Assembly: GCA_018715935.1 (NCBI GenBank)
Contig: DVKR01000010.1
Coordinates: 1-64,000 of the forward strand
DNA: 64,000 nucleotides
From: Candidatus Aphodovivens excrementavium
Lineage (GTDB): Bacteria > Actinomycetota > Coriobacteriia > Coriobacteriales > Eggerthellaceae
Direction of reading: 5' to 3'
Shown piece by piece: positions 1 through 64,000 of this stretch; the first letter of the stretch is position 1, and every line of letters starts with the position of its first letter. A program made the translations under genes and the position numbers. The notes beneath the pieces were generated by a model that had not been told where the DNA came from, made no database searches, and saw only the letters and a program-made list of their open reading frames with translations.

Positions 1-275
1 TCGATATCGGCCCATTCCGCCAAAAACTCGTCGATGCGCGCCAGCCCGTCGGACGTGATGCGGTAGTACTTGCGGCGCCTGCCGTTGTGCTCCACCGAGT
101 ACGTGGTCAGCGCGCCTGCCGCTTCAAGCCGTTTGAGCAGGGGATAGAGCGTCGATTCGGTGATCTGCAGGCTTGGAGGCATATCCTTGACGATCTGGTA
201 GCCGTAGGAGTCGTGCTGGCTGATCGAGGCGAGCACGCACACCTCCAGAAAACCGCGCTTCAGTTGCGCATCCAT
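1..275 (-). CDS. PadR-family transcriptional regulator (partial)
   Basis: The gene starts at the ATG complementary to 273-275 and runs off the left edge, giving 91 visible residues. The protein has the PadR winged-helix pattern: LKRGFLEVCVLASI, then SYGYQIVKDM, then ESTLYPLLKRLEAAGAL and the wing with RRRKYYRITSDG. PadR proteins are dimeric DNA-binding repressors, often of efflux or stress genes, and commonly repress themselves. An AGGTGTCG ribosome site precedes the start, and a nested dyad lies 23 bases upstream, consistent with autoregulation. The effector and the downstream partner gene lie outside the window. Confidence 0.85.
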   Translation of the reverse strand, partial: MDAQLKRGFLEVCVLASISQHDSYGYQIVKDMPPSLQITESTLYPLLKRLEAAGALTTYSVEHNGRRRKYYRITSDGLARIDEFLAEWADI

Positions 276-297
276 GGGCCGACACCTCCTTTCGCTA

Positions 298-332
298 ATA
301 CTATGCGACACATACTATGTGCCGCATAGTAT
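298..332. promoter_or_regulatory. Nested palindromic operator, probably for PadR
   Basis: A perfect 10-bp inverted repeat (ATACTATGCG at 298-307, CGCATAGTAT at 323-332) encloses a second perfect repeat, ACATA-C-TATGT (310-320), with the same centre at base 315. It lies just upstream of the PadR start. The inner half-site resembles the ATGT/ACAT half-sites known for PadR operators. Assignment to this PadR is inference from position. Confidence 0.6.
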
Positions 333-466
333 AGGAAGGGCGGAGAGGTGCCGTCAAGGGAGCAATGGTAACGGGATGGTGACGGCGGCCGTTTTGTCAG
401 GGGCAGGGTAGCCGCGCGACGTTTGCCGATTGGGCGTTTGCCGTCGGACGACGGAGCCGCGCGCTT

Positions 467-496
467 TGGTACCATTCCGGGTACGGAACGGCACCA
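467..496. repeat. Imperfect hairpin in the PadR-YbaN divergent gap
   Basis: TGGTACCATTCCG (467-479) pairs with CGGAACGGCACCA (484-496) with two G-T mismatches, across a 4-base loop. It lies about 80 bases ahead of the YbaN-like gene. There is no T-run, so a terminator role is not supported. Nothing else recognisable is seen in 333-578. Confidence 0.3.
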
Positions 497-578
497 CCCA
501 AGGAACTGCAGCGCCGAAGTCCGGGGCGCTTCGACACCGCGCCGCCGCCCGCCCAACGACGACGAAAGAGAGGTCGCC

Positions 579-1043
579 ATGTCGCGAGTCGTGCTCTTCG
601 CCTGCGCGTGGATAGCGTTGGGTCTTGGCGTGCTGGGCGTGTTCGTCCCGGTGTTTCCCACCACGCCGCTCGTTTTGCTTTCCGGATACCTGTTCGCGAA
701 AAGCTCGCCGCGCTGCCACGCGTGGCTGCAGCGCACGCGTGTCTATCGTGCCTACGTGCAGCCGTTTCAGGAGCGCGGGGGCATTCCCTTCAGGCGCAAG
801 GTGCACATCCTGGGACTTTCGTTCACCGTCATGGCGATAAGCGCCATTCTCGTGCCGTCGCCGATCGTGTGGGCGGTGCTTGGCGCTGTTGCGGTGTTTC
901 TGCTGTGGCTCATGTGCGTGCGCATCCCTACAGTAGACGCGCGTCCTTCTTCGTCGGAAGCGGCTCTGACGAGCGACGGTCGCACCCCGGGCGATTCCGA
1001 GCGTCTTCGAAACGCGACGCGCCCCGCGCCTGAGGCGGACTAG
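579..1043 (+). CDS. YbaN/DUF454 family inner-membrane protein
   Basis: This is a 154-residue protein. The ATG at 579 is chosen because GAAAGAGAGG lies just upstream; longer in-frame extensions have no ribosome site. The pattern VFVPVFPTTPLVLLSGYLFAKSSP, followed by Arg/Trp-rich WLQRTRVYRAYVQPF and two further hydrophobic segments (about residues 70-90 and 95-110), is typical of the DUF454 family, whose biochemical role is unknown. The last 35 residues are hydrophilic and poorly conserved. It is transcribed away from the PadR gene, so it is a possible but unproven PadR target. Confidence 0.8.
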   Translation: MSRVVLFACAWIALGLGVLGVFVPVFPTTPLVLLSGYLFAKSSPRCHAWLQRTRVYRAYVQPFQERGGIPFRRKVHILGLSFTVMAISAILVPSPIVWAVLGAVAVFLLWLMCVRIPTVDARPSSSEAALTSDGRTPGDSERLRNATRPAPEAD

Positions 1044-1129
1044 CTGCTGGCGCTGGGGTTTTCTGGAAGGTGCTGCGTCCCACCCCGTGCTTGATCGGGT
1101 GGCTTTGCCTGCTTTTGCGATATCCCATG

Positions 1130-1160
1130 TTGCTATTGCGTATGAAATTCAGTATATAAT
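1130..1160 (+). promoter_or_regulatory. Promoter of first toxin-antitoxin pair
   Basis: TTGCTA (1130-1135) and an AT-rich -10 (TATATA at 1153 or TATAAT at 1155-1160) are spaced 17-19 bases apart. The run down to 1180 is far more AT-rich than its surroundings and holds repeated AATT/ATAG elements that could be an antitoxin operator. Confidence 0.5.
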
Positions 1161-1221
1161 TCAATAGATAATTGATAGTTTTTTGCGATACAAGACGCTG
1201 GGTACCAGAAAGGAAATTGAG

Positions 1222-1527
1222 ATGCCCGCTTCGTTTGCTCCGCTGCCCGCTATCCGCCCCATCACCGATTTGCGCACGCAGCTCAACGACGTGTGCGCTC
1301 AGGCGACCGAGACCCGCGAGCCAGTGGTGCTCACTAAGAACGGTGCGGCGAGCTACGTGCTCATCGACCACGACGCTTACGACGAGATGAGCCAGCGCGC
1401 TCGTACGTACCTTGCCCTACGTGAGGCGGAGATCGAGGAGCGGTATCGCCCCGACGCCTTGAGCGCCGAACAATCTGATGCCAAGATGCGCGAGATCTTC
1501 GCGCTCTGGGGCAAAGATTATGCTTGA
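1222..1527 (+). CDS. Phd/YefM-type antitoxin
   Basis: This 101-residue protein follows the Phd/YefM pattern: IRPITDLRTQLNDVCAQATETREPVVLTKNG, then SYVLIDHDAYDEM. The N-terminal half would bind operator DNA and the charged C-terminal half would wrap the toxin. The start at 1222 is chosen over an upstream ATG because AGAAAGGAAATTGAG immediately precedes it. Its stop overlaps the start of the RelE-like gene by 8 bases. It is a clear paralogue of the antitoxin at 25023. Confidence 0.88.
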   Translation: MPASFAPLPAIRPITDLRTQLNDVCAQATETREPVVLTKNGAASYVLIDHDAYDEMSQRARTYLALREAEIEERYRPDALSAEQSDAKMREIFALWGKDYA

Positions 1528-1843
1528 TTTGGCATGGAGGCCGCGCGCCCATCTCGATCGCGAGTCCATCGCCTTATTCCTCGGCTTCGAGCGCGGTAAC
1601 CCCGAGGCGGCTTGGACGGTGATGCGCAGCATCGACGAGGCGCTCGATCGCGTGCGCCGCTTTCCGGAAATCGGCAGAGTGGTGGAGATAGACGGGCTTG
1701 CCCACCGCGATTACCGTCGCGTGCTCGTAGATCGGTATGCGGTTTTCTATCGGTATGACGATCGGGAAGTCGTCGTTTACCGCATTCTCCATCAGCGCCA
1801 GGACATAGACGTCCGGTCGCTTGTTGACTTTTCTGAGGAATAG
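1520..1843 (+). CDS. RelE/ParE-family toxin
   Basis: This 107-residue protein begins at the ATG that overlaps the antitoxin stop codon. It has the RelE/ParE-superfamily pattern of an N-terminal WRPRAHLDRESIALFL helix, RVRRFPEIGRV, then the C-terminal strands YRRVLVDRYAVFYRYDDREVVVYRILHQRQD. RelE members cleave ribosome-bound mRNA and ParE members poison gyrase; sequence alone does not decide which applies here. It resembles the toxin at 25310, which has a longer N-terminus. Confidence 0.85.
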   Translation: MLDLAWRPRAHLDRESIALFLGFERGNPEAAWTVMRSIDEALDRVRRFPEIGRVVEIDGLAHRDYRRVLVDRYAVFYRYDDREVVVYRILHQRQDIDVRSLVDFSEE

Positions 1844-1954
1844 GTGGCGTTGAGCGATCAAACGCCGACGTAGGTATGCGCGCCTTGCTGTTGCGAGAGG
1901 CGCAGCGCAGAGCGGGCGAGTAGCTGGCAGCGGCGCCGCGCGGTGCGCGTTTGC

Positions 1955-2323
1955 TTATGCTGCACCGAGCGCGATAGATGCGGCCCATGCCATGCAGCCG
2001 ATGATGACTGCGTCGATAAACACGGCGCTGCCGATTATTATCCATCGCGCGATGCCCACGTCGTTGTTCTTGGGTGCATTGAGTAGTCCCATGCTCTTGA
2101 GCTGGGGCGCAAACACATAGCAGAGCGTGAAGGCTCCGTTGCAGATAAGCGAGGCAATCCCCATGACCGCTAACAGCTCCCATTTGGAGCCCCAGCGGTT
2201 CACCGTGCCGTCGAAGCCGATATGGAGTGGCACCGTATCGGGGAGAATAAAAGCGAACACCGCGCACGCGGCAAGCGGGAGAAGCGTCAGGATGATAAGG
2301 ACCGGGATCCCGAACCGCCACAT
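1955..2323 (-). CDS. DUF1648-domain membrane protein
   Basis: This 122-residue protein has an N-terminal hydrophobic segment (IPVLIILTLLPLAACAVFAF) followed by LPDTVPLHIGFDGTVNRWG, the core of the DUF1648 domain found at the N-terminus of SdpI-type immunity and signalling proteins. Two or three further membrane helices follow (LAVMGIASLICNGAFTLCYVF and IIIGSAVFIDAVIIGCMAW). AAGGAGG lies just before the ATG. It lacks the remaining SdpI helices, so it is a short DUF1648 protein of unknown role. It stands alone between the toxin gene and the PAP2 gene. Confidence 0.75.
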   Translation of the reverse strand: MWRFGIPVLIILTLLPLAACAVFAFILPDTVPLHIGFDGTVNRWGSKWELLAVMGIASLICNGAFTLCYVFAPQLKSMGLLNAPKNNDVGIARWIIIGSAVFIDAVIIGCMAWAASIALGAA

Positions 2324-2520
2324 AGGAACCTCCTTCCGATCGATGCCTGTGACCCGATTCTATCACGGGGGGGGGTCGTCGCCGCAACGTGACGGTTGCG
2401 CTACGGTTGCGGCAAGTGGTTTCGCGCGTGCTATGCTGTGGCGAGTCGAAATTGACGCGAGGCTTCTCGCTGCGTAGCGGAGGAAAGATCGTTTTGTTTG
2501 AATGGAGGGAGCAGCTGATA

Positions 2521-3210
2521 GTGCGAAGCATCGGGCGCAGGCTTGGGCGCCTTATCGTGGCGAACAAGCGCATCGTGATCCTGGCGGCGTGCGCCATCGT
2601 GTTCGTTGCCCTGCTCGAAGACGTGCTAGAAGGCGATCTTTCGCGCATCGACAGCGCTGCCTACGCCCTTATTGTCGAGCGACTGCGCGCGGATTGGCTC
2701 ACGCCCATTATGGAGGCGGTGTCTGCGCTTGCGACGCCGGTGTCGCTTGTCGTGCTGTTGCTCGTGATCGTCGCGTTCGCGCCGGGAAAGCGCCCGGGCG
2801 CCTGCGCGGCGGTGAACCTTGTGCTGGTGTTCCTGCTCAATCAGGCGCTCAAGTTCGCGATCCAGCGTCCGCGCCCCGACGGGTTTCAGCTTGCCGTCGA
2901 GCAGGGCTTCAGTTTTCCGTCGGGCCATTCGATGGTCGCGATGGCGTTTTTCGGTCTGCTCGTGTGGACGGTGTGGCGCTACGAGGCTGATCGCGCCACA
3001 CGCATCGGCTGCGCGGTAGCGTTCAGTGCGGTGATCGTGCTTGTCGGCGTGAGCCGTATCTACCTGGGCGTTCACTACGCCTCGGATGTGCTTGCGGGAT
3101 TCTGCGTGTCGCTTGCCTGGTTGGCGATCTACACGCGCGTTGCCGCACCGCTGTTTTTAGGTCCGGCTCCCGGACGAAAGGGCGGCGAGACTTCGCATGA
3201 GGCTGCCTGA
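2521..3210 (+). CDS. PAP2-family membrane phosphatase
   Basis: This 229-residue polytopic protein has all three PAP2 phosphatase motifs: KFAIQRPRP, FPSGHSMVA and SRIYLGVHYASD. The histidines of motifs 2 and 3 are the expected catalytic residues. Family members dephosphorylate undecaprenyl pyrophosphate or phosphatidic-acid-type lipids at the outer membrane face; the substrate is not identifiable here. I chose GTG 2521, preceded by GGAGGGA. A TTG at 2494, with GGAGGA 9 bases upstream, is an equally possible start. The stop codon lies inside a 40-bp repeat that continues downstream. Confidence 0.85.
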   Translation: MRSIGRRLGRLIVANKRIVILAACAIVFVALLEDVLEGDLSRIDSAAYALIVERLRADWLTPIMEAVSALATPVSLVVLLLVIVAFAPGKRPGACAAVNLVLVFLLNQALKFAIQRPRPDGFQLAVEQGFSFPSGHSMVAMAFFGLLVWTVWRYEADRATRIGCAVAFSAVIVLVGVSRIYLGVHYASDVLAGFCVSLAWLAIYTRVAAPLFLGPAPGRKGGETSHEAA

Positions 3211-3280
3211 CTACGAGCGGGGTCGTTCGTCTTCGCAAAAGGCTGCCCGACTGTGCGCGGAATCATTCGTTTTCGCAAGC
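3201..3280. repeat. Tandem 40-bp direct repeat across the PAP2 stop codon
   Basis: Two 40-bp units begin at 3201 (GGCTGCCTGACTACGAGCGG) and 3241 (GGCTGCCCGACTGTGCGCGG), each ending in a CATTCGTTTTCGCAA-like sequence. The PAP2 stop TGA is within the first unit. The units are similar but not identical, suggesting an old duplication. Confidence 0.6.
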
Positions 3281-3369
3281 CGATCTCGCAATCGGGCGTC
3301 GCGACGGTGGGTGACGCTGTACGAGTGGCGGGCTTAGTGGGCGGATGGATCTTGCACGAGCGCCTCCCC

Positions 3370-3465
3370 GAAACGGGAGTAATCCTCACAAACGTCGCCC
3401 GAAACGGGAACGATTCTCGCAAACGCTCCTTGGAACGGGAACGATTCTCGCAAACGCTCCTTGGA
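3370..3465. repeat. Three tandem 31-bp repeats
   Basis: The core AAACGGGAACGATTCTCGCA recurs with a period of exactly 31 bases (AACGGG at 3372, 3403 and 3434). The last two copies are nearly identical and the first is degenerate. There are no spacers, so this is not a CRISPR array. Confidence 0.65.
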
Positions 3466-3506
3466 GCAAGGCTTTTTAGATCAATTAACGGAAAACGCTC
3501 TTGAAG

Positions 3507-3708
3507 GGAGGAAATCACCAGAATGTCGCAGCTGTCTGTCATCGCACCTCGCTTGCAGAAAATCGTCGGACGCTCATCCTGATAAAACTCCTGCTCAAGA
3601 GAGTGTTGCCTTCTTGTGTTTCGTTATGGGTGGTTTATGTATAAAGATCACGCAACGAAATGCAGGAAACTTGTCGTCTGCCGTGCAACAATCTGGTGAT
3701 TTTCCTCC
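3507..3708. repeat. Long-range inverted repeat
   Basis: GGAGGAAATCACCAG (3507-3521) is matched in inverse orientation by CTGGTGATTTTCCTCC (3693-3708) with one bulged base, and weaker matching continues about 15 bases inward. The enclosed 170 bases are unusually AT-rich for this genome. It could be the remnant of a small mobile element; no transposase is present. Confidence 0.4.
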
Positions 3709-3951
3709 AGAATTCTGGATTATTGGCCCGCCCGAGCCCGTTGAACCGCTCAGTGCTGAATTTGTGAGGGGCTGCAACGCATCTCAGGCAGCCTGAGTCC
3801 CATCTTTCCGGTTTTGCGGCGTTGCTGCGGCTCGCTCATCCTTTCAGGCACGGGCGGTGTGCGCCGCCAAGGCGAGCGTCACGAAGTTCTTGAGCGCTCG
3901 CCTCTCCAAGCGCGGGCGATATGCGCGGTGGCGTTCTCGGGGTCTGCGGCG

Positions 3952-5433
3952 CTATTGCGGCTCGCTTATTCCCTCAAGCAGCGAGAGCAGCTCTTGCTTT
4001 TTGTGAATGCCAAGCTTGGCGTAGATTCTGCGGTTGTGCGTGCGCATGGTGTTCTCTGAGATGAACAGCGCTTCGGCGATGGCCGGTCCGGTGTAGCCGC
4101 GCGCGATGAGCTCGGCAACTTCCGTCTCTTGCGAGGACAGGCCGTACTCCTCCGCAAGCCGACGGCAACGCTGTGCGGTCGGGTCGAGCGCGGCAGCATG
4201 CGCGCTGACCCCAAGCGACGTTGCGCGGGACGCGTTTGCCAAATGCCCCGTCTCGGAGGGGTGCGAATCGGAGCGTTCTGCCGAGGCAGAAGCGGTCGGC
4301 GAGCTCTCGCCGTGCCCGCGGGGCGCCGGAGTCAGGAATTCCAACCGATCGGTGTGCAAGGGATAGGGCCGCCTTCCGAACAGCGATACCATCAGCATCG
4401 CGAACAGCGCGAACAGCGACACAAGCGAAAGCTGCTCGACTCCCAGGTCGAACCCGGTGTGCGATGCGCCGCCCGCCGCATAGCCCAGCATCTGGCAAGC
4501 GTAGGCCACCAACCCGTAAAACGCATAGATGAACAGCGGGTTGATGCCCGAATCGCGCGAGATCTGCGCGCAGTGCATCATCATGAGCACCGTGGCAAGC
4601 ATGAATACGGTGTAGCTCACCGCGGCGACCGCGTTGGTGAACCGATCCCCCGCAAAGGGGAGCGCAACCAGGCAGGTGGCAGTGATGGGGAACAGGATGC
4701 GGAACACCGTCGTCAAGCTAAACGCAATGGTGCGCGTGCGCCACACCACGAAAAACACCACCACGGTCACCAGAAGCGTTGCCATCGAAACGATGTTGAT
4801 CAGGCTGTCGAGCTCTTGATGCGAAATCGCCAGAAAGCGCACTGCTCCAGAGCAGAAACCCAGCGCCCCCACAGACAACGCGGGCAGCAGCGATTCGCGT
4901 ACGACGTTGCGGTAGACGATGGCGTGCTCGCACGGGACGTCCTCGAACATCGGCTGGGCGGTGTTCGTCTCCTTGGCGGCAAGCCACAGGCACAGGCCGG
5001 CAAGCGGAACCATCACAAGCGGAATGAGGTAGGCAACGAGCGCTGCAGGTATCAGGCAGATGCAGAAATAGATGAGCGTGGACCCTGCGGTTCCGGCGAT
5101 AAGGGCAGAAGTCCCGCGCGTTGCCTCAAGCGAGGCGAACACGCGTTGCCAGCTTGCCAAAAATCCCGCCGACCCGATGCCGGCAAGCGCGGCGGCGGCA
5201 ATAACGAGCACGGGAGTGAGGCCTTCGAGGTACATCGAGGCGATAAGAAGCAGCGGGCCTGCTGCAAGCGGAACGGAAAACCCGAGGGCGCAGACCCTTT
5301 GGGCAATCTGTGGCTGTCGCCACGAAAGCAAGAGGATCGCCGCGAACGAAAGCCAAGTCGATGCGATTTGCACGACGTAGTACACTGCGGTCATTTCGGC
5401 AGTGCGCCACTGATCGGCAAAATAGGGAAACAC
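3952..5433 (-). CDS. Membrane-anchored LuxR-family regulator
   Basis: This protein of up to 493 residues has 10-11 predicted membrane helices (about residues 14-375), a hydrophilic low-complexity linker (about 380-425), and a C-terminal LuxR helix-turn-helix: YGLSSQETEVAELIARGYTG, AIAEALFISENTMRTHNRRIYAKLGIHKKQELL. This architecture is characteristic of Eggerthellaceae, where many copies occur and are thought to sense small molecules. The longest frame starts at GTG 5433, inside a perfect hairpin. ATG 5394 (MTAVYYVVQ) is an alternative, but removes only 13 residues. FPYFADQWRT at the N-terminus looks like sequence that normally follows a first helix, so the gene may be 5'-truncated. It diverges from gatC. 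Confidence 0.8.
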   Translation of the reverse strand: MFPYFADQWRTAEMTAVYYVVQIASTWLSFAAILLLSWRQPQIAQRVCALGFSVPLAAGPLLLIASMYLEGLTPVLVIAAAALAGIGSAGFLASWQRVFASLEATRGTSALIAGTAGSTLIYFCICLIPAALVAYLIPLVMVPLAGLCLWLAAKETNTAQPMFEDVPCEHAIVYRNVVRESLLPALSVGALGFCSGAVRFLAISHQELDSLINIVSMATLLVTVVVFFVVWRTRTIAFSLTTVFRILFPITATCLVALPFAGDRFTNAVAAVSYTVFMLATVLMMMHCAQISRDSGINPLFIYAFYGLVAYACQMLGYAAGGASHTGFDLGVEQLSLVSLFALFAMLMVSLFGRRPYPLHTDRLEFLTPAPRGHGESSPTASASAERSDSHPSETGHLANASRATSLGVSAHAAALDPTAQRCRRLAEEYGLSSQETEVAELIARGYTGPAIAEALFISENTMRTHNRRIYAKLGIHKKQELLSLLEGISEPQ

Positions 5434-5455
5434 CCCGCCCCAGATTGGCGGGGTG
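5431..5455. repeat. Perfect 9-bp hairpin on the LuxR start codon
   Basis: CACCCCGCC (5431-5439) and GGCGGGGTG (5447-5455) are perfect complements across a 7-base loop. On the minus strand the hairpin is followed by TTTCCCTATTTT, and the GTG start of the LuxR gene is the last triplet of the stem. It could act as an attenuator, occlude the start codon, or mark an insertion that truncated the gene. Confidence 0.55.
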
Positions 5456-5611
5456 CTTCGCCGTGCGGTTCGCGTTCTATGCGATGCACATGACCAGCGG
5501 GATGTAGGAATTGCCCGAATAACGCTTTGGCTAAAGCGGGAGTTGCGCGCGTGTTTGCTATCATAAGCGGGTTAAAGCGGTTGCCATCCCCGAGGGAGCG
5601 AAGGAACCTTC

Positions 5612-5923
5612 ATGACCCAGTATCTTTCCGAAGACGACGTACGCGGTATGGCCGCCTACGCGCGCATCGGCCTCACCGAGGACGAACTGTCCCAGATGAC
5701 GGTCGATTTGAACAGCATCATCGACACGCTTGAACCCATTACCGAATTTGACTTGGAAGGCGTCGAACCCACCTTCCACCCTATCGGAAGCCTGTCTAAC
5801 GTAATGCGCGAGGACGTGGAGCAGCCCTCCTTCACTCAGCAGGAGGCGCTTGCAAACGCGCCTCAGCAGCAAGATGGCAGCTTCCTCATCCCCTCCATTT
5901 TGGGCGAAGGGGGCGATCGCTAA
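5612..5923 (+). CDS. gatC: Asp-tRNA(Asn)/Glu-tRNA(Gln) amidotransferase subunit C
   Basis: This 103-residue protein matches GatC, with LSEDDVRGMAAYARIGLTEDELSQM, followed by DLNSIIDTLEPITEFDLEGVEP and the extended C-terminal arm with MREDVEQPS. GatC wraps between GatA and GatB and stabilises the complex that converts misacylated Glu-tRNA(Gln) or Asp-tRNA(Asn) to the amide form. GGGAGCGAAGGAACC precedes the ATG. Its stop overlaps the gatA start (TAATG), so it is the first gene of the gatCAB operon. An asnS gene is also present at 61832, so in vivo this enzyme may serve mainly tRNA(Gln). Confidence 0.95.
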   Translation: MTQYLSEDDVRGMAAYARIGLTEDELSQMTVDLNSIIDTLEPITEFDLEGVEPTFHPIGSLSNVMREDVEQPSFTQQEALANAPQQQDGSFLIPSILGEGGDR

Positions 5924-7455
5924 TGGCTGCGGCAGGCGAAATCATGCAAATGGGCGTGCGCGAGATCCGCGAAGGGCTTGCTTCCAAGGAGCTTTCTGCG
6001 CGCGAGGTGGCCAGCGCGGCGCTAGAGACTATCGAACGTTGCGACGGCGAGGTGCATGCGTTTCTTGAAGTCACCGAAAAGCAGGCGTTTGAGGCCGCCG
6101 ACCGTGTGGACGCGGCGCTGGCGGGCGCAGGCGATGCCGAAGCAGCTGTCCGGGTGCTCGACGAGATGGGCCCTTTGGCGGGCGTTCCCGTTGCATTCAA
6201 GGACAACATGAACCAGCAGGGTACGCATACCACCTGCGCTTCGCGCATGCTGGAAAGCTATGTGTCGCCCTATACCGCAACGTGCGTTCAGCGCACGCTT
6301 GACGCAGGCGCCATTCCTCTGGGAAAGCTCAACATGGACGAGTTCGCGTTCGGCTCGTCCACCGAAACCTCTGCGTTCGGGCCTACGCGCAACCCGTGGA
6401 ACCTCGCTTGTGTGCCCGGAGGAAGTTCGGGCGGCAGCGCGGCGGCAGTAGCTGCGGGCATGGCGTGCGTGACGCTGGGCAGCGATACCGGCGGCTCCAT
6501 CAGGCAGCCCGCAGGATTCTGCGGCGTGGTGGGCGTGAAGCCTACGTACGGCATGGTGTCGCGCTACGGCGTGGTGGCGTTCGGCAGTTCGCTGGATCAG
6601 GTGGGGCCGTTCGCGCGAAGCGTCGAGGACGCGGCGTGGACGTTGCAGGCGATCTGCGGCCATGACGCGCGCGATTGCACTTCTCAAGACGTAAAGGTTG
6701 ATTTTCTTGCTGCCGTCCACGAGGGCGCTCAGAGCATCAAGGGTATGCGTATCGGCTTGGTAAAGGAGTTCTTGGAGGCAAAAGGGCTTTCCGGCGAAGT
6801 GCGCGCGAAAGTGCAGGAGGCAACCGAAAAACTGCGGAGCGCCGGCGCCGAGATCGTAGAGGTGCAGCTGCCCCATGCCGATGCCGCCATCAGCGCGTAC
6901 TACGTGCTTGGCCCTTGCGAGGCGTTCAGCAACCTGGCGCGTTTCGACTCGGTGCGCTACGGCTTGGCCGACCCCGGCCACAAGGATCTGTCTGGACAGT
7001 ACGAGGCCAGCCGTGCCAAGGGCTTCGGCGCTGAAGCTAAGCGCCGTATTTTGCTTGGCAGCTACCTTCTGTCCGCAGGCGTGTACGACAAGTACTACTA
7101 TCCTGCCCAGCAGGTGCGCACGCTCATTACGCGCGACTACGTGCAGGCGTTCGAGAGCTGCGACGTTATCCTTGCGCCCTCAAGCCCCCGAACTGCGTTC
7201 AAGTTCGGCGAGATCAGTGACCCTGCGCAGATGTATCTGTCTGACATTTTTACCGTTCCCATCAACATTGCGGGCAATGGAGGCATGACGGTGCCGGTGG
7301 GCTTGGGCGAAAATACCGGCTTGCCGGTGGGCGTTCAGGTCATTGCCCCGCAGTTCAAGGACGCCAACATGCTGCGGGTGGGGGCGGCGCTGGAGCAGGC
7401 ATACGGGCCGGCGCCCCTCGCGCCTGAGTTCGCTGGCGAAAAGGCGGGTGAGTAG
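5923..7455 (+). CDS. gatA: Asp/Glu-tRNA amidotransferase subunit A
   Basis: This 510-residue protein is the amidase subunit, which frees ammonia from glutamine for transamidation. It has the amidase signature: PVAFKDNM with the catalytic lysine, the Gly/Ser-rich PGGSSGGSAA, and GSDTGGSIRQPAGFCG, which supplies the cis-Ser and nucleophilic Ser. Length is normal for GatA. The ATG shares a base with the gatC stop, indicating translational coupling, and gatB begins 2 bases after its stop. Confidence 0.96.
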   Translation: MAAAGEIMQMGVREIREGLASKELSAREVASAALETIERCDGEVHAFLEVTEKQAFEAADRVDAALAGAGDAEAAVRVLDEMGPLAGVPVAFKDNMNQQGTHTTCASRMLESYVSPYTATCVQRTLDAGAIPLGKLNMDEFAFGSSTETSAFGPTRNPWNLACVPGGSSGGSAAAVAAGMACVTLGSDTGGSIRQPAGFCGVVGVKPTYGMVSRYGVVAFGSSLDQVGPFARSVEDAAWTLQAICGHDARDCTSQDVKVDFLAAVHEGAQSIKGMRIGLVKEFLEAKGLSGEVRAKVQEATEKLRSAGAEIVEVQLPHADAAISAYYVLGPCEAFSNLARFDSVRYGLADPGHKDLSGQYEASRAKGFGAEAKRRILLGSYLLSAGVYDKYYYPAQQVRTLITRDYVQAFESCDVILAPSSPRTAFKFGEISDPAQMYLSDIFTVPINIAGNGGMTVPVGLGENTGLPVGVQVIAPQFKDANMLRVGAALEQAYGPAPLAPEFAGEKAGE

Positions 7456-7456
7456 C

Positions 7457-9052
7457 ATGAAGAAGCTCGAAGAGGTTTTGCGTGACTGGGAGGCGGTTAT
7501 CGGCCTTGAGATTCACGCCGAGCTCACCACGCTTAACACGAAGATGTTTTGCGGCTGCAAGCTGGAGTTCGGCGCACCGCCCAACACGCACACCTGCCCC
7601 GTGTGCCTTGGTCTGCCGGGCGCCTTGCCGGTGCCCAACAAGGCGGCTATCGAGTCTATTGTGCTGGCGGGTTTGGCAACCAACTGCGATATTGAGAAGC
7701 ATTCGATGTTCTATCGCAAGAACTACATGTACCCCGATATGGCGAAAAACTTCCAAACCACGCAAGGCCCCATCGCGTTTTGCATGCGCGGCCATCTCGA
7801 CTTGGAGGTGGACGGGGCTGGCGCCAAGGAGCGCATCGACCTAGACGGCTTGAACCCTGGCGAGTCGGGAGCAGAGGGCACGACGGCGGCAAATGTCACG
7901 CGTACCGAAGACGGTTACGTGGCCCATGTGGGCATCACGCGCATTCACATGGAGGAAGACGCGGGCAAGATGGTTCATCTCGGCGGCGGGGAAGGCCGCA
8001 TCGCAGGCGCCACCCACAGCTTGGTCGACTACAACCGCGCCGGCACGCCGCTTATCGAGCTGGTAACCGAACCCGATTTGCGCACGCCCGAAGAAGCGCG
8101 TCTGTTCATGCAGAAGCTGCGCCAGATCTATCTCGCGTTGGGCATTTCCGATTGTTCTATGGAAGAGGGAAGCTTGCGCTGCGACGGCAACGTGAGCTTG
8201 CGTCGCCGCGGGTCAACCGAGTTCGGCACTAAGACCGAACTCAAAAACATGAACAGCTTCAAAAACCTTCACGATGGGCTTGCCTACGAGATCTGCCGTC
8301 AGGCGGAGGTGCTTGAAGAGGGCGGCATTATCTATCAGGAAACGCGCCATTGGGACCCGTCGTCCAAGCGGACCATTGTCATGCGCGTCAAAGAGACCGC
8401 AGACGACTATCGCCTGTTCCCCGAGCCCGATTTGGCACCCTACGACCTTACCGATGAGTTCATCGAGGGCGTGCGTGCAAAGCTTCCCGAGCTTCCCGAC
8501 CAGAAGGCTGCTCGCTACATGGACGACTACGGCCTGTCTTCCTACGATGCGCGTCATTTGGTTGAGCACCGCGCCACGGTGCGCTTCTTTGAGGCGTGCA
8601 TGGCGGAGGCGGGCGAGGGCGCGACCAAGCTCGCCAAGCCGGTTGCCAACCTGGCCATCAACGACCTCACTGCGCGCATGAACGCCGATGCGTCCTTCGA
8701 TCTGGAGGGCTGTCCGCTCACGCCGGCGCGTGCCGTGCGGCTGGTAAGCCTGCAGGCCGAGGATGCGATTTCTTCGAAGCAGGCAAAAGAAGTGCTTGCT
8801 GCGGTGTTGGACGAAGACAAAGACCCCGATGTCGTTGTTGAAGAGCGCGGCATGAAGCAGGTGTCGGATACCGGGGCTATCGAGGCGGTGGTGGATGCCG
8901 TTGTTGCCGCACATCCCGACGAGGTCGCTCGCTACAAAGACGGCAACCAGAAGCTCATTGGCTTTTTCGTTGGCCAGTGCATGAAGGAGATGCGCGGCCA
9001 AGGCAACCCTAAGCTTATCAATCAGCTATTGGCGAAGAAGCTTTCGGAGTAA
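7457..9052 (+). CDS. gatB: Asp/Glu-tRNA amidotransferase subunit B
   Basis: This 531-residue protein recognises the misacylated tRNA and activates its carboxylate with ATP. Visible landmarks are WEAVIGLEIHAELTT, the zinc-type cysteines in FCGCKLEFGAPPNTHTCPVCLG, NKAAIESIVLAG and the C-terminal YqeY-like tail ending GNPKLINQLLAKKL. The ATG at 7457 follows the gatA stop directly; the open frame extends further upstream inside gatA but without justification. It is the last gene of the gatCAB operon. Confidence 0.96.
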   Translation: MKKLEEVLRDWEAVIGLEIHAELTTLNTKMFCGCKLEFGAPPNTHTCPVCLGLPGALPVPNKAAIESIVLAGLATNCDIEKHSMFYRKNYMYPDMAKNFQTTQGPIAFCMRGHLDLEVDGAGAKERIDLDGLNPGESGAEGTTAANVTRTEDGYVAHVGITRIHMEEDAGKMVHLGGGEGRIAGATHSLVDYNRAGTPLIELVTEPDLRTPEEARLFMQKLRQIYLALGISDCSMEEGSLRCDGNVSLRRRGSTEFGTKTELKNMNSFKNLHDGLAYEICRQAEVLEEGGIIYQETRHWDPSSKRTIVMRVKETADDYRLFPEPDLAPYDLTDEFIEGVRAKLPELPDQKAARYMDDYGLSSYDARHLVEHRATVRFFEACMAEAGEGATKLAKPVANLAINDLTARMNADASFDLEGCPLTPARAVRLVSLQAEDAISSKQAKEVLAAVLDEDKDPDVVVEERGMKQVSDTGAIEAVVDAVVAAHPDEVARYKDGNQKLIGFFVGQCMKEMRGQGNPKLINQLLAKKLSE

Positions 9053-9057
9053 GAACC

Positions 9058-9184
9058 GGGCGCTGGGACGCCTAGGATGCTGTGATCTGGGGAAAGGCGC
9101 GCTCTTTTCTCAGCTTTGCCAGGGCGCTGGGGTGCCCATGAGTGCTGTGCTCTAGGGGGGACGCCACCAGGCGCGCCCCCTTTT
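9058..9184. repeat. Tandem duplication with a terminator-like end
   Basis: GGGCGCTGGGACGCC...TGCTGTGATCT...GGCGCGCTCTTTT (9058-9108) is repeated imperfectly at 9122-9184, offset about 64 bases. In the second copy a GC-rich stem of about 11 bp with two internal mismatches (GGGGGGACGCC at 9155-9165, GGCGCGCCCCC at 9170-9180) is followed by TTTT, a plausible rho-independent terminator for gatCAB. Confidence 0.55.
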
Positions 9185-9236
9185 GGCGTTCTGGCGCCTT
9201 TTATTTAATGAGGTATCGCCGAATGGAGGATCGGTC

Positions 9237-9746
9237 ATGGATCGCGGATATATCCAGGTGTACTACGGCGACGGCAAGGGCAAAACCACCGCTGCCGTCG
9301 GACAGGCGGTTCGCGCGGCGGGGGCGGGTTTGACCGTGTGCTTTGCTCAGTTTCTGAAGCCGGGGACGTCCTGCGAGCTTGAGGGGCTGCGTGCGCTGGG
9401 CGTGCGCATGATCAGCGGCGCCCAGGACAAGTTCTGCTTTCAGATGACGCCCGAGGAGAAGGAGCAGGCGCGGCTGCGCAACGAGGCGGTGCTCAGCGAG
9501 GCGCTGCTGCTGGAAGACGACATGCTGGTGCTCGACGAGGCAATGGATGCATGTCGCCTGGGGTTGTTGGATCGGAACCGCGTGCTCGCGCTTTTGCGCG
9601 AGAAGCCTCAGGGTATGGAGCTGGTTATCACCGGACACGAGCCCGATCCCGCTATCGTGGACGCGGCTGACTACGTCACCGAGGCGGTTTGCCACAAGCA
9701 TCCTTTCCAAGAAGGTGCCCCCGCCCGTCGTGGGATCGAGTACTAG
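9237..9746 (+). CDS. cobO: Corrinoid adenosyltransferase, CobO/BtuR family
   Basis: This 169-residue protein has the CobO/BtuR P-loop GDGKGKTTAAVG near its N-terminus, then CFAQFLKPG, the Walker B-like LVLDEAMDACRLGLL, ELVITGHEPDPAIVDAADYVTE and the C-terminal KHPFQEGAPARRGIEY that closes the family pattern. It transfers the adenosyl group of ATP to the cobalt of a corrinoid. ATG 9237 is preceded by GGAGGATCGGTC. It stands alone but lies next to the corrinoid methyltransferase locus, so it may help supply that locus with cofactor. That link is inference, because methyltransferases use methyl- rather than adenosylcobamide. Confidence 0.9.
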   Translation: MDRGYIQVYYGDGKGKTTAAVGQAVRAAGAGLTVCFAQFLKPGTSCELEGLRALGVRMISGAQDKFCFQMTPEEKEQARLRNEAVLSEALLLEDDMLVLDEAMDACRLGLLDRNRVLALLREKPQGMELVITGHEPDPAIVDAADYVTEAVCHKHPFQEGAPARRGIEY

Positions 9747-9880
9747 ACCGGATTGATTGAAGGTTTCCCCGCGCGTCGCGACGACGAATGCTAGGGATGG
9801 GATTGCTCACGCGCTTTCGCCTTGGCGTTGTCGACCGCATCTTTTTTTGCAGCCAGGTCTGCTTTCCGCCGTTTCCAAGG

Positions 9881-9918
9881 GCAGGCGTGTTCCCTTCGCT
9901 CGGTGGGAACACGCCTGC
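9881..9918. terminator. 14-bp hairpin between convergent genes
   Basis: GCAGGCGTGTTCCC (9881-9894) and GGGAACACGCCTGC (9905-9918) form a perfect 14-bp stem with a 10-base loop. It lies between the convergent cobO and methyltransferase genes, so it can serve as a two-way terminator. Neither flank has a strong T-run. Confidence 0.6.
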
Positions 9919-9941
9919 TCGCTCTTAAGCCATAATCTATG

Positions 9942-10940
9942 CTACTTGTGCTCCTGCTCGTATTCGCTGATGCATTTAGAAACCTCGTCCAGCACGCCGG
10001 GGAAGGTGCTGACGTTGAGGCCTTGCGTCAGGCAGGGGATGTAGAAGTTGCGGCGCGTGTCCATGCCCATGTAGTCCATGGCGTCGTAGACGCTTTCCTT
10101 GACCGATTCGGGCGTCCAGTCGGGCTTGTCGACGATGTCGGAGTCGATGCCGCCCATGAACGAGATCTGCCCGCCGTATCTGTCGACCAGCTTATTCAGT
10201 TCGTTGGGGCGCAAAATGCAGCCTTGCCACACGTCAACGCCCATCTCGATCATATAGGGAACAAGCGTGGCTCCGTAGGTGTCGGAGTGGTGGATAAGAA
10301 CCTCGACGCCGTGCTCCTTGTAGTATTTGTAGACCTGCTTGTAGGGCTCGAGGAAGAACTCTTCGAACATTTCGGGCTTCATGAAGGTTGACTTTGCGGT
10401 TCCCCAGTCGTCGTGATGCAAGAGTGCGTCGGGTTTGAGGTACTTGCAAATCGCCTCCGCCTGCTCGAGCTCAACCTCGGTGATGATCTTCATGATCTCG
10501 TGGATCTCGTCGGGGCTGTCGTAGAAAGCCATCAGCGTTTCGGTGATTTCACCCAAATCGTGCAGGCGTTCGAACATGCCGGGGAAGACGGTTCCCATCA
10601 CGAACTGCTCGTTGCGGTCGATCTGCTCTGCCTGAGCCTGCAGCGGCTCCCAGATGGCGGCATTGTCCCAGCAGCCCTTCGGGATAGTGGTGAGGTAGTC
10701 CTCCCATTCGTCGAAGTCTTTGATGACGCGATGCTCCATGTCGTGCAGCGGCATGCGGCCGGGCTGGCCGGCAACCTGGAACCACACGCCCCATTCGTCC
10801 ACCATACGTCCTTCTTCGTCAAGGGAGCGGTCGCACACGGGATTGGCGATAACGCGCCCGAAGGCCTCCCACTGGTTTACGATGCGGTCGGGGTTTCCTC
10901 CGCGGATGCATTCGAGAAAGTTCTGTTTCTTGGTGAGCAT
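9942..10940 (-). CDS. UroD-fold methyltransferase, likely substrate-specific component
   Basis: This 332-residue protein belongs to the uroporphyrinogen decarboxylase superfamily, in the branch used for corrinoid-dependent methyl transfer. It has a UroD-like barrel with ALLHHDDWGTAKSTFMKPEMFEEF, VLIHHSDTYGATLVPYMIEMGVDVWQG and FMGGIDSD; His/Asp residues in HHSD and a Cys in FYIPC are candidate metal ligands. Proteins of this branch (for example OdmB of Eubacterium) act as methyltransferase I on methoxylated aromatics. ATG 10940 is chosen because TTGGAGTTACGA precedes it. It lies downstream of the MtaA-like and corrinoid genes in one minus-strand operon. The substrate is unknown. Confidence 0.8.
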   Translation of the reverse strand: MLTKKQNFLECIRGGNPDRIVNQWEAFGRVIANPVCDRSLDEEGRMVDEWGVWFQVAGQPGRMPLHDMEHRVIKDFDEWEDYLTTIPKGCWDNAAIWEPLQAQAEQIDRNEQFVMGTVFPGMFERLHDLGEITETLMAFYDSPDEIHEIMKIITEVELEQAEAICKYLKPDALLHHDDWGTAKSTFMKPEMFEEFFLEPYKQVYKYYKEHGVEVLIHHSDTYGATLVPYMIEMGVDVWQGCILRPNELNKLVDRYGGQISFMGGIDSDIVDKPDWTPESVKESVYDAMDYMGMDTRRNFYIPCLTQGLNVSTFPGVLDEVSKCISEYEQEHK

Positions 10941-11015
10941 TCGTAACTCCAATCACTCGATTGCAGGTATTTTGTTCTTGATGGCGGCTAATGCCTGCGT
11001 CGGACTGCGCAATTG

Positions 11016-12017
11016 CTAATTGTAGAACTTCTCAACGGCTGCGAAAAACGCATCGATGTTTTCCCAAGGAGACATCGGCGGAACGTCGCAGCCTGTCGAA
11101 ATGACGAAGTTGGGGTACTTCGAGCATTCCTGCAAGATTTCAGCGGTTTTGGCCGCAACCGACTCGGGCGTGCCGCCTCTCAGCTCGCCTGCAGGGTCGA
11201 CGTTGCCCATGACCAGCACGTTATCGGGCATGAGCGGCAGCACCTCTGCCATGTTGATTGCGTTGCCGAAGTGATAGCCCGCAGCGCCGTTGCTCTTGAT
11301 GGAGTCGATGGTCTTCACCACGCCACCGCCGCAGTTATGGTAGATGACGGCGAACTCGTCGGTTTGAACGGCCTCTATGATCCTTTTTACGTAGGCTGCA
11401 GAAAACTCCTCTGCCAAGTTGGGCGAGAGCAGCCCCGCCAAAGGCTCCGCCATCACGATGCCGTCGGCGCCCCGTTCTTTGAACGCCTGCGCATAGCCGA
11501 TGATGAACTGCGACGCCTTCTCCAATACGGAGTGCACGAGCTGTGGGTCTTCGTAGCACAGGATCATGATCTCGGAGACGTCCATCAAGCGACCCGCTAA
11601 AGAGTACGGCCCGATGCAGCCGGCCAAAACCGGGCGATCGGCTATTTCTTGCGCCGCCTTTTCGATGGCGTCAAGGTAAAGGCCAGTGCGGCCGGCACCC
11701 ACCTCGGGAACCTTCAGGTCGTCCGGATCGGAGTCTTCGTCGACGATGCATCCCACAACGGTGGGAACTTCGTCGTCGGACACCACGATTTCGCTGCCAA
11801 ACGCTTCCGCCTCAACGGAAAGGTCCATGAAGCTCACGGACGCGCCCGTGTTGCAGCGCTGTGCCACCAAGCGCATCGCCTCCGCTTGCTTTTCGCTTGA
11901 GCCGATGAGGTCTTTCACCGTAATATCCATCAGCTGGACAGCGGGGAAGGAGAGCACGGGCACGGCCTTTTTCTTGTCGGCGGCGATGGCGTCTGCCACC
12001 CACTTGCACATATCCAT
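11016..12017 (-). CDS. MtaA/CmuA-type methylcobamide methyltransferase
   Basis: This 333-residue protein also has the UroD fold but follows the MtaA/CmuA pattern: PVLSFPAVQLMDITVKDLI, VLAGCIGPYSLAGRLMDVSEIM, and the zinc site His-x-Cys in VIYHNCGGGVVKTID with a distal Cys in FVISTGCDVPP. Such enzymes move the methyl group from a methylated corrinoid protein to a thiol or tetrahydrofolate-type acceptor, so this is the probable methyltransferase II. It sits between the corrinoid protein gene (12 bases upstream) and the other UroD-like gene, indicating one operon. Confidence 0.82.
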   Translation of the reverse strand: MDMCKWVADAIAADKKKAVPVLSFPAVQLMDITVKDLIGSSEKQAEAMRLVAQRCNTGASVSFMDLSVEAEAFGSEIVVSDDEVPTVVGCIVDEDSDPDDLKVPEVGAGRTGLYLDAIEKAAQEIADRPVLAGCIGPYSLAGRLMDVSEIMILCYEDPQLVHSVLEKASQFIIGYAQAFKERGADGIVMAEPLAGLLSPNLAEEFSAAYVKRIIEAVQTDEFAVIYHNCGGGVVKTIDSIKSNGAAGYHFGNAINMAEVLPLMPDNVLVMGNVDPAGELRGGTPESVAAKTAEILQECSKYPNFVISTGCDVPPMSPWENIDAFFAAVEKFYN

Positions 12018-12029
12018 TGTCGGCGCTTC

Positions 12030-12671
12030 CTAGAACTGCTGCGCCAGTTCGGCGGCAACGTTTGCTGCCTCGCCTGCGTCGTCGGTATAGCTGTCGGCAC
12101 CGATTTCTTCAGCGTATGCCGGGGTCACCGGTGCGCCGCCGATCATGATCTTCACTTGGTCGCGCATGCCCGCTTCCTCAAAGGCCTTCACGGTGTTTGC
12201 CATTTCGGGCATGGTGGTGGTAAGCAGCGCCGACATGCATACCAAATGGCAGTCGGGGTTCTCTTTGACGTAATCGACGAACTGCTCGGGCGCAACATCC
12301 ACGCCGAGGTCTTCAACCTCAAGGCCCTTGCCTTCGATCATCATGCGAACGAGGTTTTTCCCGATGTCGTGCATGTCGCCCTTCACGGTGCCGATAACGG
12401 CTTTGCCGGCAGGTTCGGCGCCCTCGTCGATCAGATAGGGCTTGAGGATCTCGGTACCCGTGCTCATCGCGCGAGCGGACACCAGCATCTCGGGAACGAA
12501 CACTTCGCCGGCGCTGAACTGGTCGCCGATGACGCCCATGGGCTTGATGAGGCCTTCGTCTAGGATGACCTGCGGGTCAATGCCTTCTTCGATAGCTTGG
12601 GGAACCAGCTTCTTCACTTCTTTGCGCTTGCCGTTAAGCACTGCATTCGAGATGTCTTCCGTCAACGACAT
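12030..12671 (-). CDS. Corrinoid (methyl-carrier) protein
   Basis: This 213-residue protein has the two-domain layout of MtaC/MtbC-type corrinoid proteins. A helical cap (about residues 1-85, with GLIKPMGVIGDQFSAGEVFVPEML) precedes a Rossmann-type cobamide domain starting TVKGDMHDIGKNLV, whose DxHxxG motif supplies the lower-axial histidine. It shuttles methyl groups between the two methyltransferases encoded downstream. AGGATCC precedes the ATG. It is the promoter-proximal gene of the minus-strand operon and faces a perfect palindrome in the divergent gap. Confidence 0.92.
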   Translation of the reverse strand: MSLTEDISNAVLNGKRKEVKKLVPQAIEEGIDPQVILDEGLIKPMGVIGDQFSAGEVFVPEMLVSARAMSTGTEILKPYLIDEGAEPAGKAVIGTVKGDMHDIGKNLVRMMIEGKGLEVEDLGVDVAPEQFVDYVKENPDCHLVCMSALLTTTMPEMANTVKAFEEAGMRDQVKIMIGGAPVTPAYAEEIGADSYTDDAGEAANVAAELAQQF

Positions 12672-12855
12672 AGGATCCTCCTATCGTGTGCCTTTCCAGC
12701 GTGAGCTGGATCCTGCTGCGGGCGTACCCCGCTCTTCTTGCGCGAATGAGCGTTCATTCCCAAGTTCGCTTGGCCTGTGCGCCATTCGTGTTTGCAATGT
12801 GAGCATACGGCGCTCGCGGCAAAGCGACAAGCGGCGGAGTGCCCCATGCCCTCTT

Positions 12856-12886
12856 TTACTCATTGTGCACTATGCACAATGAGTAA
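12856..12886. promoter_or_regulatory. Perfect 31-bp dyad, operator of methyltransferase locus
   Basis: TTACTCATTGTGCA (12856-12869) and TGCACAATGAGTAA (12873-12886) are perfect 14-bp inverted repeats around CTA. The site lies in the 278-base divergent gap between the corrinoid-protein operon and the activator operon. It is the only such symmetric site there, so it is the best candidate operator. The PucR protein encoded at 15386 is the nearest regulator. The rest of 12672-12949 shows nothing further. Confidence 0.65.
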
Positions 12887-12949
12887 TGCGTTACACTGCG
12901 ATGAAATGTGTGAAAAATTGAAATGGGCTCGATGCGGAAGGGAGGCAGG

Positions 12950-14668
12950 GTGGACATACGCGTTACGCACACGCTGCCCGACGGGGATGTACGGGAATGC
13001 GCCGTCCGCGCTCGGGCTGGTCAGACCATCTTGGAGGCGCTAAGAGCCGCCCATGTGGCGATTCAGTCGCCGTGCGGCGGCGCGGGCGTTTGCGGGAAGT
13101 GCCGGGTTGCGGTCAAGCTGCCAAACGGTGCGGAAAACGAGGCGCTTGCCTGCCAGACGAAGGTAGTGGACGCAATGGAGGTGGAGCTTGGCCGGGCGGA
13201 CGGCGCCTTGCGCGTTGAGGGCGGTGCGCAGTGCGTTCTTGACGCGGTCGGACGCTTTCCTCTCGATCCCGCCTCTGAGGGAGAGCTCGGGATTGGCTTC
13301 GATTTAGGAACCACTACCATTGCCGCCTATCTGCTGGATCTTTGCACGGGCGAACTGGTTGTTCAGGATGGGCGGGCGAACCCTCAGGGGTCGTTTGGAG
13401 CTGATGTCGTAAGCCGCATTCGCGCATGCCAGGAAGGCAGTTTGGATGCTTTGCAGCAGGCTGCAGCGTGCGGATTGCGCGAGCTGGTGGAAGGGCTGTG
13501 CAGCAAAGCGGGAGCTAGTTCGTCTCGTATCACGCGATGGGCAGTTGCGGGAAACGCCGTCATGCAGCACATCCTATGCGGCTTGTCTCCCGAGGGCATA
13601 GGGGTGTATCCGTTCGAGCCGCAAACGCGGTTTGGCGCACGGTATCCGATAGCGGGCTGCACCGACAAGGGGGGACGTGCCAGCGCGACGGGTAACGCCG
13701 ACGCGGGGGGAAGTGCCGACGCGGGGGGAAGTGCCAGCACGACGGGCAGCACCGACGCGATAGGCAGGACTGACGTGGCAAGCGACGCAGACACGGCGTA
13801 TCTGTGCCCTTGCGTGTCGGGATATGTGGGGGGCGACGTCGTTGCCGGTATTGTCGCTTGCGGTCTTGACCGCTATCTTGCATGCTCGGGAAAGCCAGTC
13901 GCCGCGGCGCGCACCGTGCTCTTTGCCGACTTGGGCACCAACGGCGAAATGGCGCTCATTCACGACGGCTTGCTCACGTGCTGCGCAACCGCTACCGGTC
14001 CGGCGTTCGAAGGTGCGACAATCTCGCAAGGGATGCAGGCGCGCAGCGGAGCTATCGACAGCTGCTACTTTGACGGGCGTGTGCTTGCGTGTACCACCAT
14101 CGACGATGCGCCTGCTGTCGGCATTTGTGGCTCGGGGCTCATTGACGTTTTGGCGGCATGCCTGAAGGCGGGGGTCGTCGACGAAACGGGAAGAATCCTT
14201 TTGCCCGACGAGCTGCCGGCTGCTTGCAAGGATCTTGTGGAGCTGCGCGGGGGCAAGCCGGTGGTTCGTCTTGGAGATGACGGGTCGGTAGTTCTCGCTC
14301 AAAGAGATGTCCGTGCGCTCCAGCTTGCCAAAGCAGCCGTGGCGGCGGGCGTAGCAAGCCTTCTCGGGGCGGCGAACGTTGGGGTTTCCGACATCGACGA
14401 GTTCGTGATCGGCGGGGCGTTCGGCGCTCATATGAAAACGTCTTCGGCTGCAGAAATTGGCCTGTTTCCCAAAGAGCTTGCTTCGCGCGTGCGCATGGTG
14501 GGCAACTGTGCCGGGGCGGGGGCGTGCGCTGCCGTCCTGTCGGGCGAGGCGCGAGCGCGCATGAGCGCCGTAGCCGCTCACGCCCGCTATGTTGAGCTGT
14601 CTCTCGACCCCGATTTCTCCGAAGCCTACGTTGAGGCAATGGAGTTTTCGAAGGTGGCAGATGAGTAG
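12950..14668 (+). CDS. Reductive activator of corrinoid proteins (RamA/RACo family)
   Basis: This 572-residue protein joins an N-terminal 2Fe-2S ferredoxin domain (cysteines in SPCGGAGVCGKC and LACQT) to an ASKHA ATPase domain with GIGFDLGTTTIAAYLLDL, FADLGTNGEMAL and VGICGSGLIDVLAA. The family uses ATP to drive low-potential reduction of inactive Co(II) corrinoid back to Co(I). GTG 12950 is preceded by GGGAGG; an ATG at 12923 lacks a ribosome site. Between the sugar-kinase-like segments lies an insert of six near-perfect hexapeptide repeats (13691-13798, GSADAG-like), which is not part of the family fold. It is divergently transcribed from the corrinoid protein it should activate. Confidence 0.9.
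   Translation: MDIRVTHTLPDGDVRECAVRARAGQTILEALRAAHVAIQSPCGGAGVCGKCRVAVKLPNGAENEALACQTKVVDAMEVELGRADGALRVEGGAQCVLDAVGRFPLDPASEGELGIGFDLGTTTIAAYLLDLCTGELVVQDGRANPQGSFGADVVSRIRACQEGSLDALQQAAACGLRELVEGLCSKAGASSSRITRWAVAGNAVMQHILCGLSPEGIGVYPFEPQTRFGARYPIAGCTDKGGRASATGNADAGGSADAGGSASTTGSTDAIGRTDVASDADTAYLCPCVSGYVGGDVVAGIVACGLDRYLACSGKPVAAARTVLFADLGTNGEMALIHDGLLTCCATATGPAFEGATISQGMQARSGAIDSCYFDGRVLACTTIDDAPAVGICGSGLIDVLAACLKAGVVDETGRILLPDELPAACKDLVELRGGKPVVRLGDDGSVVLAQRDVRALQLAKAAVAAGVASLLGAANVGVSDIDEFVIGGAFGAHMKTSSAAEIGLFPKELASRVRMVGNCAGAGACAAVLSGEARARMSAVAAHARYVELSLDPDFSEAYVEAMEFSKVADE
13691..13798 (+). repeat. Six 18-bp tandem repeats inside the activator gene
   Basis: Six in-frame units of 18 bp encode GNADAG, GSADAG, GSASTT, GSTDAI, GRTDVA and SDADTA. 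Units 1 and 2 are almost identical in DNA and later units diverge. They form a Gly/Ser/Asp/Ala loop inserted in the ASKHA domain. Confidence 0.8.
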
Positions 14669-14693
14669 CAAAGCCGTTTCGAGGGGAGGCAAA

Positions 14694-15332
14694 GTGGCTT
14701 CGGCAAACAGCGAATCCATGGCGGAAAGAGGGACGGCCTACCCGATGGACGGCGAGTTGGTTGAGCGGGGCATCGTCTTGCTTGAGTCTGAAGTTGCTCG
14801 GGCGGGCTTCGACGCTGCAGGCAGGGTGAGTGCTGCGGCGCTGCAGGTACGCGACGAGGTTCGAGACATGTGCGCGGCGGGACGCTGTCACCGCTACGGG
14901 AGCAATTGGGCGTGCCCGCCTGCGTGCGGCGGGTTGGACGAGTTTCGTGCGCTTCTTGCCTCGTGCTCGAGCGGGCTGGTGTTTCAGACGGTGGGAAAGC
15001 TGGAAGACGAGTTCGACGGCGAGGCAATGATGGAGGCTGAGGCGTTGCATAAGCAGCGCATAGAGAGCCTGGTTGACGCACTTGACGCAAAGGGCATGTT
15101 CCCCGAACGGTGCGTTGTTCTGGCGGCGGGCACGTGCACGCGGTGCAAGCCCTGTGCCTATCCGCAGCCATGCAGGTTCCCCGAGAGGCGGCTGGTTTCG
15201 ATGGAGGCGGCGGGGCTATTGGTAACCGACGCCTGCATGGCGGCGGGCGTTCCCTACAACCACGGCCCGCTCACCATCGCCTATACGAGCTGCGTGCTCC
15301 TGCGGCACGATCCGGCAGGCGCGGCATGCTAA
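14694..15332 (+). CDS. DUF2284 cysteine-rich metal-binding protein
   Basis: This protein of about 212 residues belongs to DUF2284. Visible cysteine clusters are CHRYGSNWACPPACG, AAGTCTRCKPCAYPQPCRFPE and DACMAAGVPYNHGPL, the family's expected metal or Fe-S ligands. Its function is unknown, but DUF2284 genes recur in corrinoid methyltransferase loci. I chose GTG 14694 because GAGGGGAGG precedes it. An ATG at 14661, overlapping the activator stop by 8 bases, is also plausible and would add 11 residues. It is co-transcribed with the activator and the PucR gene. Confidence 0.8.
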   Translation: MASANSESMAERGTAYPMDGELVERGIVLLESEVARAGFDAAGRVSAAALQVRDEVRDMCAAGRCHRYGSNWACPPACGGLDEFRALLASCSSGLVFQTVGKLEDEFDGEAMMEAEALHKQRIESLVDALDAKGMFPERCVVLAAGTCTRCKPCAYPQPCRFPERRLVSMEAAGLLVTDACMAAGVPYNHGPLTIAYTSCVLLRHDPAGAAC

Positions 15333-15385
15333 GGCAAGCAAGCAGAAAAGAGCGAGCACGTAGAAAAGGGTGAGCAAGATAGACA

Positions 15386-17014
15386 ATGGTTCTTACCGTT
15401 CGCATTCTCATTCACGAGTTAGAGCAGCGCTTCGGAGAGGTGCTGGTCGGTTCGGCAAAAGTGCGTCATCGATGCAGCGACGTGCGCCTTTTGGACGGCG
15501 ATCCGTCCCCCTCGTCCGCCTGCTCGGGAAACTACCGTTCCGATTTCATCTACGTAGTCGCTTCGGAAGCTGCGTGCGCCTATGCTGCGGCGGCGGAAAG
15601 CGGTGCGGTTTTGCTGGAGGTGGGTCGAAAGGCAGTTTCGGCTGATGGCAGGCTGGCGCTAAGGAGCGCGGTGTCTTGCGGGGAAGTGTTTTCGTTTCTG
15701 CAGGACGTGTTCGCGCGCTATCGCACGTGGCTCGAGCAGATGGACCGCTCGCTCATTAGAAACGAAGGGCTGCAGGGCCTTTTCGATGCAAGCGAGGACT
15801 TTCTGCTGAACAATACCGTTATCGTGGATCCTGCTTTGAAGCTTTTGGCCTACACCAAAGGCATTCCCTGCGACGATCCCATTACCGTCGAGCTGATAAA
15901 GCACGGCTACCATACCGAAGATAATGTTCGAAAATTCAAGTTGAACAGGCGTTTTGATCCATGGGCGACGCAAAACGGCTTCATCATCAACGACACGAAC
16001 GAGATATGCAAATACACGACGGCGGTGTTCTCGTTCAAGGCTGCAGGATCGTTTTCGCTGATTGTCGTGATGATGTGCAACAATGTGGATCCTCAGCCGT
16101 GGCTTCTCGATACGTTCATGATGTTTCTGGTGCGCGTCTCGTACTATTCGATGCGCGATTACACAGAAGGGTCTCCTTCTGGCAGCGCATTCAACGCGTT
16201 CGTGCACGACATCTTTGACGGATCTCTTGCCGACGAAGGAGAGATAGAGGAGCGCCGCAGGTTTTTGGGGCTTCCCGCCCGAGGCTCGTACTGCCTGTTT
16301 AGCATCGATGTGTCGCAAGACAAGCCCTTGTCTGCCCGCATCGTCACCGATGTGGCACGGGCCATCGCGCCGGCAAAGGCAATGCTTCACGGTTCGGAAG
16401 TGGTGGTGCTGTGCTTCAACTGCGCCGCTGCGAACTGCCCCGTTGGTGCGCATGTAGACGAGTGTCCTTCGGGCGTTTCCAACATGGTGAAGCGCCTCGA
16501 TGGAGTGTTGTCTGAATACGGGATTCAGGCAGGACGCAGCGTGCGCTTCGATAGGCTTCCCTTCTTGCCCACGGCGTTAGAGCAGGCGCGCCTTGCGCTG
16601 AAGACCGCCCGTATGCTGGGAAAGGGGTGCAGGCGGAAGCAGGGCGACTCCGAAAGGCAAGCCGAAGCGGGTTCGCGCATCTTCGCGTTTGACGAGTACT
16701 TTTTCGAGTACGGGGTTCTCAGCGTTTCGCATGGCCAGCGAGAACTGCTCACCTCGCTGCGAAGCTGTCGGCAGCTGATGCGGATCCGTGAATACGATGC
16801 CGCGCACGGCACCGATAACTATGCGTTTTTGGAAACGTACCTGCGCTACGAGCGCCGCACAACGGTGGTGGCAGAAAAGCTTCACATGCATCGCAACAAC
16901 GTGAAATATCGCGCAGACCGGCTGCGCGATCTGTTCGAAATAGACACCGACAGCGACACCGAGCGCTTTGAGCTTGCCGTGGCATACCGGATTCTGGAAT
17001 CGCTCGAGCGATAG
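15386..17014 (+). CDS. PucR-type transcriptional regulator
   Basis: This 542-residue protein ends in a PucR/CdaR-type helix-turn-helix: FLETYLRYERRTTVVAEKLHMHRNNVKYRADRLRDLFEID. A GGDEF-like middle region and an N-terminal region without a clear family match precede it; the latter may be the sensor (residues 140-260, with a GAF-like VIVDPALKLLAYTKGIP). Regulators of this type neighbour corrinoid methyltransferase clusters in Eggerthellaceae, where they control substrate-inducible demethylation. It lies last in the plus-strand operon after the DUF2284 gene, so it probably regulates the divergent locus through the 31-bp dyad. That pairing is inference. Confidence 0.82.
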   Translation: MVLTVRILIHELEQRFGEVLVGSAKVRHRCSDVRLLDGDPSPSSACSGNYRSDFIYVVASEAACAYAAAAESGAVLLEVGRKAVSADGRLALRSAVSCGEVFSFLQDVFARYRTWLEQMDRSLIRNEGLQGLFDASEDFLLNNTVIVDPALKLLAYTKGIPCDDPITVELIKHGYHTEDNVRKFKLNRRFDPWATQNGFIINDTNEICKYTTAVFSFKAAGSFSLIVVMMCNNVDPQPWLLDTFMMFLVRVSYYSMRDYTEGSPSGSAFNAFVHDIFDGSLADEGEIEERRRFLGLPARGSYCLFSIDVSQDKPLSARIVTDVARAIAPAKAMLHGSEVVVLCFNCAAANCPVGAHVDECPSGVSNMVKRLDGVLSEYGIQAGRSVRFDRLPFLPTALEQARLALKTARMLGKGCRRKQGDSERQAEAGSRIFAFDEYFFEYGVLSVSHGQRELLTSLRSCRQLMRIREYDAAHGTDNYAFLETYLRYERRTTVVAEKLHMHRNNVKYRADRLRDLFEIDTDSDTERFELAVAYRILESLER

Positions 17015-17067
17015 CCTTGCACGTGCAGGTTTTTGCCGAAAAGGTAAGAGTTGTGTTAAGCGTATTG

Positions 17068-17091
17068 CTTTAGCGCTCTACTGTGCTAAAG
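17068..17091. promoter_or_regulatory. 7-bp inverted repeat in the his upstream region
   Basis: CTTTAGC (17068-17074) and GCTAAAG (17085-17091) are perfect inverted repeats with a 10-base spacer, just after the PucR gene and about 190 bases ahead of hisZG. TTGCTT overlaps the left arm, so the site could be part of a promoter or operator. Confidence 0.35.
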
Positions 17092-17225
17092 TAGCTTCGT
17101 CGATGAGCCCTGCCGCGTCGGCATCGGGGCTTGGCACGCTGGTGTGGTATACAGGTTTTGCGCCCGGGCTCGAAGAGCCGGTTTGGCGCACGGGTTTGAA
17201 ACGCAGGCTCGACACACGGGCGAAA

Positions 17226-17257
17226 TATAATCGAGATATCCTTTAGTGAATTCACTA
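17226..17257 (+). promoter_or_regulatory. his operon -10 box with adjacent palindrome
   Basis: A consensus TATAAT (17226-17231) lies 45 bases before the hisZG start. It is followed by a perfect 14-bp palindrome, TAGTGAATTCACTA (17244-17257), placed near the expected transcription start, where a repressor would block initiation. No clear -35 hexamer is seen, and there is no T-box or His-rich leader peptide. Confidence 0.5.
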
Positions 17258-17275
17258 GTGCGGGAAAGGACTTAC

Positions 17276-19036
17276 ATGGATATGGTGACCCCGGCGGGGT
17301 TTCGCGATGTTCTTGCGCAGGAGGCGCAGGAGCGCGAGCGCATCAGCTTCGATGTGCGCGACTTGTTCTCATCGCGGGGATACGCTCCCATCGAAACGCC
17401 CACGCTAGAGGTGATGGACGTTATGCGCGCCGGCGGGCATATGACCGCAGCTCCGTTCAAGTTCTTCGATTCCCAAGGCGACCTTTTGGCGATGCGCCCC
17501 GACGTCACGCTTCAGGTTGCCCGCATGTGCGCCACGCGCTTGGCGGGGCAGCCCGGCCCGTTCCGCTTCCGCTATCAGCAGCGTGTGTTTCGCGAAGCAG
17601 AAGGCCAGATGCGCGCAACGGCGCGCGAGGTTACCCAGATCGGTGTGGAATGCATCGGGGTTTCGGGAGTCGAGGGCGACGCCGAGGTGCTGCAGCTGTT
17701 CTGCGAGGCGCTGCAAACCGCCGGAGTGGGCGATTTCACCATCTCCGTTGCAACGGTGAGCGTTTTGGATGCTCTGCTTACCACCTGCGGTGCTCCGGAT
17801 GAATGGAGGCGGGAAGTTCTGAGCGCCTATCATGCCTCGAACTTTGTCGAGCTGGATGCCCTCACGAGCGAAGAGTGCCCCATTCCCCCGGTGTTCGCTA
17901 TGGCGGTGCGCGCGCTTCCGCGCATTCGGGGTGGGCGCGGGGCCATCGAGGAGGCGCGCGCTTTAGTGGGGCCTTTGGGGTGCGCTGCCGGTCTGGACGA
18001 CTTAACGTGCGTGTGCGACTTGCTTGACAAGGCGGGCATCGGCGAGCGCATTTCCATCGACTTTTCGGTGATGAGCTCGTTTGACTACTACACGGGCATT
18101 GTTTTCGAGGCGTATGCGCCGGGGCTGGGCTCGCCGCTTGGAAGCGGTGGCCGCTACGACAACATGGTAGGCGCCTACGGGCAGGATCGCCCTGCCGCCG
18201 GTTTCGCCTTTTTCCTTGAGCAGGTGATGGCCTCCAATTCCGCCGTTCTGCGAACGGCGGAGCAGGCAGGCGCTGAGACGCAATCCAGTGCCGGATCTTG
18301 CCCTTCTGCGGAGGTTGGGCAATCTTCGGCGCCAGATCACGCCTCGCCGGCTTCTGCTCAACCTGCGGCAGACGGCTTCGGCGCCCGTCCCCTGCGTATC
18401 GCGGTGCCCAAAGGCGCGCTCAACCCCGGCGCCATCGAAGTGCTCGCCGCCGCCGGCCTGGACACGACGGGGCTGGACAACCCCGGCCGGCAGCTCATTA
18501 TTAGCAACCCGGGGGTCGACTACGTCATCGTGCGCCCGACCGATGCGCCGGTGTTCGTTGAGCTGGGCGCCGCCGATTGCGGAATCTGCGGAAAGGATTC
18601 GCTTCTTGAGGCGGATGCCGAGGTTATGGAGCTGGTAGACCTTCGTTTCGGCGGATGCCGCTTCGTGGTTGCCGAGCCTGCCGGCGCGCGCGAGGCGGTG
18701 GAGGAGCGCTATCGCCGGTTGGGATCCATCCGCGTGGCGACGAAATATCCGCGCATTGCCGCCGCTCACTATGCAAAGCAGGGCATGCAGGTGGATATTG
18801 TGAAGCTGCACGGTAACATTGAGCTGGCGCCGTTAACAGGCATGGCCGAGCGTATCGTTGACATCACCGCAACGGGTACCACTCTTCGTGAAAACAACCT
18901 GGTTGTGGTGGAGGACGTCTTGCCGTCCACGGCGCGTTTCTTCGCCAACGCATGCTCGTTTAGAACCGATCCGCGTATTGCGAAGCTCGCTCGTGCGTTA
19001 GCCGCGCGAGCGGTGAGTGACAAGAAGGAGAACTAG
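17276..19036 (+). CDS. HisZ-HisG fusion, ATP phosphoribosyltransferase
   Basis: This 586-residue protein fuses two subunits that are normally separate. Residues 1-320 are HisZ, the histidyl-tRNA-synthetase-like regulatory subunit: TPAGFRDVLAQEAQERERI, LLAMRPDVTLQVARM, FRYQQRVFRE, FDYYTGIVFEAYAPG. Residues 372-586 are short-form HisG: LRIAVPKGAL, VDYVIVRPTDAPVFVELGAADCGICGKDSL, DITATGTTLRENNL. The two are joined by a Ser/Ala-rich linker (321-371) that begins with a perfect DNA hairpin. It catalyses the first, feedback-controlled step of histidine synthesis from ATP and PRPP. ATG 17276 follows GGGAAAGGA. It starts the his operon, and hisD begins 2 bases after its stop. Confidence 0.93.
   Translation: MDMVTPAGFRDVLAQEAQERERISFDVRDLFSSRGYAPIETPTLEVMDVMRAGGHMTAAPFKFFDSQGDLLAMRPDVTLQVARMCATRLAGQPGPFRFRYQQRVFREAEGQMRATAREVTQIGVECIGVSGVEGDAEVLQLFCEALQTAGVGDFTISVATVSVLDALLTTCGAPDEWRREVLSAYHASNFVELDALTSEECPIPPVFAMAVRALPRIRGGRGAIEEARALVGPLGCAAGLDDLTCVCDLLDKAGIGERISIDFSVMSSFDYYTGIVFEAYAPGLGSPLGSGGRYDNMVGAYGQDRPAAGFAFFLEQVMASNSAVLRTAEQAGAETQSSAGSCPSAEVGQSSAPDHASPASAQPAADGFGARPLRIAVPKGALNPGAIEVLAAAGLDTTGLDNPGRQLIISNPGVDYVIVRPTDAPVFVELGAADCGICGKDSLLEADAEVMELVDLRFGGCRFVVAEPAGAREAVEERYRRLGSIRVATKYPRIAAAHYAKQGMQVDIVKLHGNIELAPLTGMAERIVDITATGTTLRENNLVVVEDVLPSTARFFANACSFRTDPRIAKLARALAARAVSDKKEN
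18240..18260. repeat. Perfect hairpin in the HisZ-HisG linker
   Basis: CCGCCGTTC (18240-18248) and GAACGGCGG (18252-18260) are perfect complements around TGC. They encode NSAVLRTAEQ at the exact junction between the HisZ and HisG domains. Confidence 0.7.
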
Positions 19037-19038
19037 AA

Positions 19039-20418
19039 ATGCGTCGAGTTGTTCTTGCTCCGAACGAGCAGTTCACCAATGCCCATCTCAAGCGTCCGAG
19101 CGCGTTTAACCCGCAGGCTCTGGAGGCGGCAACCGAGATAATTGCAAACGTGCGCGAAAACGGCGATGCCGCGCTGCGCGACTACACCCAGCGCTTCGAC
19201 GGCGTTGCCGTTGATGCGTTTCGCGTTCCGCAAAGCGACATCGACGCAGCCCGCGAGAAAATCGACCCGACAACGGCGAAGGCGCTTGAACAAGCTGCCG
19301 CGCAGATTCGCGAATTTCACGAGCGTCAGCTCCAGCAGAGCTGGTTTTCCGTGCGTGAAGACGGCGCGCTGGTGGGAGCGAAGGTGTCTCCCCTCGACTC
19401 GGTGGGCATCTACGTGCCGGGCGGAAGGGCGCTGTATCCGTCGACGGTTCTTATGAACGCGCTGCCTGCCTCGGTGGCGGGCGTCGAGCGCATCGCGTGT
19501 GTGACCCCTCCTTCGAAGGACGGCTCGGTGGATGCGGCTATATTGGAAGCGTGCCGTTTGAGCGGGGTGACCGAGGTCTACACCGTCGGGGGCGCCCAGG
19601 CCATCGCCGCGCTTGCCTACGGCACCGAAAGCATTGCGCCGGTGGCCAAGATCACCGGCCCGGGCAATGCGTATGTGGCTGCGGCGAAAAAGATCGTGTC
19701 GGGCGATGTGGGAATCGATATGATTGCCGGTCCGTCTGAGGTATGCGTTGTTGCCGACGACACGGCGGATCCGTCGCTGGTGGCAATTGACCTGATGGCC
19801 CAGGCAGAGCATGATCCGCTGGCGGCATGCTATCTGGTCACGTTCTCGGAGGGGTACGCCAACGAGGTCGAGCGCATGATAAAGGTGCACATGGCCTCGT
19901 CTACGCGAGCCGAGATAACCGCCGCCTCTTTGGCCGACCAGGGGCTTGTGGTGGTGTGCGATACGCTTGACCAGGCATTCAGGGCGGTCAATATCATTGC
20001 GCCCGAACACCTTGAGCTTCACATCCACCATGCCATCGATTCGCTGGGTGCCGTCAAGAACGCGGGCGCGATCTTTTTGGGGGAGTGGACGCCCGAGGCG
20101 GTGGGCGATTACGCCGCCGGCCCCAACCACACGTTGCCCACCGGCGGCACGGCTAAGTACGCCTCGCCGCTTTCCGTAGACGATTTCATCAAGAAGTCGA
20201 GCGTTATCCAGTATTCCCCGCAGGCGTTGGGCCGCGATGCCGACATCGTGATGGCCATTGCGCGCCACGAGGGTCTGTGGGCGCACGCGCGCAGCGTTGA
20301 GCTGCGCAAAGAGCTGCTGGGCGAAAGCGATAAGTTCAACGTCGCCGGCTCTGGCATCCTCGATGTCGCGGCGCAAGCGCTCGATCCCGATGCAAGTGCC
20401 GGTGGTGCCGATGAATAG
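19039..20418 (+). CDS. hisD: Histidinol dehydrogenase
   Basis: This 459-residue zinc enzyme oxidises histidinol to histidine in two NAD-dependent steps, the last reactions of the pathway. Diagnostic motifs are DSVGIYVPGGRALYPSTVLMNALPA, YTVGGAQAIAALAYGTESI, KITGPGNAYVAAAKK, IDMIAGPSE, DLMAQAEHDP and APEHLELH. Length is normal. The start follows GAAGGAGAACTAGAA at the end of hisZG. Its stop overlaps hisC by 8 bases. Confidence 0.97.
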   Translation: MRRVVLAPNEQFTNAHLKRPSAFNPQALEAATEIIANVRENGDAALRDYTQRFDGVAVDAFRVPQSDIDAAREKIDPTTAKALEQAAAQIREFHERQLQQSWFSVREDGALVGAKVSPLDSVGIYVPGGRALYPSTVLMNALPASVAGVERIACVTPPSKDGSVDAAILEACRLSGVTEVYTVGGAQAIAALAYGTESIAPVAKITGPGNAYVAAAKKIVSGDVGIDMIAGPSEVCVVADDTADPSLVAIDLMAQAEHDPLAACYLVTFSEGYANEVERMIKVHMASSTRAEITAASLADQGLVVVCDTLDQAFRAVNIIAPEHLELHIHHAIDSLGAVKNAGAIFLGEWTPEAVGDYAAGPNHTLPTGGTAKYASPLSVDDFIKKSSVIQYSPQALGRDADIVMAIARHEGLWAHARSVELRKELLGESDKFNVAGSGILDVAAQALDPDASAGGADE

Positions 20419-21481
20419 GGTATGCGCGTCTGCGCCTCAGCTGCAGGGCATAACGCCCTACGATCCGAAATACCTTCCGGCAGAAACGCTGCTTTCCGCA
20501 AACGAAAACCCCAGCGACGTGGAAAAAGAGCTGCGCCGCGAAATCTCGGGCGAGATTCGCCGCGTGCCGCTGAACCGGTATCCCGACCCTTTGGCGAACG
20601 AGTTGCGAGACATGATTGCCGAAGCGAACGGGCTCGATCGCAACCAGGTGCTGCTGGGCAATGGCGGCGATGAGCTCTTGTTCAACATCGCGCTTGCGTG
20701 GGGCGGTCCTGGCCGCAAGTTCCTGAACCTGCCGCCGACGTTTTCCGTATACGCCGCCAATGCGCGTCTGACGGGAACCGAAACGGTTGACGTGCCCCGC
20801 TTGGAAGACTACTCCATCGACGAGGACGCCGTGTTGGCGCGCGTGTCGCAGGGCGACATCAGCTACGTGATAATCACGAGCCCCAACAACCCGACCGGCG
20901 GGCTGGCCGACGGAGGCTTTGTTGCGCGCCTGCTTGAGGCAACCGACGCGTTGGTGATGGTCGACGAAGCCTACTTCGAGTTTTCCCGGCGAACGGTGCG
21001 CCCTCTGCTCGACAAGCATAAGAACCTGGTCATTCTGCGTACGTTTTCGAAGGCGTTTTCGCTTGCGGCGGTACGGCTGGGCTATGTGCTGGGCAGCGAA
21101 GAGGTCATCCGCGAGTTCATCAAAGTGCGCCAGCCATACTCGGTTGATGCGTTGTCTCAGGCCGTTGCCCGAGTGGTGTATCGCAACCGCGCGAAGTTTG
21201 AGCCCGGTATTCAGGCGATCATCGACGAGCGCTCGCGCTTGCTCGATGGACTCAGCCGTATTCCGGGAGTGAGCACGTACCCCTCAGACGCTAACTATCT
21301 CATGTTTCGCATCAAAGATGCGGCAAAGGTGTGGGAGCAGCTCTATGAGTGCGGCGTGCTGGTGCGCGATTTTTCCCATGCGCCGTATCTTGAGAACTGC
21401 TTGCGTGTTACGGTGGGATCGCGCGAGGAAAACGACAGGTTTTTGCAGGCGATGAAAGAAGTGGCGATTGCTCACTTGTAG
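20411..21481 (+). CDS. hisC: Histidinol-phosphate aminotransferase
   Basis: This 356-residue PLP aminotransferase (fold type I) converts imidazole-acetol phosphate to histidinol phosphate. Motifs include LLSANENPSDVEKELRREI, NRYPDPLANELRDMIAEANGL, LLGNGGDELLFNIALAWGGPG, SPNNPTGGL, VDEAYFEFS and the PLP-lysine site LRTFSKAFSLAAVRLGY. ATG 20411 overlaps the hisD stop, so the two are translationally coupled. A 190-base GC-rich gap follows, with no obvious terminator. Confidence 0.95.
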   Translation: MNRVCASAPQLQGITPYDPKYLPAETLLSANENPSDVEKELRREISGEIRRVPLNRYPDPLANELRDMIAEANGLDRNQVLLGNGGDELLFNIALAWGGPGRKFLNLPPTFSVYAANARLTGTETVDVPRLEDYSIDEDAVLARVSQGDISYVIITSPNNPTGGLADGGFVARLLEATDALVMVDEAYFEFSRRTVRPLLDKHKNLVILRTFSKAFSLAAVRLGYVLGSEEVIREFIKVRQPYSVDALSQAVARVVYRNRAKFEPGIQAIIDERSRLLDGLSRIPGVSTYPSDANYLMFRIKDAAKVWEQLYECGVLVRDFSHAPYLENCLRVTVGSREENDRFLQAMKEVAIAHL

Positions 21482-21670
21482 CCAGCTGGCGCCGGGGCGG
21501 CGGCGGGTTTGAGCGCAGTGGCTCGATGGCGGCGCGGCGCGGCGGCGAGAGGCGGCGCCGAAGGGCAGCATCGAAGAATGCTTCTTGTGCTGCTTGCGGA
21601 TACTGAAAGACGGCATCGTGGCGCGGCTATTGCTTCGAGTCACGTGTTTTAAAGCGAGGAAGGGGAGGCC

Positions 21671-22261
21671 ATGGGCAGGATCGGGGGTGTTGAGCGCGCG
21701 ACGAAGGAAACCGACATCGCCCTTGCTATCGATTTGGACGGCTCGGGCAAAACCGAGGTGGAGACGGGCATTGGGTTTTTCGACCACATGCTTGAGGCGT
21801 TTGGCCGTCACGGGCTTTTCGATTTGAAGGTGCTCACAAAGGGAGACCTTGAGGTGGACGGCCACCACAGCGTGGAGGACACGGGCATCGTGCTTGGCCG
21901 CGCGTTTGCGCAGGCTCTGGGCGACAAGCGCGGCATTCGCCGGTTCGGCTCGTGCGCCCTTCCCATGGACGAGACGCTGGTGCTGGCGGCATGCGACATC
22001 TCGGGTAGAGGCCAGCTCCATTGGAGCGTTGACGTCCCCCCGGTGATGCTGGGTTCGTTTGACGCTGCGCTGGCGAAGGAGTTCTTTATCGCGTTTGCCG
22101 CAAACGCGGGTGTGACGCTGCACGTTCGCATGCTTGCGGGTGAGAATGCACACCACATCGTCGAAGCCTGCTTTAAAGCGGCGGCACGGGCGCTGCGCGA
22201 AGCGGTGGAGCAGGACGCGCGTCTTGGCGACGAGCTGCCATCCACCAAGGGAGCTCTGTAA
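21671..22261 (+). CDS. hisB: Imidazoleglycerol-phosphate dehydratase
   Basis: This 196-residue monofunctional HisB has the manganese-binding histidine motifs GIGFFDHMLEAFGRHGLFDL, DGHHSVEDTGIVLG and AGENAHHIVEACFKA. It dehydrates imidazole-glycerol phosphate to imidazole-acetol phosphate. There is no histidinol-phosphatase domain, so that step must be encoded elsewhere. GGAAGGGGAGGCC precedes the ATG. Confidence 0.96.
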   Translation: MGRIGGVERATKETDIALAIDLDGSGKTEVETGIGFFDHMLEAFGRHGLFDLKVLTKGDLEVDGHHSVEDTGIVLGRAFAQALGDKRGIRRFGSCALPMDETLVLAACDISGRGQLHWSVDVPPVMLGSFDAALAKEFFIAFAANAGVTLHVRMLAGENAHHIVEACFKAAARALREAVEQDARLGDELPSTKGAL

Positions 22262-22348
22262 AGAGCGCGCGGCTAACGAGGCGAAACGGGGCAAGGCCTT
22301 GCCTGTTTCGCATTTCCTGAAATGAAACGTTGAGGCGATAGGAAAAAC

Positions 22349-23185
22349 GTGATTGCGGTAGTTGACTACCATAAAGGGAACCTGATGAGCGTTGAGCGCG
22401 GCATAGAAGCCGCAGGCGGCGTTGCCGTCATTACCGACAAGGCTGACGACATCGCGCGCGCTGACGGTATCGTGCTGCCGGGCGTGGGCGCGTTCGCCGA
22501 CGCCTCCGCCACTATGTGCGCGCTTGGGCAGCTTGAGGTCGTTCGCGAGCGCATTGCGGCGGGCGTTCCGTTTCTAGGCATTTGCCTGGGCATGCATCTG
22601 CTGTTTGAGGAGGGCGTCGAAGGCGCGCCTGACGAAGACGACGAGGCCTCCACGCACAACGCGCGCGGCCTGGCGGTGCTGCCGGGCGTGGTGGTGAGGA
22701 TGCCTAAAGTCGCAGCGGACGGGACGGCGTTCAAGGTGCCCCATGTAGGATGGAACACGGTTGCTCCGCCGGCGGAGTCTGCCGGCGCCGCTGGGGCGGA
22801 TACCCCCGTGCTCAAACAGTCCTGGGCTCGCACGGATCGTCCACTGGACGATCCGGCTCGTGCGGAACTGCGCGCGGGGGCACCCGCCCCAGCGGACTCG
22901 GAGTTGAATGCCGCCTCTTCTGGCGCGTCAATGAACGCGCTCGAGAAGAAGCGCTTCGACTGTCCGCTCTTTGAGGGTATTCCTGTGGGGGAATACTTCT
23001 ACTTCACGCATAGCTACATTGCGCCTACAGGACCGTTCGTTGTGGGGGAGACTGCGCACAGTGTAGCCTTTCCGAGCGCGGTGCAGTATGGCGAGGCATG
23101 CTTTGGCGTGCAGTTCCATCCTGAAAAAAGCTCGGACGCGGGCGCGGCGGTGCTGCGGAACTTCGTGAAGATCGTAAAGGGGTAA
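22349..23185 (+). CDS. hisH: Imidazole glycerol phosphate synthase glutaminase subunit, with insertion
   Basis: This 278-residue class I glutaminase is about 70 residues longer than usual. Catalytic Cys is in FLGICLGMHLLFEEG, with the distal His/Glu in FGVQFHPEKSS. The N-terminal IAVVDYHKGNLMSVERGIEAAG and VLPGVGAFADA match HisH. The extra residues (about 138-204, between VPHVGWN and PLFEGI) are Ala/Pro-rich and carry a perfect 9-bp DNA hairpin. HisH feeds ammonia to HisF, encoded two genes downstream. The start is GTG 22349 after GATAGGAA. Confidence 0.93.
   Translation: MIAVVDYHKGNLMSVERGIEAAGGVAVITDKADDIARADGIVLPGVGAFADASATMCALGQLEVVRERIAAGVPFLGICLGMHLLFEEGVEGAPDEDDEASTHNARGLAVLPGVVVRMPKVAADGTAFKVPHVGWNTVAPPAESAGAAGADTPVLKQSWARTDRPLDDPARAELRAGAPAPADSELNAASSGASMNALEKKRFDCPLFEGIPVGEYFYFTHSYIAPTGPFVVGETAHSVAFPSAVQYGEACFGVQFHPEKSSDAGAAVLRNFVKIVKG
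22834..22854. repeat. Perfect hairpin in the hisH insertion
   Basis: GGATCGTCC (22834-22842) and GGACGATCC (22846-22854) are perfect complements around ACT, inside the extra segment of hisH. A second short palindrome, CTCCGCCGGCGGAG, begins the same insertion near 22766. Confidence 0.7.
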
Positions 23186-23192
23186 ATGCGCT

Positions 23193-23927
23193 ATGTACTT
23201 ACTTCCGGCAATAGACATTTTAGGCGGCAAGGCAGTTCGTTTGGCGAAGGGGGACTATTCTCAAGTCACGGTCTACAACGAAGATCCCGTGGCGCAGGCG
23301 CACGCGTTCGCGGAGGCGGGTGCGGAATGGGTGCATGTGGTAGACCTTGACGGAGCGCGTTCCGGCGTGCCGGAAAATGCCGCCATTGTCGAGCGGATCG
23401 TACGTGAGACCTCGCTCAAGGTGGAGATTGGCGGCGGCATTCGCACGCTTGAGGTGCTCAAGCGCCTGGCGAATGTCGGCGCGGCGCGCATGGTGCTGGG
23501 CACCGCGCTCGTGAACGATCCCGAGCTTGCGTCTGCGGCGGTGGAGCTGGTGGGCGGCGAGCGCCTGACTGCCGGCATTGATGCGAAAAACGGCGAAGTT
23601 GCGGTGTCTGGCTGGATAGAGGGGTCGGGTGTCGATGCCGCCGATCTGGCGCGTGCGATGGCAAGCGCGGGGTTCAAACACCTTGTCTACACCGACATTG
23701 CGCGCGACGGCATGCAAACAGGGCTTGACTCGGCAGCGTATGCGCGCATGGCCGAGGCCTTCGGGCATCCAGTTATTGCGAGCGGCGGCGTGGCAAGCGT
23801 TGCCGACATCCGCGCGCTTGCGCCGGTAGCCGCCAGCATCGAGGGCGTTATCACCGGCCGCGCAATCTACGAAGGAAGCCTGACGGTCGAAGACGGCGTT
23901 GCCGCCTGCAAGGAGGCATCATGTTAG
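23193..23927 (+). CDS. hisA: ProFAR isomerase
   Basis: This 244-residue (beta/alpha)8 enzyme isomerises ProFAR to PRFAR. It begins [22 protein letters not shown] with the catalytic Asp, and repeats the half-barrel pattern with [36 protein letters not shown] and VIASGGVAS. It begins 7 bases after hisH and its end overlaps hisF by 7 bases, so it is part of the same operon. Confidence 0.95.
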
Positions 23928-24685
23928 CCAAGCGCGTGATCCCCTGCATGGACGTCAAGGATGGCCGCGTTGTAAAGGGCGTGAACTTCGTCAACCTGCG
24001 CGATGCGGGCGACCCCATCGAGCTGGCGCAGCGCTACGACGCCGAGCGGGCAGACGAAGTGATATTCCTTGACATCACGGCCACGAGCGACGACCGTGCG
24101 ACAACGGTTGAGCTTGCCAGTCACGCCAGCGAGCAGCTGCACCTGCCTTATTGCGTAGGCGGGGGCTTCAGAAGCGTTGCCGACATCCGTCGCATGATTG
24201 CCGCCGGTGCCGACAAGGTCTCGGTAAACTCGGCGGCGGTGGCGAACCCCCAGCTCATTTCCGATGCGGCGTATGCCTTTGGCACCCAGGCGATACTCTG
24301 CGCCATCGACGCCAAGCAGGTTGCGGGCAATCCCAATAAATGGGAGGTCTACGTGCACGGCGGCCGCAAGGCCACCGGCATCGATGCGGTGGAATGGGCG
24401 CGCGGCGCGGCGCGGCGCGGCGCGGGCGAGATTCTGCTCACCAGCATGGACCGCGACGGCAGCCGCGAGGGCTTCGACTGCGCTTTGACGCGCGCCGTCG
24501 CACGAGCGGTGGACATTCCCGTCATCGCATCGGGCGGCGTGGGCAAGCTGGAGCATTTCGCGCAGGGCATCCTCGAAGGCGAGGCGGACGCCGTGCTGGC
24601 CGCGAGCGTGTTTCACTTCGGCGAGTTCACCATCCGGCAGGTCAAAGAGCACATGGCAAGCTGCGGCATTCACGTGCGGCTGTAA
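23921..24685 (+). CDS. hisF: Imidazole glycerol phosphate synthase cyclase subunit
   Basis: This 254-residue barrel enzyme uses ammonia from HisH to form imidazole-glycerol phosphate and AICAR. The start [23 protein letters not shown], then [54 protein letters not shown] and [13 protein letters not shown] are diagnostic. GGAGG precedes the ATG inside hisA. It is the last gene of the contiguous his cluster; hisI lies 2.7 kb further on. Confidence 0.96.
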
Positions 24686-24706
24686 GGGTTTCGCGCGCGC
24701 AGTGCC

Positions 24707-24967
24707 GTGTCTACCTGCTCGCCGCCAGCCCTGCTGATTGACACGAATGTGTGGCTGGACCGCTTTCTTCCCGGGCGGAAGAACCGGGAGGCTTCCCTTG
24801 CCCTGATAGAGAAGGCAATCGACCAAGGAGCGCCTCTGTTCTACACTGCCGGCATTGCCAAGGACGTGTTCTACCTCGTCACCAACGATCAGGCATTGCT
24901 GCGGCATGCCCCTATCGCAGCGCTCTCTTCGCAAGACGCGCTCCGTGCTCTTTATAGTGGCAAATAA
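24707..24967 (+). pseudogene. PIN-domain (VapC-like) gene with internal deletion
   Basis: The 86-residue product begins like a PIN-domain ribonuclease (LLIDTNVWLDRFLPGRKNREASLALIEKAI...KDVFYL) and ends like the same family (VTNDQALLRHAPIAALSSQDALRALY). The middle of the domain, about 60-70 residues including central acidic catalytic positions, is missing, with FYL joined directly to VTND. The frame is kept, so a short protein could be made, but it should lack nuclease activity. GTG 24707 is the only in-frame start with the full N-terminus. No cognate antitoxin adjoins it. Confidence 0.7.
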
Positions 24968-24995
24968 GTTATAAATATGTTAAGAATTACTTATT
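24963..24995. promoter_or_regulatory. Inverted repeat ahead of second toxin-antitoxin pair
   Basis: AATAAGT (24963-24969) and ACTTATT (24989-24995) are perfect inverted repeats enclosing AT-rich sequence with TATAAAT. It lies 27 bases before the antitoxin start and overlaps the end of the PIN remnant; it probably includes promoter and operator. Confidence 0.45.
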
Positions 24996-25022
24996 GTCTT
25001 TCTCATAGAAGGAGCGAATGCG

Positions 25023-25322
25023 ATGAGGACTTCGAGCGCTTCTGCGGTTCCGTATATTCGCCCTATAAGCGATTTGCGGACCGATCTGAACGATGTGTGC
25101 GATATGGCGCGTACATGCCGTGAGCCGATCTTCATGACGAAGAACGGCAAGGCGAGCTTGGTGGTGATGGATTGTGATGCGTACGAGGATCAACGTCAAC
25201 ACGACAGGTACGCTATGAAGCTGCGCGAGGCGGAGATCGAAGCGCGCTATCGTAAGGATTTTGTCTCGCAAGATCAGCTTGACGCTACCCTGCAGAAGGT
25301 ATTCGACGCATGGGGCGTTTGA
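25023..25322 (+). CDS. Phd/YefM-type antitoxin (second locus)
   Basis: This 99-residue protein is a close relative of the antitoxin at 1222: YIRPISDLRTDLNDVCDMARTCREPIFMTKNGKASLVVMDCDAYED, with a charged C-terminus LREAEIEARYRKDFVS. GAAGGAG precedes the ATG by 8 bases. Its stop overlaps the toxin start. As in the first locus, it would bind the toxin and repress the shared promoter. Confidence 0.88.
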   Translation: MRTSSASAVPYIRPISDLRTDLNDVCDMARTCREPIFMTKNGKASLVVMDCDAYEDQRQHDRYAMKLREAEIEARYRKDFVSQDQLDATLQKVFDAWGV

Positions 25323-25735
25323 TGGCCGGCGCTCTTGGCGGGACGGATGGCGAGGATCGCCATGTTGCGGACGTCGATTGCGAAAGTGCGGATGATGAAG
25401 GTGCCGAACGCGTGCCGCTCGAGCCGAATTGGCGCCCGCGTGCTGCCCATGACGTCGAGTCTGCCGTTGTCTACGTCGGCGAGGTTCTGGGAAAACCTAA
25501 AGCGGCGAAAAAGCTCTACGAAGACATCATCGTCCAAATCGAGCAGCTGCGCCTCTTTCCTGAGCTGGGGCGTCTGTTCTCCGACTCCATCTTGGAGGGG
25601 AGGGGCTACCGATCCTTTCTCGTGGGACGTCATCGCATCTTCTATTCGTTCGACGAAGAAGCACTGACCATCTGGCGTGTCGTTCATGTGCGACAGGATA
25701 TCGACGACTACGCTTTGGCTGACCTGCTCGAATGA
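25310..25735 (+). CDS. RelE/ParE-family toxin (second locus)
   Basis: This protein of up to 141 residues has RelE/ParE-type features at its C-terminal two thirds: AKKLYEDIIVQIEQLRLFPELGRLF, then YRSFLVGRHRIFYSFDEEALTIWRVVHVRQDIDDY. About 35 acidic, low-complexity N-terminal residues are additional compared with the first toxin. ATG 25310, after AGAAGGT, and ATG 25322, sharing a base with the antitoxin stop, are both possible starts. Confidence 0.82.
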   Translation: MGRLMAGALGGTDGEDRHVADVDCESADDEGAERVPLEPNWRPRAAHDVESAVVYVGEVLGKPKAAKKLYEDIIVQIEQLRLFPELGRLFSDSILEGRGYRSFLVGRHRIFYSFDEEALTIWRVVHVRQDIDDYALADLLE

Positions 25736-25844
25736 TTTCGGTCGCGGCGCAAGGGGCGTTATTGGAGCCTGCCGAAACGACGCTCATATGCTAGTCTGCG
25801 TCGCGTTAAATTGGGTGCATTGGGAATCGGGAAGGGATTGCCGC

Positions 25845-26228
25845 ATGGACTTTCAAGCGATAGACGGCTGGCTGCTGTCGTTTCCCGGCGCGGAGAAGGC
25901 GTTTCACGAAAAGTGGGGCTGGATGGTCTGGTGGGTGGGCGGAAAGCAGTTCGCTTGCGAGCTTGTGGCGAAGCCCGACGCCAAGCCGCCGTATGCGGGA
26001 CGTCATCTTCTGTCGCTCAAGGGCGACCCCGATCGCATCCTGGAGCTGCGTGCGGAATTCCCCGACGCGATCTTGCCGGGCTACTACTCAGACGGGCGCA
26101 CGTGGATCTCTGTTGATCTGGACGCCGACCTTTCGGAGGATCTCGTGCGCTACCTTTGCCGCCGAAGCTACGAGCTTGTGGCGGCCAAGCTCCCTAAGAG
26201 GATCCGCGCCGAGATGGGCTTGGGCTAG
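25845..26228 (+). CDS. MmcQ/YjbR family DNA-binding-like protein
   Basis: This 127-residue protein fits the MmcQ/YjbR (CyaY-like fold) family: MDFQAIDGWLLSFPGAEKAF, WGWMVWWVGGKQFACEL, LSLKGDPDRILELRAEFPDAILPGYYSDGRTWISVDLD, and a C-terminal helix SYELVAAKLPKRIR. The family is often annotated DNA-binding, but its function is not established. ATG 25845 is preceded by GGGAAGGGA. It is not obviously linked to its neighbours. Confidence 0.8.
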   Translation: MDFQAIDGWLLSFPGAEKAFHEKWGWMVWWVGGKQFACELVAKPDAKPPYAGRHLLSLKGDPDRILELRAEFPDAILPGYYSDGRTWISVDLDADLSEDLVRYLCRRSYELVAAKLPKRIRAEMGLG

Positions 26229-26336
26229 AGGGCACCTGGGCAGCGCGCTTGGTGCCCATCGCAAGCGCAGTTCGGCAATCTGCCAGGTAGGTGGCGCTGG
26301 AGGCTAAAACGCGTAAGCGGCGATTCAGCCGTCCTA

Positions 26337-26603
26337 TCAGACGAGGGCGTCCTCTCCCGACTCGATGAACTTCGAGATTCTCCTCCATTCTCGCCTCCTT
26401 TCGGCGATCGAGACTATGCCGAGCATGCGCAGCACCGCGAACACCTTGCCGATTTCGGCGGTGGGTTTACCTCGTTCGATTTGCGACACGAAGTTAATGC
26501 CTACGCCGGAAAGCTGAGCTAGTTCGTCCTGTGTGAGGCCCTGCCGTCTACGCTCGGCGCGGATCGTCTCGCCAAGCTCGTTGAGGGTCGCTATTTCTTT
26601 CAC
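26337..26603 (-). CDS. Orphan HipB-like XRE regulator
   Basis: This 88-residue protein has an XRE helix-turn-helix of the HipB type: LGETIRAERRRQGLTQDELAQLSGVGINFVSQIERGKPTAEIGKVFAVLRMLGI. HipB proteins neutralise HipA kinases and repress their own operon. The GTG start at 26603 follows AAGGATAATAGCGCC. No hipA lies downstream; the next sequence is a short gap and then the convergent MmcQ gene, so it is an orphan or a remnant. Confidence 0.75.
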   Translation of the reverse strand: MKEIATLNELGETIRAERRRQGLTQDELAQLSGVGINFVSQIERGKPTAEIGKVFAVLRMLGIVSIAERRREWRRISKFIESGEDALV

Positions 26604-26723
26604 GGCGCTATTATCCTTCCCTCGTTCGAGTGAATTTATGATGTAAATGCATAATATCACGCGTACGAGTGAAATGCGTGACAGAAAGAATTCTTTCATT
26701 AGAACTGGTGAAAATGAGCGGGT

Positions 26724-26754
26724 TTGCACAAGGGCGGATCCGCCGTGCTAGACT
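26724..26754 (+). promoter_or_regulatory. Promoter of the guanidine exporter with palindrome
   Basis: TTGCAC (26724-26729) and an extended -10, TGC-TAGACT (26749-26754), are 19 bases apart. A perfect 12-bp palindrome GGCGGATCCGCC (26733-26744) occupies the spacer. It lies 40 bases upstream of the riboswitch. Confidence 0.45.
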
Positions 26755-26795
26755 GTGCTCTGAGCTTACAAGCGGGCGGGTTCGCCCCAAGGGCT

Positions 26796-26837
26796 CCCTG
26801 ACGAGGGCTGCCGTACCAGGTTGGCAAAGACGGCGCG
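26796..26837 (+). ncRNA. Guanidine-III riboswitch
   Basis: The sequence CCTGACGAGG...GCCGTACC-AGG...CAAAGACGGCGC follows the guanidine-III (ykkC-III) consensus almost base for base. The two pseudoknot helices can be drawn: P1 pairs CCTG (26797-26800) with CAGG (26817-26820), and P2 pairs GCCGT (26810-26814) with ACGGC (26830-26834). The conserved GACGAGG and GACGGCGC segments are intact. Guanidine-III is known mainly from actinobacteria and turns on guanidine exporters, and the next gene is a Gdx-type exporter. The start codon is 166 bases downstream, further than usual. GACGGCG (26829-26835) can instead pair with CGCCGTC (26856-26862), which would break P2 and may be the switching helix. Confidence 0.87.
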
Positions 26838-27002
26838 GCGGGCGCGGCGCAATGCCGCCGTCCGTGGTAGCAACCGTTTGCGGGACGCTCTCGTCTCTCG
26901 CCCGCCTTGCGGCACATCGCCGGCTTCTGAATGCCGGCGGGTTGCCTGTGGCGCGGCGTCTCTTGCGCGACTGCGTTCCGCCAAAGCGAAGGAGGTTTCG
27001 CA

Positions 27003-27338
27003 ATGGCATGGGTCGTGCTCATTTTGTCTGGTCTGATGGAGGCCGTATGGGCAACTGCGCTCAGCAAATCCGAGGGCTTCGCCAACCTGGTGCCGTCAAT
27101 CGTGTTTTTACTGGCGATGTGCGCGAGTATGGCGGGGCTTGCATATGCCACGAAAACGCTTCCCATTGGCACGGCGTATGCGGTATGGACGGGCATCGGC
27201 GCGGCGTGCACGGTGGTCTACGCAATGGCAACAGGCGCAGAGTCGGCCTCTATCATAAAAATCGTGCTGATAGCGGTGCTTATCGGCTGCGTGGTGGGGC
27301 TCAAGCTCGTGTCGGACGCGGAAGCAACGGCGGCATAG
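27003..27338 (+). CDS. gdx: SMR-family guanidinium exporter, Gdx (SugE) type
   Basis: This 111-residue protein has four membrane helices and the Gdx/SugE signature around the essential glutamate: [20 protein letters not shown]. It continues [24 protein letters not shown] and ends in [15 protein letters not shown]. Gdx proteins work as antiparallel dimers that exchange guanidinium for protons across the cytoplasmic membrane. GAAGGAGG precedes ATG 27003. The guanidine-III riboswitch upstream supports the substrate assignment. hisI follows 46 bases downstream and may be read from the same transcript. Confidence 0.9.
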
Positions 27339-27384
27339 CGACGTTCATCGGCAGTGCGGATCCCAAACAAGAAAGCGAGAGGCA

Positions 27385-27702
27385 ATGGAACTTCCCGAGC
27401 TGAAATACAACGAAGCGGGGCTTATCCCGTGCATCGTGCAGGATGCACGCACGCGCGAGGTGCTCATGATGGCGTGGATGAGCGAAGAGTCGCTTGCCCT
27501 CACGCTCGAGCGAGGCGAGACGGTGTTTTGGAGCCGTAGCCGCCAGGAGCTCTGGCACAAAGGAGCCACCAGCGGCAACGTGCAGCACGTGGAGGAGATC
27601 CGCTACGATTGCGACGCCGATACGCTGCTCGCGCTGGTGCATCCCGCCGGGCCCGCATGCCATACGGGTGCTGTGAGCTGCTTTTATCGAACGCTTAGCT
27701 AG
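27385..27702 (+). CDS. hisI: Phosphoribosyl-AMP cyclohydrolase
   Basis: This 105-residue enzyme opens the purine ring of phosphoribosyl-AMP in the third step of histidine synthesis. It has [63 protein letters not shown] and the metal-binding Asp/Cys residues therein. It is a HisI-only protein with no HisE domain. It is separated from the main his operon by 2.7 kb of accessory genes and now sits behind the Gdx gene. Confidence 0.95.
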
Positions 27703-27814
27703 GGCATCGCGCTTTGAGGCGCTTCGAGGTGCCTCGCGGGTTCGCCTTGCCGCGGCGGCGAGCGCAAGAGGGCGCGTAAGAGCGCAACGGGGCGCGAAAG
27801 CAGAAAGCAAAAAG

Positions 27815-28162
27815 CTATTTTCCCAACAGATGCCGCACGGCGGCGACGGGGTGCTTGGTGATCATGCGCGGCCCGCTGTAGCGCATCGCGGCGCGGATCT
27901 TCTCTCGCATCTCGGGCGCGTAGCAGTGGTTTCCGCACTCTTCGCACGACGTTTTCACATGCATGCTGCGGCAGCGCTCGGTGCGCTTTACGGCGTAGGC
28001 GTCGAGCCGAGCGCACTCCTCGCACACGCTGTCCCCGCAAAAGGCTGCGTGGGTGCGCAGCGCGGCGCCGTGCGTGCCTGCGCAGTGCATGGCTATCATC
28101 TGGGAAATCGTCTTCTTCTCGCGCGCGCGGCGCTTTGCCGTTTTGGGATCGTCTTGCCTCAT
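27815..28162 (-). CDS. YgbA/nitrous-oxide-stimulated-promoter family protein
   Basis: This 115-residue basic, cysteine-rich protein matches the YgbA_NO family: REKKTISQMIAMHCAGTHG, FCGDSVCEECARLDAYAVKRTERC, KTSCEECGNHCYAPEMREKIRAAMRYSGPRMITKHPVAAVRHLL. The regularly spaced cysteines suggest metal binding. In enterobacteria the homologue is induced by nitric oxide; function is otherwise unclear. It converges on hisI. Confidence 0.82.
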   Translation of the reverse strand: MRQDDPKTAKRRAREKKTISQMIAMHCAGTHGAALRTHAAFCGDSVCEECARLDAYAVKRTERCRSMHVKTSCEECGNHCYAPEMREKIRAAMRYSGPRMITKHPVAAVRHLLGK

Positions 28163-28229
28163 GGCGCGTACCTTAGCATGCCGGCGCTGGCCAACGTGTG
28201 ATTATTCGCTACTTGGCGCACTTCATCGC

Positions 28230-28292
28230 TTGTCGGCGGGGCGAGCTGTGGTATTATCGTCGCAGTTCGTATCCGTTGCCTCTCGGCAACGG
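28230..28292 (+). promoter_or_regulatory. Promoter and leader hairpin of talC-rho
   Basis: TTGTCG (28230-28235) and TATTAT (28252-28257) with a 16-base spacer form a good promoter. Right after the expected start is a perfect 8-bp hairpin, CCGTTGCC-TCTC-GGCAACGG (28273-28292). A further 126 bases of leader, containing a direct repeat GCAGGAATA, precede talC. The leader does not match a riboswitch I know. Confidence 0.5.
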
Positions 28293-28418
28293 GGTCACCG
28301 AGGAAAAAGCAGGAATAATTAGCAGGAATATAATCTGCCTCACTATCTTCATGGAATTCGTGCGCGTAGGCACGCGCATGCCAATTTACCCACCCATACA
28401 TCTTGAAGGAGGACTCGG

Positions 28419-29105
28419 GTGAAATTCTTTTTGGACACCGCCGATCTCGACGAGATCAAAGAAGCTGCCAGCTGGGGCGCGTTGGCGGGCGTGACCACTA
28501 ACCCCTCGCTGTACGCCCGTATTGGCGGAAAGCTTGACGATTTCCACAATCACATCAAGCGCATTTGCGACATTGTTGGCCCTGAGTGTCCGGTATCTGC
28601 GGAAAGCGTGGCTATGACGCGCGACGAGATCGTGTGCGACGGGCGCGAGCTTGCCGCTATCGCCCCTAATGTAGTGGTGAAGATCCCCACCATGGTGGAA
28701 GGCCTCGCCGCTACGCGCGCGCTTGCCGACGAGGGCATCCGCGTGAACATGACGCTGTGCTTCAGCGTTCCGCAGGCGCTGCTTGCAGCTCGTGCCGGCG
28801 CGCGCTACATCAGCCCGTTTGTTGGCCGCTTCGACGACATTTCCGAAGACGGCCTGGACCAGGTTGCCAATATCGTTACGGCCATCGGCAACTACGACTT
28901 CACGCAAAACACGGTCAACGGCGAGCGCGTGGAGATTATCGCCGCATCCATCCGCAGCGCCAACCATGTGACGCAAGCGGCGTTGATGGGCGCAGATATC
29001 TCTACGGTTCCGTTCGGAACGTTGAAGAAATGCGTCCAGCATCCTCTCACCGACCGCGGCCTGGATGCGTTTATGAAGGACTGGGAGAAGGTTCAGGGCG
29101 CATGA
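28419..29105 (+). CDS. talC: Fructose-6-phosphate aldolase/transaldolase-like (TalC family)
   Basis: This 228-residue protein is of the short TalC/Fsa class. It has MKFFLDTADLDEIKEAASWGALAGVTTNPSLYAR, the Schiff-base lysine in VVVKIPTMVEGLAATRAL, VNMTLCFSVPQALLAARAGARYISPFVGR, and ASIRSANHVTQAALMGADISTVPFGTLKKCVQHPLTDRGLDAF. It probably acts in the non-oxidative pentose phosphate pathway, exchanging dihydroxyacetone units. The start is GTG 28419 after GAAGGAGG. Its stop overlaps the rho start (ATGA). Confidence 0.9.
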   Translation: MKFFLDTADLDEIKEAASWGALAGVTTNPSLYARIGGKLDDFHNHIKRICDIVGPECPVSAESVAMTRDEIVCDGRELAAIAPNVVVKIPTMVEGLAATRALADEGIRVNMTLCFSVPQALLAARAGARYISPFVGRFDDISEDGLDQVANIVTAIGNYDFTQNTVNGERVEIIAASIRSANHVTQAALMGADISTVPFGTLKKCVQHPLTDRGLDAFMKDWEKVQGA

Positions 29106-31135
29106 TCGAAGAAGAACTGACCGTCGCTTCGGCGGCCGCCGAGACTTCCGCCGAAGACGCCCCCGCGCCTCGCCGCCGCCGCACGACGCGCAAACAGGAC
29201 TCCGCCGAGGAGAACGCATCGTCGAGCCAGGGCGAATCTGCGCCCGCTCGTCGTCGGACGCGCTCGCGCAAAGTGGCGGCAGAGAGCAATTCCGTTGAAA
29301 AGGCGGCAGCTTCCGAAGAGGCGGCGGCTTCCGAAGAGTCGGCACCTAAGCGACGCAGCCGCAAGCCGGCCGCAAAATCAGCGGCAAAAACCGAGCCTGC
29401 CGCCGAAGGCAAAGAGGCGAGCAGCCCGTCCGAGAAGCAGGGCAAGGCCGCTGAAGGCGCTGCCCGCAAGGCCGCTGGAAGCTCTGCCCGCAAGGCCGCC
29501 GGAAGCGCTGCCCGCAAGGCCGCTGAGCAGGCAAGCGCGGAGACTGAGGGAACTTCCCGTAAAACCGCCGACCAAGCGAGTGCAGCCCCCGAAGTTTCCT
29601 CCGAGGCGGCTCCTACCCCGCGCCGTCGAACCCGCGTGCGCAAGGCCGCCGAGGACGAAGCGGCGTCCGATTCCGCAAAGCAGGCGCGCCCAGCGGCTTC
29701 GCAGGCTGCCGGCGGCAGCCAAGCGAACGGCCATGAGCGCGCCGCGCGCCACGACAACCAAAAGCAAAACCGCTCGCATCGCAGCGACAACCAGAACAAC
29801 CACCGTCATCAGCGTTCGCGCAGGAACAACTCCCAGCGCGAAGTCACGCCTAGCGTGTCGATGGAAGAGCTGGGAAAACTCAAAGTTGCCGAGCTGCGAG
29901 CAAAGGCCGCCGAGCTGGGTGTCGACGTCTCCGGGCTCAAGAAGGCAGAGCTTGTTGCGGCGGTCTACGACGCCAGCGTGAAGGCGGAGGGCTTCATCGA
30001 GGTAACCGGCGTACTTGACATCTTGGCAGACGGCTACGGCTTTTTGCGCACGCAGGGATATCTTCCCAGCGAAACCGACTGCTATGTCGGGCTGTCCACC
30101 ATTCGTCGCAACGGCCTGCGCAAAGGCGACATGGTGCGCGGGCAAACGCGTCCGGCGCGCGAGAACGAAAAGTACGCGGCTATCCAAAAGATCATCAGCG
30201 TTAACGGCATTCCCGTCGACGAGCTGGGTGCGCGCGTGAAGTTCGCCGATCTGACGCCGATCTATCCCGACGAGTGCCTGCGTATGGAGCACGGCAAAAA
30301 CACCATCACGGCGCGCGTGATCGACCTGGTGTCTCCTATCGGCAAGGGCCAGCGCGGCTTGATCGTTAGCCCGCCTAAGGCAGGCAAAACCACGATCCTG
30401 AAAGACGTCGCGTCGGCGATTACGGCAAACAACCCCGAAGTGCACCTCATGTGCCTTCTGGTTGACGAGCGACCCGAAGAAGTTACCGACATGCAGCGCT
30501 CAATCAAGGGCGAGGTAATTTCCTCCACGTTCGATATGCCCACCGAAAACCACATTGCGGTGGCAGAGCTGGTTATCGAACGAGCAAAACGCCTGGTGGA
30601 GTGCGGTCGCGATGTCGTCATCCTGCTTGACAGCATCACGCGTCTGGCGCGCGCCTACAACCTTGCGCAGCCGGCATCAGGCCGCATTCTCTCTGGCGGC
30701 GTGGATTCCACGGCGCTTTATCCGCCTAAGCGCTTCCTGGGCGCTGCTCGCAACATCGAGCACGGCGGCAGCCTTACCATTTTGGCGTCGGCGCTTATCG
30801 ATACGGGCTCGAAGATGGACGAAGTGATCTTCGAGGAATTCAAGGGCACGGGCAACATGGAGCTCAAGCTCGACCGAAACCTGGCGGATCGTCGCATCTT
30901 CCCGGCAATTGACCCGGTGGCTTCGGGCACGCGTAAAGAAGACCTTCTTCTCGACCCGCAGCAAGCGCCGCTCATCTGGGCAGTCCGCCGTATTTTGGCG
31001 AACCTGAACAACACCGAGCGCGCCATGGACATGCTTATCAAGTCTCTTAAACAGACCGATAACAATACCGAGTTTTTGTTGCGGACGGCAAAGAAGGCAC
31101 AGCATACTAAAATGGACTCGGTAATGGAGCTGTAG
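29102..31135 (+). CDS. rho: Transcription termination factor Rho with long N-terminal extension
   Basis: This 677-residue protein is about 250 residues longer than E. coli Rho. Residues 1-250 are Ala/Lys/Arg/Ser-rich, including three 8-residue repeats (AARKAAGS-like; DNA 29459-29530) and an Arg/His/Asn/Gln-rich end. The Rho_N domain (SMEELGKLKVAELRAKAAELGV) and a cold-shock-type RNA-binding domain follow. The RecA-type motor has PPKAGKTTI (about residue 425), VVILLDSITRLARAYN and the secondary channel GGVDSTALYPPKRFLGAARNIEHGGSL. High-GC actinobacterial Rho proteins often carry such extensions, which bind RNA. It is coupled to talC by a 4-base overlap. Confidence 0.96.
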   Translation: MIEEELTVASAAAETSAEDAPAPRRRRTTRKQDSAEENASSSQGESAPARRRTRSRKVAAESNSVEKAAASEEAAASEESAPKRRSRKPAAKSAAKTEPAAEGKEASSPSEKQGKAAEGAARKAAGSSARKAAGSAARKAAEQASAETEGTSRKTADQASAAPEVSSEAAPTPRRRTRVRKAAEDEAASDSAKQARPAASQAAGGSQANGHERAARHDNQKQNRSHRSDNQNNHRHQRSRRNNSQREVTPSVSMEELGKLKVAELRAKAAELGVDVSGLKKAELVAAVYDASVKAEGFIEVTGVLDILADGYGFLRTQGYLPSETDCYVGLSTIRRNGLRKGDMVRGQTRPARENEKYAAIQKIISVNGIPVDELGARVKFADLTPIYPDECLRMEHGKNTITARVIDLVSPIGKGQRGLIVSPPKAGKTTILKDVASAITANNPEVHLMCLLVDERPEEVTDMQRSIKGEVISSTFDMPTENHIAVAELVIERAKRLVECGRDVVILLDSITRLARAYNLAQPASGRILSGGVDSTALYPPKRFLGAARNIEHGGSLTILASALIDTGSKMDEVIFEEFKGTGNMELKLDRNLADRRIFPAIDPVASGTRKEDLLLDPQQAPLIWAVRRILANLNNTERAMDMLIKSLKQTDNNTEFLLRTAKKAQHTKMDSVMEL

Positions 31136-31231
31136 GCGGCGCAGGTGCAAGCGAGCTGCAGGCGGCATAGGCGGAAAGCGGCCAGTCGCACGAAGCGCAC
31201 GGCAAGGCCGAAGTAGGCAAAACGGGGCTTG

Positions 31232-31259
31232 ACCGGGGCACGGACTGAAGTGCCCCGGT
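31232..31259. terminator. Hairpin between rho and sppA
   Basis: ACCGGGGCA (31232-31240) and TGCCCCGGT (31251-31259) form a perfect 9-bp stem with a 10-base loop. It ends 17 bases before the sppA start, with little T-run (TTGCAT). It may terminate rho transcripts or structure the sppA leader. Confidence 0.5.
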
Positions 31260-31276
31260 TGCATCTGGGAGGTTTC

Positions 31277-32524
31277 ATGTCATCGAATAACAGCGAGTGG
31301 AACAGTTCAGGACAACCGCACACCAACGACGGCGCGCACGTGCCCCCACAAGGCTCGTCGGCTCAGGCCGACGGTTGGTCGGAAGGCCAGGCCGCGCAGG
31401 GCCAGCCAGCTCAAGCGGCGCCCCCGCAGGCCAACGCGGCGCCTCCGCAGGGTCAGCCGTACGCATTCCAGAGCCAACCGCATGCGGCATACGCACCCTA
31501 CACGCCCTATACGCCCTATACGCCGCAAGCAGCCTACGCCGCTCCCATGCCGCCGGCTCCGGCTCCCCAAAAGAAAAGCAGGGGTTGGATTGTCGCTCTG
31601 GTCGCGGTGGTTCTCCTGTTCCTGCTGGGCATGTTCAGCGTGACCTCGTGCACTTCGCTGCTCGCCTCTTCTATGGGTATGACGTCTTCGTCGTCAAGCT
31701 CGCTCGATGCGCTCACGCAGGATGCGGTAGGCGTTATCACCATAAGCGGCACCATCCAATACGACGGCACGTCTGCAAGCCCCGAGGGCTTGAAGTCGCT
31801 GCTTGACGAAGCGGAGGCGAACCCTCATATCAAAGCAGTGGTACTGCGAGTCGATTCCGGCGGCGGGGTGTCTACGGCAGGCGAGGAAATGACCGAGTAC
31901 CTTCGCGACTTCAGCAAGCCCGTGGTGGTGTCCAGCGCATCGTCCAACGCGAGCGCCGCGTACGAGATCTCGTCGCAGGCCGACTACATCTTTGCCAACA
32001 GCTCGTCGTTGGTGGGGTCGATTGGCACCGCCATCCAAATTACCGACACGTCTGAGCTCATGGACAAGCTGGGCATTAACATCCAAGACATTACCAGCTC
32101 AGACAGCAAAGACTCAACCTATGGCACGCGCCCTCTCACCGACGACGAGCGCGCGTACTACCAAAGCATGGTTGATCAGATCAACGAGCAGTTCATCCAA
32201 AACGTTGCCGAAGGGCGCGGCATGAGCGTCGAGGAAGTGCGTGCGTTGGCGAACGGCCTTTCCTACACGGGCACCGACGCGTTGGAGAACGGGTTGATCG
32301 ACGAGATTGGGACGAAGGAAGACGCCGAGGCCAAAGCAGCGGAGTTGGCGGGCATGACAACCTATACCGTCGTTCCCCTAGAGCTTGAGTCCAGCGACAT
32401 CTCCGCGATGCTGGATCTGCTTTCGGAAAGCAACGCGGCGGCCGATGGCGTCCAGTCGGACTCTACCGCATCGGACGCGCAGGCAATAAAGGAGTTTGAT
32501 GATAATGGAATCGCTGCACAATAA
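31277..32524 (+). CDS. sppA: Signal peptide peptidase SppA-like membrane protease
   Basis: This 415-residue protein has a cytoplasmic Gln/Pro/Ala/Tyr-rich N-terminus (YTPYTPYTP and similar), one membrane helix (WIVALVAVVLLFLLGMFSV) and an external S49 protease domain. Catalytic Ser226 is in NASAAYEI and Lys278 in SDSKDSTY; their 52-residue spacing equals that of Bacillus SppA. The usual AASGGYY around the serine is altered to NASAAYE. Family members degrade leftover signal peptides. GGGAGG precedes ATG 31277. Its end overlaps the metG start. Confidence 0.88.
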   Translation: MSSNNSEWNSSGQPHTNDGAHVPPQGSSAQADGWSEGQAAQGQPAQAAPPQANAAPPQGQPYAFQSQPHAAYAPYTPYTPYTPQAAYAAPMPPAPAPQKKSRGWIVALVAVVLLFLLGMFSVTSCTSLLASSMGMTSSSSSSLDALTQDAVGVITISGTIQYDGTSASPEGLKSLLDEAEANPHIKAVVLRVDSGGGVSTAGEEMTEYLRDFSKPVVVSSASSNASAAYEISSQADYIFANSSSLVGSIGTAIQITDTSELMDKLGINIQDITSSDSKDSTYGTRPLTDDERAYYQSMVDQINEQFIQNVAEGRGMSVEEVRALANGLSYTGTDALENGLIDEIGTKEDAEAKAAELAGMTTYTVVPLELESSDISAMLDLLSESNAAADGVQSDSTASDAQAIKEFDDNGIAAQ

Positions 32525-34655
32525 CGAGGCAGAAGAAGCTTCGGCAAGCCGAACCTTTGAGGCCGCCGAGAACGCTCAGGCGTCCGAAGACCCCGTAGCT
32601 GCCGCTCGCGCTGCGCGTTGGGCGGAGACGTTCGAGCGCCGCGAAAGCACGCGCGAAGTCTCTTGGCCGCGCCGTGCAGTGGTGACGGCTGGCATGCCCT
32701 ACGGCAACAAGGCGCTGCATTTCGGGCATATCGCCGGCGTCTTCATTCCCGCCGATTGCTTTGCACGTTTCCTGCGCGATCGCATCGGGGCAAATAACGT
32801 GCGCTTCGTTTCGGGCACCGACTGCTTTGGGTCGCCGATAAACGAGGGCTACCGCAAATTGGTGGATGCAGGTGAATTCGACGGCACTATCGAAGAGTAC
32901 GTCAAACGCAACCACGACAAGCAAAAGGCAACGCTTGACGCCTACAACATCAGCCTGTCAATCTACGAGGGATCTGGCTTGGGTCATGCGGGCGCGGTGC
33001 ACCAAACGGTTAGCGAGCGCTTTATCGAGGCGCTCTACCGCGCGGGCGTGCTGCACCGTCGCTCGACGCTGCAGTTCTTCGACACGCAGGCGCAAACGTT
33101 TTTGAACGGCCGCCAGGTGGTGGGGCATTGCCCGGTCCAGGGGTGCAAGTCGGAGCACGGGTATGCAGATGAGTGCGATTTGGGCCACAGTTACGCCCCC
33201 GAAGACCTCATTGCCCCCAAGTCTACCCTCACTGACACGGTTCCCGAAATGCGTCCGGTGGAGAATTGGTACTTCGATCTGCCGAAATACATCGAGTTTT
33301 TGCGCGGCTACGTGAAAGACCTCCGCGAGGACAGCGAATTGCGCAGCATCGTTGCGCAGGTGATCGACGAGTTTTTGGCGCCTCCTATCATGTATATCAA
33401 AAACGAGCTGCGCGAGCAGTTCGATGCGGTTGCGGGCGACCTTCCCGCGCATGAGCTGCGCGAGGCGGAAAAGGGCAAGCAGAGCTTCGAGGTGCAGTTC
33501 AACAGCATTGACGAGCGCGACGAGGCTCGCTCGGTACTGGAGGATGCGGGCATACGCTTCCGCACCGGCAAGACGCTGGTGCCGTTCCGCATAACGGGCA
33601 ATATCGAGTGGGGCGTGCAAGCGCCCGTTTTGGAGGACGTCGAAGGCCTGACCGTATGGTGCTGGCCGGAAAGCCTGTGGGCGCCTATCTCGTTCACGAT
33701 GGCGGCCAACGATGCGCTGGGTCTGCCGCGCGGCAGCTGGCGCGACTGGTGGTGCTCTCCCGACGCTCAGGTGTACCAGTTCATCGGACAGGACAACTTG
33801 TATTTCTACGGCGTTGCGCAAACGGCCATGTGGGAGGCGCTGCGTTCGCAGGACTTCATCACCGGGGAGCCAACCGAGTCCCCGCTGCGCCAAACGCGTC
33901 TTATCGCGAACCACCACATTCTGTTCGGCAACAAAAAGGCCTCTTCGTCGGGAGCGATAAAGCCTCCTACGGCAGACGAGCTGCTTGACCACTACACCGT
34001 CGAGCAGCTGCGCGCGCATTTCCTGGCGCTTGGTCTCGATCAGAAATCGGTCGGGTTCAAGCCCAAGCCGTTTTTGGCCACTGAAGAGGAAAAGGCCGAT
34101 CCGCGCGTTGCCGACCCCGTGCTCAAAGAGGGCGCTTTGCTCACGAACGTGTTCAACCGCCTGGCGCGCAGCTGCTTCTACGAGGCGCAGAAAAGCTTTG
34201 AGGGCGGCATGCCGCTGGGCAAGCCGTCGCCAGAGGCAATCGAGCGCGTGCACGACACCATGCGCACCTACGACTTCACGATGCATCGGGTCGAGCTGCA
34301 CGCCATCATGTCGCAGATGGACGAGTTCATCCGCTGGGCGAACAAACGCTGGGCCGACGGCATCCGCGACGCCGCAGGCGCCGACGATGCGGCCATGCGC
34401 CGTCAGGTGCTGCTCGATTCGTTCTACCTCTTGCGCGTGGCATGCCTGCTCATGCACCCGGTGGTTCCTGCGGGGTGTGAGCTGATCTGCGAGTATATGG
34501 AGTTCGATCCCGAAGACTTCTTCAGCTGGAACTACGATTTCGAAGACATGGACGAGCTCTGTTCGGCAGGGGAAATCACCGCTGGCAGCCACTTGGTGCG
34601 CGAACTTCCCCCGCGCTTCGACTTCTTCAAGAAGCACGAATCGCAGCTGCGCTGA
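32505..34655 (+). CDS. metG: Methionyl-tRNA synthetase, atypical KMSKS
   Basis: This class I synthetase of about 716 residues charges tRNA(Met). It has the HIGH-type motif [18 protein letters not shown], a zinc-knuckle-like [18 protein letters not shown], the connective domain, and [12 protein letters not shown] before the signature loop. The KMSKS position reads [14 protein letters not shown], so the canonical lysine pattern is changed. An acidic 50-residue N-terminal tail is extra. Starts at 32499 or 32505 both follow AAAGGAG; 32505 has the better spacing. It overlaps the end of sppA. Confidence 0.85.
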
Positions 34656-34737
34656 TCTGGCGATCGGCGCAGCTGGCCGGTGCTGCGGGCGGCAGAGGCG
34701 GCACGGCTTCTTTTCGATAGGGTGGTGTTCTCTCACT

Positions 34738-35205
34738 ATGCTGCATGTAGACATTTTCACGGACGGGTCGTCGCGGGGAAACCCCGGCCCTGGCGGCTAC
34801 GGCTCCCTCCTGCGGTTTGTCGATCGCAACGGGCGAGTGCACGAAAAAGAGCTTTCGCAGGGCTACAAGCTCACCACTAACAACCGCATGGAGCTCCTAG
34901 GCGTTATCGCGGCGCTAGAGGCGCTGAAAAGCCCGTGCGAGGTAACGGTGTATTCCGACTCTCAGTACGTGGTGAACGCGTTCAACCAGCACTGGGTCGA
35001 CGGGTGGCTGAAGCGCGGCTGGAAAAACGCCAAGAAGGAACCGGTAAAAAACCCTGATTTGTGGAAGCGCCTGCTCAAGGCAAAAGAGCCGCATCAGGTG
35101 ACTTTCGTGTGGGTGAAGGGGCATGCCGGGCACCCAGAAAACGAACGCTGCGACGAGCTTGCCACAACGGCTGCCGACGGCGACGCGCTCCTCGACGACA
35201 AATAA
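34738..35205 (+). CDS. rnhA: Ribonuclease HI
   Basis: This 155-residue enzyme cuts the RNA strand of RNA-DNA hybrids. The four acidic catalytic positions are visible in [43 protein letters not shown] and NERCDELAT, together with the GHAGHPENE loop and a basic handle ([20 protein letters not shown]). Length is normal. The ribosome site is weak (GGGTGG). Confidence 0.95.
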
Positions 35206-35215
35206 AGCGTGCTGC

Positions 35216-35275
35216 CAAGGGGCGGCTGCACGAGCGGCGCCAAGGGGCGTCAAGGGGCGGCTGCACGAGCGGCGC
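35216..35275. repeat. 25-bp direct repeat
   Basis: A 25-bp sequence starting CAAGGGGCGGCTGCACGAGC occurs perfectly at 35216-35240 and 35251-35275, separated by a 10-base partial copy (CAAGGGGCGT). It lies between rnhA and mobBA. A weak promoter-like TATACT follows near 35324. Confidence 0.7.
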
Positions 35276-35407
35276 TGAATGAGCGAGCGTCCCATTTCCG
35301 TATTCCGATTTTTCATCCAATGCTATACTACATCGCCGGGAAAAAAGAAACCGACCCGCGCTACGGGTTGTCGTCAAGGAAAAGAGCCGTGAAAGAGGAG
35401 GGGCTTC

Positions 35408-36748
35408 ATGGTTGATGTTCCAAGCCCGGCGGTTGCCATTGTAGGGCGCCATAATTCAGGGAAAACAACCCTGATCGTAAAAGTAATTCGCGAACTCGCC
35501 GAGCGTGGCTGGGATGTGGGAAGCGTTAAGCACCACAGTCATGCAGGGTTCGAGATCGATTATCCGGGCAAAGATTCCTATCGCCACCGCGAGGCGGGTG
35601 CAAGCGAAACGGTAATTGCATGCCCGGGACAGATGGCGCGCATCAAGACCATTGAGGGCGAGATCGAATGCGCCGACATCGTGCGCAGCATGAAAGGGCA
35701 CGACATCGTGCTGGTTGAGGGCTATCGCAAAAGCGGGCTTCCCACCATTGAGGTCATGCGCTCGGGAAATGCCGCCGACGAGCAGGTGGCGGAAGTGTTT
35801 GCAGAGGGCGCGCGCCGCGGATGGCCGCTTGGAACCGACTTCGTGCAGTTTGGCAAAGGCGAAGAGCCGCCAACGACAGAGGGAGAGGCTCGCGAGCGCC
35901 TGCGCAAAGCAGCCGAGGAGGCCGATGCTGCCGCAAGCCGCGCCGCCGACGAGGCGTGTGGGCAGGGTGCCGCGCCTATGGTGAGCAAAATGCCCACAGC
36001 AGGGACGGTGGCGGTGGTAACCGATATCCCCGATGCCATCGAGGCGGCAGGGATCTACGGTATTCCCGCATTCGATCTCGATGACGTGACGGGTCTTGTC
36101 TCCTTTCTGGAAGAGCATTACGTACGCCCGCGTGTGACCGTGGTCATTCAGGCGGGCGGCGAGAGCCGGAGGATGGGCAGGAGCAAGGCGACGGTTCCCT
36201 TTGCGGGTCGTCCGCTCATCTGTCGTTTGATAGAGCGTCTGGCTCCCGTTGCCGACGATTTGGTCATCACCACCAACGAGCCGGAAAACCTGGTGTTTCT
36301 GCATAGCATGTTTCCCCAGTACAACATCCAGCTGGTGTGCGACGAGTTCAACTACCGCGGCGCGCTTCCGGGCTTGTACACGGCGCTCCAGGCGGCGCGC
36401 AACCCTTACGTTGCCGTGGTGGCGTGCGACATGGTGTTCGCTTCGTCTTCCCTGGTGGTTGCCGAAGCGCTTGCCATGAAGGAAAGCGACGCCGATGTGG
36501 TGGTGCCGGTCAACAAGCACGGCTACGAGCCGTTCCATGCGATGTACAAGCGCATGGCGTGCCTGCCCGCTGTGCGCGCGGCTCTTGCCAAGGGGGACAA
36601 GCGTGCGCAGTCGTTCTTCGGCGACGTTAACGTGCTGGAATTCCCCCAGTCGAAAGTGCTTGAGGCCGAGCCCATGGGGGGTTGCTTTATCAACGCGAAC
36701 ACGCCTGAAGAGCTTCATGCGCTCGAGGAATCGTTCCTTGAAGATTAA
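35408..36748 (+). CDS. MobB-MobA fusion for molybdenum cofactor
   Basis: This 446-residue protein joins MobB to MobA. The MobB part starts VAIVGRHNSGKTTLIVKVIREL (P-loop), then GSVKHHSH and DIVLVEGYRKSGLPTIEV. A Glu/Ala-rich insert spans about residues 158-200. MobA starts at about residue 241 with VTVVIQAGGESRRMGRSKATVPFAGRPL and has VVACDMVFASSSL and PVNKHGYEPFHAMYKR. MobA attaches GMP to molybdopterin to make the guanine dinucleotide cofactor; MobB is a GTP-binding helper. It precedes a ferredoxin gene, consistent with support of molybdo-oxidoreductases. Confidence 0.92.
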   Translation: MVDVPSPAVAIVGRHNSGKTTLIVKVIRELAERGWDVGSVKHHSHAGFEIDYPGKDSYRHREAGASETVIACPGQMARIKTIEGEIECADIVRSMKGHDIVLVEGYRKSGLPTIEVMRSGNAADEQVAEVFAEGARRGWPLGTDFVQFGKGEEPPTTEGEARERLRKAAEEADAAASRAADEACGQGAAPMVSKMPTAGTVAVVTDIPDAIEAAGIYGIPAFDLDDVTGLVSFLEEHYVRPRVTVVIQAGGESRRMGRSKATVPFAGRPLICRLIERLAPVADDLVITTNEPENLVFLHSMFPQYNIQLVCDEFNYRGALPGLYTALQAARNPYVAVVACDMVFASSSLVVAEALAMKESDADVVVPVNKHGYEPFHAMYKRMACLPAVRAALAKGDKRAQSFFGDVNVLEFPQSKVLEAEPMGGCFINANTPEELHALEESFLED

Positions 36749-36796
36749 AGGACTCGAGAGATCCTGGGAGGGGGTTGCGCGTACGCGCTTTGAGAT

Positions 36797-37948
36797 ATGC
36801 CTAACTTGAAGGATATTATCGATGTCGCTCAGGCGTTGGAGAGCAAGGCCGTGCGCGTGGTTGCCGACCGCTGCGTGGTGGTGCGCAATCGCAATGCGTC
36901 ATGCCGTCGCTGCGTGAAGGCGTGCCCCGCAGACGCCATAACGGTGCGTGGCAACGACCTTACGCTCGACAATCATGCCTGCGTTTCGTGTGGGGCGTGC
37001 ACCGTGGTATGTCCGGTGGAAGCGCTCGTGCCGCTCGATCCAACCGATGCCGACCTTGCGGCGGGGGCGGCGCGCTCGGCGAGCGCGTTGGACGGTACGG
37101 CAGTTATCGCATGTGCGCGTATGGCGGCAAAAGATGTCGGGGATCCTTCCAAGTATGCAATGGTGCCTTGCATGGCGCGCGTTGACGAGGTGCTGCTGGT
37201 TGAGTTGGCGGCTGCGGGCATCGAGCGTGTTGTACTGGTGGATGGCACGTGCCGCACCTGCAAGTATCGGGACACGAGCGCCGGCGTGGACGAGGCCGTT
37301 GCGCAGGCACAGGCGCTTATTGCGGCGCAAGGCGGGTCTGCGATCATTGAACGCGCGAGCGAGTTTCCCGCGCAGGCTGTGTTGGAGGACAAGGCGAGCT
37401 TGTACGGCCAGGAGCGTCGCGGCTTCTTCACGCGGTCGACGAAGCGGGCGCGCGAAGCAAGCGTCAAGACCGCCGAAGTGATGGTGTTCAAAGAATTCGA
37501 GCAGCGCATGCCCTCGCTGCGCGAGCGCCTGGGAGTAACGGCTTCGGGCGCTATGCCGTGGCTTACGGCGCAGCGGCGCGAGCGTTTGATGGACTCCCTC
37601 GACCAGATTGGCACGCCGGTGCAAGACACCGTGAGTTCGCGCCAGTTCGCCACGGTTTCTATTGACGAGGAAAAATGCAGCGCGTGCGGTATGTGCGCGG
37701 TGTTCTGCCCGACGGGCGCGCTCAAGAAAAGCGATGAGAAGCCCGAAGATGGGGTGGGGAGTTATCTGGAATTCCAGGCGTTTGACTGCGTGAACTGCCG
37801 GGTGTGCGCAGACGTGTGCATGAAGAAGTGTCTGAAAACCAGCACCGAGGTAAGTACCGAGGAGCTGTTCGACTTCGAGCCGCGGCTTATCCATCTGCCC
37901 GATCCTCCGAAGCGAACCGGCATGCTCACCGGATTCAAGCGCCAGTAG
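36797..37948 (+). CDS. Four-cluster 4Fe-4S ferredoxin-like protein
   Basis: This 383-residue cytoplasmic protein has two cysteine-cluster pairs, one at each end: CRRCVKACPADAI and CVSCGACTVVCPVEAL near the N-terminus, and CSACGMCAVFCPTGAL and CVNCRVCADVC near the C-terminus. A middle domain (about residues 95-165) includes GTCRTCKYRDT and resembles regions that recur in anaerobe electron-transfer proteins. It probably binds three or four Fe-S clusters and carries electrons; the partner enzyme is not in the window. It follows mobBA by 48 bases and may share its transcript. Confidence 0.8.
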   Translation: MPNLKDIIDVAQALESKAVRVVADRCVVVRNRNASCRRCVKACPADAITVRGNDLTLDNHACVSCGACTVVCPVEALVPLDPTDADLAAGAARSASALDGTAVIACARMAAKDVGDPSKYAMVPCMARVDEVLLVELAAAGIERVVLVDGTCRTCKYRDTSAGVDEAVAQAQALIAAQGGSAIIERASEFPAQAVLEDKASLYGQERRGFFTRSTKRAREASVKTAEVMVFKEFEQRMPSLRERLGVTASGAMPWLTAQRRERLMDSLDQIGTPVQDTVSSRQFATVSIDEEKCSACGMCAVFCPTGALKKSDEKPEDGVGSYLEFQAFDCVNCRVCADVCMKKCLKTSTEVSTEELFDFEPRLIHLPDPPKRTGMLTGFKRQ

Positions 37949-37961
37949 CCTAACGCGACCA

Positions 37962-38013
37962 GCGCGTCAAAGGAGCGCAGCAAGCGGTACGCCAATACGC
38001 CCCTTTGGCGCGC
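37962..38013. terminator. Imperfect 16-bp hairpin between convergent genes
   Basis: GCGCGTCAAAGGAGCG (37962-37977) pairs with CGCCCCTTTGGCGCGC (37998-38013) at 14 of 16 positions. Its place between the convergent ferredoxin and aldehyde dehydrogenase genes suggests a two-way terminator. Confidence 0.5.
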
Positions 38014-38019
38014 TTCCGT

Positions 38020-39432
38020 TTAGTGCATCATCATCTTGACGATCTTCATCTTCGTGTCGCTGAACGGCGGGTTGCGCACCGGCAGCTCGAACCAGGTTCC
38101 CTTTCGCAGCGTCGACTTGTAGTGCGTGAAGCAGTCGAACCCTACCTTGCCGTGGTAGGCGCCCATGCCGGAATTGCCCACGCCGCCAAAGCCCATGTGG
38201 TTGTTCGCCAAGTGGATGATCACGTCGTTCACGGTGGCGCCGCCGAAAGGCAGAGTGGTGAGCACGCGGTGTTGGATCTGCTTGTCCTCGCTGAAGATAT
38301 AGCACGCAAGCGGCTTTTCGAACGTGCGAACGATGGCGAAGGCCTCGTCGAGCGTGCGGTAGGTGATGACGGGCATCACCGGTCCGAAGATTTCCTCGCC
38401 CATTACCGGATCCTCAAGCGTCACGCCGGTAAGGCAGGTGGGCTCGATACGCAGCGTTTCCGGATCTCCTTTGCCGCCGAACGCAACGCGCGCATCGGGG
38501 TTGCGGTTCTCAATGAGCCCCATCACCCGGTCGAAATGACGGCGGCTGATCATGTGCGGCCATTCGTCGCATTCCAAGATGTTGTCGCCGTAATACTGAC
38601 GGAAAGACGCTTCCAGCTGCGGGATGAGCTCGTCTACCACGTTCTCGTGCACAAGGAAATAATCGGGCGCCACGCAGGTTTGGCCGCAGTTGATGCCCTT
38701 GCCCCAGGCGATGCGCTGCGCCGCCCGCTTGATGTTGGCGGTCTCGTCCACGATGCAGGGGCTTTTCCCACCCAGCTCAAGCACAACGGGGGTGAGGAAC
38801 TTGGCCGCAGCTTCCATGATGGTGTGGCCGACGTTGGGGCTGCCGGTGAAAAAGATCTGATCCCAGCGTACTTCAAGCAGCCAATCGTTCATCTCTCCCG
38901 ATCCGGGGAAGCCGCAAACGTACTCCGGCGGGAACACCTCGGCAATCATCTCTATGAGCAGCGCGCTGGTTGCGCGCGACGTGCGCGAGGGCTTGAGCCC
39001 CACGCAGTTGCCCGCTGCGATGGCGTCTACCAGGGGCACAAGCGCCAGTTGCAGCGGATAGTTCCAAGGCGACAGCACCAGCACTACGCCCAACGGGCTT
39101 GGGTAGACCTTCGAGGTTGAGTGGAAGTGCGCAAGCGGCGATGCCACGCGTTTGGGGCGGCTCCACTTGTTGAGGTGCTTAAGCATCGTTGTAATCTCGT
39201 CGTAGACGATACCCAACTCGGTGGCGTAGCCTTCGAACGGCGCTTTCCCTAAGTCTTGATGCAGGGCGTCGAGCACACGTTCTTCGTTCGCGCGCAGCCA
39301 GGCGCGCAGCTTTTCGAGCGCCTGTCTGCGGTAGGGAACGTGCATAGGTGCGCCGGTTAGGAAGAAGTCGCGCATTTTTTGCGCGGCGGCTTCAACGTCT
39401 GCCACGCCGCGGTACGTGGGGGAATCGCTCAT
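38020..39432 (-). CDS. NAD(P)-dependent aldehyde dehydrogenase
   Basis: This 470-residue protein is of the class-3-like aldehyde dehydrogenase group. Landmarks are VLVLSPWNYPLQLALVPLVDAIAAGNCVGLKPS, FFTGSPNVGHTIM, the catalytic glutamate in LELGGKSP, the nucleophilic cysteine in NCGQTCVAPDY, and EEIFGPVMPVITY. It oxidises aldehydes to acids; the substrate is unknown. It lies 81 bases downstream of the iron alcohol dehydrogenase gene on the same strand, so the two could process an alcohol through the aldehyde to the acid, or the reverse. Confidence 0.93.
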   Translation of the reverse strand: MSDSPTYRGVADVEAAAQKMRDFFLTGAPMHVPYRRQALEKLRAWLRANEERVLDALHQDLGKAPFEGYATELGIVYDEITTMLKHLNKWSRPKRVASPLAHFHSTSKVYPSPLGVVLVLSPWNYPLQLALVPLVDAIAAGNCVGLKPSRTSRATSALLIEMIAEVFPPEYVCGFPGSGEMNDWLLEVRWDQIFFTGSPNVGHTIMEAAAKFLTPVVLELGGKSPCIVDETANIKRAAQRIAWGKGINCGQTCVAPDYFLVHENVVDELIPQLEASFRQYYGDNILECDEWPHMISRRHFDRVMGLIENRNPDARVAFGGKGDPETLRIEPTCLTGVTLEDPVMGEEIFGPVMPVITYRTLDEAFAIVRTFEKPLACYIFSEDKQIQHRVLTTLPFGGATVNDVIIHLANNHMGFGGVGNSGMGAYHGKVGFDCFTHYKSTLRKGTWFELPVRNPPFSDTKMKIVKMMMH

Positions 39433-39513
39433 GATAGGTTTCCTTTCGTAGGGCGCGAATAATTCGTAGAGCGCGAAAAGCCAACGGCTGTCTTTTCGCG
39501 TTTCGAGGGCGGG

Positions 39514-40704
39514 CTAGTATGCTGCCTCCAATATCTCCATTGCGTCCTCGACGGTCACTTCCGTTGCGTTGTAGAGCGCGGCTCCGTCGTAGCGGGCTTG
39601 TTTCGCGACGGCAGGCAGCTGGCTGCGCTCTATGCCCAGCTCTTCAAGCGTGAGCGGCACCCCGTGCTTTTCGTGGAAGCGCTTGTTCATTGCGAACAGC
39701 GCTTCGCATACCGCCTCATCGCGTTCGGATGCGGGGGCATGCGCGAGCTGCGCGCCGCGTTCAGGGTCGAGATGCCCCAGCAATTCGCCGTAGAGGCCGG
39801 CGTGCACACCGTGGTCGAGGTTCCAGCGCACGCAGTGGGGAAGCAGCATCATCATAGCCTGACCGTGGGGCACGTGGCACAGCCCGCCCAGCGAGTGTCC
39901 GATGGCATGCACGATGCCCACCATCGCGTTGCTGAACGCAGCGCCAGCCATGAGAGACGCCAGCGCGAGGTTGGTGCGGGCTTCTATGTCGTCCCCCTGA
40001 TCGCACGCGCGGGGAAGGTTGGCGGCAATGAGCTCGATCGCCTTGACGGCAAAGGCGTCGGACACGGGGTTTTTCTGGATGGAGGTATACGCCTCGATTG
40101 CGTGCGTCAGCGCGTCCATGCCGGTGGTAGCGGTGAGCTTGGGCGGAAGGCTGGCGGTGAGCGCCGGGTCGAGGATCGCGGCGTGCGGCACCAGCTTGTA
40201 GGAGGTGAAGGAAAGCTTGGCGTGCTTGTGCGTGTCGGCGACCACGGCGACCAGCGTCACTTCGCTGCCGGTGCCTGCCGTGGTGGGAACGGCGATGAAG
40301 GGAGGCATGTCGCGCGTGAGGATTTCTGCACCCTGCAGCGTGGCAAAGTCGACTCCCTCGCACGAAAGCGAAGCGGCGGCTCCCTTGGCGGTGTCGATGA
40401 CCGAACCTCCGCCGATAGCCACGAATCCATCGCAGCCGCGCTGCTGGTAGAGGCGCGCCACCTCGTTTACCACATCCATTGAGGAATCGGGCGGCACTTG
40501 GTCGAACACGTCATAGGTGATGCCCGCGGCGTCAAGGACGCTGGTGAGCTTGGCGGCAACGCCAAGCTTGACAAGGCCGGCATCGGTCATGACGAGAGGG
40601 TGCGATACGCTCTGCGATTCAAGCTCAACGGGGAGCTTGTCCAAGGCGTTTTGCCCGCAGATGATTTTGGTGGGGCAGTGAAATTCGAAGCCTGTAGCGG
40701 TCAT
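39514..40704 (-). CDS. Iron-containing alcohol dehydrogenase
   Basis: This 396-residue protein has the group III alcohol dehydrogenase pattern: FEFHCPTKIICGQNALDKLP, the NAD-binding IGGGSVIDTAKG, VPTTAGTGSEVT, and the metal-binding segment with GMDALTHAIEAY, VGIVHAIGHSLGGLCHVPHGQAMMMLLPH. Substrate range is wide in this family. GAAGGTTTCC precedes the ATG. It is the first gene of a two-gene minus-strand unit with the aldehyde dehydrogenase. Confidence 0.93.
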   Translation of the reverse strand: MTATGFEFHCPTKIICGQNALDKLPVELESQSVSHPLVMTDAGLVKLGVAAKLTSVLDAAGITYDVFDQVPPDSSMDVVNEVARLYQQRGCDGFVAIGGGSVIDTAKGAAASLSCEGVDFATLQGAEILTRDMPPFIAVPTTAGTGSEVTLVAVVADTHKHAKLSFTSYKLVPHAAILDPALTASLPPKLTATTGMDALTHAIEAYTSIQKNPVSDAFAVKAIELIAANLPRACDQGDDIEARTNLALASLMAGAAFSNAMVGIVHAIGHSLGGLCHVPHGQAMMMLLPHCVRWNLDHGVHAGLYGELLGHLDPERGAQLAHAPASERDEAVCEALFAMNKRFHEKHGVPLTLEELGIERSQLPAVAKQARYDGAALYNATEVTVEDAMEILEAAY

Positions 40705-40753
40705 GGAAACCTTCCTTCTAGGGGGCTGGATCGTTCGAGGGATGGACGTTCGT

Positions 40754-40886
40754 CGGTTGGGCTTGCCGGTTGGGCTCAGCAGTTTGGCTCGCCGGTTGGG
40801 CTCGCCGGTCGGGCTTGCCGGCTGGGCTCGGCGATTGGGTTCGCCGGTTGGGGCGCTCGCCGGTTGAGTTTGGCGGTTAGACGCTT
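40754..40886. repeat. About ten tandem 13-bp repeats
   Basis: The unit CGGTTGGGCTCGC repeats about ten times with substitutions (CGGTTGGGCTTGC, CGGTCGGGCTTGC, CGGCTGGGCTCGG, CGATTGGGTTCGC and so on), with one 16-base unit. The period is not a multiple of three. It occupies most of the 228-base gap upstream of the alcohol dehydrogenase gene. Confidence 0.75.
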
Positions 40887-40932
40887 CGCGGCTGAGCGTT
40901 TGGCGCCTGCCCTTTGGCCGCCCGTTTTCGGG

Positions 40933-41466
40933 CTACGCCGCCTCTGCGCGACGGCGCGCCTTGGGCTCGGCGCGGTAGGCTTTGCGCCAGCCGAAGAACA
41001 TCTTCAAAAGAGCGGTAAACATGTAGGTGAGCGCGACGCCGGTATCGTTTGGCCCGCGTGTGGAAAACGCACGCTCGGCAAGGGCTGCCTTGAGCGTTTT
41101 GCCGCCCGAGAAGCACTGGAATGCGAAAGGCACCGAGCGGAAATCGATCACGTAGTCAACCGTTGCTGCCTGCGGGTTGGAGGATGGCTGGCCGCTTCCG
41201 GGTTCGACGTCGCGCGCGACGCGGCTTGGCGGAACCCGCTTGAAGGAGCCTGCGTCGGTGCGCCGGCAGATGCCGACGAGGTCGGCACCCTGTACGCTGA
41301 GCTGAAACGTGTAGCCAGGTTTTAGGTAGTCGATTTCAGCGCGGACTTTCGGTGAAGCGCACTTGAACACGTTGATGAGCAGCGGCAGCAAGCGCAGCAG
41401 CACACGTACGTAGAGCGCTTGGATGCGCCAAGCTGCCCCACGATGGATGGAAACGGCTTCGTCCAC
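40933..41466 (-). CDS. Conserved-looking hypothetical protein
   Basis: This protein of about 177 residues is not one I recognise. It has an amphipathic N-terminus (IQALYVRVLLRLLPLLINVF), a beta-rich middle (YTFQLSVQGADLVGICRRTD, TVDYVIDFRSVPFAFQCFSGGKTLKAALAERAF) and a C-terminal hydrophobic helix followed by basic residues (ALTYMFTALLKMFFGWRKAYR). The pattern loosely recalls SCP2-type lipid-binding domains, but that is weak. I chose GTG 41466, preceded by AAAGGGGGA. The open frame continues to 41766, but the added residues are Arg/Pro-rich and look like chance translation. Confidence 0.55.
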   Translation of the reverse strand: MDEAVSIHRGAAWRIQALYVRVLLRLLPLLINVFKCASPKVRAEIDYLKPGYTFQLSVQGADLVGICRRTDAGSFKRVPPSRVARDVEPGSGQPSSNPQAATVDYVIDFRSVPFAFQCFSGGKTLKAALAERAFSTRGPNDTGVALTYMFTALLKMFFGWRKAYRAEPKARRRAEAA

Positions 41467-41597
41467 GGCGTCCCCCTTTATCCTGTTTCTCCTTGGTGAT
41501 TCCCCCATCATAAAGCGCATCGTTGTTGCAAGAGCACATCTCTCGCCGCTCGGCGATTCCGTATCCGCAAATGGCGCTGTTGTCACACGATCGGCGG

Positions 41598-42524
41598 TCA
41601 CACGATCGGCGGCGTCCAGTCGGGCAGGCCTTTTGCGCGGCGGTTGGCGCGGCGTCCCCGCATGTTGGCGATGCAGCCCTGCATGCCGTGGGGGATGTAG
41701 GTCATTTCTTCGATGTTTTCGGGTAGGTAGCTTACCAGGCTGAGCGGCGCGGTCTGTTTCACGCAATCGGGTTCTGGTTCTGACGCGGGTCCAGAACCAG
41801 AACCGCCCATCGTCCCGACTTCAGCCCCGAACTTCGTCGAAGGCCTCGGCACCGCTTCGAACCCGCAGATCACCGCTCCTTGGGCAGTGAGCTTGGTCTC
41901 GTAGGCACTTTCCGGCTCGTCGGGAAACAGCGTGCGTACGTTGTCGGAGTTCCAGAGCAGTTCGTACCCTGCCAGCTTGAGCTGTGTGAGCGAGAAATCG
42001 CGGAACGGGAGGCTGTCGGTGCGCAGGCGAACGGATGCACCGGGGGCAAGGATCGAGCGGTAGGCAATCAGCCGATCCAGGTATGTGAGACGCAGGTGAG
42101 CCTTTTTCTTTTTCGGAAACGGCGTCGGGAAGTTGATGAGGATGCCGTCGAGTTCACCTGGGGCGAACAGCGTGGCGAGGTCGGGATCGTCTGCCCAAAC
42201 GAACACGGCGTTCGGCACGTTTTCCGCGAGCGCGTGCTCGGCGCCGCGCATCACGCAGACGCCCTCTACGTCAAGCCCTATGTACAGCGTGTCGGGGCGC
42301 AGCTTTGCGCACGCGACGGTGTATTCGCCTTTGCCGCAACCCAAGTCAAGGACGACGCTGTCGTAGGGGGTGTGCGCAAGCCGAGCATCGTTAGCAGCAG
42401 ACGATGTCCAGGCGCGCCAGTTCCCCCGCCACGACTCCGGGTTGCGTTCCACTGCTTGCGCGCAGCCGGCGAGACGGTCTTCCAATGAGAAATCTTTCGG
42501 CAATCGTGATCGTGGCGTGCGCAC
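41598..42524 (-). CDS. trmB: tRNA (guanine-N7-)-methyltransferase
   Basis: This 308-residue SAM-dependent enzyme makes m7G46 in tRNA. The SAM-binding core reads VVLDLGCGKGEYTVACAKL, then YIGLDVEG, FVWADDPDLATLFAPGELDGILINFPTPFPKKKKAHLRLTY, and the C-terminal YETKLTAQG. It is longer than usual because of a Gly/Ser/Pro/Glu-rich insert near residues 233-255 and a basic tail (MRGRRANRRAKGLPDW). The GTG start at 42524 is preceded by AGGAGG. The insert coincides with a perfect DNA hairpin. Confidence 0.87.
   Translation of the reverse strand: MRTPRSRLPKDFSLEDRLAGCAQAVERNPESWRGNWRAWTSSAANDARLAHTPYDSVVLDLGCGKGEYTVACAKLRPDTLYIGLDVEGVCVMRGAEHALAENVPNAVFVWADDPDLATLFAPGELDGILINFPTPFPKKKKAHLRLTYLDRLIAYRSILAPGASVRLRTDSLPFRDFSLTQLKLAGYELLWNSDNVRTLFPDEPESAYETKLTAQGAVICGFEAVPRPSTKFGAEVGTMGGSGSGPASEPEPDCVKQTAPLSLVSYLPENIEEMTYIPHGMQGCIANMRGRRANRRAKGLPDWTPPIV
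41770..41804. repeat. Perfect 13-bp hairpin inside trmB
   Basis: GGTTCTGGTTCTG (41770-41782) and CAGAACCAGAACC (41792-41804) are perfect complements around a 9-base loop. On the coding strand they encode GSGSGPASEPEP, a segment outside the methyltransferase core. Confidence 0.75.
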
Positions 42525-42637
42525 GAGTCCTCCTAAAACGTCAAGCGAGAAACCGCGTTTTCGAAGCAGTCGTTTTGACAGACAGGTTACCTTAGGATAA
42601 GCCGCTTTGGCTTGGCTGGTGGTTTTTGCCGGGCGGA

Positions 42638-43099
42638 TCACTTCGGCGCGGCGGCGCCCGCAAGCCTCATGTGCAGAATGGGATAGGGGTTGCCCTGCTC
42701 GTCAAGTTCCGAGCGCCCCATCACGGCGAACCCCATTCGTTCGTAGAAACCACGTGCTTGCGGATTCTGCTCGTTTACGTCCAGCACGGTTACGCCGTAT
42801 GAGACGATGCCATGCCGCAGAAGGCGCTTCCCAATGCCGCGCCCGCGTTCGTCTTGTGCGACGAACAGCATCTCGAGCTTCCTGCCGCTGATTCCCATGA
42901 AAGCTGCAGGCAGGCTGGATGCGCTCTCCTCCACGACAAGTACGGGAGCTTCCAGAAGCGCCGCGGGCACGTATGTGCGGATGCGTTCGATTTCGCCATC
43001 CGACAAGAACAGATGGGTTGCTCGCACCGAGCTTTCCCACACGCCGAGAAGCTGTTCGATGAGTTCGGGAGTTCTGTTGCCCGGTTCGATTTCTCGCAT
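42638..43099 (-). CDS. GNAT-family N-acetyltransferase
   Basis: This 153-residue protein has the GNAT fold signature: FLSDGEIERIRTYVPAAL, AFMGISGRKLEMLFVAQDERGRGIGKRLLRHGI (acetyl-CoA loop RGRGIG), and DVNEQNPQARGFYERMGF. Its pattern is closest to the YjaB/PhnO-like stand-alone group. The acceptor is unknown. It lies 113 bases upstream of trmB on the same strand. Confidence 0.88.
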   Translation of the reverse strand: MREIEPGNRTPELIEQLLGVWESSVRATHLFLSDGEIERIRTYVPAALLEAPVLVVEESASSLPAAFMGISGRKLEMLFVAQDERGRGIGKRLLRHGIVSYGVTVLDVNEQNPQARGFYERMGFAVMGRSELDEQGNPYPILHMRLAGAAAPK

Positions 43100-43563
43100 A
43101 GTATGCGCGGCTCTCCTTCGACTATGTGTTTGCCGTCACGCAGCATACCGCATCCGTACAGCGGTAAAAGGCGAAAAACAGCGCCCGTTTAGTGCAACGG
43201 TCTGTTGCTTGCGGGATATGAGTAGGTTCGGGGACAATGAGTGCTGGTTGAACGGCATGGGCGCAGCATGCGGGACGTCACGCAGCTGTTGTGGAATATC
43301 CCTCGTGCCGTTTGGGCCGGATTATACGGAAGACATCGCGGTAGGGAGCGGATCAACGCCACGGCAGGCGGCGGCGCGTCGCTGCGGATGCTAACGGAAC
43401 AACGCCCCGGAAGAGTGTCTCGTGTCGCCGCGAGAGCGGGCAGAACGACTCCGCGAGGGGGGAACGGCTGGCAGCGCGTCGCTGCGGAGGAAAACGGCGA
43501 ACAGAGCAACGCCGCGAGGGCGAACGCCTCAACGTGGCAAAACGATTAACGAGAGGATTCATT
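43100..43563. other. 463-base gap with a 100-bp tandem duplication
   Basis: No gene is supportable here. GCGCGTCGCTGCGGA occurs at 43374-43388 and 43474-43488, and flanking similarity (AACGG, CAACGCC, CCGCGAGGG, GAACG elements) indicates an imperfect duplication with a period of 100 bases. The region must also hold the promoter of the downstream XRE gene, but no strong hexamers are seen. Confidence 0.45.
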
Positions 43564-44391
43564 ATGTCCATGAAAGACACCATTGCCGCTATCCGCAAGG
43601 AGGCGGGCATTACGCAGGAAGAGATGGCGCGCAGGCTCTACGTTACGCGGCAGGCGGTGAGCCGTTGGGAAACGGGCGAGACGACGCCCGGCATCGACAT
43701 GGTGAAGCTCATCTGTGTTACCTTCGGCGCGCCGCTTGAGCGTTTTTTCGATATGCCTATGAGCTACTATTGCCAGTGCTGCAGCATGCCCATTCCAGAC
43801 GAGGAGATGCACGGAACCGAGGCCGACGGCTCGAAAAGTGCCGATTTCTGCAAATATTGCTACGACCACGGCGACTATACGGCAAAGGGCATGTCGATGG
43901 ACGAATTTATTGAGGCGACGGCTCCTATGGAGGCAAAAGCGCTTGGCGTGTCGCTTGACGAGGCGGTTTCGCTTATGGCGACGCTGCTGCCGCACCTGAA
44001 GCGCTGGCGCGAGGTGGGCGAGAATGAAGAGCGCTATGGCAAAGAGACGCGTGCGGCATACGGCGACGAGGTCGTGGACGCGGCGAACGAGAAGTACGTG
44101 GGCATGGGAGAGGCGGCCCATCTGCGAGCCGATGAGCTAGAGCTTGCGATTAAAGAGCAGCTGCGCCGCGCGATGGAGGCGGGAGACGTGGAAGGCTCCG
44201 AAGCGCGCAGGCTTGTGGCAATGCATGGTCATTGGCTGCGTATGTACTGGCCTGACGGGATGTACACGCCCGAAGCGCACAAAGGGCTGGCAGATGGCTA
44301 TTTTGCTGACGAGCGCTTCCGCGCATATTACGAGGAAGTTGCCCCAGGCGCGACGCAGTTTCTGCGCGATGCGATCCACGCCTGCGCATGA
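43564..44391 (+). CDS. XRE regulator with zinc ribbon and TipAS-like domain
   Basis: This 275-residue protein has an N-terminal XRE helix-turn-helix (IAAIRKEAGITQEEMARRLYVTRQAVSRWETGETTP). A zinc-ribbon segment follows with CQCCSMPIPDEEM and FCKYCYDHG. The C-terminal helical region (about residues 160-275) ends HGHWLRMYWPDGMYTPEAHKGLADGYFADERFRAYYEEVAPGATQFLRDAI and resembles the TipAS drug-recognition domain. TipAS domains bind thiopeptide-type antibiotics, so the protein may be a drug-responsive regulator; that is inference. ATG 43564 follows GAGAGGATTCATT. Confidence 0.82.
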   Translation: MSMKDTIAAIRKEAGITQEEMARRLYVTRQAVSRWETGETTPGIDMVKLICVTFGAPLERFFDMPMSYYCQCCSMPIPDEEMHGTEADGSKSADFCKYCYDHGDYTAKGMSMDEFIEATAPMEAKALGVSLDEAVSLMATLLPHLKRWREVGENEERYGKETRAAYGDEVVDAANEKYVGMGEAAHLRADELELAIKEQLRRAMEAGDVEGSEARRLVAMHGHWLRMYWPDGMYTPEAHKGLADGYFADERFRAYYEEVAPGATQFLRDAIHACA

Positions 44392-44530
44392 GCGCGAAAA
44401 GCGGCAGCCGCCCATTCACGATCTCCTTTCATGATTGATAGGCAAACGTCCTGATCAGCAGCGCTCGACTGCGGCTAAACTAGCGGTAGAGGCAATTCAA
44501 CTGCTGGTCGGTTGAGCGCGAAAGCCGCGC

Positions 44531-44558
44531 GTGGAACGATTGGGATGAGCCGTTCCAC
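44531..44558. promoter_or_regulatory. Inverted repeat ahead of XRE gene
   Basis: GTGGAACG (44531-44538) and CGTTCCAC (44551-44558) are perfect inverted repeats 18 bases before the start of the next XRE gene. It is a candidate autoregulatory operator or leader hairpin. Confidence 0.45.
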
Positions 44559-44576
44559 CACGATGAAAGGACAATC

Positions 44577-45008
44577 ATGACTCAGCTTAGCTTTGGCGAG
44601 ATGGTTCGCACGCTCCGTTCCGAGAAGGGCATGACGCAGCTTGATCTCGCGCGGAAGATGGGCGTCACCGATAAAGCGGTCTCTAAGTGGGAGCGGGGTC
44701 TCTCGATTCCCGATGTGGGATCGCTCCCCAAACTTGCCGAGGAACTCGGCATCTCGGTTGACGATTTGCTCCAGGCAAAAAATGCGGCGCAGGAGGCTGC
44801 CACGGAGAGCGGCGTCGCGCGCAAGAAGGCTCAGGCTCTGATCGAGTTGGTGCTCAAAGCGGTCGCCCTCGCGATGGGCGTGGGGGTCGTGGCGCTTACG
44901 ATCATGGATGCGGTCGACCCCCGCAGCGCGCTTTGCCTGCTCGGGGTTGGTGTCGCTTGCCTCGCGCTCGTGCAGCTGATGCACTCGGGAGACAAGGACG
45001 AACGGTAG
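44577..45008 (+). CDS. XRE regulator with C-terminal membrane segment
   Basis: This 143-residue protein has an XRE domain (FGEMVRTLRSEKGMTQLDLARKMGVTDKAVSKWERGLSIPDVGSLPKLAEELGISVDDLL) followed by a linker and two hydrophobic helices (LVLKAVALAMGVGVVALTIMD and ALCLLGVGVACLALVQL). Small membrane-tethered XRE regulators of this kind are common in Firmicutes and Coriobacteria; targets are unknown. GAAAGGACAATC precedes the ATG. Confidence 0.85.
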   Translation: MTQLSFGEMVRTLRSEKGMTQLDLARKMGVTDKAVSKWERGLSIPDVGSLPKLAEELGISVDDLLQAKNAAQEAATESGVARKKAQALIELVLKAVALAMGVGVVALTIMDAVDPRSALCLLGVGVACLALVQLMHSGDKDER

Positions 45009-45045
45009 CGTATCGCTGCCCGATCGGCGCGCGAGGCGTTGCGGC

Positions 45046-45693
45046 TCAGTAGCGCTGGGCGTTGCCGGCGGCGTAGTCGTCGAAGAGCTGGCGGCAGGTA
45101 TCGCGGTCGAACTCCTGCAAGCCTACCGTCTCCTCTTCACCGTTGAGCTGTCGATAGAACGCATCGTCGCGGAAGCCGATCTCGGCGCTGTCCTCGCGCG
45201 TGCAGCCGTAATAGACGACGTCCATGTTAGACCATAGAACTGCGCCCAAACACATCGGGCAAGGCTCGGCGGTGGTGTAGAGCTCGCAGCCCGCAAGGTC
45301 GTACGTTCCCAGGTTTTGGCATGCGTCGCGAATTGCCTCCATCTCGCCATGGCAGGTCGGATCGTTGTTGGCCAGCACGCGATTGTGACCCTGTCCGACG
45401 ATTTCGCCGTCTTTCACGATAACCGATCCGAACGGTCCGCCGTCGCCTGCTTCGATGCCCTGGTAGGCTTCGCCGATCGCAACTTGCATGAACTCGGAAG
45501 AGGGTTGCGCTTCAGTCGTTTCGGCAGCGGACCTGCCGGCGGAACTCTGCTCGGCGGCTTGAGTTTGCGAGACATTGTCTTGCTCGGCGGGCGTCTGGCT
45601 GCTTTCCTCAGAAGAACAGCCCGCCAATGCGATGGCGAGCGCGGATGCGGCGATAATGCCCGCCAACGTGCGAAGCGAAAAAGATACAGCCAT
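45046..45693 (-). CDS. Lipoprotein with cytidine/deoxycytidylate-deaminase-like domain
   Basis: This 215-residue protein has a lipoprotein signal peptide (RTLAGIIAASALAIALAGC, lipobox LAGC), a Ser/Gln/Glu/Ala-rich linker, and a zinc deaminase domain with PTCHGEMEAIRDAC and TTAEPCPMCLGAVLWSNMDVVYYG. Its body resembles guanine deaminase and tRNA adenosine deaminase-like enzymes, which are normally cytoplasmic. The signal implies anchoring outside the membrane, perhaps for purine or nucleoside salvage. ATG 45693 is chosen because GGAAGGA precedes it. It converges on the XRE gene at 44577. Confidence 0.85.
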   Translation of the reverse strand: MAVSFSLRTLAGIIAASALAIALAGCSSEESSQTPAEQDNVSQTQAAEQSSAGRSAAETTEAQPSSEFMQVAIGEAYQGIEAGDGGPFGSVIVKDGEIVGQGHNRVLANNDPTCHGEMEAIRDACQNLGTYDLAGCELYTTAEPCPMCLGAVLWSNMDVVYYGCTREDSAEIGFRDDAFYRQLNGEEETVGLQEFDRDTCRQLFDDYAAGNAQRY

Positions 45694-46149
45694 TGCGAGT
45701 CCTTCCAACGGGGCGTGCGACCATGGTAGCACGCCTCTCGCTCGCGCTTTGTTCGTACTGCGTAATCCGAAGCGCGTGTGGCTCTTTTCTTGGACGGGAG
45801 TCCCTTCGTATGCGGGTACCTATCTCAAGCGACGGATCTCTTCTTCTGTTGCGGGGCGCTCGGCGCGATAGACCGAACGGCATGCTTGTCAATTGGCCAT
45901 TTATCGCAAAAGAACGACGGCGTTTCGCTTGAATACCCCTTTGAGCAGGGCTTTGCAACTACAGGGTGCCTGAAAATCGCAGAAAAGAAGCCGGTAGTTG
46001 GTAGATCGGGCGATGCGGCTACCTCATAATGGGCTTGCCGGTGATCGAACGACCAACCTGTGCGGTGCGGGAAACGGAGGGCAGTGATGCGAGGAAGCGC
46101 CTTGCATCCAAGGCCTCGCGCGCATCGCACTCTCACGAAAGGACAAGCC
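45694..46149. other. 455-base gap, no gene supported
   Basis: Several short open frames cross this interval on both strands, but none has a recognisable domain, a good ribosome site or codon use like the neighbours. It must hold the promoters of the divergent lipoprotein deaminase and XRE genes. No strong repeat was seen. Confidence 0.4.
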
Positions 46150-47181
46150 GTGAGCTTTCGAGACAATCTGCAAGCCCTACGTGCGGAGCGTAACATGACT
46201 CAAGAGCAGCTTGCGATGCTGCTGGGGGTATCCCGTCAATCGGTCACGAAGTGGGAAGCGGAGCGTTCCTATCCCGAGATGGACAAGCTCCTGAAGATCT
46301 GCGACATCTTTGAGTGCTCGCTCGACGATCTTGTGAAAGGCGACCTTACAGGATGCCCTTCCGCCGAAGGCGTGGCGGCGGTGCCTGCCGGGCCGCCGAC
46401 GGACGTGTGTGGCTACGACGAGCATCAGCGAATGATGGCATGGAAGGTGCCTACGGGCATCGCCGCCATCCTTATCGGCGTCGCCATCGCAATGCTGCTT
46501 GGGGATGCGTCACGCTTCGGTTCGCACAACGGCAACGATGCGCTGTTCGTTGTTATCGTGCTTGCCGGGGTGCTTGCAGGACTTGCGTTTTTCGTTCCGG
46601 CAGGCATGGAGCACTCTGCGTTTGTTAAGGCGCATCCCTATGTGGAAGACTTCTATACCGAAGACGACCGGATCCGCGCCCGCAAGTCGTTCTCGGTCGG
46701 GCTTATCGCCGGGCTTGCGTTTATCGTCGTTGGCATCGGGTGCGTTCTCATGCTTGAGGAGCGAGCGGAGAACTGGGGGCTGTTTTTCCTCCTGTTTTTC
46801 ATCGCGCTTGGTACGTGGAACATCGTGCACTACGGGATGCTTCTCGGTCGCACGAACGTGGCGGAGTACAACAAGGCGGTTGTCGATGAGCTTGAGATCG
46901 AGGACATCGTGAATGCTCAGGTTGACGCTGGGGTCAGGGATGCGTTGCTTTCTCGCAAGCGTCATGGCAAGAAGCTCGGCGCAGTGTGCGGCTCCATCAT
47001 GATTGTGGCGACCATCGTCGGGCTGGCGCTCTTGTTCGCGCCTGCACTTGCCACGCCTGATCCGTCTACGTTTGATCCCGAGGGGACGACGGCGATGTGG
47101 TTCTGGGTCGCTTGGCCTGTTGGCGCGTTGATCTGCGGCGTCGTGACGCTTTTGTGGGAAGCGTTCGGGAAGGGAAAGTAG
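46150..47181 (+). CDS. XRE regulator with membrane domain
   Basis: This 343-residue protein starts with an XRE domain (FRDNLQALRAERNMTQEQLAMLLGVSRQSVTKWEAERSYPEMDKLLKICDIFECSLDDLV). A membrane region of about six helices follows (IAAILIGVAIAMLLG, ALFVVIVLAGVLAGLAFFV, LIAGLAFIVVGIGCVLM, FFLLFFIALGTW, GSIMIVATIVGLALLF and the last near WVAWPVGALICGVVTLLW). GTG 46150, after AAAGGACAAGCC, is chosen over an upstream ATG that adds a basic tail. It likely couples a membrane signal to gene control; the ligand is unknown. Confidence 0.83.
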   Translation: MSFRDNLQALRAERNMTQEQLAMLLGVSRQSVTKWEAERSYPEMDKLLKICDIFECSLDDLVKGDLTGCPSAEGVAAVPAGPPTDVCGYDEHQRMMAWKVPTGIAAILIGVAIAMLLGDASRFGSHNGNDALFVVIVLAGVLAGLAFFVPAGMEHSAFVKAHPYVEDFYTEDDRIRARKSFSVGLIAGLAFIVVGIGCVLMLEERAENWGLFFLLFFIALGTWNIVHYGMLLGRTNVAEYNKAVVDELEIEDIVNAQVDAGVRDALLSRKRHGKKLGAVCGSIMIVATIVGLALLFAPALATPDPSTFDPEGTTAMWFWVAWPVGALICGVVTLLWEAFGKGK

Positions 47182-47200
47182 GCTTGCACAGCAAAATGGG

Positions 47201-47695
47201 TTACGCCATGTCCTGCGCTGTCTGCTGCCATCCCTTGCAGACATCCACCCATCCTTTGAAATTCGAACTGCAGCGCTCTAGCTCCTCGCATGTGAGTTCC
47301 ACGGCGCTTGCGGCACTGCCGGCTGCGGGGAATACCGTCTCGAAGCGGCTCAGCGATTTGTCCAGGTAAACGCCCACGTCGGGCGGGAGGGCGAAGGGGC
47401 AGACGCCGCCGACGGCATGACCGACCATCTCCAGTGCCTGATCAGGCGTGAGCATCTTCGCCTTGGCGTGGAAATGCGCTTTGAACTTGGGGTTGTCGAT
47501 GCGCGCATCCCCTGCGGCAACGATGAGAATGGCTTGGCCGTCCACAAGAAACGACAGCGTCTTGGCAATGCGGCAGGGCTTTGTGCCCACCGCCTGTGCC
47601 GCCAGCTCCACTGTGGCGCTTGAGGTCTCGAACTCCAGCAGGCGGTTTTCGAAGCCGAACTTCTCCAAATAGTTCTTTACATTCTCAACTGTCAT
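47201..47695 (-). CDS. ybaK: YbaK/ProX-type aminoacyl-tRNA deacylase
   Basis: This 164-residue protein has the YbaK/EbsC pattern: VKNYLEKFGFENRLLEFETSSATVELAAQAVGTKPCRIAKTLSFLV, the lysine in CRIAKTL, NPKFKAHFHAKAKMLTPDQALEMVGHAVGGVCPFALP and VYLDKSLSRFETVFPAAGS. Such proteins hydrolyse mischarged tRNAs (for example Cys-tRNA-Pro). The start is ATG 47695. It converges on the XRE gene and diverges from the AbiEi/DUF559-like gene across a palindrome-bearing gap. Confidence 0.9.
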   Translation of the reverse strand: MTVENVKNYLEKFGFENRLLEFETSSATVELAAQAVGTKPCRIAKTLSFLVDGQAILIVAAGDARIDNPKFKAHFHAKAKMLTPDQALEMVGHAVGGVCPFALPPDVGVYLDKSLSRFETVFPAAGSAASAVELTCEELERCSSNFKGWVDVCKGWQQTAQDMA

Positions 47696-47819
47696 GGCAG
47701 CCTTCCTTTTCTTGCTGTTGAGGGTATCGTAGCGCATGTTGGAAAGGCTCTGCGAGGGAAGAGCCCCTTTCGCGACTCGTTTTCGGCATCTGCCGCAGCA
47801 CCCGTGCCTTTGAATGAAC

Positions 47820-47839
47820 ATGTGCGACCGAAACGCGCG
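47820..47839 (+). repeat. Half copy of the palindromic element
   Basis: The 20 bases ATGTGCGACCGAAACGCGCG match one arm of the two full palindromes nearby, but the inverse arm is absent. It lies 46 bases before the first full copy. Confidence 0.75.
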
Positions 47840-47885
47840 CGAAGGTGTGCGCTGTGCGCGAAGACATTGCTTTTTCTTGCAAGGT

Positions 47886-47950
47886 GCAAATGTGCGACCG
47901 AAACGCGCGTGGGAACGCCCCTCAAACGCGCGTTTCGGTCGCACATTTGC
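47886..47950. repeat. 65-bp palindromic element, copy 1
   Basis: Two perfect 25-bp inverted arms (47886-47910 and 47926-47950; arm core GTGCGACCGAAACGCGCGT) enclose a 15-base loop GGGAACGCCCCTCAA. It lies in the divergent gap between ybaK and the AbiEi/DUF559-like gene, 143 bases before the latter's start. The stem is far longer than a normal terminator and has no T-run. Confidence 0.9.
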
Positions 47951-48093
47951 TGCGATGCCTCGCAAAACGCGTCTTTGCTCCATTTGCTTTGGATTCATGA
48001 GATACTAAGACTCTCAATGGGGAAAGCGCCCACTGACGTGTGAGATCGAGCGGACTTGTGCCAACCAGCGGTTCTTCAGAGGGAGGGCGACGT

Positions 48094-49131
48094 ATGGGTG
48101 CACGCGAAACGGAGCTCAGAGGTTTGTTCGATGCAGCGGAAAAAAGCTGCGCCTGCTTTACTACACGCGACGCACGGCTTCGCGATGCGCTTCGGCGCGC
48201 GATGAAACGGGGAGAAGTGGTTCGTCCCGCGCGAGGTGTGTATGCGCGATCCCCGTATTGGCTTTCCCTGGCTGATCGCGAAAAGGGCCTTCATGTACTT
48301 CGGGCTCTGCAGCTTGCTCATCCTGATTGGGTGTTTTGCGGCTGCTCTGCTGCTCTGGCATACGATATGCCCGTTCCCTTCTCGCAGATGGGAGATGTCC
48401 ATGTTGCAACATCGCGCAGTAGGCGAAATCGCTCTACTAAAGATGCCGTTTTTCACGCGCTGCCTGAAGGCGATCCTGTCTTCTCGGTTTCCGGCGTCAA
48501 AGTCGTTTCGTACGAGCGCGCATTACTTGACTGCATGAGAACGTCCGGTTTTGGACGAGCGCTCGCATTCGTCGATGCCGCCTTGAGGTCGGGCCGTACG
48601 CGCGAAAAGCTGCTCTCCTATTTCCAAAAGGAGGGGCGAGGCTATCCGGGCGTTCTTCGCGCTGCAAAGGCGCTGCTCTACGCAGACGGGCGCAGTGAGA
48701 GCGCAGGGGAGTCTATGGCGCGCGCAAGCATGATCGAGCTGGGCTTCTCTCTGCCCGATCTGCAAGTTCCATTCAGGCGTCCGTTGGATCGGAGGCGCTT
48801 TTACCGCGTTGATTTTCTCTGGATGCGCGAGGATGGCGTTCGAGTCATTGGAGAGTTCGATGGCAGGGGAAAATACGAGGACGCCGCCTTGCGCGGGGAT
48901 CGCTCTGCGGTGCAAGTTTTGGAAGAGGAGCGGAAGCGGGAATCCCGACTGACGATCTACGGCATGCCGATCGTTCGCTTTTCGTATCACGATATCGCAA
49001 ACAAGGCACGCTTTTCTCGCCTTCTGGAGGAGTTTGGCGTTCCTCGCCGTTTGGAGGCGGCTGAAGAGCATCGAAGAATGGAGCGGTCGAGATTGCTTTC
49101 GGCTAAGACGTTTTCCATCGTGCCTTTCTGA
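48094..49131 (+). CDS. AbiEi-like winged-helix protein with DUF559-like nuclease fold
   Basis: This 345-residue protein begins with an AbiEi-type winged helix (CACFTTRDARLRDALRRAMKRGEVVRPARGVYARSPYW). A middle region follows (LRALQLAHPDWVFCGCSAALAYDMPVP). The C-terminal domain reads YRVDFLWMREDGVRVIGEFDGRGKYED then ERKRESRLTIYGMPIVRFSYHDI, the PD-(D/E)xK-like DUF559 pattern. AbiEi proteins are antitoxins of type IV systems, but no AbiEii nucleotidyltransferase toxin adjoins it; stand-alone genes of this architecture are common in actinobacteria and of unknown function. ATG 48094 follows GGGAGGG. It is flanked on both sides by near-identical palindromic elements. Confidence 0.78.
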   Translation: MGARETELRGLFDAAEKSCACFTTRDARLRDALRRAMKRGEVVRPARGVYARSPYWLSLADREKGLHVLRALQLAHPDWVFCGCSAALAYDMPVPFSQMGDVHVATSRSRRNRSTKDAVFHALPEGDPVFSVSGVKVVSYERALLDCMRTSGFGRALAFVDAALRSGRTREKLLSYFQKEGRGYPGVLRAAKALLYADGRSESAGESMARASMIELGFSLPDLQVPFRRPLDRRRFYRVDFLWMREDGVRVIGEFDGRGKYEDAALRGDRSAVQVLEEERKRESRLTIYGMPIVRFSYHDIANKARFSRLLEEFGVPRRLEAAEEHRRMERSRLLSAKTFSIVPF

Positions 49132-49148
49132 TCAGGTATTCCTGATCA
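49129..49148. terminator. Small hairpin over the stop codon of the AbiEi/DUF559-like gene
   Basis: TGATCAGG (49129-49136) and CCTGATCA (49141-49148) are perfect complements around TATT. The first triplet is the stop codon. No T-run follows. Confidence 0.4.
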
Positions 49149-49210
49149 AGCAAGACCCTTCGGTGCATTTGCGCTTCTGAAAGGAAACAGGTCTTTGCCC
49201 AGCGAAGCGT

Positions 49211-49271
49211 AAATGTGCGACCGAAACGCGCGTGGGAATGCCCCCTAAACGCGCGTTTCGGTCGCACATTT
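49211..49271. repeat. Palindromic element, copy 2
   Basis: Perfect 23-bp arms (49211-49233 and 49249-49271), identical to those of copy 1, enclose a 15-base loop GGGAATGCCCCCTAA that differs from copy 1 at three positions. It lies 79 bases after the AbiEi/DUF559-like gene. Confidence 0.9.
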
Positions 49272-49317
49272 GCACAGGGGGCTTGTCGCTGCCCATTCGC
49301 ATGGAGCTGGCGAATCT

Positions 49318-49416
49318 GTTTCGATCGTCGGTGCGCGAAGAGGGGGTTCGCTACCTTACGGCCAAAGTCCCGCGCGTGAGTGCCGTTTCGATCGTCGGCG
49401 CGCGAAAAAAGGGGGG
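49318..49416. repeat. Direct repeat in the gap before htrA
   Basis: GTTTCGATCGTCGGTGCGCG at 49318 recurs as GTTTCGATCGTCGGCGCGCG at 49385, each followed by a purine run ending in five or six G. The period is 67 bases. Together with palindrome copy 2 this accounts for much of the 432-base gap 49132-49563; no gene is supported there. Confidence 0.6.
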
Positions 49417-49563
49417 CTAGTGTACATCAGCTGGTGTATTTCCGTGACGCGGAGATGACGAATGCGTTTCTTGCCTGCCCCCACAGTGCTGCTCGTGCTA
49501 CTGTTTTCCCCGTAAGAAACAACGGTGGCGCAAAGGGCGCCGCCCCCAAGGAGCGTGAGCAGA

Positions 49564-51162
49564 ATGACCGAGTACGGCAACAACCTCAACAACGGCACGC
49601 CCAACGCCTCGGGTGCCCCGCAGGCTCCCGCCGGCTATCAGGCGCAGTCCACCACATCATCTTTCGAGCAAGCGACGCAGCCAAACGGCCAAACCTATCA
49701 GGCGGCGCAGCCAGGCAGCCAGGCGTATCATGCCACGCAGCCAAACGGCCAGACCTACCAGACGGCGCAGCCAGATAACCAGACCTACCAGGCGGCACAG
49801 CCGGGCGGGCAGGCGTATCAGACGCAATCGTTCTTTGCGTCGTCGACTGCATCGTCAAGCCCGCAGGGTTCGGGAGCTTCGGGCAAGACATTCAAGAAGG
49901 GCGGAGCGAAAACGTTCCTTTTAGGGTTTGCCGGAGCGGCGCTTGCCTGCATTCTGGCGCTTGGCGGTTTCGCCGCGTGGCAGGGCGTCCAGGGATCGGG
50001 CGGCAGTTCCACTCAGCTGGGCAGCTCATCGTCAAGCACTATCAACGTCAACGGCGAGGATGCTACGTTAGCCGAGGCGGTAGCGGCGAAATGCCTCCCC
50101 TCCGTGGTCGCCATCGACGTGTACACCGAGCAGTCCTCTTCGAGCCTGTTCGGCATGTACGGCAGCGGCTCGGGGTCAAGCGAGCTCACCGAAACCTCGC
50201 TTGGCAGCGGCGTGGTCATCAGCGAGGACGGCTACATCATCACCAACAACCACGTAGTGGAGGGTGCCGACGCGCTGCGCGTGACCATCGACGGCCAGGA
50301 GTACGACGCCGAGGTGGTGGGAACCGACCCGTCCTCCGACCTTGCGGTGGTGAAGGCGCAAAACGCCTCTGGTCTGACGGCGGCGGATCTGGGCGATTCC
50401 GACAATCTGACCATCGGCGAGTGGGTCATGTCCATCGGCAGCCCCTTCGGCCTTGAGCAGTCGGTCGCAACCGGCATCGTGTCGGCAACCAACCGCTCCC
50501 AGATCATGGACAGCTCCACCAACGCCTACGGGCAAAGCGAGACGACCGTCTACACCAACATGATCCAGACCGACGCCGCCATCAACCCCGGTAACTCCGG
50601 TGGTGCGCTGGTGGACTCCGACGGCAAGCTGATCGGCATCAACACGCTGATCACGTCGTATTCGGGCAACTACTCCGGCGTCGGGTTCGCCATTCCGATC
50701 AACTACGCGATGGGCATCGCCCAGCAGATCATCAACGGCGAGACCCCCAGCCATGCCCAGCTCGGCGTGACGATGTCCACCGTCAACAGCCAGCTTGCCG
50801 ACCGTTACGGGTTCGCGGTTGACGAAGGCGCCTACGTCTCGGCCGTGCAGCAGGGGTCCGGCGCCGAGGCCGCAGGCATCCAGGCCGGCGACATCATCAC
50901 CTCGTTCGACGGAGAGGCAGTCGCCTCCGCCAGCGACCTGACGATGGCGGTGCGCTCCAAGAACGTGGGCGACACCGTGTCGGTTGAGGTCAATCGCGAC
51001 GGTCAGACGCTCACGATGGACGTGACGCTGGGTTCCGACAGCAGCTCTCAGGAGCCGTCGACCCAGCAGCAGAGCCAGTCGCAGGACAGCTCCGGCTCGA
51101 TGCAGGACTATCTTGACCAGCTCTTCGGCGGCGGATCCCAGCAGCAGGACAACGCCGCGTAA
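49564..51162 (+). CDS. htrA: HtrA/DegP-like membrane-anchored serine protease
   Basis: This 532-residue protein has a cytoplasmic N-terminus of five decapeptide repeats ([10 protein letters not shown]-like; DNA 49675-49824), one membrane helix ([23 protein letters not shown]) and an external trypsin-like domain. The catalytic triad is His230 (ITNNHVV), Asp259 (SSDLAVVK) and Ser345 ([10 protein letters not shown]). A single PDZ domain follows ([16 protein letters not shown]...[14 protein letters not shown]), then a Gln/Ser-rich tail. HtrA proteases degrade misfolded envelope proteins. ATG 49564 follows AAGGAGCGTGAGCAGA. Confidence 0.95.
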
Positions 51163-51221
51163 CGCAACCCTGTCCGAGTGACTGCCTTTCTTCCTTTCAC
51201 GGTCGCAGTGGCAGGCACGGA

Positions 51222-51247
51222 GCGGGCGCTCGCGCCGGAGCGCCCGC
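51222..51247. terminator. 10-bp hairpin after htrA
   Basis: GCGGGCGCTC (51222-51231) and GAGCGCCCGC (51238-51247) form a perfect stem with a 6-base loop, 59 bases after the htrA stop. There is no T-run. Confidence 0.5.
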
Positions 51248-51316
51248 CCGACCAGGTGCCACAACCGATTGGGGTGAAGCAGACGCCACTCTTTGCTCAT
51301 TGCATGGAAAGCTGGG

Positions 51317-51351
51317 AAACAGCCGTGCCCGGTGCACGGCTGTTTGCTTTT
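51317..51351 (+). terminator. Rho-independent terminator upstream of pyrH
   Basis: AAACAGCCGTGC (51317-51328) and GCACGGCTGTTT (51334-51345) form a perfect 12-bp stem with a 5-base loop, followed by GCTTTTC. It is a convincing terminator for the htrA transcript, or an attenuator for pyrH. Confidence 0.75.
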
Positions 51352-51419
51352 CGGGTATCATTGTTGGGATGTGGTGCGCGGGATGCACCACCCCAACCGA
51401 CCGAAGGGAAACGGTTTTC

Positions 51420-52136
51420 ATGTCTGAAGAGTACAAATACAAACGCGTACTGCTAAAACTTTCCGGCGAAGCCTTGGCTGGCGATGTAGGCTACGGCATC
51501 GATCCTAAAGTGGTCGACGACCTCGCTGAAGAGCTTGCTGAAATCGTGAAGGACGGCGTGCAGCTTGCCGTCGTCGTAGGCGGAGGCAACATCTTCCGCG
51601 GCTTGGCCGGCTCCGCAAAGGGCATGGATCGTGCCCAGGCCGACTACATCGGCATGCTGGCAACGGTTATGAATGCGCTGGCGCTGCAAGACGCGTTCGA
51701 GCGCCATGGCATGATTTCTCGCGTGCAGAGCGCCATCAACATGAAAGAGGTTGCCGAGCCCTACATCCGTCGTCGCTGCATTAGCCAATTGGAAAAGGGA
51801 TACGTGGTTATCTTGGCCGCCGGTACGGGCAACCCCTACTTCACTACCGACACCACGGCAGCCTTGCGCGCCTGCGAGCTTGACGTTGACGTGCTGATGA
51901 AGGCCACCAAGGTGGATGGCGTTTACGACAGCGATCCGGCCAAAAACCCCGACGCAAAGCGGTTCGATCGCATTAGCTACATGGACGTGCTCGCTAAAGA
52001 GCTGCACGTTATGGACTCCACGGCAACTTCGCTTTGCATGGACAACCATATGCCCATGATCGTGTTCGACCTCACTACGAGGGGCAATATTTCACGCGCT
52101 TTGAAGGGCGAAAACGTAGGAACAACGGTAGAATAA
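51420..52136 (+). CDS. pyrH: UMP kinase
   Basis: This 238-residue amino-acid-kinase-fold enzyme phosphorylates UMP to UDP. It has [76 protein letters not shown] and the [13 protein letters not shown] loop. ATG 51420 follows GAAGGGAAACGGTTTTC. It heads the pyrH-frr-uppS-cdsA-dxr order, a widely conserved arrangement linking nucleotide supply, ribosome recycling and isoprenoid/phospholipid synthesis. Confidence 0.97.
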
Positions 52137-52210
52137 AGCCAGCTTTCGCGTAGCGGGCTGCGCGCCTGCCGCGCAACGTGGAGGGGCAAGGGGAGACGAA
52201 AGGAACCGCT

Positions 52211-52768
52211 ATGGTCAACGATATTCTTCAAAAAGCCGAAGAGCGCATGGGAAAGGCAATTGCCGCGCTGAGCGAAAACTTCGGCTCGGTGCGCACGGGT
52301 CGCGCCAACGCGATGGTGCTCGATCGCATCAAGGTGGACTATTACGGGGTTCCCACCCCGGTGAACCAGCTGGCCGGCATCAAAACCCCCGATGCCCATC
52401 TGCTGGTTATCGAGCCGTGGGATAAAGGCTCGCTGCGCGCTATCGAGCACGCGATCCTCGAAAGCGACCTGGGCGTGACGCCCAACAACGACGGCTCGGT
52501 AATCCGCCTGCCGTTCCCTGCGCTTACCGAAGAGCGTCGCCGCGATTTGGTAAAGCAGTGCAAGACGTTTGCCGAGGAGGCTCGCGTTGCCGTTCGCAAC
52601 ATCCGCCGCGACGCCAATGCCGCCATCGAGCGCGCGGGCAAGGAAGACAGCCTTCCCGAAGACGATGTTCGCCGTGGGCAAGACGAGGTCCAAAAGCTCA
52701 CCGATAAGTTCATCGCCGAGGTGGACGAGCACTTCAAGAAGAAAGAAGCGGAAGTGATGGAGATCTAA
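52211..52768 (+). CDS. frr: Ribosome recycling factor
   Basis: This 185-residue protein splits post-termination ribosomes with EF-G. It has AEERMGKAIAALSENFGSVRTGRANAMVLDRIKVDYYGVPTPVNQLAGI, IEPWDKGSLRAIEHAILESDLGVTPNNDGSVIRLPFPALTEERRRDLVK and a C-terminal helix with DEVQKLTDKFIAEVDEHFKKKEAEVM. GAAAGGAACCGCT precedes the ATG. Three bases after its stop begins a 17-bp stem, the first of a series of hairpins. Confidence 0.97.
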   Translation: MVNDILQKAEERMGKAIAALSENFGSVRTGRANAMVLDRIKVDYYGVPTPVNQLAGIKTPDAHLLVIEPWDKGSLRAIEHAILESDLGVTPNNDGSVIRLPFPALTEERRRDLVKQCKTFAEEARVAVRNIRRDANAAIERAGKEDSLPEDDVRRGQDEVQKLTDKFIAEVDEHFKKKEAEVMEI

Positions 52769-52771
52769 GGG

Positions 52772-52814
52772 GCTCCGCGGCGTCGGCCCGCGGAACCGGC
52801 CGACGCTGCGGAGC
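52772..52814. terminator. 17-bp hairpin directly after frr
   Basis: GCTCCGCGGCGTCGGCC (52772-52788) pairs with GGCCGACGCTGCGGAGC (52798-52814); the only non-Watson-Crick position is a G-T, which pairs in RNA. The loop is 9 bases and no T-run follows. It may protect the frr 3' end or slow read-through into uppS. Confidence 0.65.
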
Positions 52815-52973
52815 GTTCTGGCGGCACGGCTGGCGCTCCAAGGCTTCCTCACGGCAAAGGCCGCTGAGGCTCTGCTCAGCCAAGCTGAGCAGAGCGCGCC
52901 CGCTCGGGCGCGTAGTTGGGGATCCGACAAGCCGGAGGGCTTGTCGAACACGCCATCCGCGCTCGCCAGAACG
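52814..52973. repeat. Array of three hairpins closed by an outer helix
   Basis: An outer 10-bp helix, CGTTCTGGCG (52814-52823) with CGCCAGAACG (52964-52973), encloses three perfect stems in a row: 12 bp (52869-52880/52884-52895, loop CAA), 8 bp (52895-52902/52905-52912, loop CT) and 9 bp (52925-52933/52938-52946, loop GGAG). This is a multi-branched fold candidate in the frr-uppS spacer. I do not recognise it as a known RNA family. Confidence 0.6.
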
Positions 52974-52975
52974 TT

Positions 52976-53039
52976 CCTCGCCGACGTTACGAATGCGATG
53001 GAACCTCGTTGCTCCTCGCTGACGTTACGAACGCGATGG
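52976..53039. repeat. 26-bp direct repeat upstream of uppS
   Basis: CCTCGCCGACGTTACGAATG (start of copy 1, 52976-53001) is repeated at 53014-53039 with two mismatches in 26 bases, offset 38. The end of copy 2, GCGATGG, can pair with CCATCGC at 53054-53060. Confidence 0.65.
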
Positions 53040-53174
53040 GCGCCCTGCATGCTCCATCGCCAACGTTATGGGCTACTAGGGAGTCTTCTCGAGCCGGGGG
53101 TAGCATACTCAAGTTGCTACTGCTTGCGAGGCGGCAACCGTCCCTTCTTCTGTCCCCGTCCGATTGCGGATTGT

Positions 53175-53954
53175 ATGAACAAACCTCTCGATTACATATT
53201 TCCCAACCCTCCAGCAGACCTCGACCCGACGCTGCTTGATCCCGCGCGCGTTCCCGCGCACATCGCGGTGATCATGGACGGCAATGGTCGTTGGGCAAAG
53301 AAGCGCGCCCTCAACCGCCTGCGCGGCCACAAGGCCGGCATCGAGGCGGTTCGCGAGACCATTCGCTGTGCCTCTGATGTGGGCGTTCGCTACCTGACCA
53401 TCTATTCCTTCTCCACCGAGAACTGGAAACGCCCTCAAGACGAGGTCGTGGGGTTGATGGATCTGTTTGCCAAGACCATGCTTGCCGAAGTGGATGGGCT
53501 CGACGAGGAGAACGTGCGCGTGCGCACGATCGGCGACCTTTCGCTTCTTCCTGTAGAAACACGCGAGGCTTTCGAAGAGGCTTGGGAGCAAACGCGAAAC
53601 AATACCGGAATGACGTTGGTTGTAGCCGTCAACTATGGAGCTCGGGAGGAGATCCTGCATGCGGCAAAGACATGCGTCGACCGTGCGCTGAGTTACGAAA
53701 AAGAGCACGGAAAGCCTTTCGAGCTTACCGAAGAGCTTTTCGAGCGCGGGCTTTACACCGCTGATATTCCCGATCCTGACCTGGTTATTCGTACGTCGGG
53801 GGAAATGCGCCTGTCGAATTTCCTGCTATGGCAGATAGCCTATTCCGAATTCTACTGCACCGACGTGCTGTGGCCCGACTTCAACCGCTACGACTTGCTG
53901 CGTGCGCTGCTGGACTTTCAGGGGCGCGATCGTCGTTTCGGGGCGGTGAAGTAG
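53175..53954 (+). CDS. uppS: Undecaprenyl pyrophosphate synthase (cis-prenyltransferase)
   Basis: This 259-residue enzyme extends farnesyl-PP to the C55 lipid carrier of cell wall synthesis. Motifs are HIAVIMDGNGRWAKKRALNRLRGHKAGIEAVRE, YLTIYSFSTENWKRP, VVAVNYGAREEIL and PDPDLVIRTSGEMRLSNFLLWQIAYSEFYCTDVLWPDF. ATG 53175 has only a weak ribosome site (GCGGAT); the open frame extends further upstream through the repeat region but without family similarity. cdsA begins 4 bases after its stop. Confidence 0.96.
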   Translation: MNKPLDYIFPNPPADLDPTLLDPARVPAHIAVIMDGNGRWAKKRALNRLRGHKAGIEAVRETIRCASDVGVRYLTIYSFSTENWKRPQDEVVGLMDLFAKTMLAEVDGLDEENVRVRTIGDLSLLPVETREAFEEAWEQTRNNTGMTLVVAVNYGAREEILHAAKTCVDRALSYEKEHGKPFELTEELFERGLYTADIPDPDLVIRTSGEMRLSNFLLWQIAYSEFYCTDVLWPDFNRYDLLRALLDFQGRDRRFGAVK

Positions 53955-53957
53955 GCG

Positions 53958-54908
53958 ATGTCGGCACGACGCAGCGAAGACAAGCCACCGGTACGCCGCG
54001 CGTGGGGCACACCTCCCACGCAGGAGGACTCTCGTGAGCGCTCGCGTACGCAGAAGATCAAAGATTTCGCTCACGAGAAGACGCCCGAAAAGCTCAAGAA
54101 CCCCACCGACATTCAGGTGAGGTTCCGCACGGGGTTTGTCTACGTTGCCGTCTCGGTTATCTGCGTCGTCGCAAGCGAATGGACAACGCTTCTGCTTCTG
54201 ATGCTCACGGCGGGCATCTCCGCAGGCGAGTTTTACTACATGCTTCGCTCCGACGCGAAGCTTCCCAACGAGATGCTTGGCATTATCGGCGCCGTTTTGT
54301 ATCCCTTGAGCGTTTTCTTCTTCGGCATTGTGGGCGTGGTTTATGTAAGCCTTGCGCTGCTGTTGGCACTGATAACGTGGTACGTGTTCTGGATGCGCGC
54401 CCGTGTTGCCGATGTGGGCGTGAGCTATTTCGGCGCTGTCTACACCGGCGCCCTTCTTTCGGGCTTGGTGCTCGTGCGTGGCGAGCTGCCCGACCCATGG
54501 GGAGGCTTGCTGGTGCTCGGCATCTTCTTGAGCGTATGGGCGAACGATTCGTTTGCCTATCTGTTCGGCAGCAAGTTCGGCAAGCACAAGCTGGCGCCGC
54601 GAACCAGCCCTAAGAAAAGCTGGGAGGGCTTCATTGCCGGCTTGGTTGCCTCGATGATCTTCTGGGTGCTGATGTCGTTCATTCCCGGCGTGCATATGAG
54701 CATTCCCCTGGCGGCGCTGTTCGGATGTATTTGCGGGCTTGCGGGCGTGCTGGGCGACTTGGCGGAAAGCCGCATCAAGCGGAATTCCGGATTCAAAGAT
54801 TCCGGCACTATCATGCCCGGCCATGGCGGTTTACTCGACCGATGCGATTCGCTGTTCCTAGTTTCTGTCGTGTCCGCGATGCTCTTGATTTTGGGGAACT
54901 GCATTTAG
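53958..54908 (+). CDS. cdsA: Phosphatidate cytidylyltransferase
   Basis: This 316-residue polytopic enzyme makes CDP-diacylglycerol. About eight membrane helices follow a 55-residue charged N-terminal tail. The C-terminal signature is present as SKFGKHKLAPRTSPKKSWEGFIAGL, then GDLAESRIKRNSGFKDSGTIMPGHGGLLDRCDSL. It is tightly spaced after uppS. The hydrophilic N-terminal tail is longer than in E. coli. Confidence 0.96.
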   Translation: MSARRSEDKPPVRRAWGTPPTQEDSRERSRTQKIKDFAHEKTPEKLKNPTDIQVRFRTGFVYVAVSVICVVASEWTTLLLLMLTAGISAGEFYYMLRSDAKLPNEMLGIIGAVLYPLSVFFFGIVGVVYVSLALLLALITWYVFWMRARVADVGVSYFGAVYTGALLSGLVLVRGELPDPWGGLLVLGIFLSVWANDSFAYLFGSKFGKHKLAPRTSPKKSWEGFIAGLVASMIFWVLMSFIPGVHMSIPLAALFGCICGLAGVLGDLAESRIKRNSGFKDSGTIMPGHGGLLDRCDSLFLVSVVSAMLLILGNCI

Positions 54909-55099
54909 GGCTTGGGACAGATCTGGCTGTGCGCTGCCAGGTTGGCGCAGGTTCGGCGTCACGCTCGGCCGGCGTTTGCTTGCGGAGGCGCGAAAGTGGC
55001 GGTGTTTGACTCTAACGCATTTGCTCGCGCAGGCTTGCCGCCACTCGTTCGCGTTGGCGTTTGGTTGACGAGCGGAAAGCGGAATAGGAGCGATGACCT

Positions 55100-56353
55100 T
55101 TGAGTGAGAACAAGAGACGTCGCATTGCCGTTCTGGGCTCAACGGGCTCTATCGGCACGCAGACCCTTGACGTTGTGCGCAGACATCCCGACAAGCTGGA
55201 AATTGTGGCTTTGGCGTGCGGGACGCGCGCAGAGGAGCTGCTCGCGCAGGCTCGGGCGTTTGGCGTATGCCATCTGGCGCTTGGCGACGAGCGGCTTGCG
55301 AGTGCGCCTGTGTCGGGGGAGCTTTGCAGCTACGTAGAGGCTGCCTCTCGCACAGAGGGCACGATTGGGTTTGGCGCGCAAGCCGTTGCCGATTTGGTGC
55401 AGCTGCCCGAGGTGGACGTTGTGGTGAACGCGTCGGTGGGAGAGGCAGGCCTGCGCGCAAGCTACGAAACGCTGGCTGCCGGCAAGGTGCTTGCTCTGGC
55501 TAATAAAGAGTCGTTGGTGGTTGGGGGCGACCTTATCATGCCTCTGGCCGCTCAGGTTGACGCTGCCCGCCGTGAGCGGGGCGATGCCCCTTCCTTTGGC
55601 CCGGCGGGAGCCTTGATGCCCATCGATTCAGAGCACGGGGCAATCTACCAGTGCCTTATTGGCGAATCTGAGCGTGAAGTAGCTCGCTTGTGGGTGACGG
55701 CATCGGGCGGTCCGTTCCGCGGACGCACGCGCGATGAGCTGCTGCGCGTTACCGCCGCCGATGCTTTGAAGCATCCTACGTGGAACATGGGTGCGAAAAT
55801 CACCATCGATTCGTCAACGCTTATGAACAAAGGCCTTGAGGTGATAGAGGCGCATCATCTGTTTGCGATGCCCTATGAGCGCATCAGCGTGGTGGTGCAG
55901 CCGCAAAGCGCCATCCATTCCATGGTGGAGTTTTCTGACGGCAGCGTGAAGGCCCATCTGGGCACCACCGACATGCGCATTCCCATTCAGTACGCCCTCA
56001 GCTATCCCGAGCGTTGGGACGCGCCCGTCCAGCCGCTTGATTTTACGCAACTCGGATCGCTTGAGTTTGCTCCTGCCGACACCGATACGTTCCGCTGCCT
56101 GGCGCTTGCGCGCCACGCGGGACAGACCGGCGGAACCCTGCCCTGTGTGATGAACGCAGCCAACGAGGTTGCCGTGGCGTCGTTCCTCGGCAATGGCATC
56201 GGCTATTTGGATATTGCCAGCTGTGTCGAGGCGGCAATGGATGCCCACGAGAAAGACGGGGTGCAAAGGGTGGAGAGCATCGCTCAGCTTGAGGAGTTGG
56301 ATCGCTGGGCGCGCAGCGTTGCCCGTTTATGGGTGCAGGAGCACGGCCGCTAG
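55100..56353 (+). CDS. dxr: 1-deoxy-D-xylulose 5-phosphate reductoisomerase
   Basis: This 417-residue enzyme makes MEP, the committed step of the non-mevalonate isoprenoid pathway. It has RRIAVLGSTGSIGTQTLDVV, LANKESLVVGGDLIM, PIDSEHGAIYQCL, LWVTASGGPFRG, HPTWNMGAKITIDSSTLMNKGLEVIEAHHLF and the C-terminal helices. The start is TTG 55100, 10 bases after AGGAG. It follows cdsA after a 191-base gap. Its end overlaps the convergent spermidine-synthase-like gene by 4 bases. Confidence 0.95.
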   Translation: MSENKRRRIAVLGSTGSIGTQTLDVVRRHPDKLEIVALACGTRAEELLAQARAFGVCHLALGDERLASAPVSGELCSYVEAASRTEGTIGFGAQAVADLVQLPEVDVVVNASVGEAGLRASYETLAAGKVLALANKESLVVGGDLIMPLAAQVDAARRERGDAPSFGPAGALMPIDSEHGAIYQCLIGESEREVARLWVTASGGPFRGRTRDELLRVTAADALKHPTWNMGAKITIDSSTLMNKGLEVIEAHHLFAMPYERISVVVQPQSAIHSMVEFSDGSVKAHLGTTDMRIPIQYALSYPERWDAPVQPLDFTQLGSLEFAPADTDTFRCLALARHAGQTGGTLPCVMNAANEVAVASFLGNGIGYLDIASCVEAAMDAHEKDGVQRVESIAQLEELDRWARSVARLWVQEHGR

Positions 56354-57189
56354 GCGTTACCGCAGATGTCGCCATCGTAAAGCGGGGTGCCAACGAACTC
56401 GCTGTCGTAGGGAAGGGAATCTTTGAGCGTGAGCTCTTGGTGCGATGCCGCCACCAAGAAGTTGTCTTCGTCGGAATAATCGGCGTCGGGGCAGGGGATG
56501 ACCTGCACATACGGGAACGCTTCTCGCAGGGTTGCCACCGTATCGCGCAGAAACGAGAGGTCGCTTCCCTCGTCGCGCGACACTACGTTGGCGAGATATA
56601 CTCCTTGAGGGCGAAGGTGGAAGGCGAAGACGCGCGCCGCCTCCACTGTTGCAAGGTTCAGCGCGGGCGCGGCTCCTTGAAAGGCGTCGTTCAGAATAGC
56701 ATCGTAGATTACTGCTTCCCCGTTTTTGTCTTCGGTCTTTTCCAAATAGCTTCGCCCGTCTGCAGCGATAAGGCGCACGGTTCCGTGGTCGGGCGAGGGC
56801 TGTTCGAGCTCGCGCACGAAAAAGTATCGACGGGCGATGTCTATGACTGCAGGGTCGCTCTCAGCCACGTCGATCGTCAGACGGGCGTGCGCCGTTGCGG
56901 CATGTTTGGGCCAAGAGCATCCGCCTCCGCCTATCATCAGTACGTGGCGCACCGGGGTGTCGCAATGAAACACGGTGTCGAACATGCGGTAGTATTCAAA
57001 CACGGGTTCGAACCGATGCTTGTCGATGTAGGTTGCCGATTGAAAGGCGCCCCCGACATCCAGCACGCGAACCTTTCTGCCGCGCGCGCCTTCTATGGTG
57101 AAGACGCTCGCCCATTCATGCGTGGTTCTCACCAGGTGGTAATCGGCGTATGCCGCGTTGCGCAGCGCGTGGGCGAGCCCTTTCAGCAT
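56350..57189 (-). CDS. Spermidine-synthase-like methyltransferase-fold protein
   Basis: This 279-residue protein has a spermidine-synthase-type Rossmann domain: VRVLDVGGAFQSATYIDKHRFEPVFEYYRMFDTVF, RHVLMIGGGGCSWPKHAATAHARLTIDVAESDPAVIDIARRYFF, and AVIYDAILNDAFQGAAPALNLATVEAARVFAFHLRPQGVYLANVVS. True spermidine synthases have a GGGDG motif; GGGGCSW here departs from it, so polyamine synthesis is uncertain. It starts 6 bases after a radical SAM gene on the same strand, suggesting joint action. Confidence 0.75.
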   Translation of the reverse strand: MLKGLAHALRNAAYADYHLVRTTHEWASVFTIEGARGRKVRVLDVGGAFQSATYIDKHRFEPVFEYYRMFDTVFHCDTPVRHVLMIGGGGCSWPKHAATAHARLTIDVAESDPAVIDIARRYFFVRELEQPSPDHGTVRLIAADGRSYLEKTEDKNGEAVIYDAILNDAFQGAAPALNLATVEAARVFAFHLRPQGVYLANVVSRDEGSDLSFLRDTVATLREAFPYVQVIPCPDADYSDEDNFLVAASHQELTLKDSLPYDSEFVGTPLYDGDICGNA

Positions 57190-57195
57190 GGCTGC

Positions 57196-58569
57196 CTAAC
57201 GCTGCGTGGCGGGATTGTCGGCGGTGTCGCGTTGCGCGCTGCGTGCCGCCTTCTGGTCTCCCGCCATGCCGCTTTGGGTGCCGCTTGCCGCCTCAAGCTC
57301 TTCGATGGGCTGGATTGCCACTTCAGACAGGTAGTGGCCGTCTTCGTGCGCTTCCAGCACCGCGACGGAGGACACCGGGGTAACCGGCGTTCCTTTGAGC
57401 ACGGGAAGATAGCGCGGCGGGAAGGCGACGGAAGCCTCTTCCTCGTCCACGAGGTAATCGGTGCAGCCAGCGCCGTCAAGCACAGCGCGCGCAAGAGCGC
57501 GATCGTCGCCGTAGACCTTGGCGGTTTTTAGGAAGAAGTCGCCCTCGTCGAACTGGTAGCAGGGATGAACATGCGCGGCGCGCTCGTTCATCTGACGCAT
57601 TTCGCTGCGATGCTTGTTGTCAAGCGAGCAATAGTGCAAACCGAACGACAGCCCTTCGTCGAGCGCGAACAGCATGAGCGAGAGCGCAAGCTCTTCGCTG
57701 CCGGCAACAGGCAGACCTCCGGAGTAGCCGTAGTCGTACATCACGTCAAACGGTGGGTTGCGGATCTCGAAGCCTCTGCGGGCGAACTCGTCCCAGCTGT
57801 GGAAGGGGAAGCAGAACTCCAGCAGGTTCATGCCCTTGATGCCCGCTTTGTCGAACCGGCGCATGAGCTCTTTCATTTCGGTTTCCGTTCCCGGAACGAT
57901 GGGCATTTCCACCATCACGTCGGGAATGTAGCGTCCGGCAAGCTCCATGTTTGCCAACACGCGCTGCTGGAGCTTTTCCGGGTCGTCGTTTTTCACGCTG
58001 AAGCGGATTTCGTGCAGGCCGGCATCGCGCAGGCGCTTCGCGGCCTCTTCGGTGAGAAGGTCTCCTGATGTGTACATGCGCTTGTGGGCGTTGGGGAACA
58101 GCTCGCCCGCGCGCTCAAGGAAACGAATCGTGTCATCAAGGTTGAGCAAAGGCTCGCCGCCTGTTAGGCCGAGACATGCAAGGTGCTCGTAGGTATGCGC
58201 GGCACGGTCGAGTCCTTCCTCCCACGGGCAGCCTTCGCGAACGAACTTGTCGTAATCTGCCTGATTGTAGTTGAAGCAGAAGTAGCAATCGCGATGGCAC
58301 TTAAACGTGGTGGAGAATGTTTCGCTGCCGCGGTTGCCGGTGCATTCGATGCAGGCTTGCGAGATCCATCCAACGCGGATGCTGGCTCCGGCGTTTGCGA
58401 AGCACGCACCGCGACGACGTAGCTCGCTGCGAAGCGCGCGGCGCGCGTCGGCGCCTTGGTTCGGCTGGGTGAACGCGAGCCCTTTGTCTTCGAGTGTTTC
58501 GATATACCTGTCGCGCACGTTGTCGTAGTACGCGAGCGCTGCCTGCAATGCCTTGTTGTTGGTTTTCAT
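57196..58569 (-). CDS. Radical SAM enzyme of unknown function
   Basis: This 457-residue protein has the canonical radical SAM cluster motif C-x3-C-x2-C in TFKCHRDCYFCFNYNQ, then the SAM-binding LTGGEPLLNLDDTIRFLERAGE, RMYTSGDLLTEEAAKRLRDAG and VMVEMPIVPGTETEMKELM. Further cysteines precede the motif (GACFANAGASIRVGWISQACIECTGNRGSETF) and follow it (LHYCSLDNKHR, HPCYQF), so a second cluster is possible. ATG 58569 is chosen because the 38 residues upstream are Arg-rich and unlike coding sequence. It forms an operon with the spermidine-synthase-like gene. The substrate is unknown. Confidence 0.8.
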   Translation of the reverse strand: MKTNNKALQAALAYYDNVRDRYIETLEDKGLAFTQPNQGADARRALRSELRRRGACFANAGASIRVGWISQACIECTGNRGSETFSTTFKCHRDCYFCFNYNQADYDKFVREGCPWEEGLDRAAHTYEHLACLGLTGGEPLLNLDDTIRFLERAGELFPNAHKRMYTSGDLLTEEAAKRLRDAGLHEIRFSVKNDDPEKLQQRVLANMELAGRYIPDVMVEMPIVPGTETEMKELMRRFDKAGIKGMNLLEFCFPFHSWDEFARRGFEIRNPPFDVMYDYGYSGGLPVAGSEELALSLMLFALDEGLSFGLHYCSLDNKHRSEMRQMNERAAHVHPCYQFDEGDFFLKTAKVYGDDRALARAVLDGAGCTDYLVDEEEASVAFPPRYLPVLKGTPVTPVSSVAVLEAHEDGHYLSEVAIQPIEELEAASGTQSGMAGDQKAARSAQRDTADNPATQR

Positions 58570-58727
58570 GATCCTGTCCAAACGCCTGCGGCACGCGTTG
58601 TGCCTTCGGGTACTGCCGTCTTTAGGTAACCTGATCAGTATAGCGAATCGACGCGCACGCGCCCATGGGTATCTGCGGGGCACGGGCGGAACGCGCGCCC
58701 CACCAACGCCGCCGCATCTCCTGCGGT

Positions 58728-59123
58728 TTACGCTTGGCGCCCCTGTCCGTGCGACGCCTCTTCCGCTTCGATTCTCAGGATGCTGCCGAACGGAATATCG
58801 GTTTTGACGACGCGCAATATGCGGAAAACGGTGTCGATGCGCGTGACGATTCCTTGCGTGGTCACGTAGGAGTCGGTGTCGTAGTAGGTCACTTGCGCAA
58901 GCTCTCCTTTGCGCAATGCGGAAAGCCTTTCAGAAAGCTCGCGGGCCTCTTCTTCGGTGAGCTGGTGTTGCGGCTGGGCGACGCGCTCTTGCTCGCGTAC
59001 CAGTTCGTAGTAGCCTTTCAGCGCGGCGAAGGGCATGAACTGGCGCGCGCGGTCGGGATGTGGCCGCGCCTGGTGCGCTGGCTGTCCGGTTTGTTTCGGT
59101 TGTGCGTTGGAACTGCTAGGCAC
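58728..59123 (-). CDS. YolD-like protein
   Basis: This 131-residue protein has the YolD-like pattern: RARQFMPFAALKGYYELVREQE, LTEEEARELSERLSALRKGELAQVTYYD, and VTRIDTVFRILRVVKTDIPFGSILRIE. YolD proteins are typically encoded next to UmuC-type Y-family polymerases in Gram-positive bacteria and may act as their UmuD-like partner. Here it follows the polymerase gene by 56 bases, matching that context. Confidence 0.82.
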   Translation of the reverse strand: MPSSSNAQPKQTGQPAHQARPHPDRARQFMPFAALKGYYELVREQERVAQPQHQLTEEEARELSERLSALRKGELAQVTYYDTDSYVTTQGIVTRIDTVFRILRVVKTDIPFGSILRIEAEEASHGQGRQA

Positions 59124-59179
59124 GGTGCCCTCCCGTGTTGTGCGCGGCGATGCCGCGCATCGTGTGAGACGAGTCCCTT

Positions 59180-60544
59180 TTAGGCACGATGCCCTCCTAT
59201 CTGGTTGTTGCGCTCGCGCGCCGTTGCCTTGTCTTTGAAACTCGTTCCTTTCAAGAGGGCGTTTTTCCCGAACTTCTCCTTCACGGCAAGGACGGCCTCC
59301 TGCACGCTGCGCTCGGCCTCTTCCTCGACTTCGGAAAAAAGGCTTAGGGCGGCAAGCCCTTCAGGCGCCAGATCGGAAAACCCGATGCTGATGCGCCTCA
59401 CGGCCCGGTTGCGGTCTACCGCTTCGTTGAAAAGCTCGTCAAACGCTCGCATGAGCTGCTTGAACGAACTGGTGGGATGAGGAAGCTTTCGGCTGATGCT
59501 GGCGGCGCCTGCGCCAAAGCGCCCGCCGGCAAAGCGCTTGCCGTGCTCCCCTTCGAAAATAACTTCCTCTCGATGAGAGCCCTTCGCTTGCCGGGCGTAG
59601 CCTATATGCAAGTCGATGCGCCCCGCAGTGACTTTCTGCCTGAGCAGGTCAAGCGTGCTAGCATCCACCATTTCCCGCATAACCATGCGCGCCTCCTCGG
59701 TGGTGTAGTCGCTGGGAAGAACCTGCCCGTTCACAAGCGAGTGTCCTTTTGGGACGTAGGCGTGTATTTCGGCAATGGTGCACGGCTCTTGGCCCCAGGC
59801 GTGGTCGATGAGAAACTCGGCGTTGACGCCGAATTCTTTGTAGAGCGTCTTTTCGTGCATCTGCGTAACTCCCTGCAGGTCGTACACGCCGTATTTTGCC
59901 AGCCTCCGTGCAATGCCCGGCCCTATGTTCCAAATGTCGGAAAGAGGGCGGTGGGGCCAAATGACGCGCTTGAACTCGGCTTCGTCCAGCACGCCGATGC
60001 CGTCGTTTGCATGCTTTGCGGTAATGTCGAGGGCGACTTTCGCCAGAAACAGGTTGGTGCCAATGCCTGCCGTGGCGCAGATGCCCGTTTCGGCGAACAC
60101 GGCGTTCATGAGCATACGCGCCATGCTGCGCGGCGTTTTTCCGTAAAGCGCCAGATAGGAAGTGATGTCGATAAAGCACTCGTCGATGGAGTATACGTGC
60201 ACGTCTTCGGCGGAAATGTAGCGTAGGTAGATGGAGTAGATCTGAGATGACACTTCCATGTAGCGGTGCATGCGTGGGACTGCCATGATGTAGTCGATCC
60301 CCTCGGGTATTTCGAATACGCGGCAGCGGTTTTTGACTCCACGCTCTTTCAGGGCGGGAGTGATGGCGAGGCAGATGGTGGTGCGGCTGCGTTCGGGATC
60401 GGCGACTACGAGGTTGGTGGTGAACGGGTCGAGCCCGCGCTCGGCGCATTCCACCGATGCATAAAAGCTTTTCAGATCGATGCACACGTATACCTTGCCG
60501 CCGTTCTCGCCTGGCGCGACAGAGGAATCGGCCCAGCTTGTCAC
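59180..60544 (-). CDS. Y-family DNA polymerase (UmuC/DinB-like)
   Basis: This 454-residue lesion-bypass polymerase has the palm acidic residues in VYVCIDLKSFYASVECAERGLDP and VYSIDECFIDITSYL, the helix-hairpin region LSDIWNIGPGIARRLAKYGVYDLQGVTQ, and a C-terminal little-finger domain. The GTG start at 60544 follows AAGGAGTCGAG; upstream in-frame codons cross the LexA box. It heads an operon with the YolD gene and is probably induced by DNA damage. Confidence 0.9.
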   Translation of the reverse strand: MTSWADSSVAPGENGGKVYVCIDLKSFYASVECAERGLDPFTTNLVVADPERSRTTICLAITPALKERGVKNRCRVFEIPEGIDYIMAVPRMHRYMEVSSQIYSIYLRYISAEDVHVYSIDECFIDITSYLALYGKTPRSMARMLMNAVFAETGICATAGIGTNLFLAKVALDITAKHANDGIGVLDEAEFKRVIWPHRPLSDIWNIGPGIARRLAKYGVYDLQGVTQMHEKTLYKEFGVNAEFLIDHAWGQEPCTIAEIHAYVPKGHSLVNGQVLPSDYTTEEARMVMREMVDASTLDLLRQKVTAGRIDLHIGYARQAKGSHREEVIFEGEHGKRFAGGRFGAGAASISRKLPHPTSSFKQLMRAFDELFNEAVDRNRAVRRISIGFSDLAPEGLAALSLFSEVEEEAERSVQEAVLAVKEKFGKNALLKGTSFKDKATARERNNQIGGHRA

Positions 60545-60576
60545 CTCGACTCCTTCCCTTACTAAGATTCCACGGT

Positions 60577-60608
60577 TTGTTCGATTGCTAAATTCGAACA
60601 ACTGTTCT
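60577..60608. promoter_or_regulatory. LexA (SOS) box in divergent gap
   Basis: CGAACAACTGTTCT (60595-60608) matches the Gram-positive LexA/DinR box GAAC-N4-GTTC. An overlapping inverted repeat, TTGTTCGA (60577-60584) with TCGAACAA (60594-60601), may be a second site. It lies 51 bases upstream of the polymerase start and between it and the divergent hypothetical gene, so both could be in the SOS regulon. Confidence 0.75.
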
Positions 60609-60686
60609 AGTCTATGATAGCAGAACGCGAACAAGCGACGGGTTCTTTTTCATGAAGACGGAGAGAGGCTGGGGGCGAGCAGGGGA

Positions 60687-61052
60687 GTGTCGAGGCAACG
60701 CGCGATACGAAAATGCCAGACTCCGGCAAGCGGCCGCATCAAGCACTATGTCGACGTGATTATGCGCCTGCGCGACGACGGTCGCATTGTTCCGCTTTCC
60801 GTTTGTTGGGACGATGGTCGCACGTTCCATATCGATTACGTGGTTGACGGCCCTATTGCCAATGCGCCTCGAACGGCGGATAAGTGCACGTTGCGCTACA
60901 CCGTGCAGATCGGGCGAAGGCGCACCAACCTGTTTTTGGAATGCGAGGCGGCGGAGGGCGCGCCTGCTGCAGCGCGCCCTCTGCGCTGGTTTGTGGAGGT
61001 TCCTCAAGGAATGCCGGCGTACCGGTTCTTCGATACAGGGAGCATCGATTGA
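60687..61052 (+). CDS. Hypothetical protein linked to Y-family polymerase
   Basis: This protein of up to 121 residues has the pattern HYVDVIMRLRDDGRIVPLSVCWDDGRTFHIDYVVD, LRYTVQIGRRRTNLFLECE and LRWFVEVPQ. It resembles small conserved proteins that accompany Y-family polymerase genes in Clostridia; function is unknown. The start is uncertain: GTG 60687 is used, but ATG 60762 is possible. It is divergent from the polymerase and shares the LexA-box gap. Confidence 0.7.
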   Translation: MSRQRAIRKCQTPASGRIKHYVDVIMRLRDDGRIVPLSVCWDDGRTFHIDYVVDGPIANAPRTADKCTLRYTVQIGRRRTNLFLECEAAEGAPAAARPLRWFVEVPQGMPAYRFFDTGSID

Positions 61053-61118
61053 ACATCGGCTACGCGGTAGGTACAATCGGCATAACAGAGGGCTGCGGCT
61101 TGAAATGGAGGAGAAAAC

Positions 61119-61403
61119 ATGGCAGAGGCTAACGTTGGCGCATGCGCTGTCCCCGCTGCGCTGGGAGAAGAGGTTTCCTTCGAGAAGGCGCGCGAAGCGT
61201 ATGCCGATCGCAAATTCTGGGTTTCGTTCTTCATCCGACCGTGCTGCCCGCCTCCCGACGGAAAGACGGCGGCCAAGCACCTGGAAGAGCAGCGTGAAAT
61301 GGTGCGTGCCCGCGCCGATTTTAGCGACGAGCAGAAAGCCGAGCTCGTTGCGCTTATCGACGAGGGCGAAGCGTGGTATCGCGGTACGCCGTACTGGAAG
61401 TGA
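61119..61403 (+). CDS. Small hypothetical protein
   Basis: This 94-residue protein is not one I recognise. It is charged and helical, with FWVSFFIRPCCPPPDGKTAAKHLEEQREMVRARADF then EQKAELVALIDEGEAWYRGTPYWK. A strong ribosome site, GGAGGAGAAAAC, precedes the ATG, which is the main support for it being real. It lies 66 bases after the previous hypothetical gene and may be co-transcribed. Confidence 0.65.
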   Translation: MAEANVGACAVPAALGEEVSFEKAREAYADRKFWVSFFIRPCCPPPDGKTAAKHLEEQREMVRARADFSDEQKAELVALIDEGEAWYRGTPYWK

Positions 61404-61444
61404 GAAACGGGGCTGACCTCAGTCGGGTTTCGGAATCGGATGCT

Positions 61445-61666
61445 TTAGGAGATGCCGTCGTCATCGTCGTGTTGCTGCGCACGGCGCCGCTCGCGCGCCT
61501 CTTCTTCGATCTCGCGCGCGAAGCGGTCCATCTTCTCTTCGACGGAGCTGCGGATGCCGAACAGCGTGCGTCCGCTTGAGAAGCGCGGCCGCTCGTCGCC
61601 GTTCATTTCGATGCGCAGCTGGTCTTGAATGCGCTTCCATCTTTTCTCGAAATCATCCATGCGCAT
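61445..61666 (-). CDS. Small charged hypothetical protein
   Basis: This product of about 73 residues (MRMDDFEKRWKRIQDQLRIEMNG...RFSSGRTLFGIRSSVEEKMDRFAREIEEEARERRRAQQHDDDDG) is predicted helical, probably coiled coil. No family is recognised and the ribosome site is poor; starts at 61666 or 61660 are equally possible. Biased charged composition consistent with a real small protein is the only support. Confidence 0.45.
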   Translation of the reverse strand: MRMDDFEKRWKRIQDQLRIEMNGDERPRFSSGRTLFGIRSSVEEKMDRFAREIEEEARERRRAQQHDDDDGIS

Positions 61667-61831
61667 ATGGTAGCGCAGATGCGATGCCAGTGCTGCGCGG
61701 AAAACCTTACGATGCACTCCCTGTTCTCCTGCTTTGCGCTACCACTAATTGATGCCGATTGCTATTATGGAGAGCGGTCTTTTGATGCCCTTTCCGCAAG
61801 AACGGGGCAGTGCGAATAAGGAGGAACATCC

Positions 61832-63235
61832 GTGGAACGAACCAAGATTGCGAAGCTCTATGCCGACGCCGAAGCGCTGGGCGGCGAAGCGGTAACGGTT
61901 GCCGGCTGGGTGCGTTCGGTGCGCGACATGAAAAACTTCGGCTTCGTTACCTTGAACGACGGCAGCTGCTTTAAAGACCTGCAAGTGGTAATGAGCCGCG
62001 AGACGCTGGCAAACTACGATGAGATCGCGCGCCAGAATCCAGGTGCGGCGCTCGTTGCGAAAGGCGAGCTTAAGCTTACGCCCGAAGCGCCGCAGCCCTT
62101 CGAGGTCTCTGCAGCGTCCATCGAGGTAGTAGGCGAAAGCGCCCCCGATTATCCGCTGCAGAAAAAGCGCGCCACGGTTGAGTTTTTGCGCACGCAGCAG
62201 CACCTGCGTCCGCGAACCAACTTGTTCCGCGCGGTGTTCCGCATTCGCTCGGTTACTGCGGCTGCTATCCATGAGTTTTTCCAATCGCGCGGCTTCGTCT
62301 ACGTGAACACGCCCATTATCACCACGTCGGACTGCGAAGGCGCGGGCGAGATGTTCCACGTCACCACGCTTGATCTGGAGAACTTGCCGCGAACCGACGA
62401 GGGCAACGTTGACTACAGCCGCGACTTCTTCGGAAAGCCGGCAAGTCTTACCGTGTCGGGTCAGCTCAACGCCGAGAATTTTGCCATGGCATTCGGCGAT
62501 GTCTACACGTTCGGCCCGACGTTTCGCGCGGAAGACTCCAACACCAAGCGCCACGCTGCCGAGTTTTGGATGATCGAGCCCGAGATTGCGTTCGCCGACC
62601 TTGAAGACGACATGAACCTGGCGGAAGACATGCTGAAATACGTGATCAATCACGTGATGGACACCTGTCCCGACGAGCTGAACATGTTGAACAAGTTCGT
62701 TGACAAAGGCTTGCTCGACCGCCTCAACCATGTTGCCAGCAGCGATTTCGCGCGTGTGACCTATACCGACGCCATCAAGATCCTCGAGGACGCGGTTGCG
62801 TCGGGCACGAAGTTCGAATACCCCGTGAGCTGGGGCGTCGATCTGCAGACCGAGCACGAGCGCTACCTCACCGAGCAGCATTTCAAAAAGCCGACGTTTG
62901 TGACCGACTATCCGGCGGCAATCAAGGCGTTCTACATGCGCCTGAACGACGATGGGAAAACAGTTGCAGCGGCGGATTGCCTGGTGCCGGGCATCGGCGA
63001 GATTATCGGCGGCAGCCAGCGCGAGGAACGATTGGACGTGCTTACGCGACGCATTGAAGAGCTGGGCATGGAGGCCGACCAATACAAGTACTATTGCGAC
63101 CTGCGTCGGTACGGCACCTGCAAGCATGCGGGCTTCGGCCTGGGGTTCGAACGGCTGGTGATGTACCTGACGGGCGTGGCCAACATCCGCGACGTGATCC
63201 CGCATCCTCGCACCGTGGGCAACGCCGAGTTCTAA
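61832..63235 (+). CDS. asnS: Asparaginyl-tRNA synthetase
   Basis: This 467-residue class IIb synthetase has an N-terminal OB-fold anticodon-binding domain ([33 protein letters not shown]) and the class II motifs: motif 1 near [23 protein letters not shown], motif 2 in [26 protein letters not shown], and motif 3 in [29 protein letters not shown]. The GTG start is preceded by AAGGAGGAACATCC. With asnS present, tRNA(Asn) does not depend on GatCAB. No T-box is visible upstream. Confidence 0.96.
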
Positions 63236-63238
63236 AGG

Positions 63239-63262
63239 TCCGGCGCTCTGCCGAACGCCGGA
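63239..63262. terminator. Hairpin after asnS
   Basis: TCCGGCG (63239-63245) and CGCCGGA (63256-63262) form a perfect 7-bp stem with a 10-base loop, three bases after the asnS stop. No T-run follows. Confidence 0.5.
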
Positions 63263-63403
63263 ACAAGCCAACGTTGCGGGTGCCAGAGATGACCTCGCTG
63301 ATGTTTTTCTGCCCGGAGGACCAGAGCAGTCGGCCGGTGACGCGTAAGAGAAAGGGGAAGGGTCGGACGTCGGCTCTTTCCCGTACGGTTCGAGGAGGGC
63401 GAG

Positions 63404-64000
63404 ATGGGCGAAAGCGAGCAAAGGAGCTTCATCGGCGCGCTTCATGCGTGCGCGTCGCGCGCCGTCGAGGACGTCCGCGACGGGTTCGGTCTGGACTTCG
63501 TGGGTGCTTCGGTCGTGCCCGACGGTTCGGCCCCCATTCTGAGATGGCAGTACGGCGCGGGAAGCACCACGGGCAACTACGCGCTCATACACCTCCCCGA
63601 AGGCGTGGGGGCGCTGGGCAAGGTGCAGAAGCTACGTCGCGGGCTGGTGGTCAACAGCGTCGAGGACGACATTCCCCAAGGAGAGCTGTTCCAGTATCCC
63701 ATCATCGTGGCGGAGGCGCTCAAGAGCTTTTTCGCATTTCCGCTGATGGAGGGCGACGACGTGCGCGTCATCCTGATCTGCGCCACGCGGTTCGTCCGCT
63801 CGTTCGACGAGGTGTCCTGCGGGCTCATGCAGCAGTTTTCCGCTGCGCGGTTCAGCCTGGCTCCCTGCGCCGAGACGCCGCTCGCCGTGCACGGCAAGCA
63901 GGAGGGGTTTGCCTACACCGAGATCACCTATCGGCTCATCCAGGCGCAGGAGGGCGAGCGGCGTCGCATCGCGCGAGAGCTGCACGACGGTATCAGCCAG
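63404..64000 (+). CDS. NarL-type sensor histidine kinase (partial)
   Basis: The visible 199 residues run off the right edge. The N-terminal part (about residues 1-170) has no membrane helix and looks GAF-like (FGLDFVGASVVPDGSAPILRWQYG, LRRGLVVNSVEDD, SFFAFPLMEGDDVRVILICATRFVRSFDE). The last residues, IQAQEGERRRIARELHDGISQ, are the HisKA_3 dimerisation motif with the phospho-accepting histidine, as in NreB/LiaS-type kinases. It should pair with a NarL-type response regulator beyond the window. GAGGAGGGCGAG precedes ATG 63404. Confidence 0.85.
   Translation, partial: MGESEQRSFIGALHACASRAVEDVRDGFGLDFVGASVVPDGSAPILRWQYGAGSTTGNYALIHLPEGVGALGKVQKLRRGLVVNSVEDDIPQGELFQYPIIVAEALKSFFAFPLMEGDDVRVILICATRFVRSFDEVSCGLMQQFSAARFSLAPCAETPLAVHGKQEGFAYTEITYRLIQAQEGERRRIARELHDGISQ

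Follow-up and report, generated by a model that had tools for sequence, protein, structure and literature searches.

Palindromes paired with genes for a predicted AbiEi-like, Vsr-like nuclease in Actinomycetota

The nuclease gene and its flanking palindromes

The window (the whole stretch of 64,000 nucleotides of DNA analyzed here) contains a gene predicted to encode a protein of 345 amino acids (positions 48094 to 49131, plus strand; termed the nuclease gene herein), which begins with an ATG start codon, is preceded by an AGGGAGG-type ribosome site, and has tRNA_edit and HtrA genes as neighbors. The gene is bracketed by two palindromes. Palindrome 1, the upstream copy (positions 47886 to 47950, no strand assigned), lies between the nuclease gene and its divergent neighbor and consists of two 25-nt arms (GCAAATGTGCGACCGAAACGCGCGT) that are 100% complementary and enclose a variable center of 15 nt (GGGAACGCCCCTCAA). 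Palindrome 2, the downstream copy (positions 49211 to 49271, no strand assigned), has 23-nt arms, again 100% complementary, around a 15-nt center (GGGAATGCCCCCTAA) with three differences from that of palindrome 1, and the 81 nt of its context share 86% identity with the context of palindrome 1. The initial annotation had described these two palindromes, which we recovered to the base, as well as a half-copy further out; the latter is present as a single arm (positions 47815 to 47839, plus strand; 92% identical to the arm, family D3) located 46 nt outside palindrome 1. The core TGTGCGACCGAAACGCGCG has five matches in the window, with 0.11 expected from shuffled sequences. Neither window palindrome has a GTAG or CGTC tag next to its ends on either strand, no terminator call or T-run was found at palindrome 1 or 2, and an Rfam search returned only sub-threshold miRNA-hairpin look-alikes. 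Just outside palindrome 2 lie two 29-nt direct repeats (GTTTCGATCGTCGGYGCGCGAA...; window positions 49318 to 49346 and 49385 to 49413) that are 86% alike and are possibly decayed relatives of a different palindrome class. Tandem repeats of 30 bp at window positions 49669 to 49818 lie in the 5' part of the neighboring htrA-like gene and encode a decapeptide repeat rich in Q, A, and P.

An AlphaFold2 model of the protein (50-sequence alignment; pLDDT, 93) was compared with known structures using VIA-align. The C-terminal domain (residues 199 to 317; positions 48688 to 49044, plus strand) is a PD-(D/E)XK nuclease domain of the Vsr/I-Bth0305I type, matching I-Bth0305I (3r3p) with a Z score of 10.4 over 93 residues (rmsd, 2.3) and DNA-bound Vsr (1cw0) with a Z score of 9.1 over 105 residues. 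The N-terminal half (residues 3 to 198; positions 48100 to 48687, plus strand) appears to comprise a winged helix and an AbiEi-type domain with a putative role in DNA recognition; it matches the AbiEi antitoxin 6y8q with a Z score of 8.9 over 179 residues, at a high rmsd of 7.0, and the AbiEi similarity was also found by sequence (PADLOC, 6e-11; Pfam AbiEi_4, 23.4 bits, which is under the cut-off of 25). Foldseek alone yielded nothing at an E value of ≤0.001, and a sequence search of the PDB gave chance matches only. Across 50 homologues, residues E206, D240, E254, D256, and K260 do not vary. The prediction is of a fusion protein in which a DNA-binding, AbiEi-like half precedes a nuclease resembling Vsr and I-Bth0305I, its catalytic-type residues intact; DNA binding and cleavage are inferred from this prediction. 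In the earlier description of the gene as AbiEi/DUF559-like, encoding a winged helix plus a PD-(D/E)xK-like domain, the DUF559 part needs correction: DUF559 itself gives no match, and the fold is Vsr-like.

No AbiEii toxin was detected among the window neighbors or nine scanned neighbors from relatives, the lone AAA_21 match among the neighbors being an ABC ATPase, and the nuclease gene itself has no Y1_Tnp match. Its codon usage is atypical (per-codon score of −0.01 versus 0.27 ± 0.07 for the window genes), as is that of the homologues in every species checked, which is consistent with mobile or recently acquired DNA. The identity of the gene as phage or plasmid cargo was rejected: no relative was confirmed in viral_contigs, the phage search gave one partial match, and the plasmid search gave three weak matches.

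Association of gene and palindrome among homologues

Homologues of the 345-amino-acid protein are present in other Eggerthellaceae, Olsenella/Atopobiaceae, Collinsella, and Bifidobacterium. For each locus, the 500 bp to the left of the gene were compared with the 500 bp to the right by best local alignment, a score of at least 20 being counted as a pass, and left and right flanks taken from different loci provided the expectation. A locus-specific repeat is shared by the two flanks at 50 of 78 homologue loci from Coriobacteriia and Bifidobacterium, versus 0.58 expected, and when the anchor was shifted by 2.2 to 3.4 kb along the same loci, only 0 to 3 of ∼72 reached a score of ≥20. Ten more distant homologues from Actinomycetota include five that pass, with none expected. 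At about one-third of the homologue loci, a paired flank repeat was not detected by this test. Three loci (L069, L097, and L100) show a second strong left-right repeat similarity ∼2.6 to 3.0 kb upstream of the homologue, which another gene copy does not explain.

The repeat sequence tracks the protein lineage rather than the genome. Repeats are unrelated between paralogues of the same genome (in one example, the loci score 63 and 31 on their own and 13 when crossed; in another, 81 and 22 versus 12). Of the two paralogues in genome G075 (Paraeggerthella), gene I has a class I palindrome on either side, and gene II adjoins one class II palindrome. Among pairs of loci with no synteny detected between them, a repeat is shared by 0 of 998 at <50% protein identity, 2 of 31 at 50 to 60%, 2 of 8 at 60 to 70%, and 4 of 4 at ≥70%, although a few of the pairs at ≥70% are on contigs too short for synteny to be assessed. 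That gene and element might occur together in related genomes, as had been raised initially, is thus borne out by the 50 of 78 loci and by the rise from 0 of 998 to 4 of 4: the pairing is real, conserved, and lineage specific.

Co-occurrence across 138 genomes of the family is supporting evidence only. At least four palindromes of the CCGAAA type occur in 8 of the 15 genomes with the gene versus 2 of the 123 without it (Fisher test, 1e-7), and all 7 palindrome-rich genera are among the 10 gene-bearing genera (48 genera in total). The threshold was picked after the table had been seen, the genomes share ancestry, and classes outside the CCGAAA pattern were not counted. The two palindrome-rich exceptions without the gene belong to genera in which a sister species carries it. 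The complete genome G052 contains >20 and G088 contains 7 CCGAAA-type palindromes, with no gene of the nuclease family detected in either; either gene loss or a different partner would account for these.

Dispersal, anatomy, and turnover of the palindromes

The source genome (2.08 Mb, 54 contigs) contains 7 complete palindromes, two that are truncated at contig ends (the end of C13 and the start of C27), and the half-copy. The truncated copies are probably one element split by assembly, giving 8 sites, which rules out that the palindrome is confined to the nuclease locus. The complete copies and the split one all have the same arms and differing centers of 14 to 17 nt, the most similar centers being the two beside the nuclease gene. 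The exact palindrome class of the window is absent from the 137 other Eggerthellaceae genomes searched; in relatives, the homologues are bracketed by diverged classes (TTCGCTCCTAAAACACGCCTCA in the complete genome G019, CATTGTCGCCCGAAACGTACGGTTT in Paraeggerthella, and others elsewhere), ruling out that they use the window's own palindrome sequence. Dispersed copies are present in each genome checked: there are ∼36 copies of its own class in G019, and G075 has ∼20 copies of class I and ∼8 of class II, both dispersed. Several classes (TCGCTCC, CCGAAACACACG, and CCGAAACGTACG) are found together in G019, though only one nuclease gene was detected there, and some of them may be relics of lost genes.

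When 42 dispersed copies were placed relative to genes predicted with a codon-usage caller, none (0/42) lay inside a called gene. Convergent gene ends are favored (17/42 versus a background of 21%), and divergent promoter regions are avoided (3/42 versus 22%). In Olsenella-type genomes, BIME-like repeat arrays with a spacing of 52, 58/71, or 73 bp flank the homologue on both sides (L083, 944 to 2794; L122, 4468 to 6372; L114, 4500 to 6245). The initial comparison to REP/BIME elements is therefore apt, the palindromes being dispersed between genes and in places arranged as BIME-like arrays. The pairing would have been called into question by palindromes at hundreds of sites without association with the protein family, or by the gene being kept at its locus without them; neither was encountered, and the palindromes number in the tens per genome and are associated with the family.

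Eleven elements representing nine classes from Eggerthellaceae show Watson-Crick pairing without exception at each of the 20 arm pairs. These elements were picked as palindromes, so the pairing percentage is not itself evidence; 16 of the 20 pairs have changed on both sides with no one-sided G-U change, and this absence of G-U intermediates fits DNA better than RNA. Position 8 of the G019 arm likewise co-varies (G-C in 7 copies, A-T in 4, T-A in 3, and one mismatch). Comparison of 15 orthologous elements between the sister species G075 and G076 gave divergences of 1.05% for the arms, 10.4% for the flanks, and 18% for the centers. Perfect arms in two copies had been taken to imply recent spread or active maintenance; the low divergence of the arms relative to the flanks supports maintenance, and recent spread does not describe Paraeggerthella, where most sites are common to the sister species. 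The distance between half-sites (total length) is essentially fixed, at 54 bp in 59 of 59 instances of classes I and II, 47 bp in 23 of 24 in G019, and 49 bp in 6 of 7 in the source genome (an element lying in several loci may count more than once). Two half-sites with fixed spacing and a free center are the layout expected for the site of a dimeric protein, binding and dimerization being inferred.

The sister species also differ in the class of palindrome at orthologous sites. One site has class I arms in G075 and class II arms in G076, with the center retained but inverted, and a second (L261/L282) shows the same difference in class between G075 and G076. A triplet duplicated in G075 has the arm combinations I/I, I/chimeric, and I/II-like, versus II/II in its single G076 counterpart, as if arms had been converted one at a time. 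The chimeric and class-switched elements suggest arm copying between palindromes. Palindromes also seem to mediate larger deletions or insertions, as G075 lacks the 7.8 kb found between two G076 palindromes and instead has one palindrome connecting the outer flanks. This G076 interval (C1, 31.7 to 39.55 kb; L291) holds a molybdopterin/Fe-S reductase-type operon. No palindrome-only insertion opposite a clean empty site was seen between G075 and G076; where a palindrome is present in one species and absent from the other, the difference involves a larger indel, and most sites occur in both.

G076 has a frameshift in gene I and only ∼14 codons left of gene II, but its perfect palindromes persist. 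As G076, G052, and G088 show, a functional copy of the gene in the same genome is not strictly required for the arms to be maintained; the persistence of palindromes after gene loss could reflect recent loss, the action of another paralogue, or independent maintenance. The gene itself lies at differing chromosomal loci in most lineages, even within the same genus, and its orientation is flipped at a common locus in L058/L062 versus L060.

Proposed mechanism and alternatives

With moderate confidence, and in the absence of biochemical evidence, we interpret gene and palindromes as a REPtron-like unit built on an unrelated enzyme, whose cognate sites are the gene's own flanking palindromes and their dispersed copies. 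A dimer of the protein would bind the two inverted arms, held at an essentially fixed spacing, and would cut or nick the variable center, and repair from another palindrome copy would then restore or spread the arm sequence. The proposal draws on the binding of inverted repeats by AbiEi antitoxins (PMC7319586) and on the dimerization of I-Bth0305I on a long target (PMC3943268). Under such cut-and-repair, arms would stay identical genome-wide while centers mutate, flip, and differ by site, and the gene, bracketed by two palindromes, would now and then be copied or inverted along with them. This scheme, in which binding, dimerization, cleavage, and repair-driven spread are all inferred, would explain the frozen arms, the variable and invertible centers and their fixed length, the conversion of single arms, the replacement of one class by another, dispersal, and the bracketing of the gene.

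In REPtrons, which combine REP/BIME elements with the transposase RAYT/TnpA_REP (PMC2817692, PMC3733652, PMC8266576), RAYT genes are reported to be always flanked by two inverted REPs, with REPs also dispersed (PMC2817692). The system described here resembles them in its two flanking palindromes, intergenic dispersal, co-divergence of palindrome class and protein, compensatory arm changes, and BIME-like arrays. It differs in that the enzyme is AbiEi-like plus Vsr-like nuclease and not a Y1 HUH transposase, and in that the elements are dyad symmetric and of essentially fixed length, with a variable center and no GTAG tag. Since the enzyme is unrelated to RAYT, the unit is not a REPtron by homology, and its chemistry must differ from that of RAYT. 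The EDxHD/Vsr-type homing endonuclease I-Bth0305I, which the nuclease fold resembles, forms a dimer on a target almost 60 bp long (PMC3943268), close to the 57 to 65 bp of the elements. It belongs to a phage group I intron and has a single target site, whereas the gene described here stands alone, with the dispersed palindromes of one family as its putative sites. Site-specific cleavage that leads to copying of the gene into the cut site, as in homing, is hinted at here by genomic traces only, namely, the class switches, the arm-wise conversions, and the changes in locus and orientation of the gene. A further parallel is with MITEs and insertion sequences with terminal inverted repeats, in that the dispersed palindromes are non-autonomous and copy the ends of a unit that bears a gene. 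Here, however, each end is a complete palindrome, there is no transposase, and target duplication is undemonstrated.

REP sequences rank with the most common repeats of bacterial genomes; the dedicated enzyme in the REP papers cited is the HUH transposase RAYT, and some REP families apparently have no dedicated transposase (PMC3733652). In the literature searched (most subscription papers and bioRxiv being outside its scope), we found no published account of this nuclease-palindrome pairing, and nothing relevant on DUF559 with palindromes, AbiEi with DUF559, or REP in Coriobacteriia. It is possible, and we put it forward only tentatively, that these units form an undescribed class of selfish or domesticated elements in Actinomycetota, in which a free-standing Vsr-like homing-type nuclease targets palindromes of fixed length and dyad symmetry that are spread and homogenized by cut-and-repair without transposition and independently of HUH transposases, as a second evolutionary route to REP-like repeats. 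The data suggest an overlooked self-spreading or DNA maintenance system based on a type of nuclease that had not been associated with such repeats before. If this is true, REP spread would be convergent, with a second and unrelated family of nucleases having cognate palindromes. How short palindromes spread and stay identical could then be tested simply in vitro, and the family would supply nucleases that recognize long dyad sites, the specificity of each being evident from the sequence that flanks its gene.

AbiEi antitoxins of type IV toxin-antitoxin systems bind inverted repeats and thereby autoregulate (PMC7319586), and the N-terminal half resembles them in sequence and fold; the protein differs from them in its fused nuclease domain and in the lack of an AbiEii toxin among the neighbors tested. 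The protein might be an AbiEi-type autoregulator, with the flanking palindromes as operators, the dispersed copies as its regulon, and the nuclease domain serving another purpose. The position of palindrome 1 between the gene and its divergent neighbor would suit this, as would the fixed element length, which suggests a protein-bound operator. We nevertheless consider it unlikely, given the equal palindrome copy downstream of the gene, the preference for convergent gene ends over divergent promoters, the invariant catalytic-type residues in 50 homologues, and the persistence of palindromes after gene loss.

It seems quite unlikely, too, that another agent (a Y1 transposase, replication slippage, or general recombination) made and spread the palindromes and that the gene family does no more than insert at them or travel along. 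Genomes with palindromes and no gene are compatible with this, and a Y1_Tnp gene was found in 13 of 19 tested genomes, including the source genome, where it is a single, RAYT-like gene (G000:C38:18541-18867; L042, 6452 to 7246). However, no palindrome of the window's class lies near this gene, Y1_Tnp was not detected in G075, G065, G021, G149, G147, or G382, several palindrome-bearing genomes being without a detected copy, and Y1/RAYT was rejected as the partner of the palindromes. Against this reading, too, the palindrome classes follow the protein lineage, same-genome paralogues included.

Compared with the cut-and-repair unit proposed above, a defense module, with the nuclease protecting the cell from invading DNA and the palindromes acting as self-marks, decoys, or sensors, is very improbable: the AbiEi homology and the PADLOC AbiEi matches would fit it, but the AbiEii partner is absent among the immediate neighbors tested, and class switching and spread are unexpected of a self-mark. 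Terminators or mRNA-stabilizing hairpins paired incidentally with the gene are hardly tenable, because despite the intergenic, REP-like placement at gene 3' ends, the window palindromes lack T-runs and terminator calls, palindrome 1 lies in a divergent region, every variable pair across the 11 elements (chosen as palindromes) is two-sided without G-U intermediates, and the pairing with the gene is far above chance.
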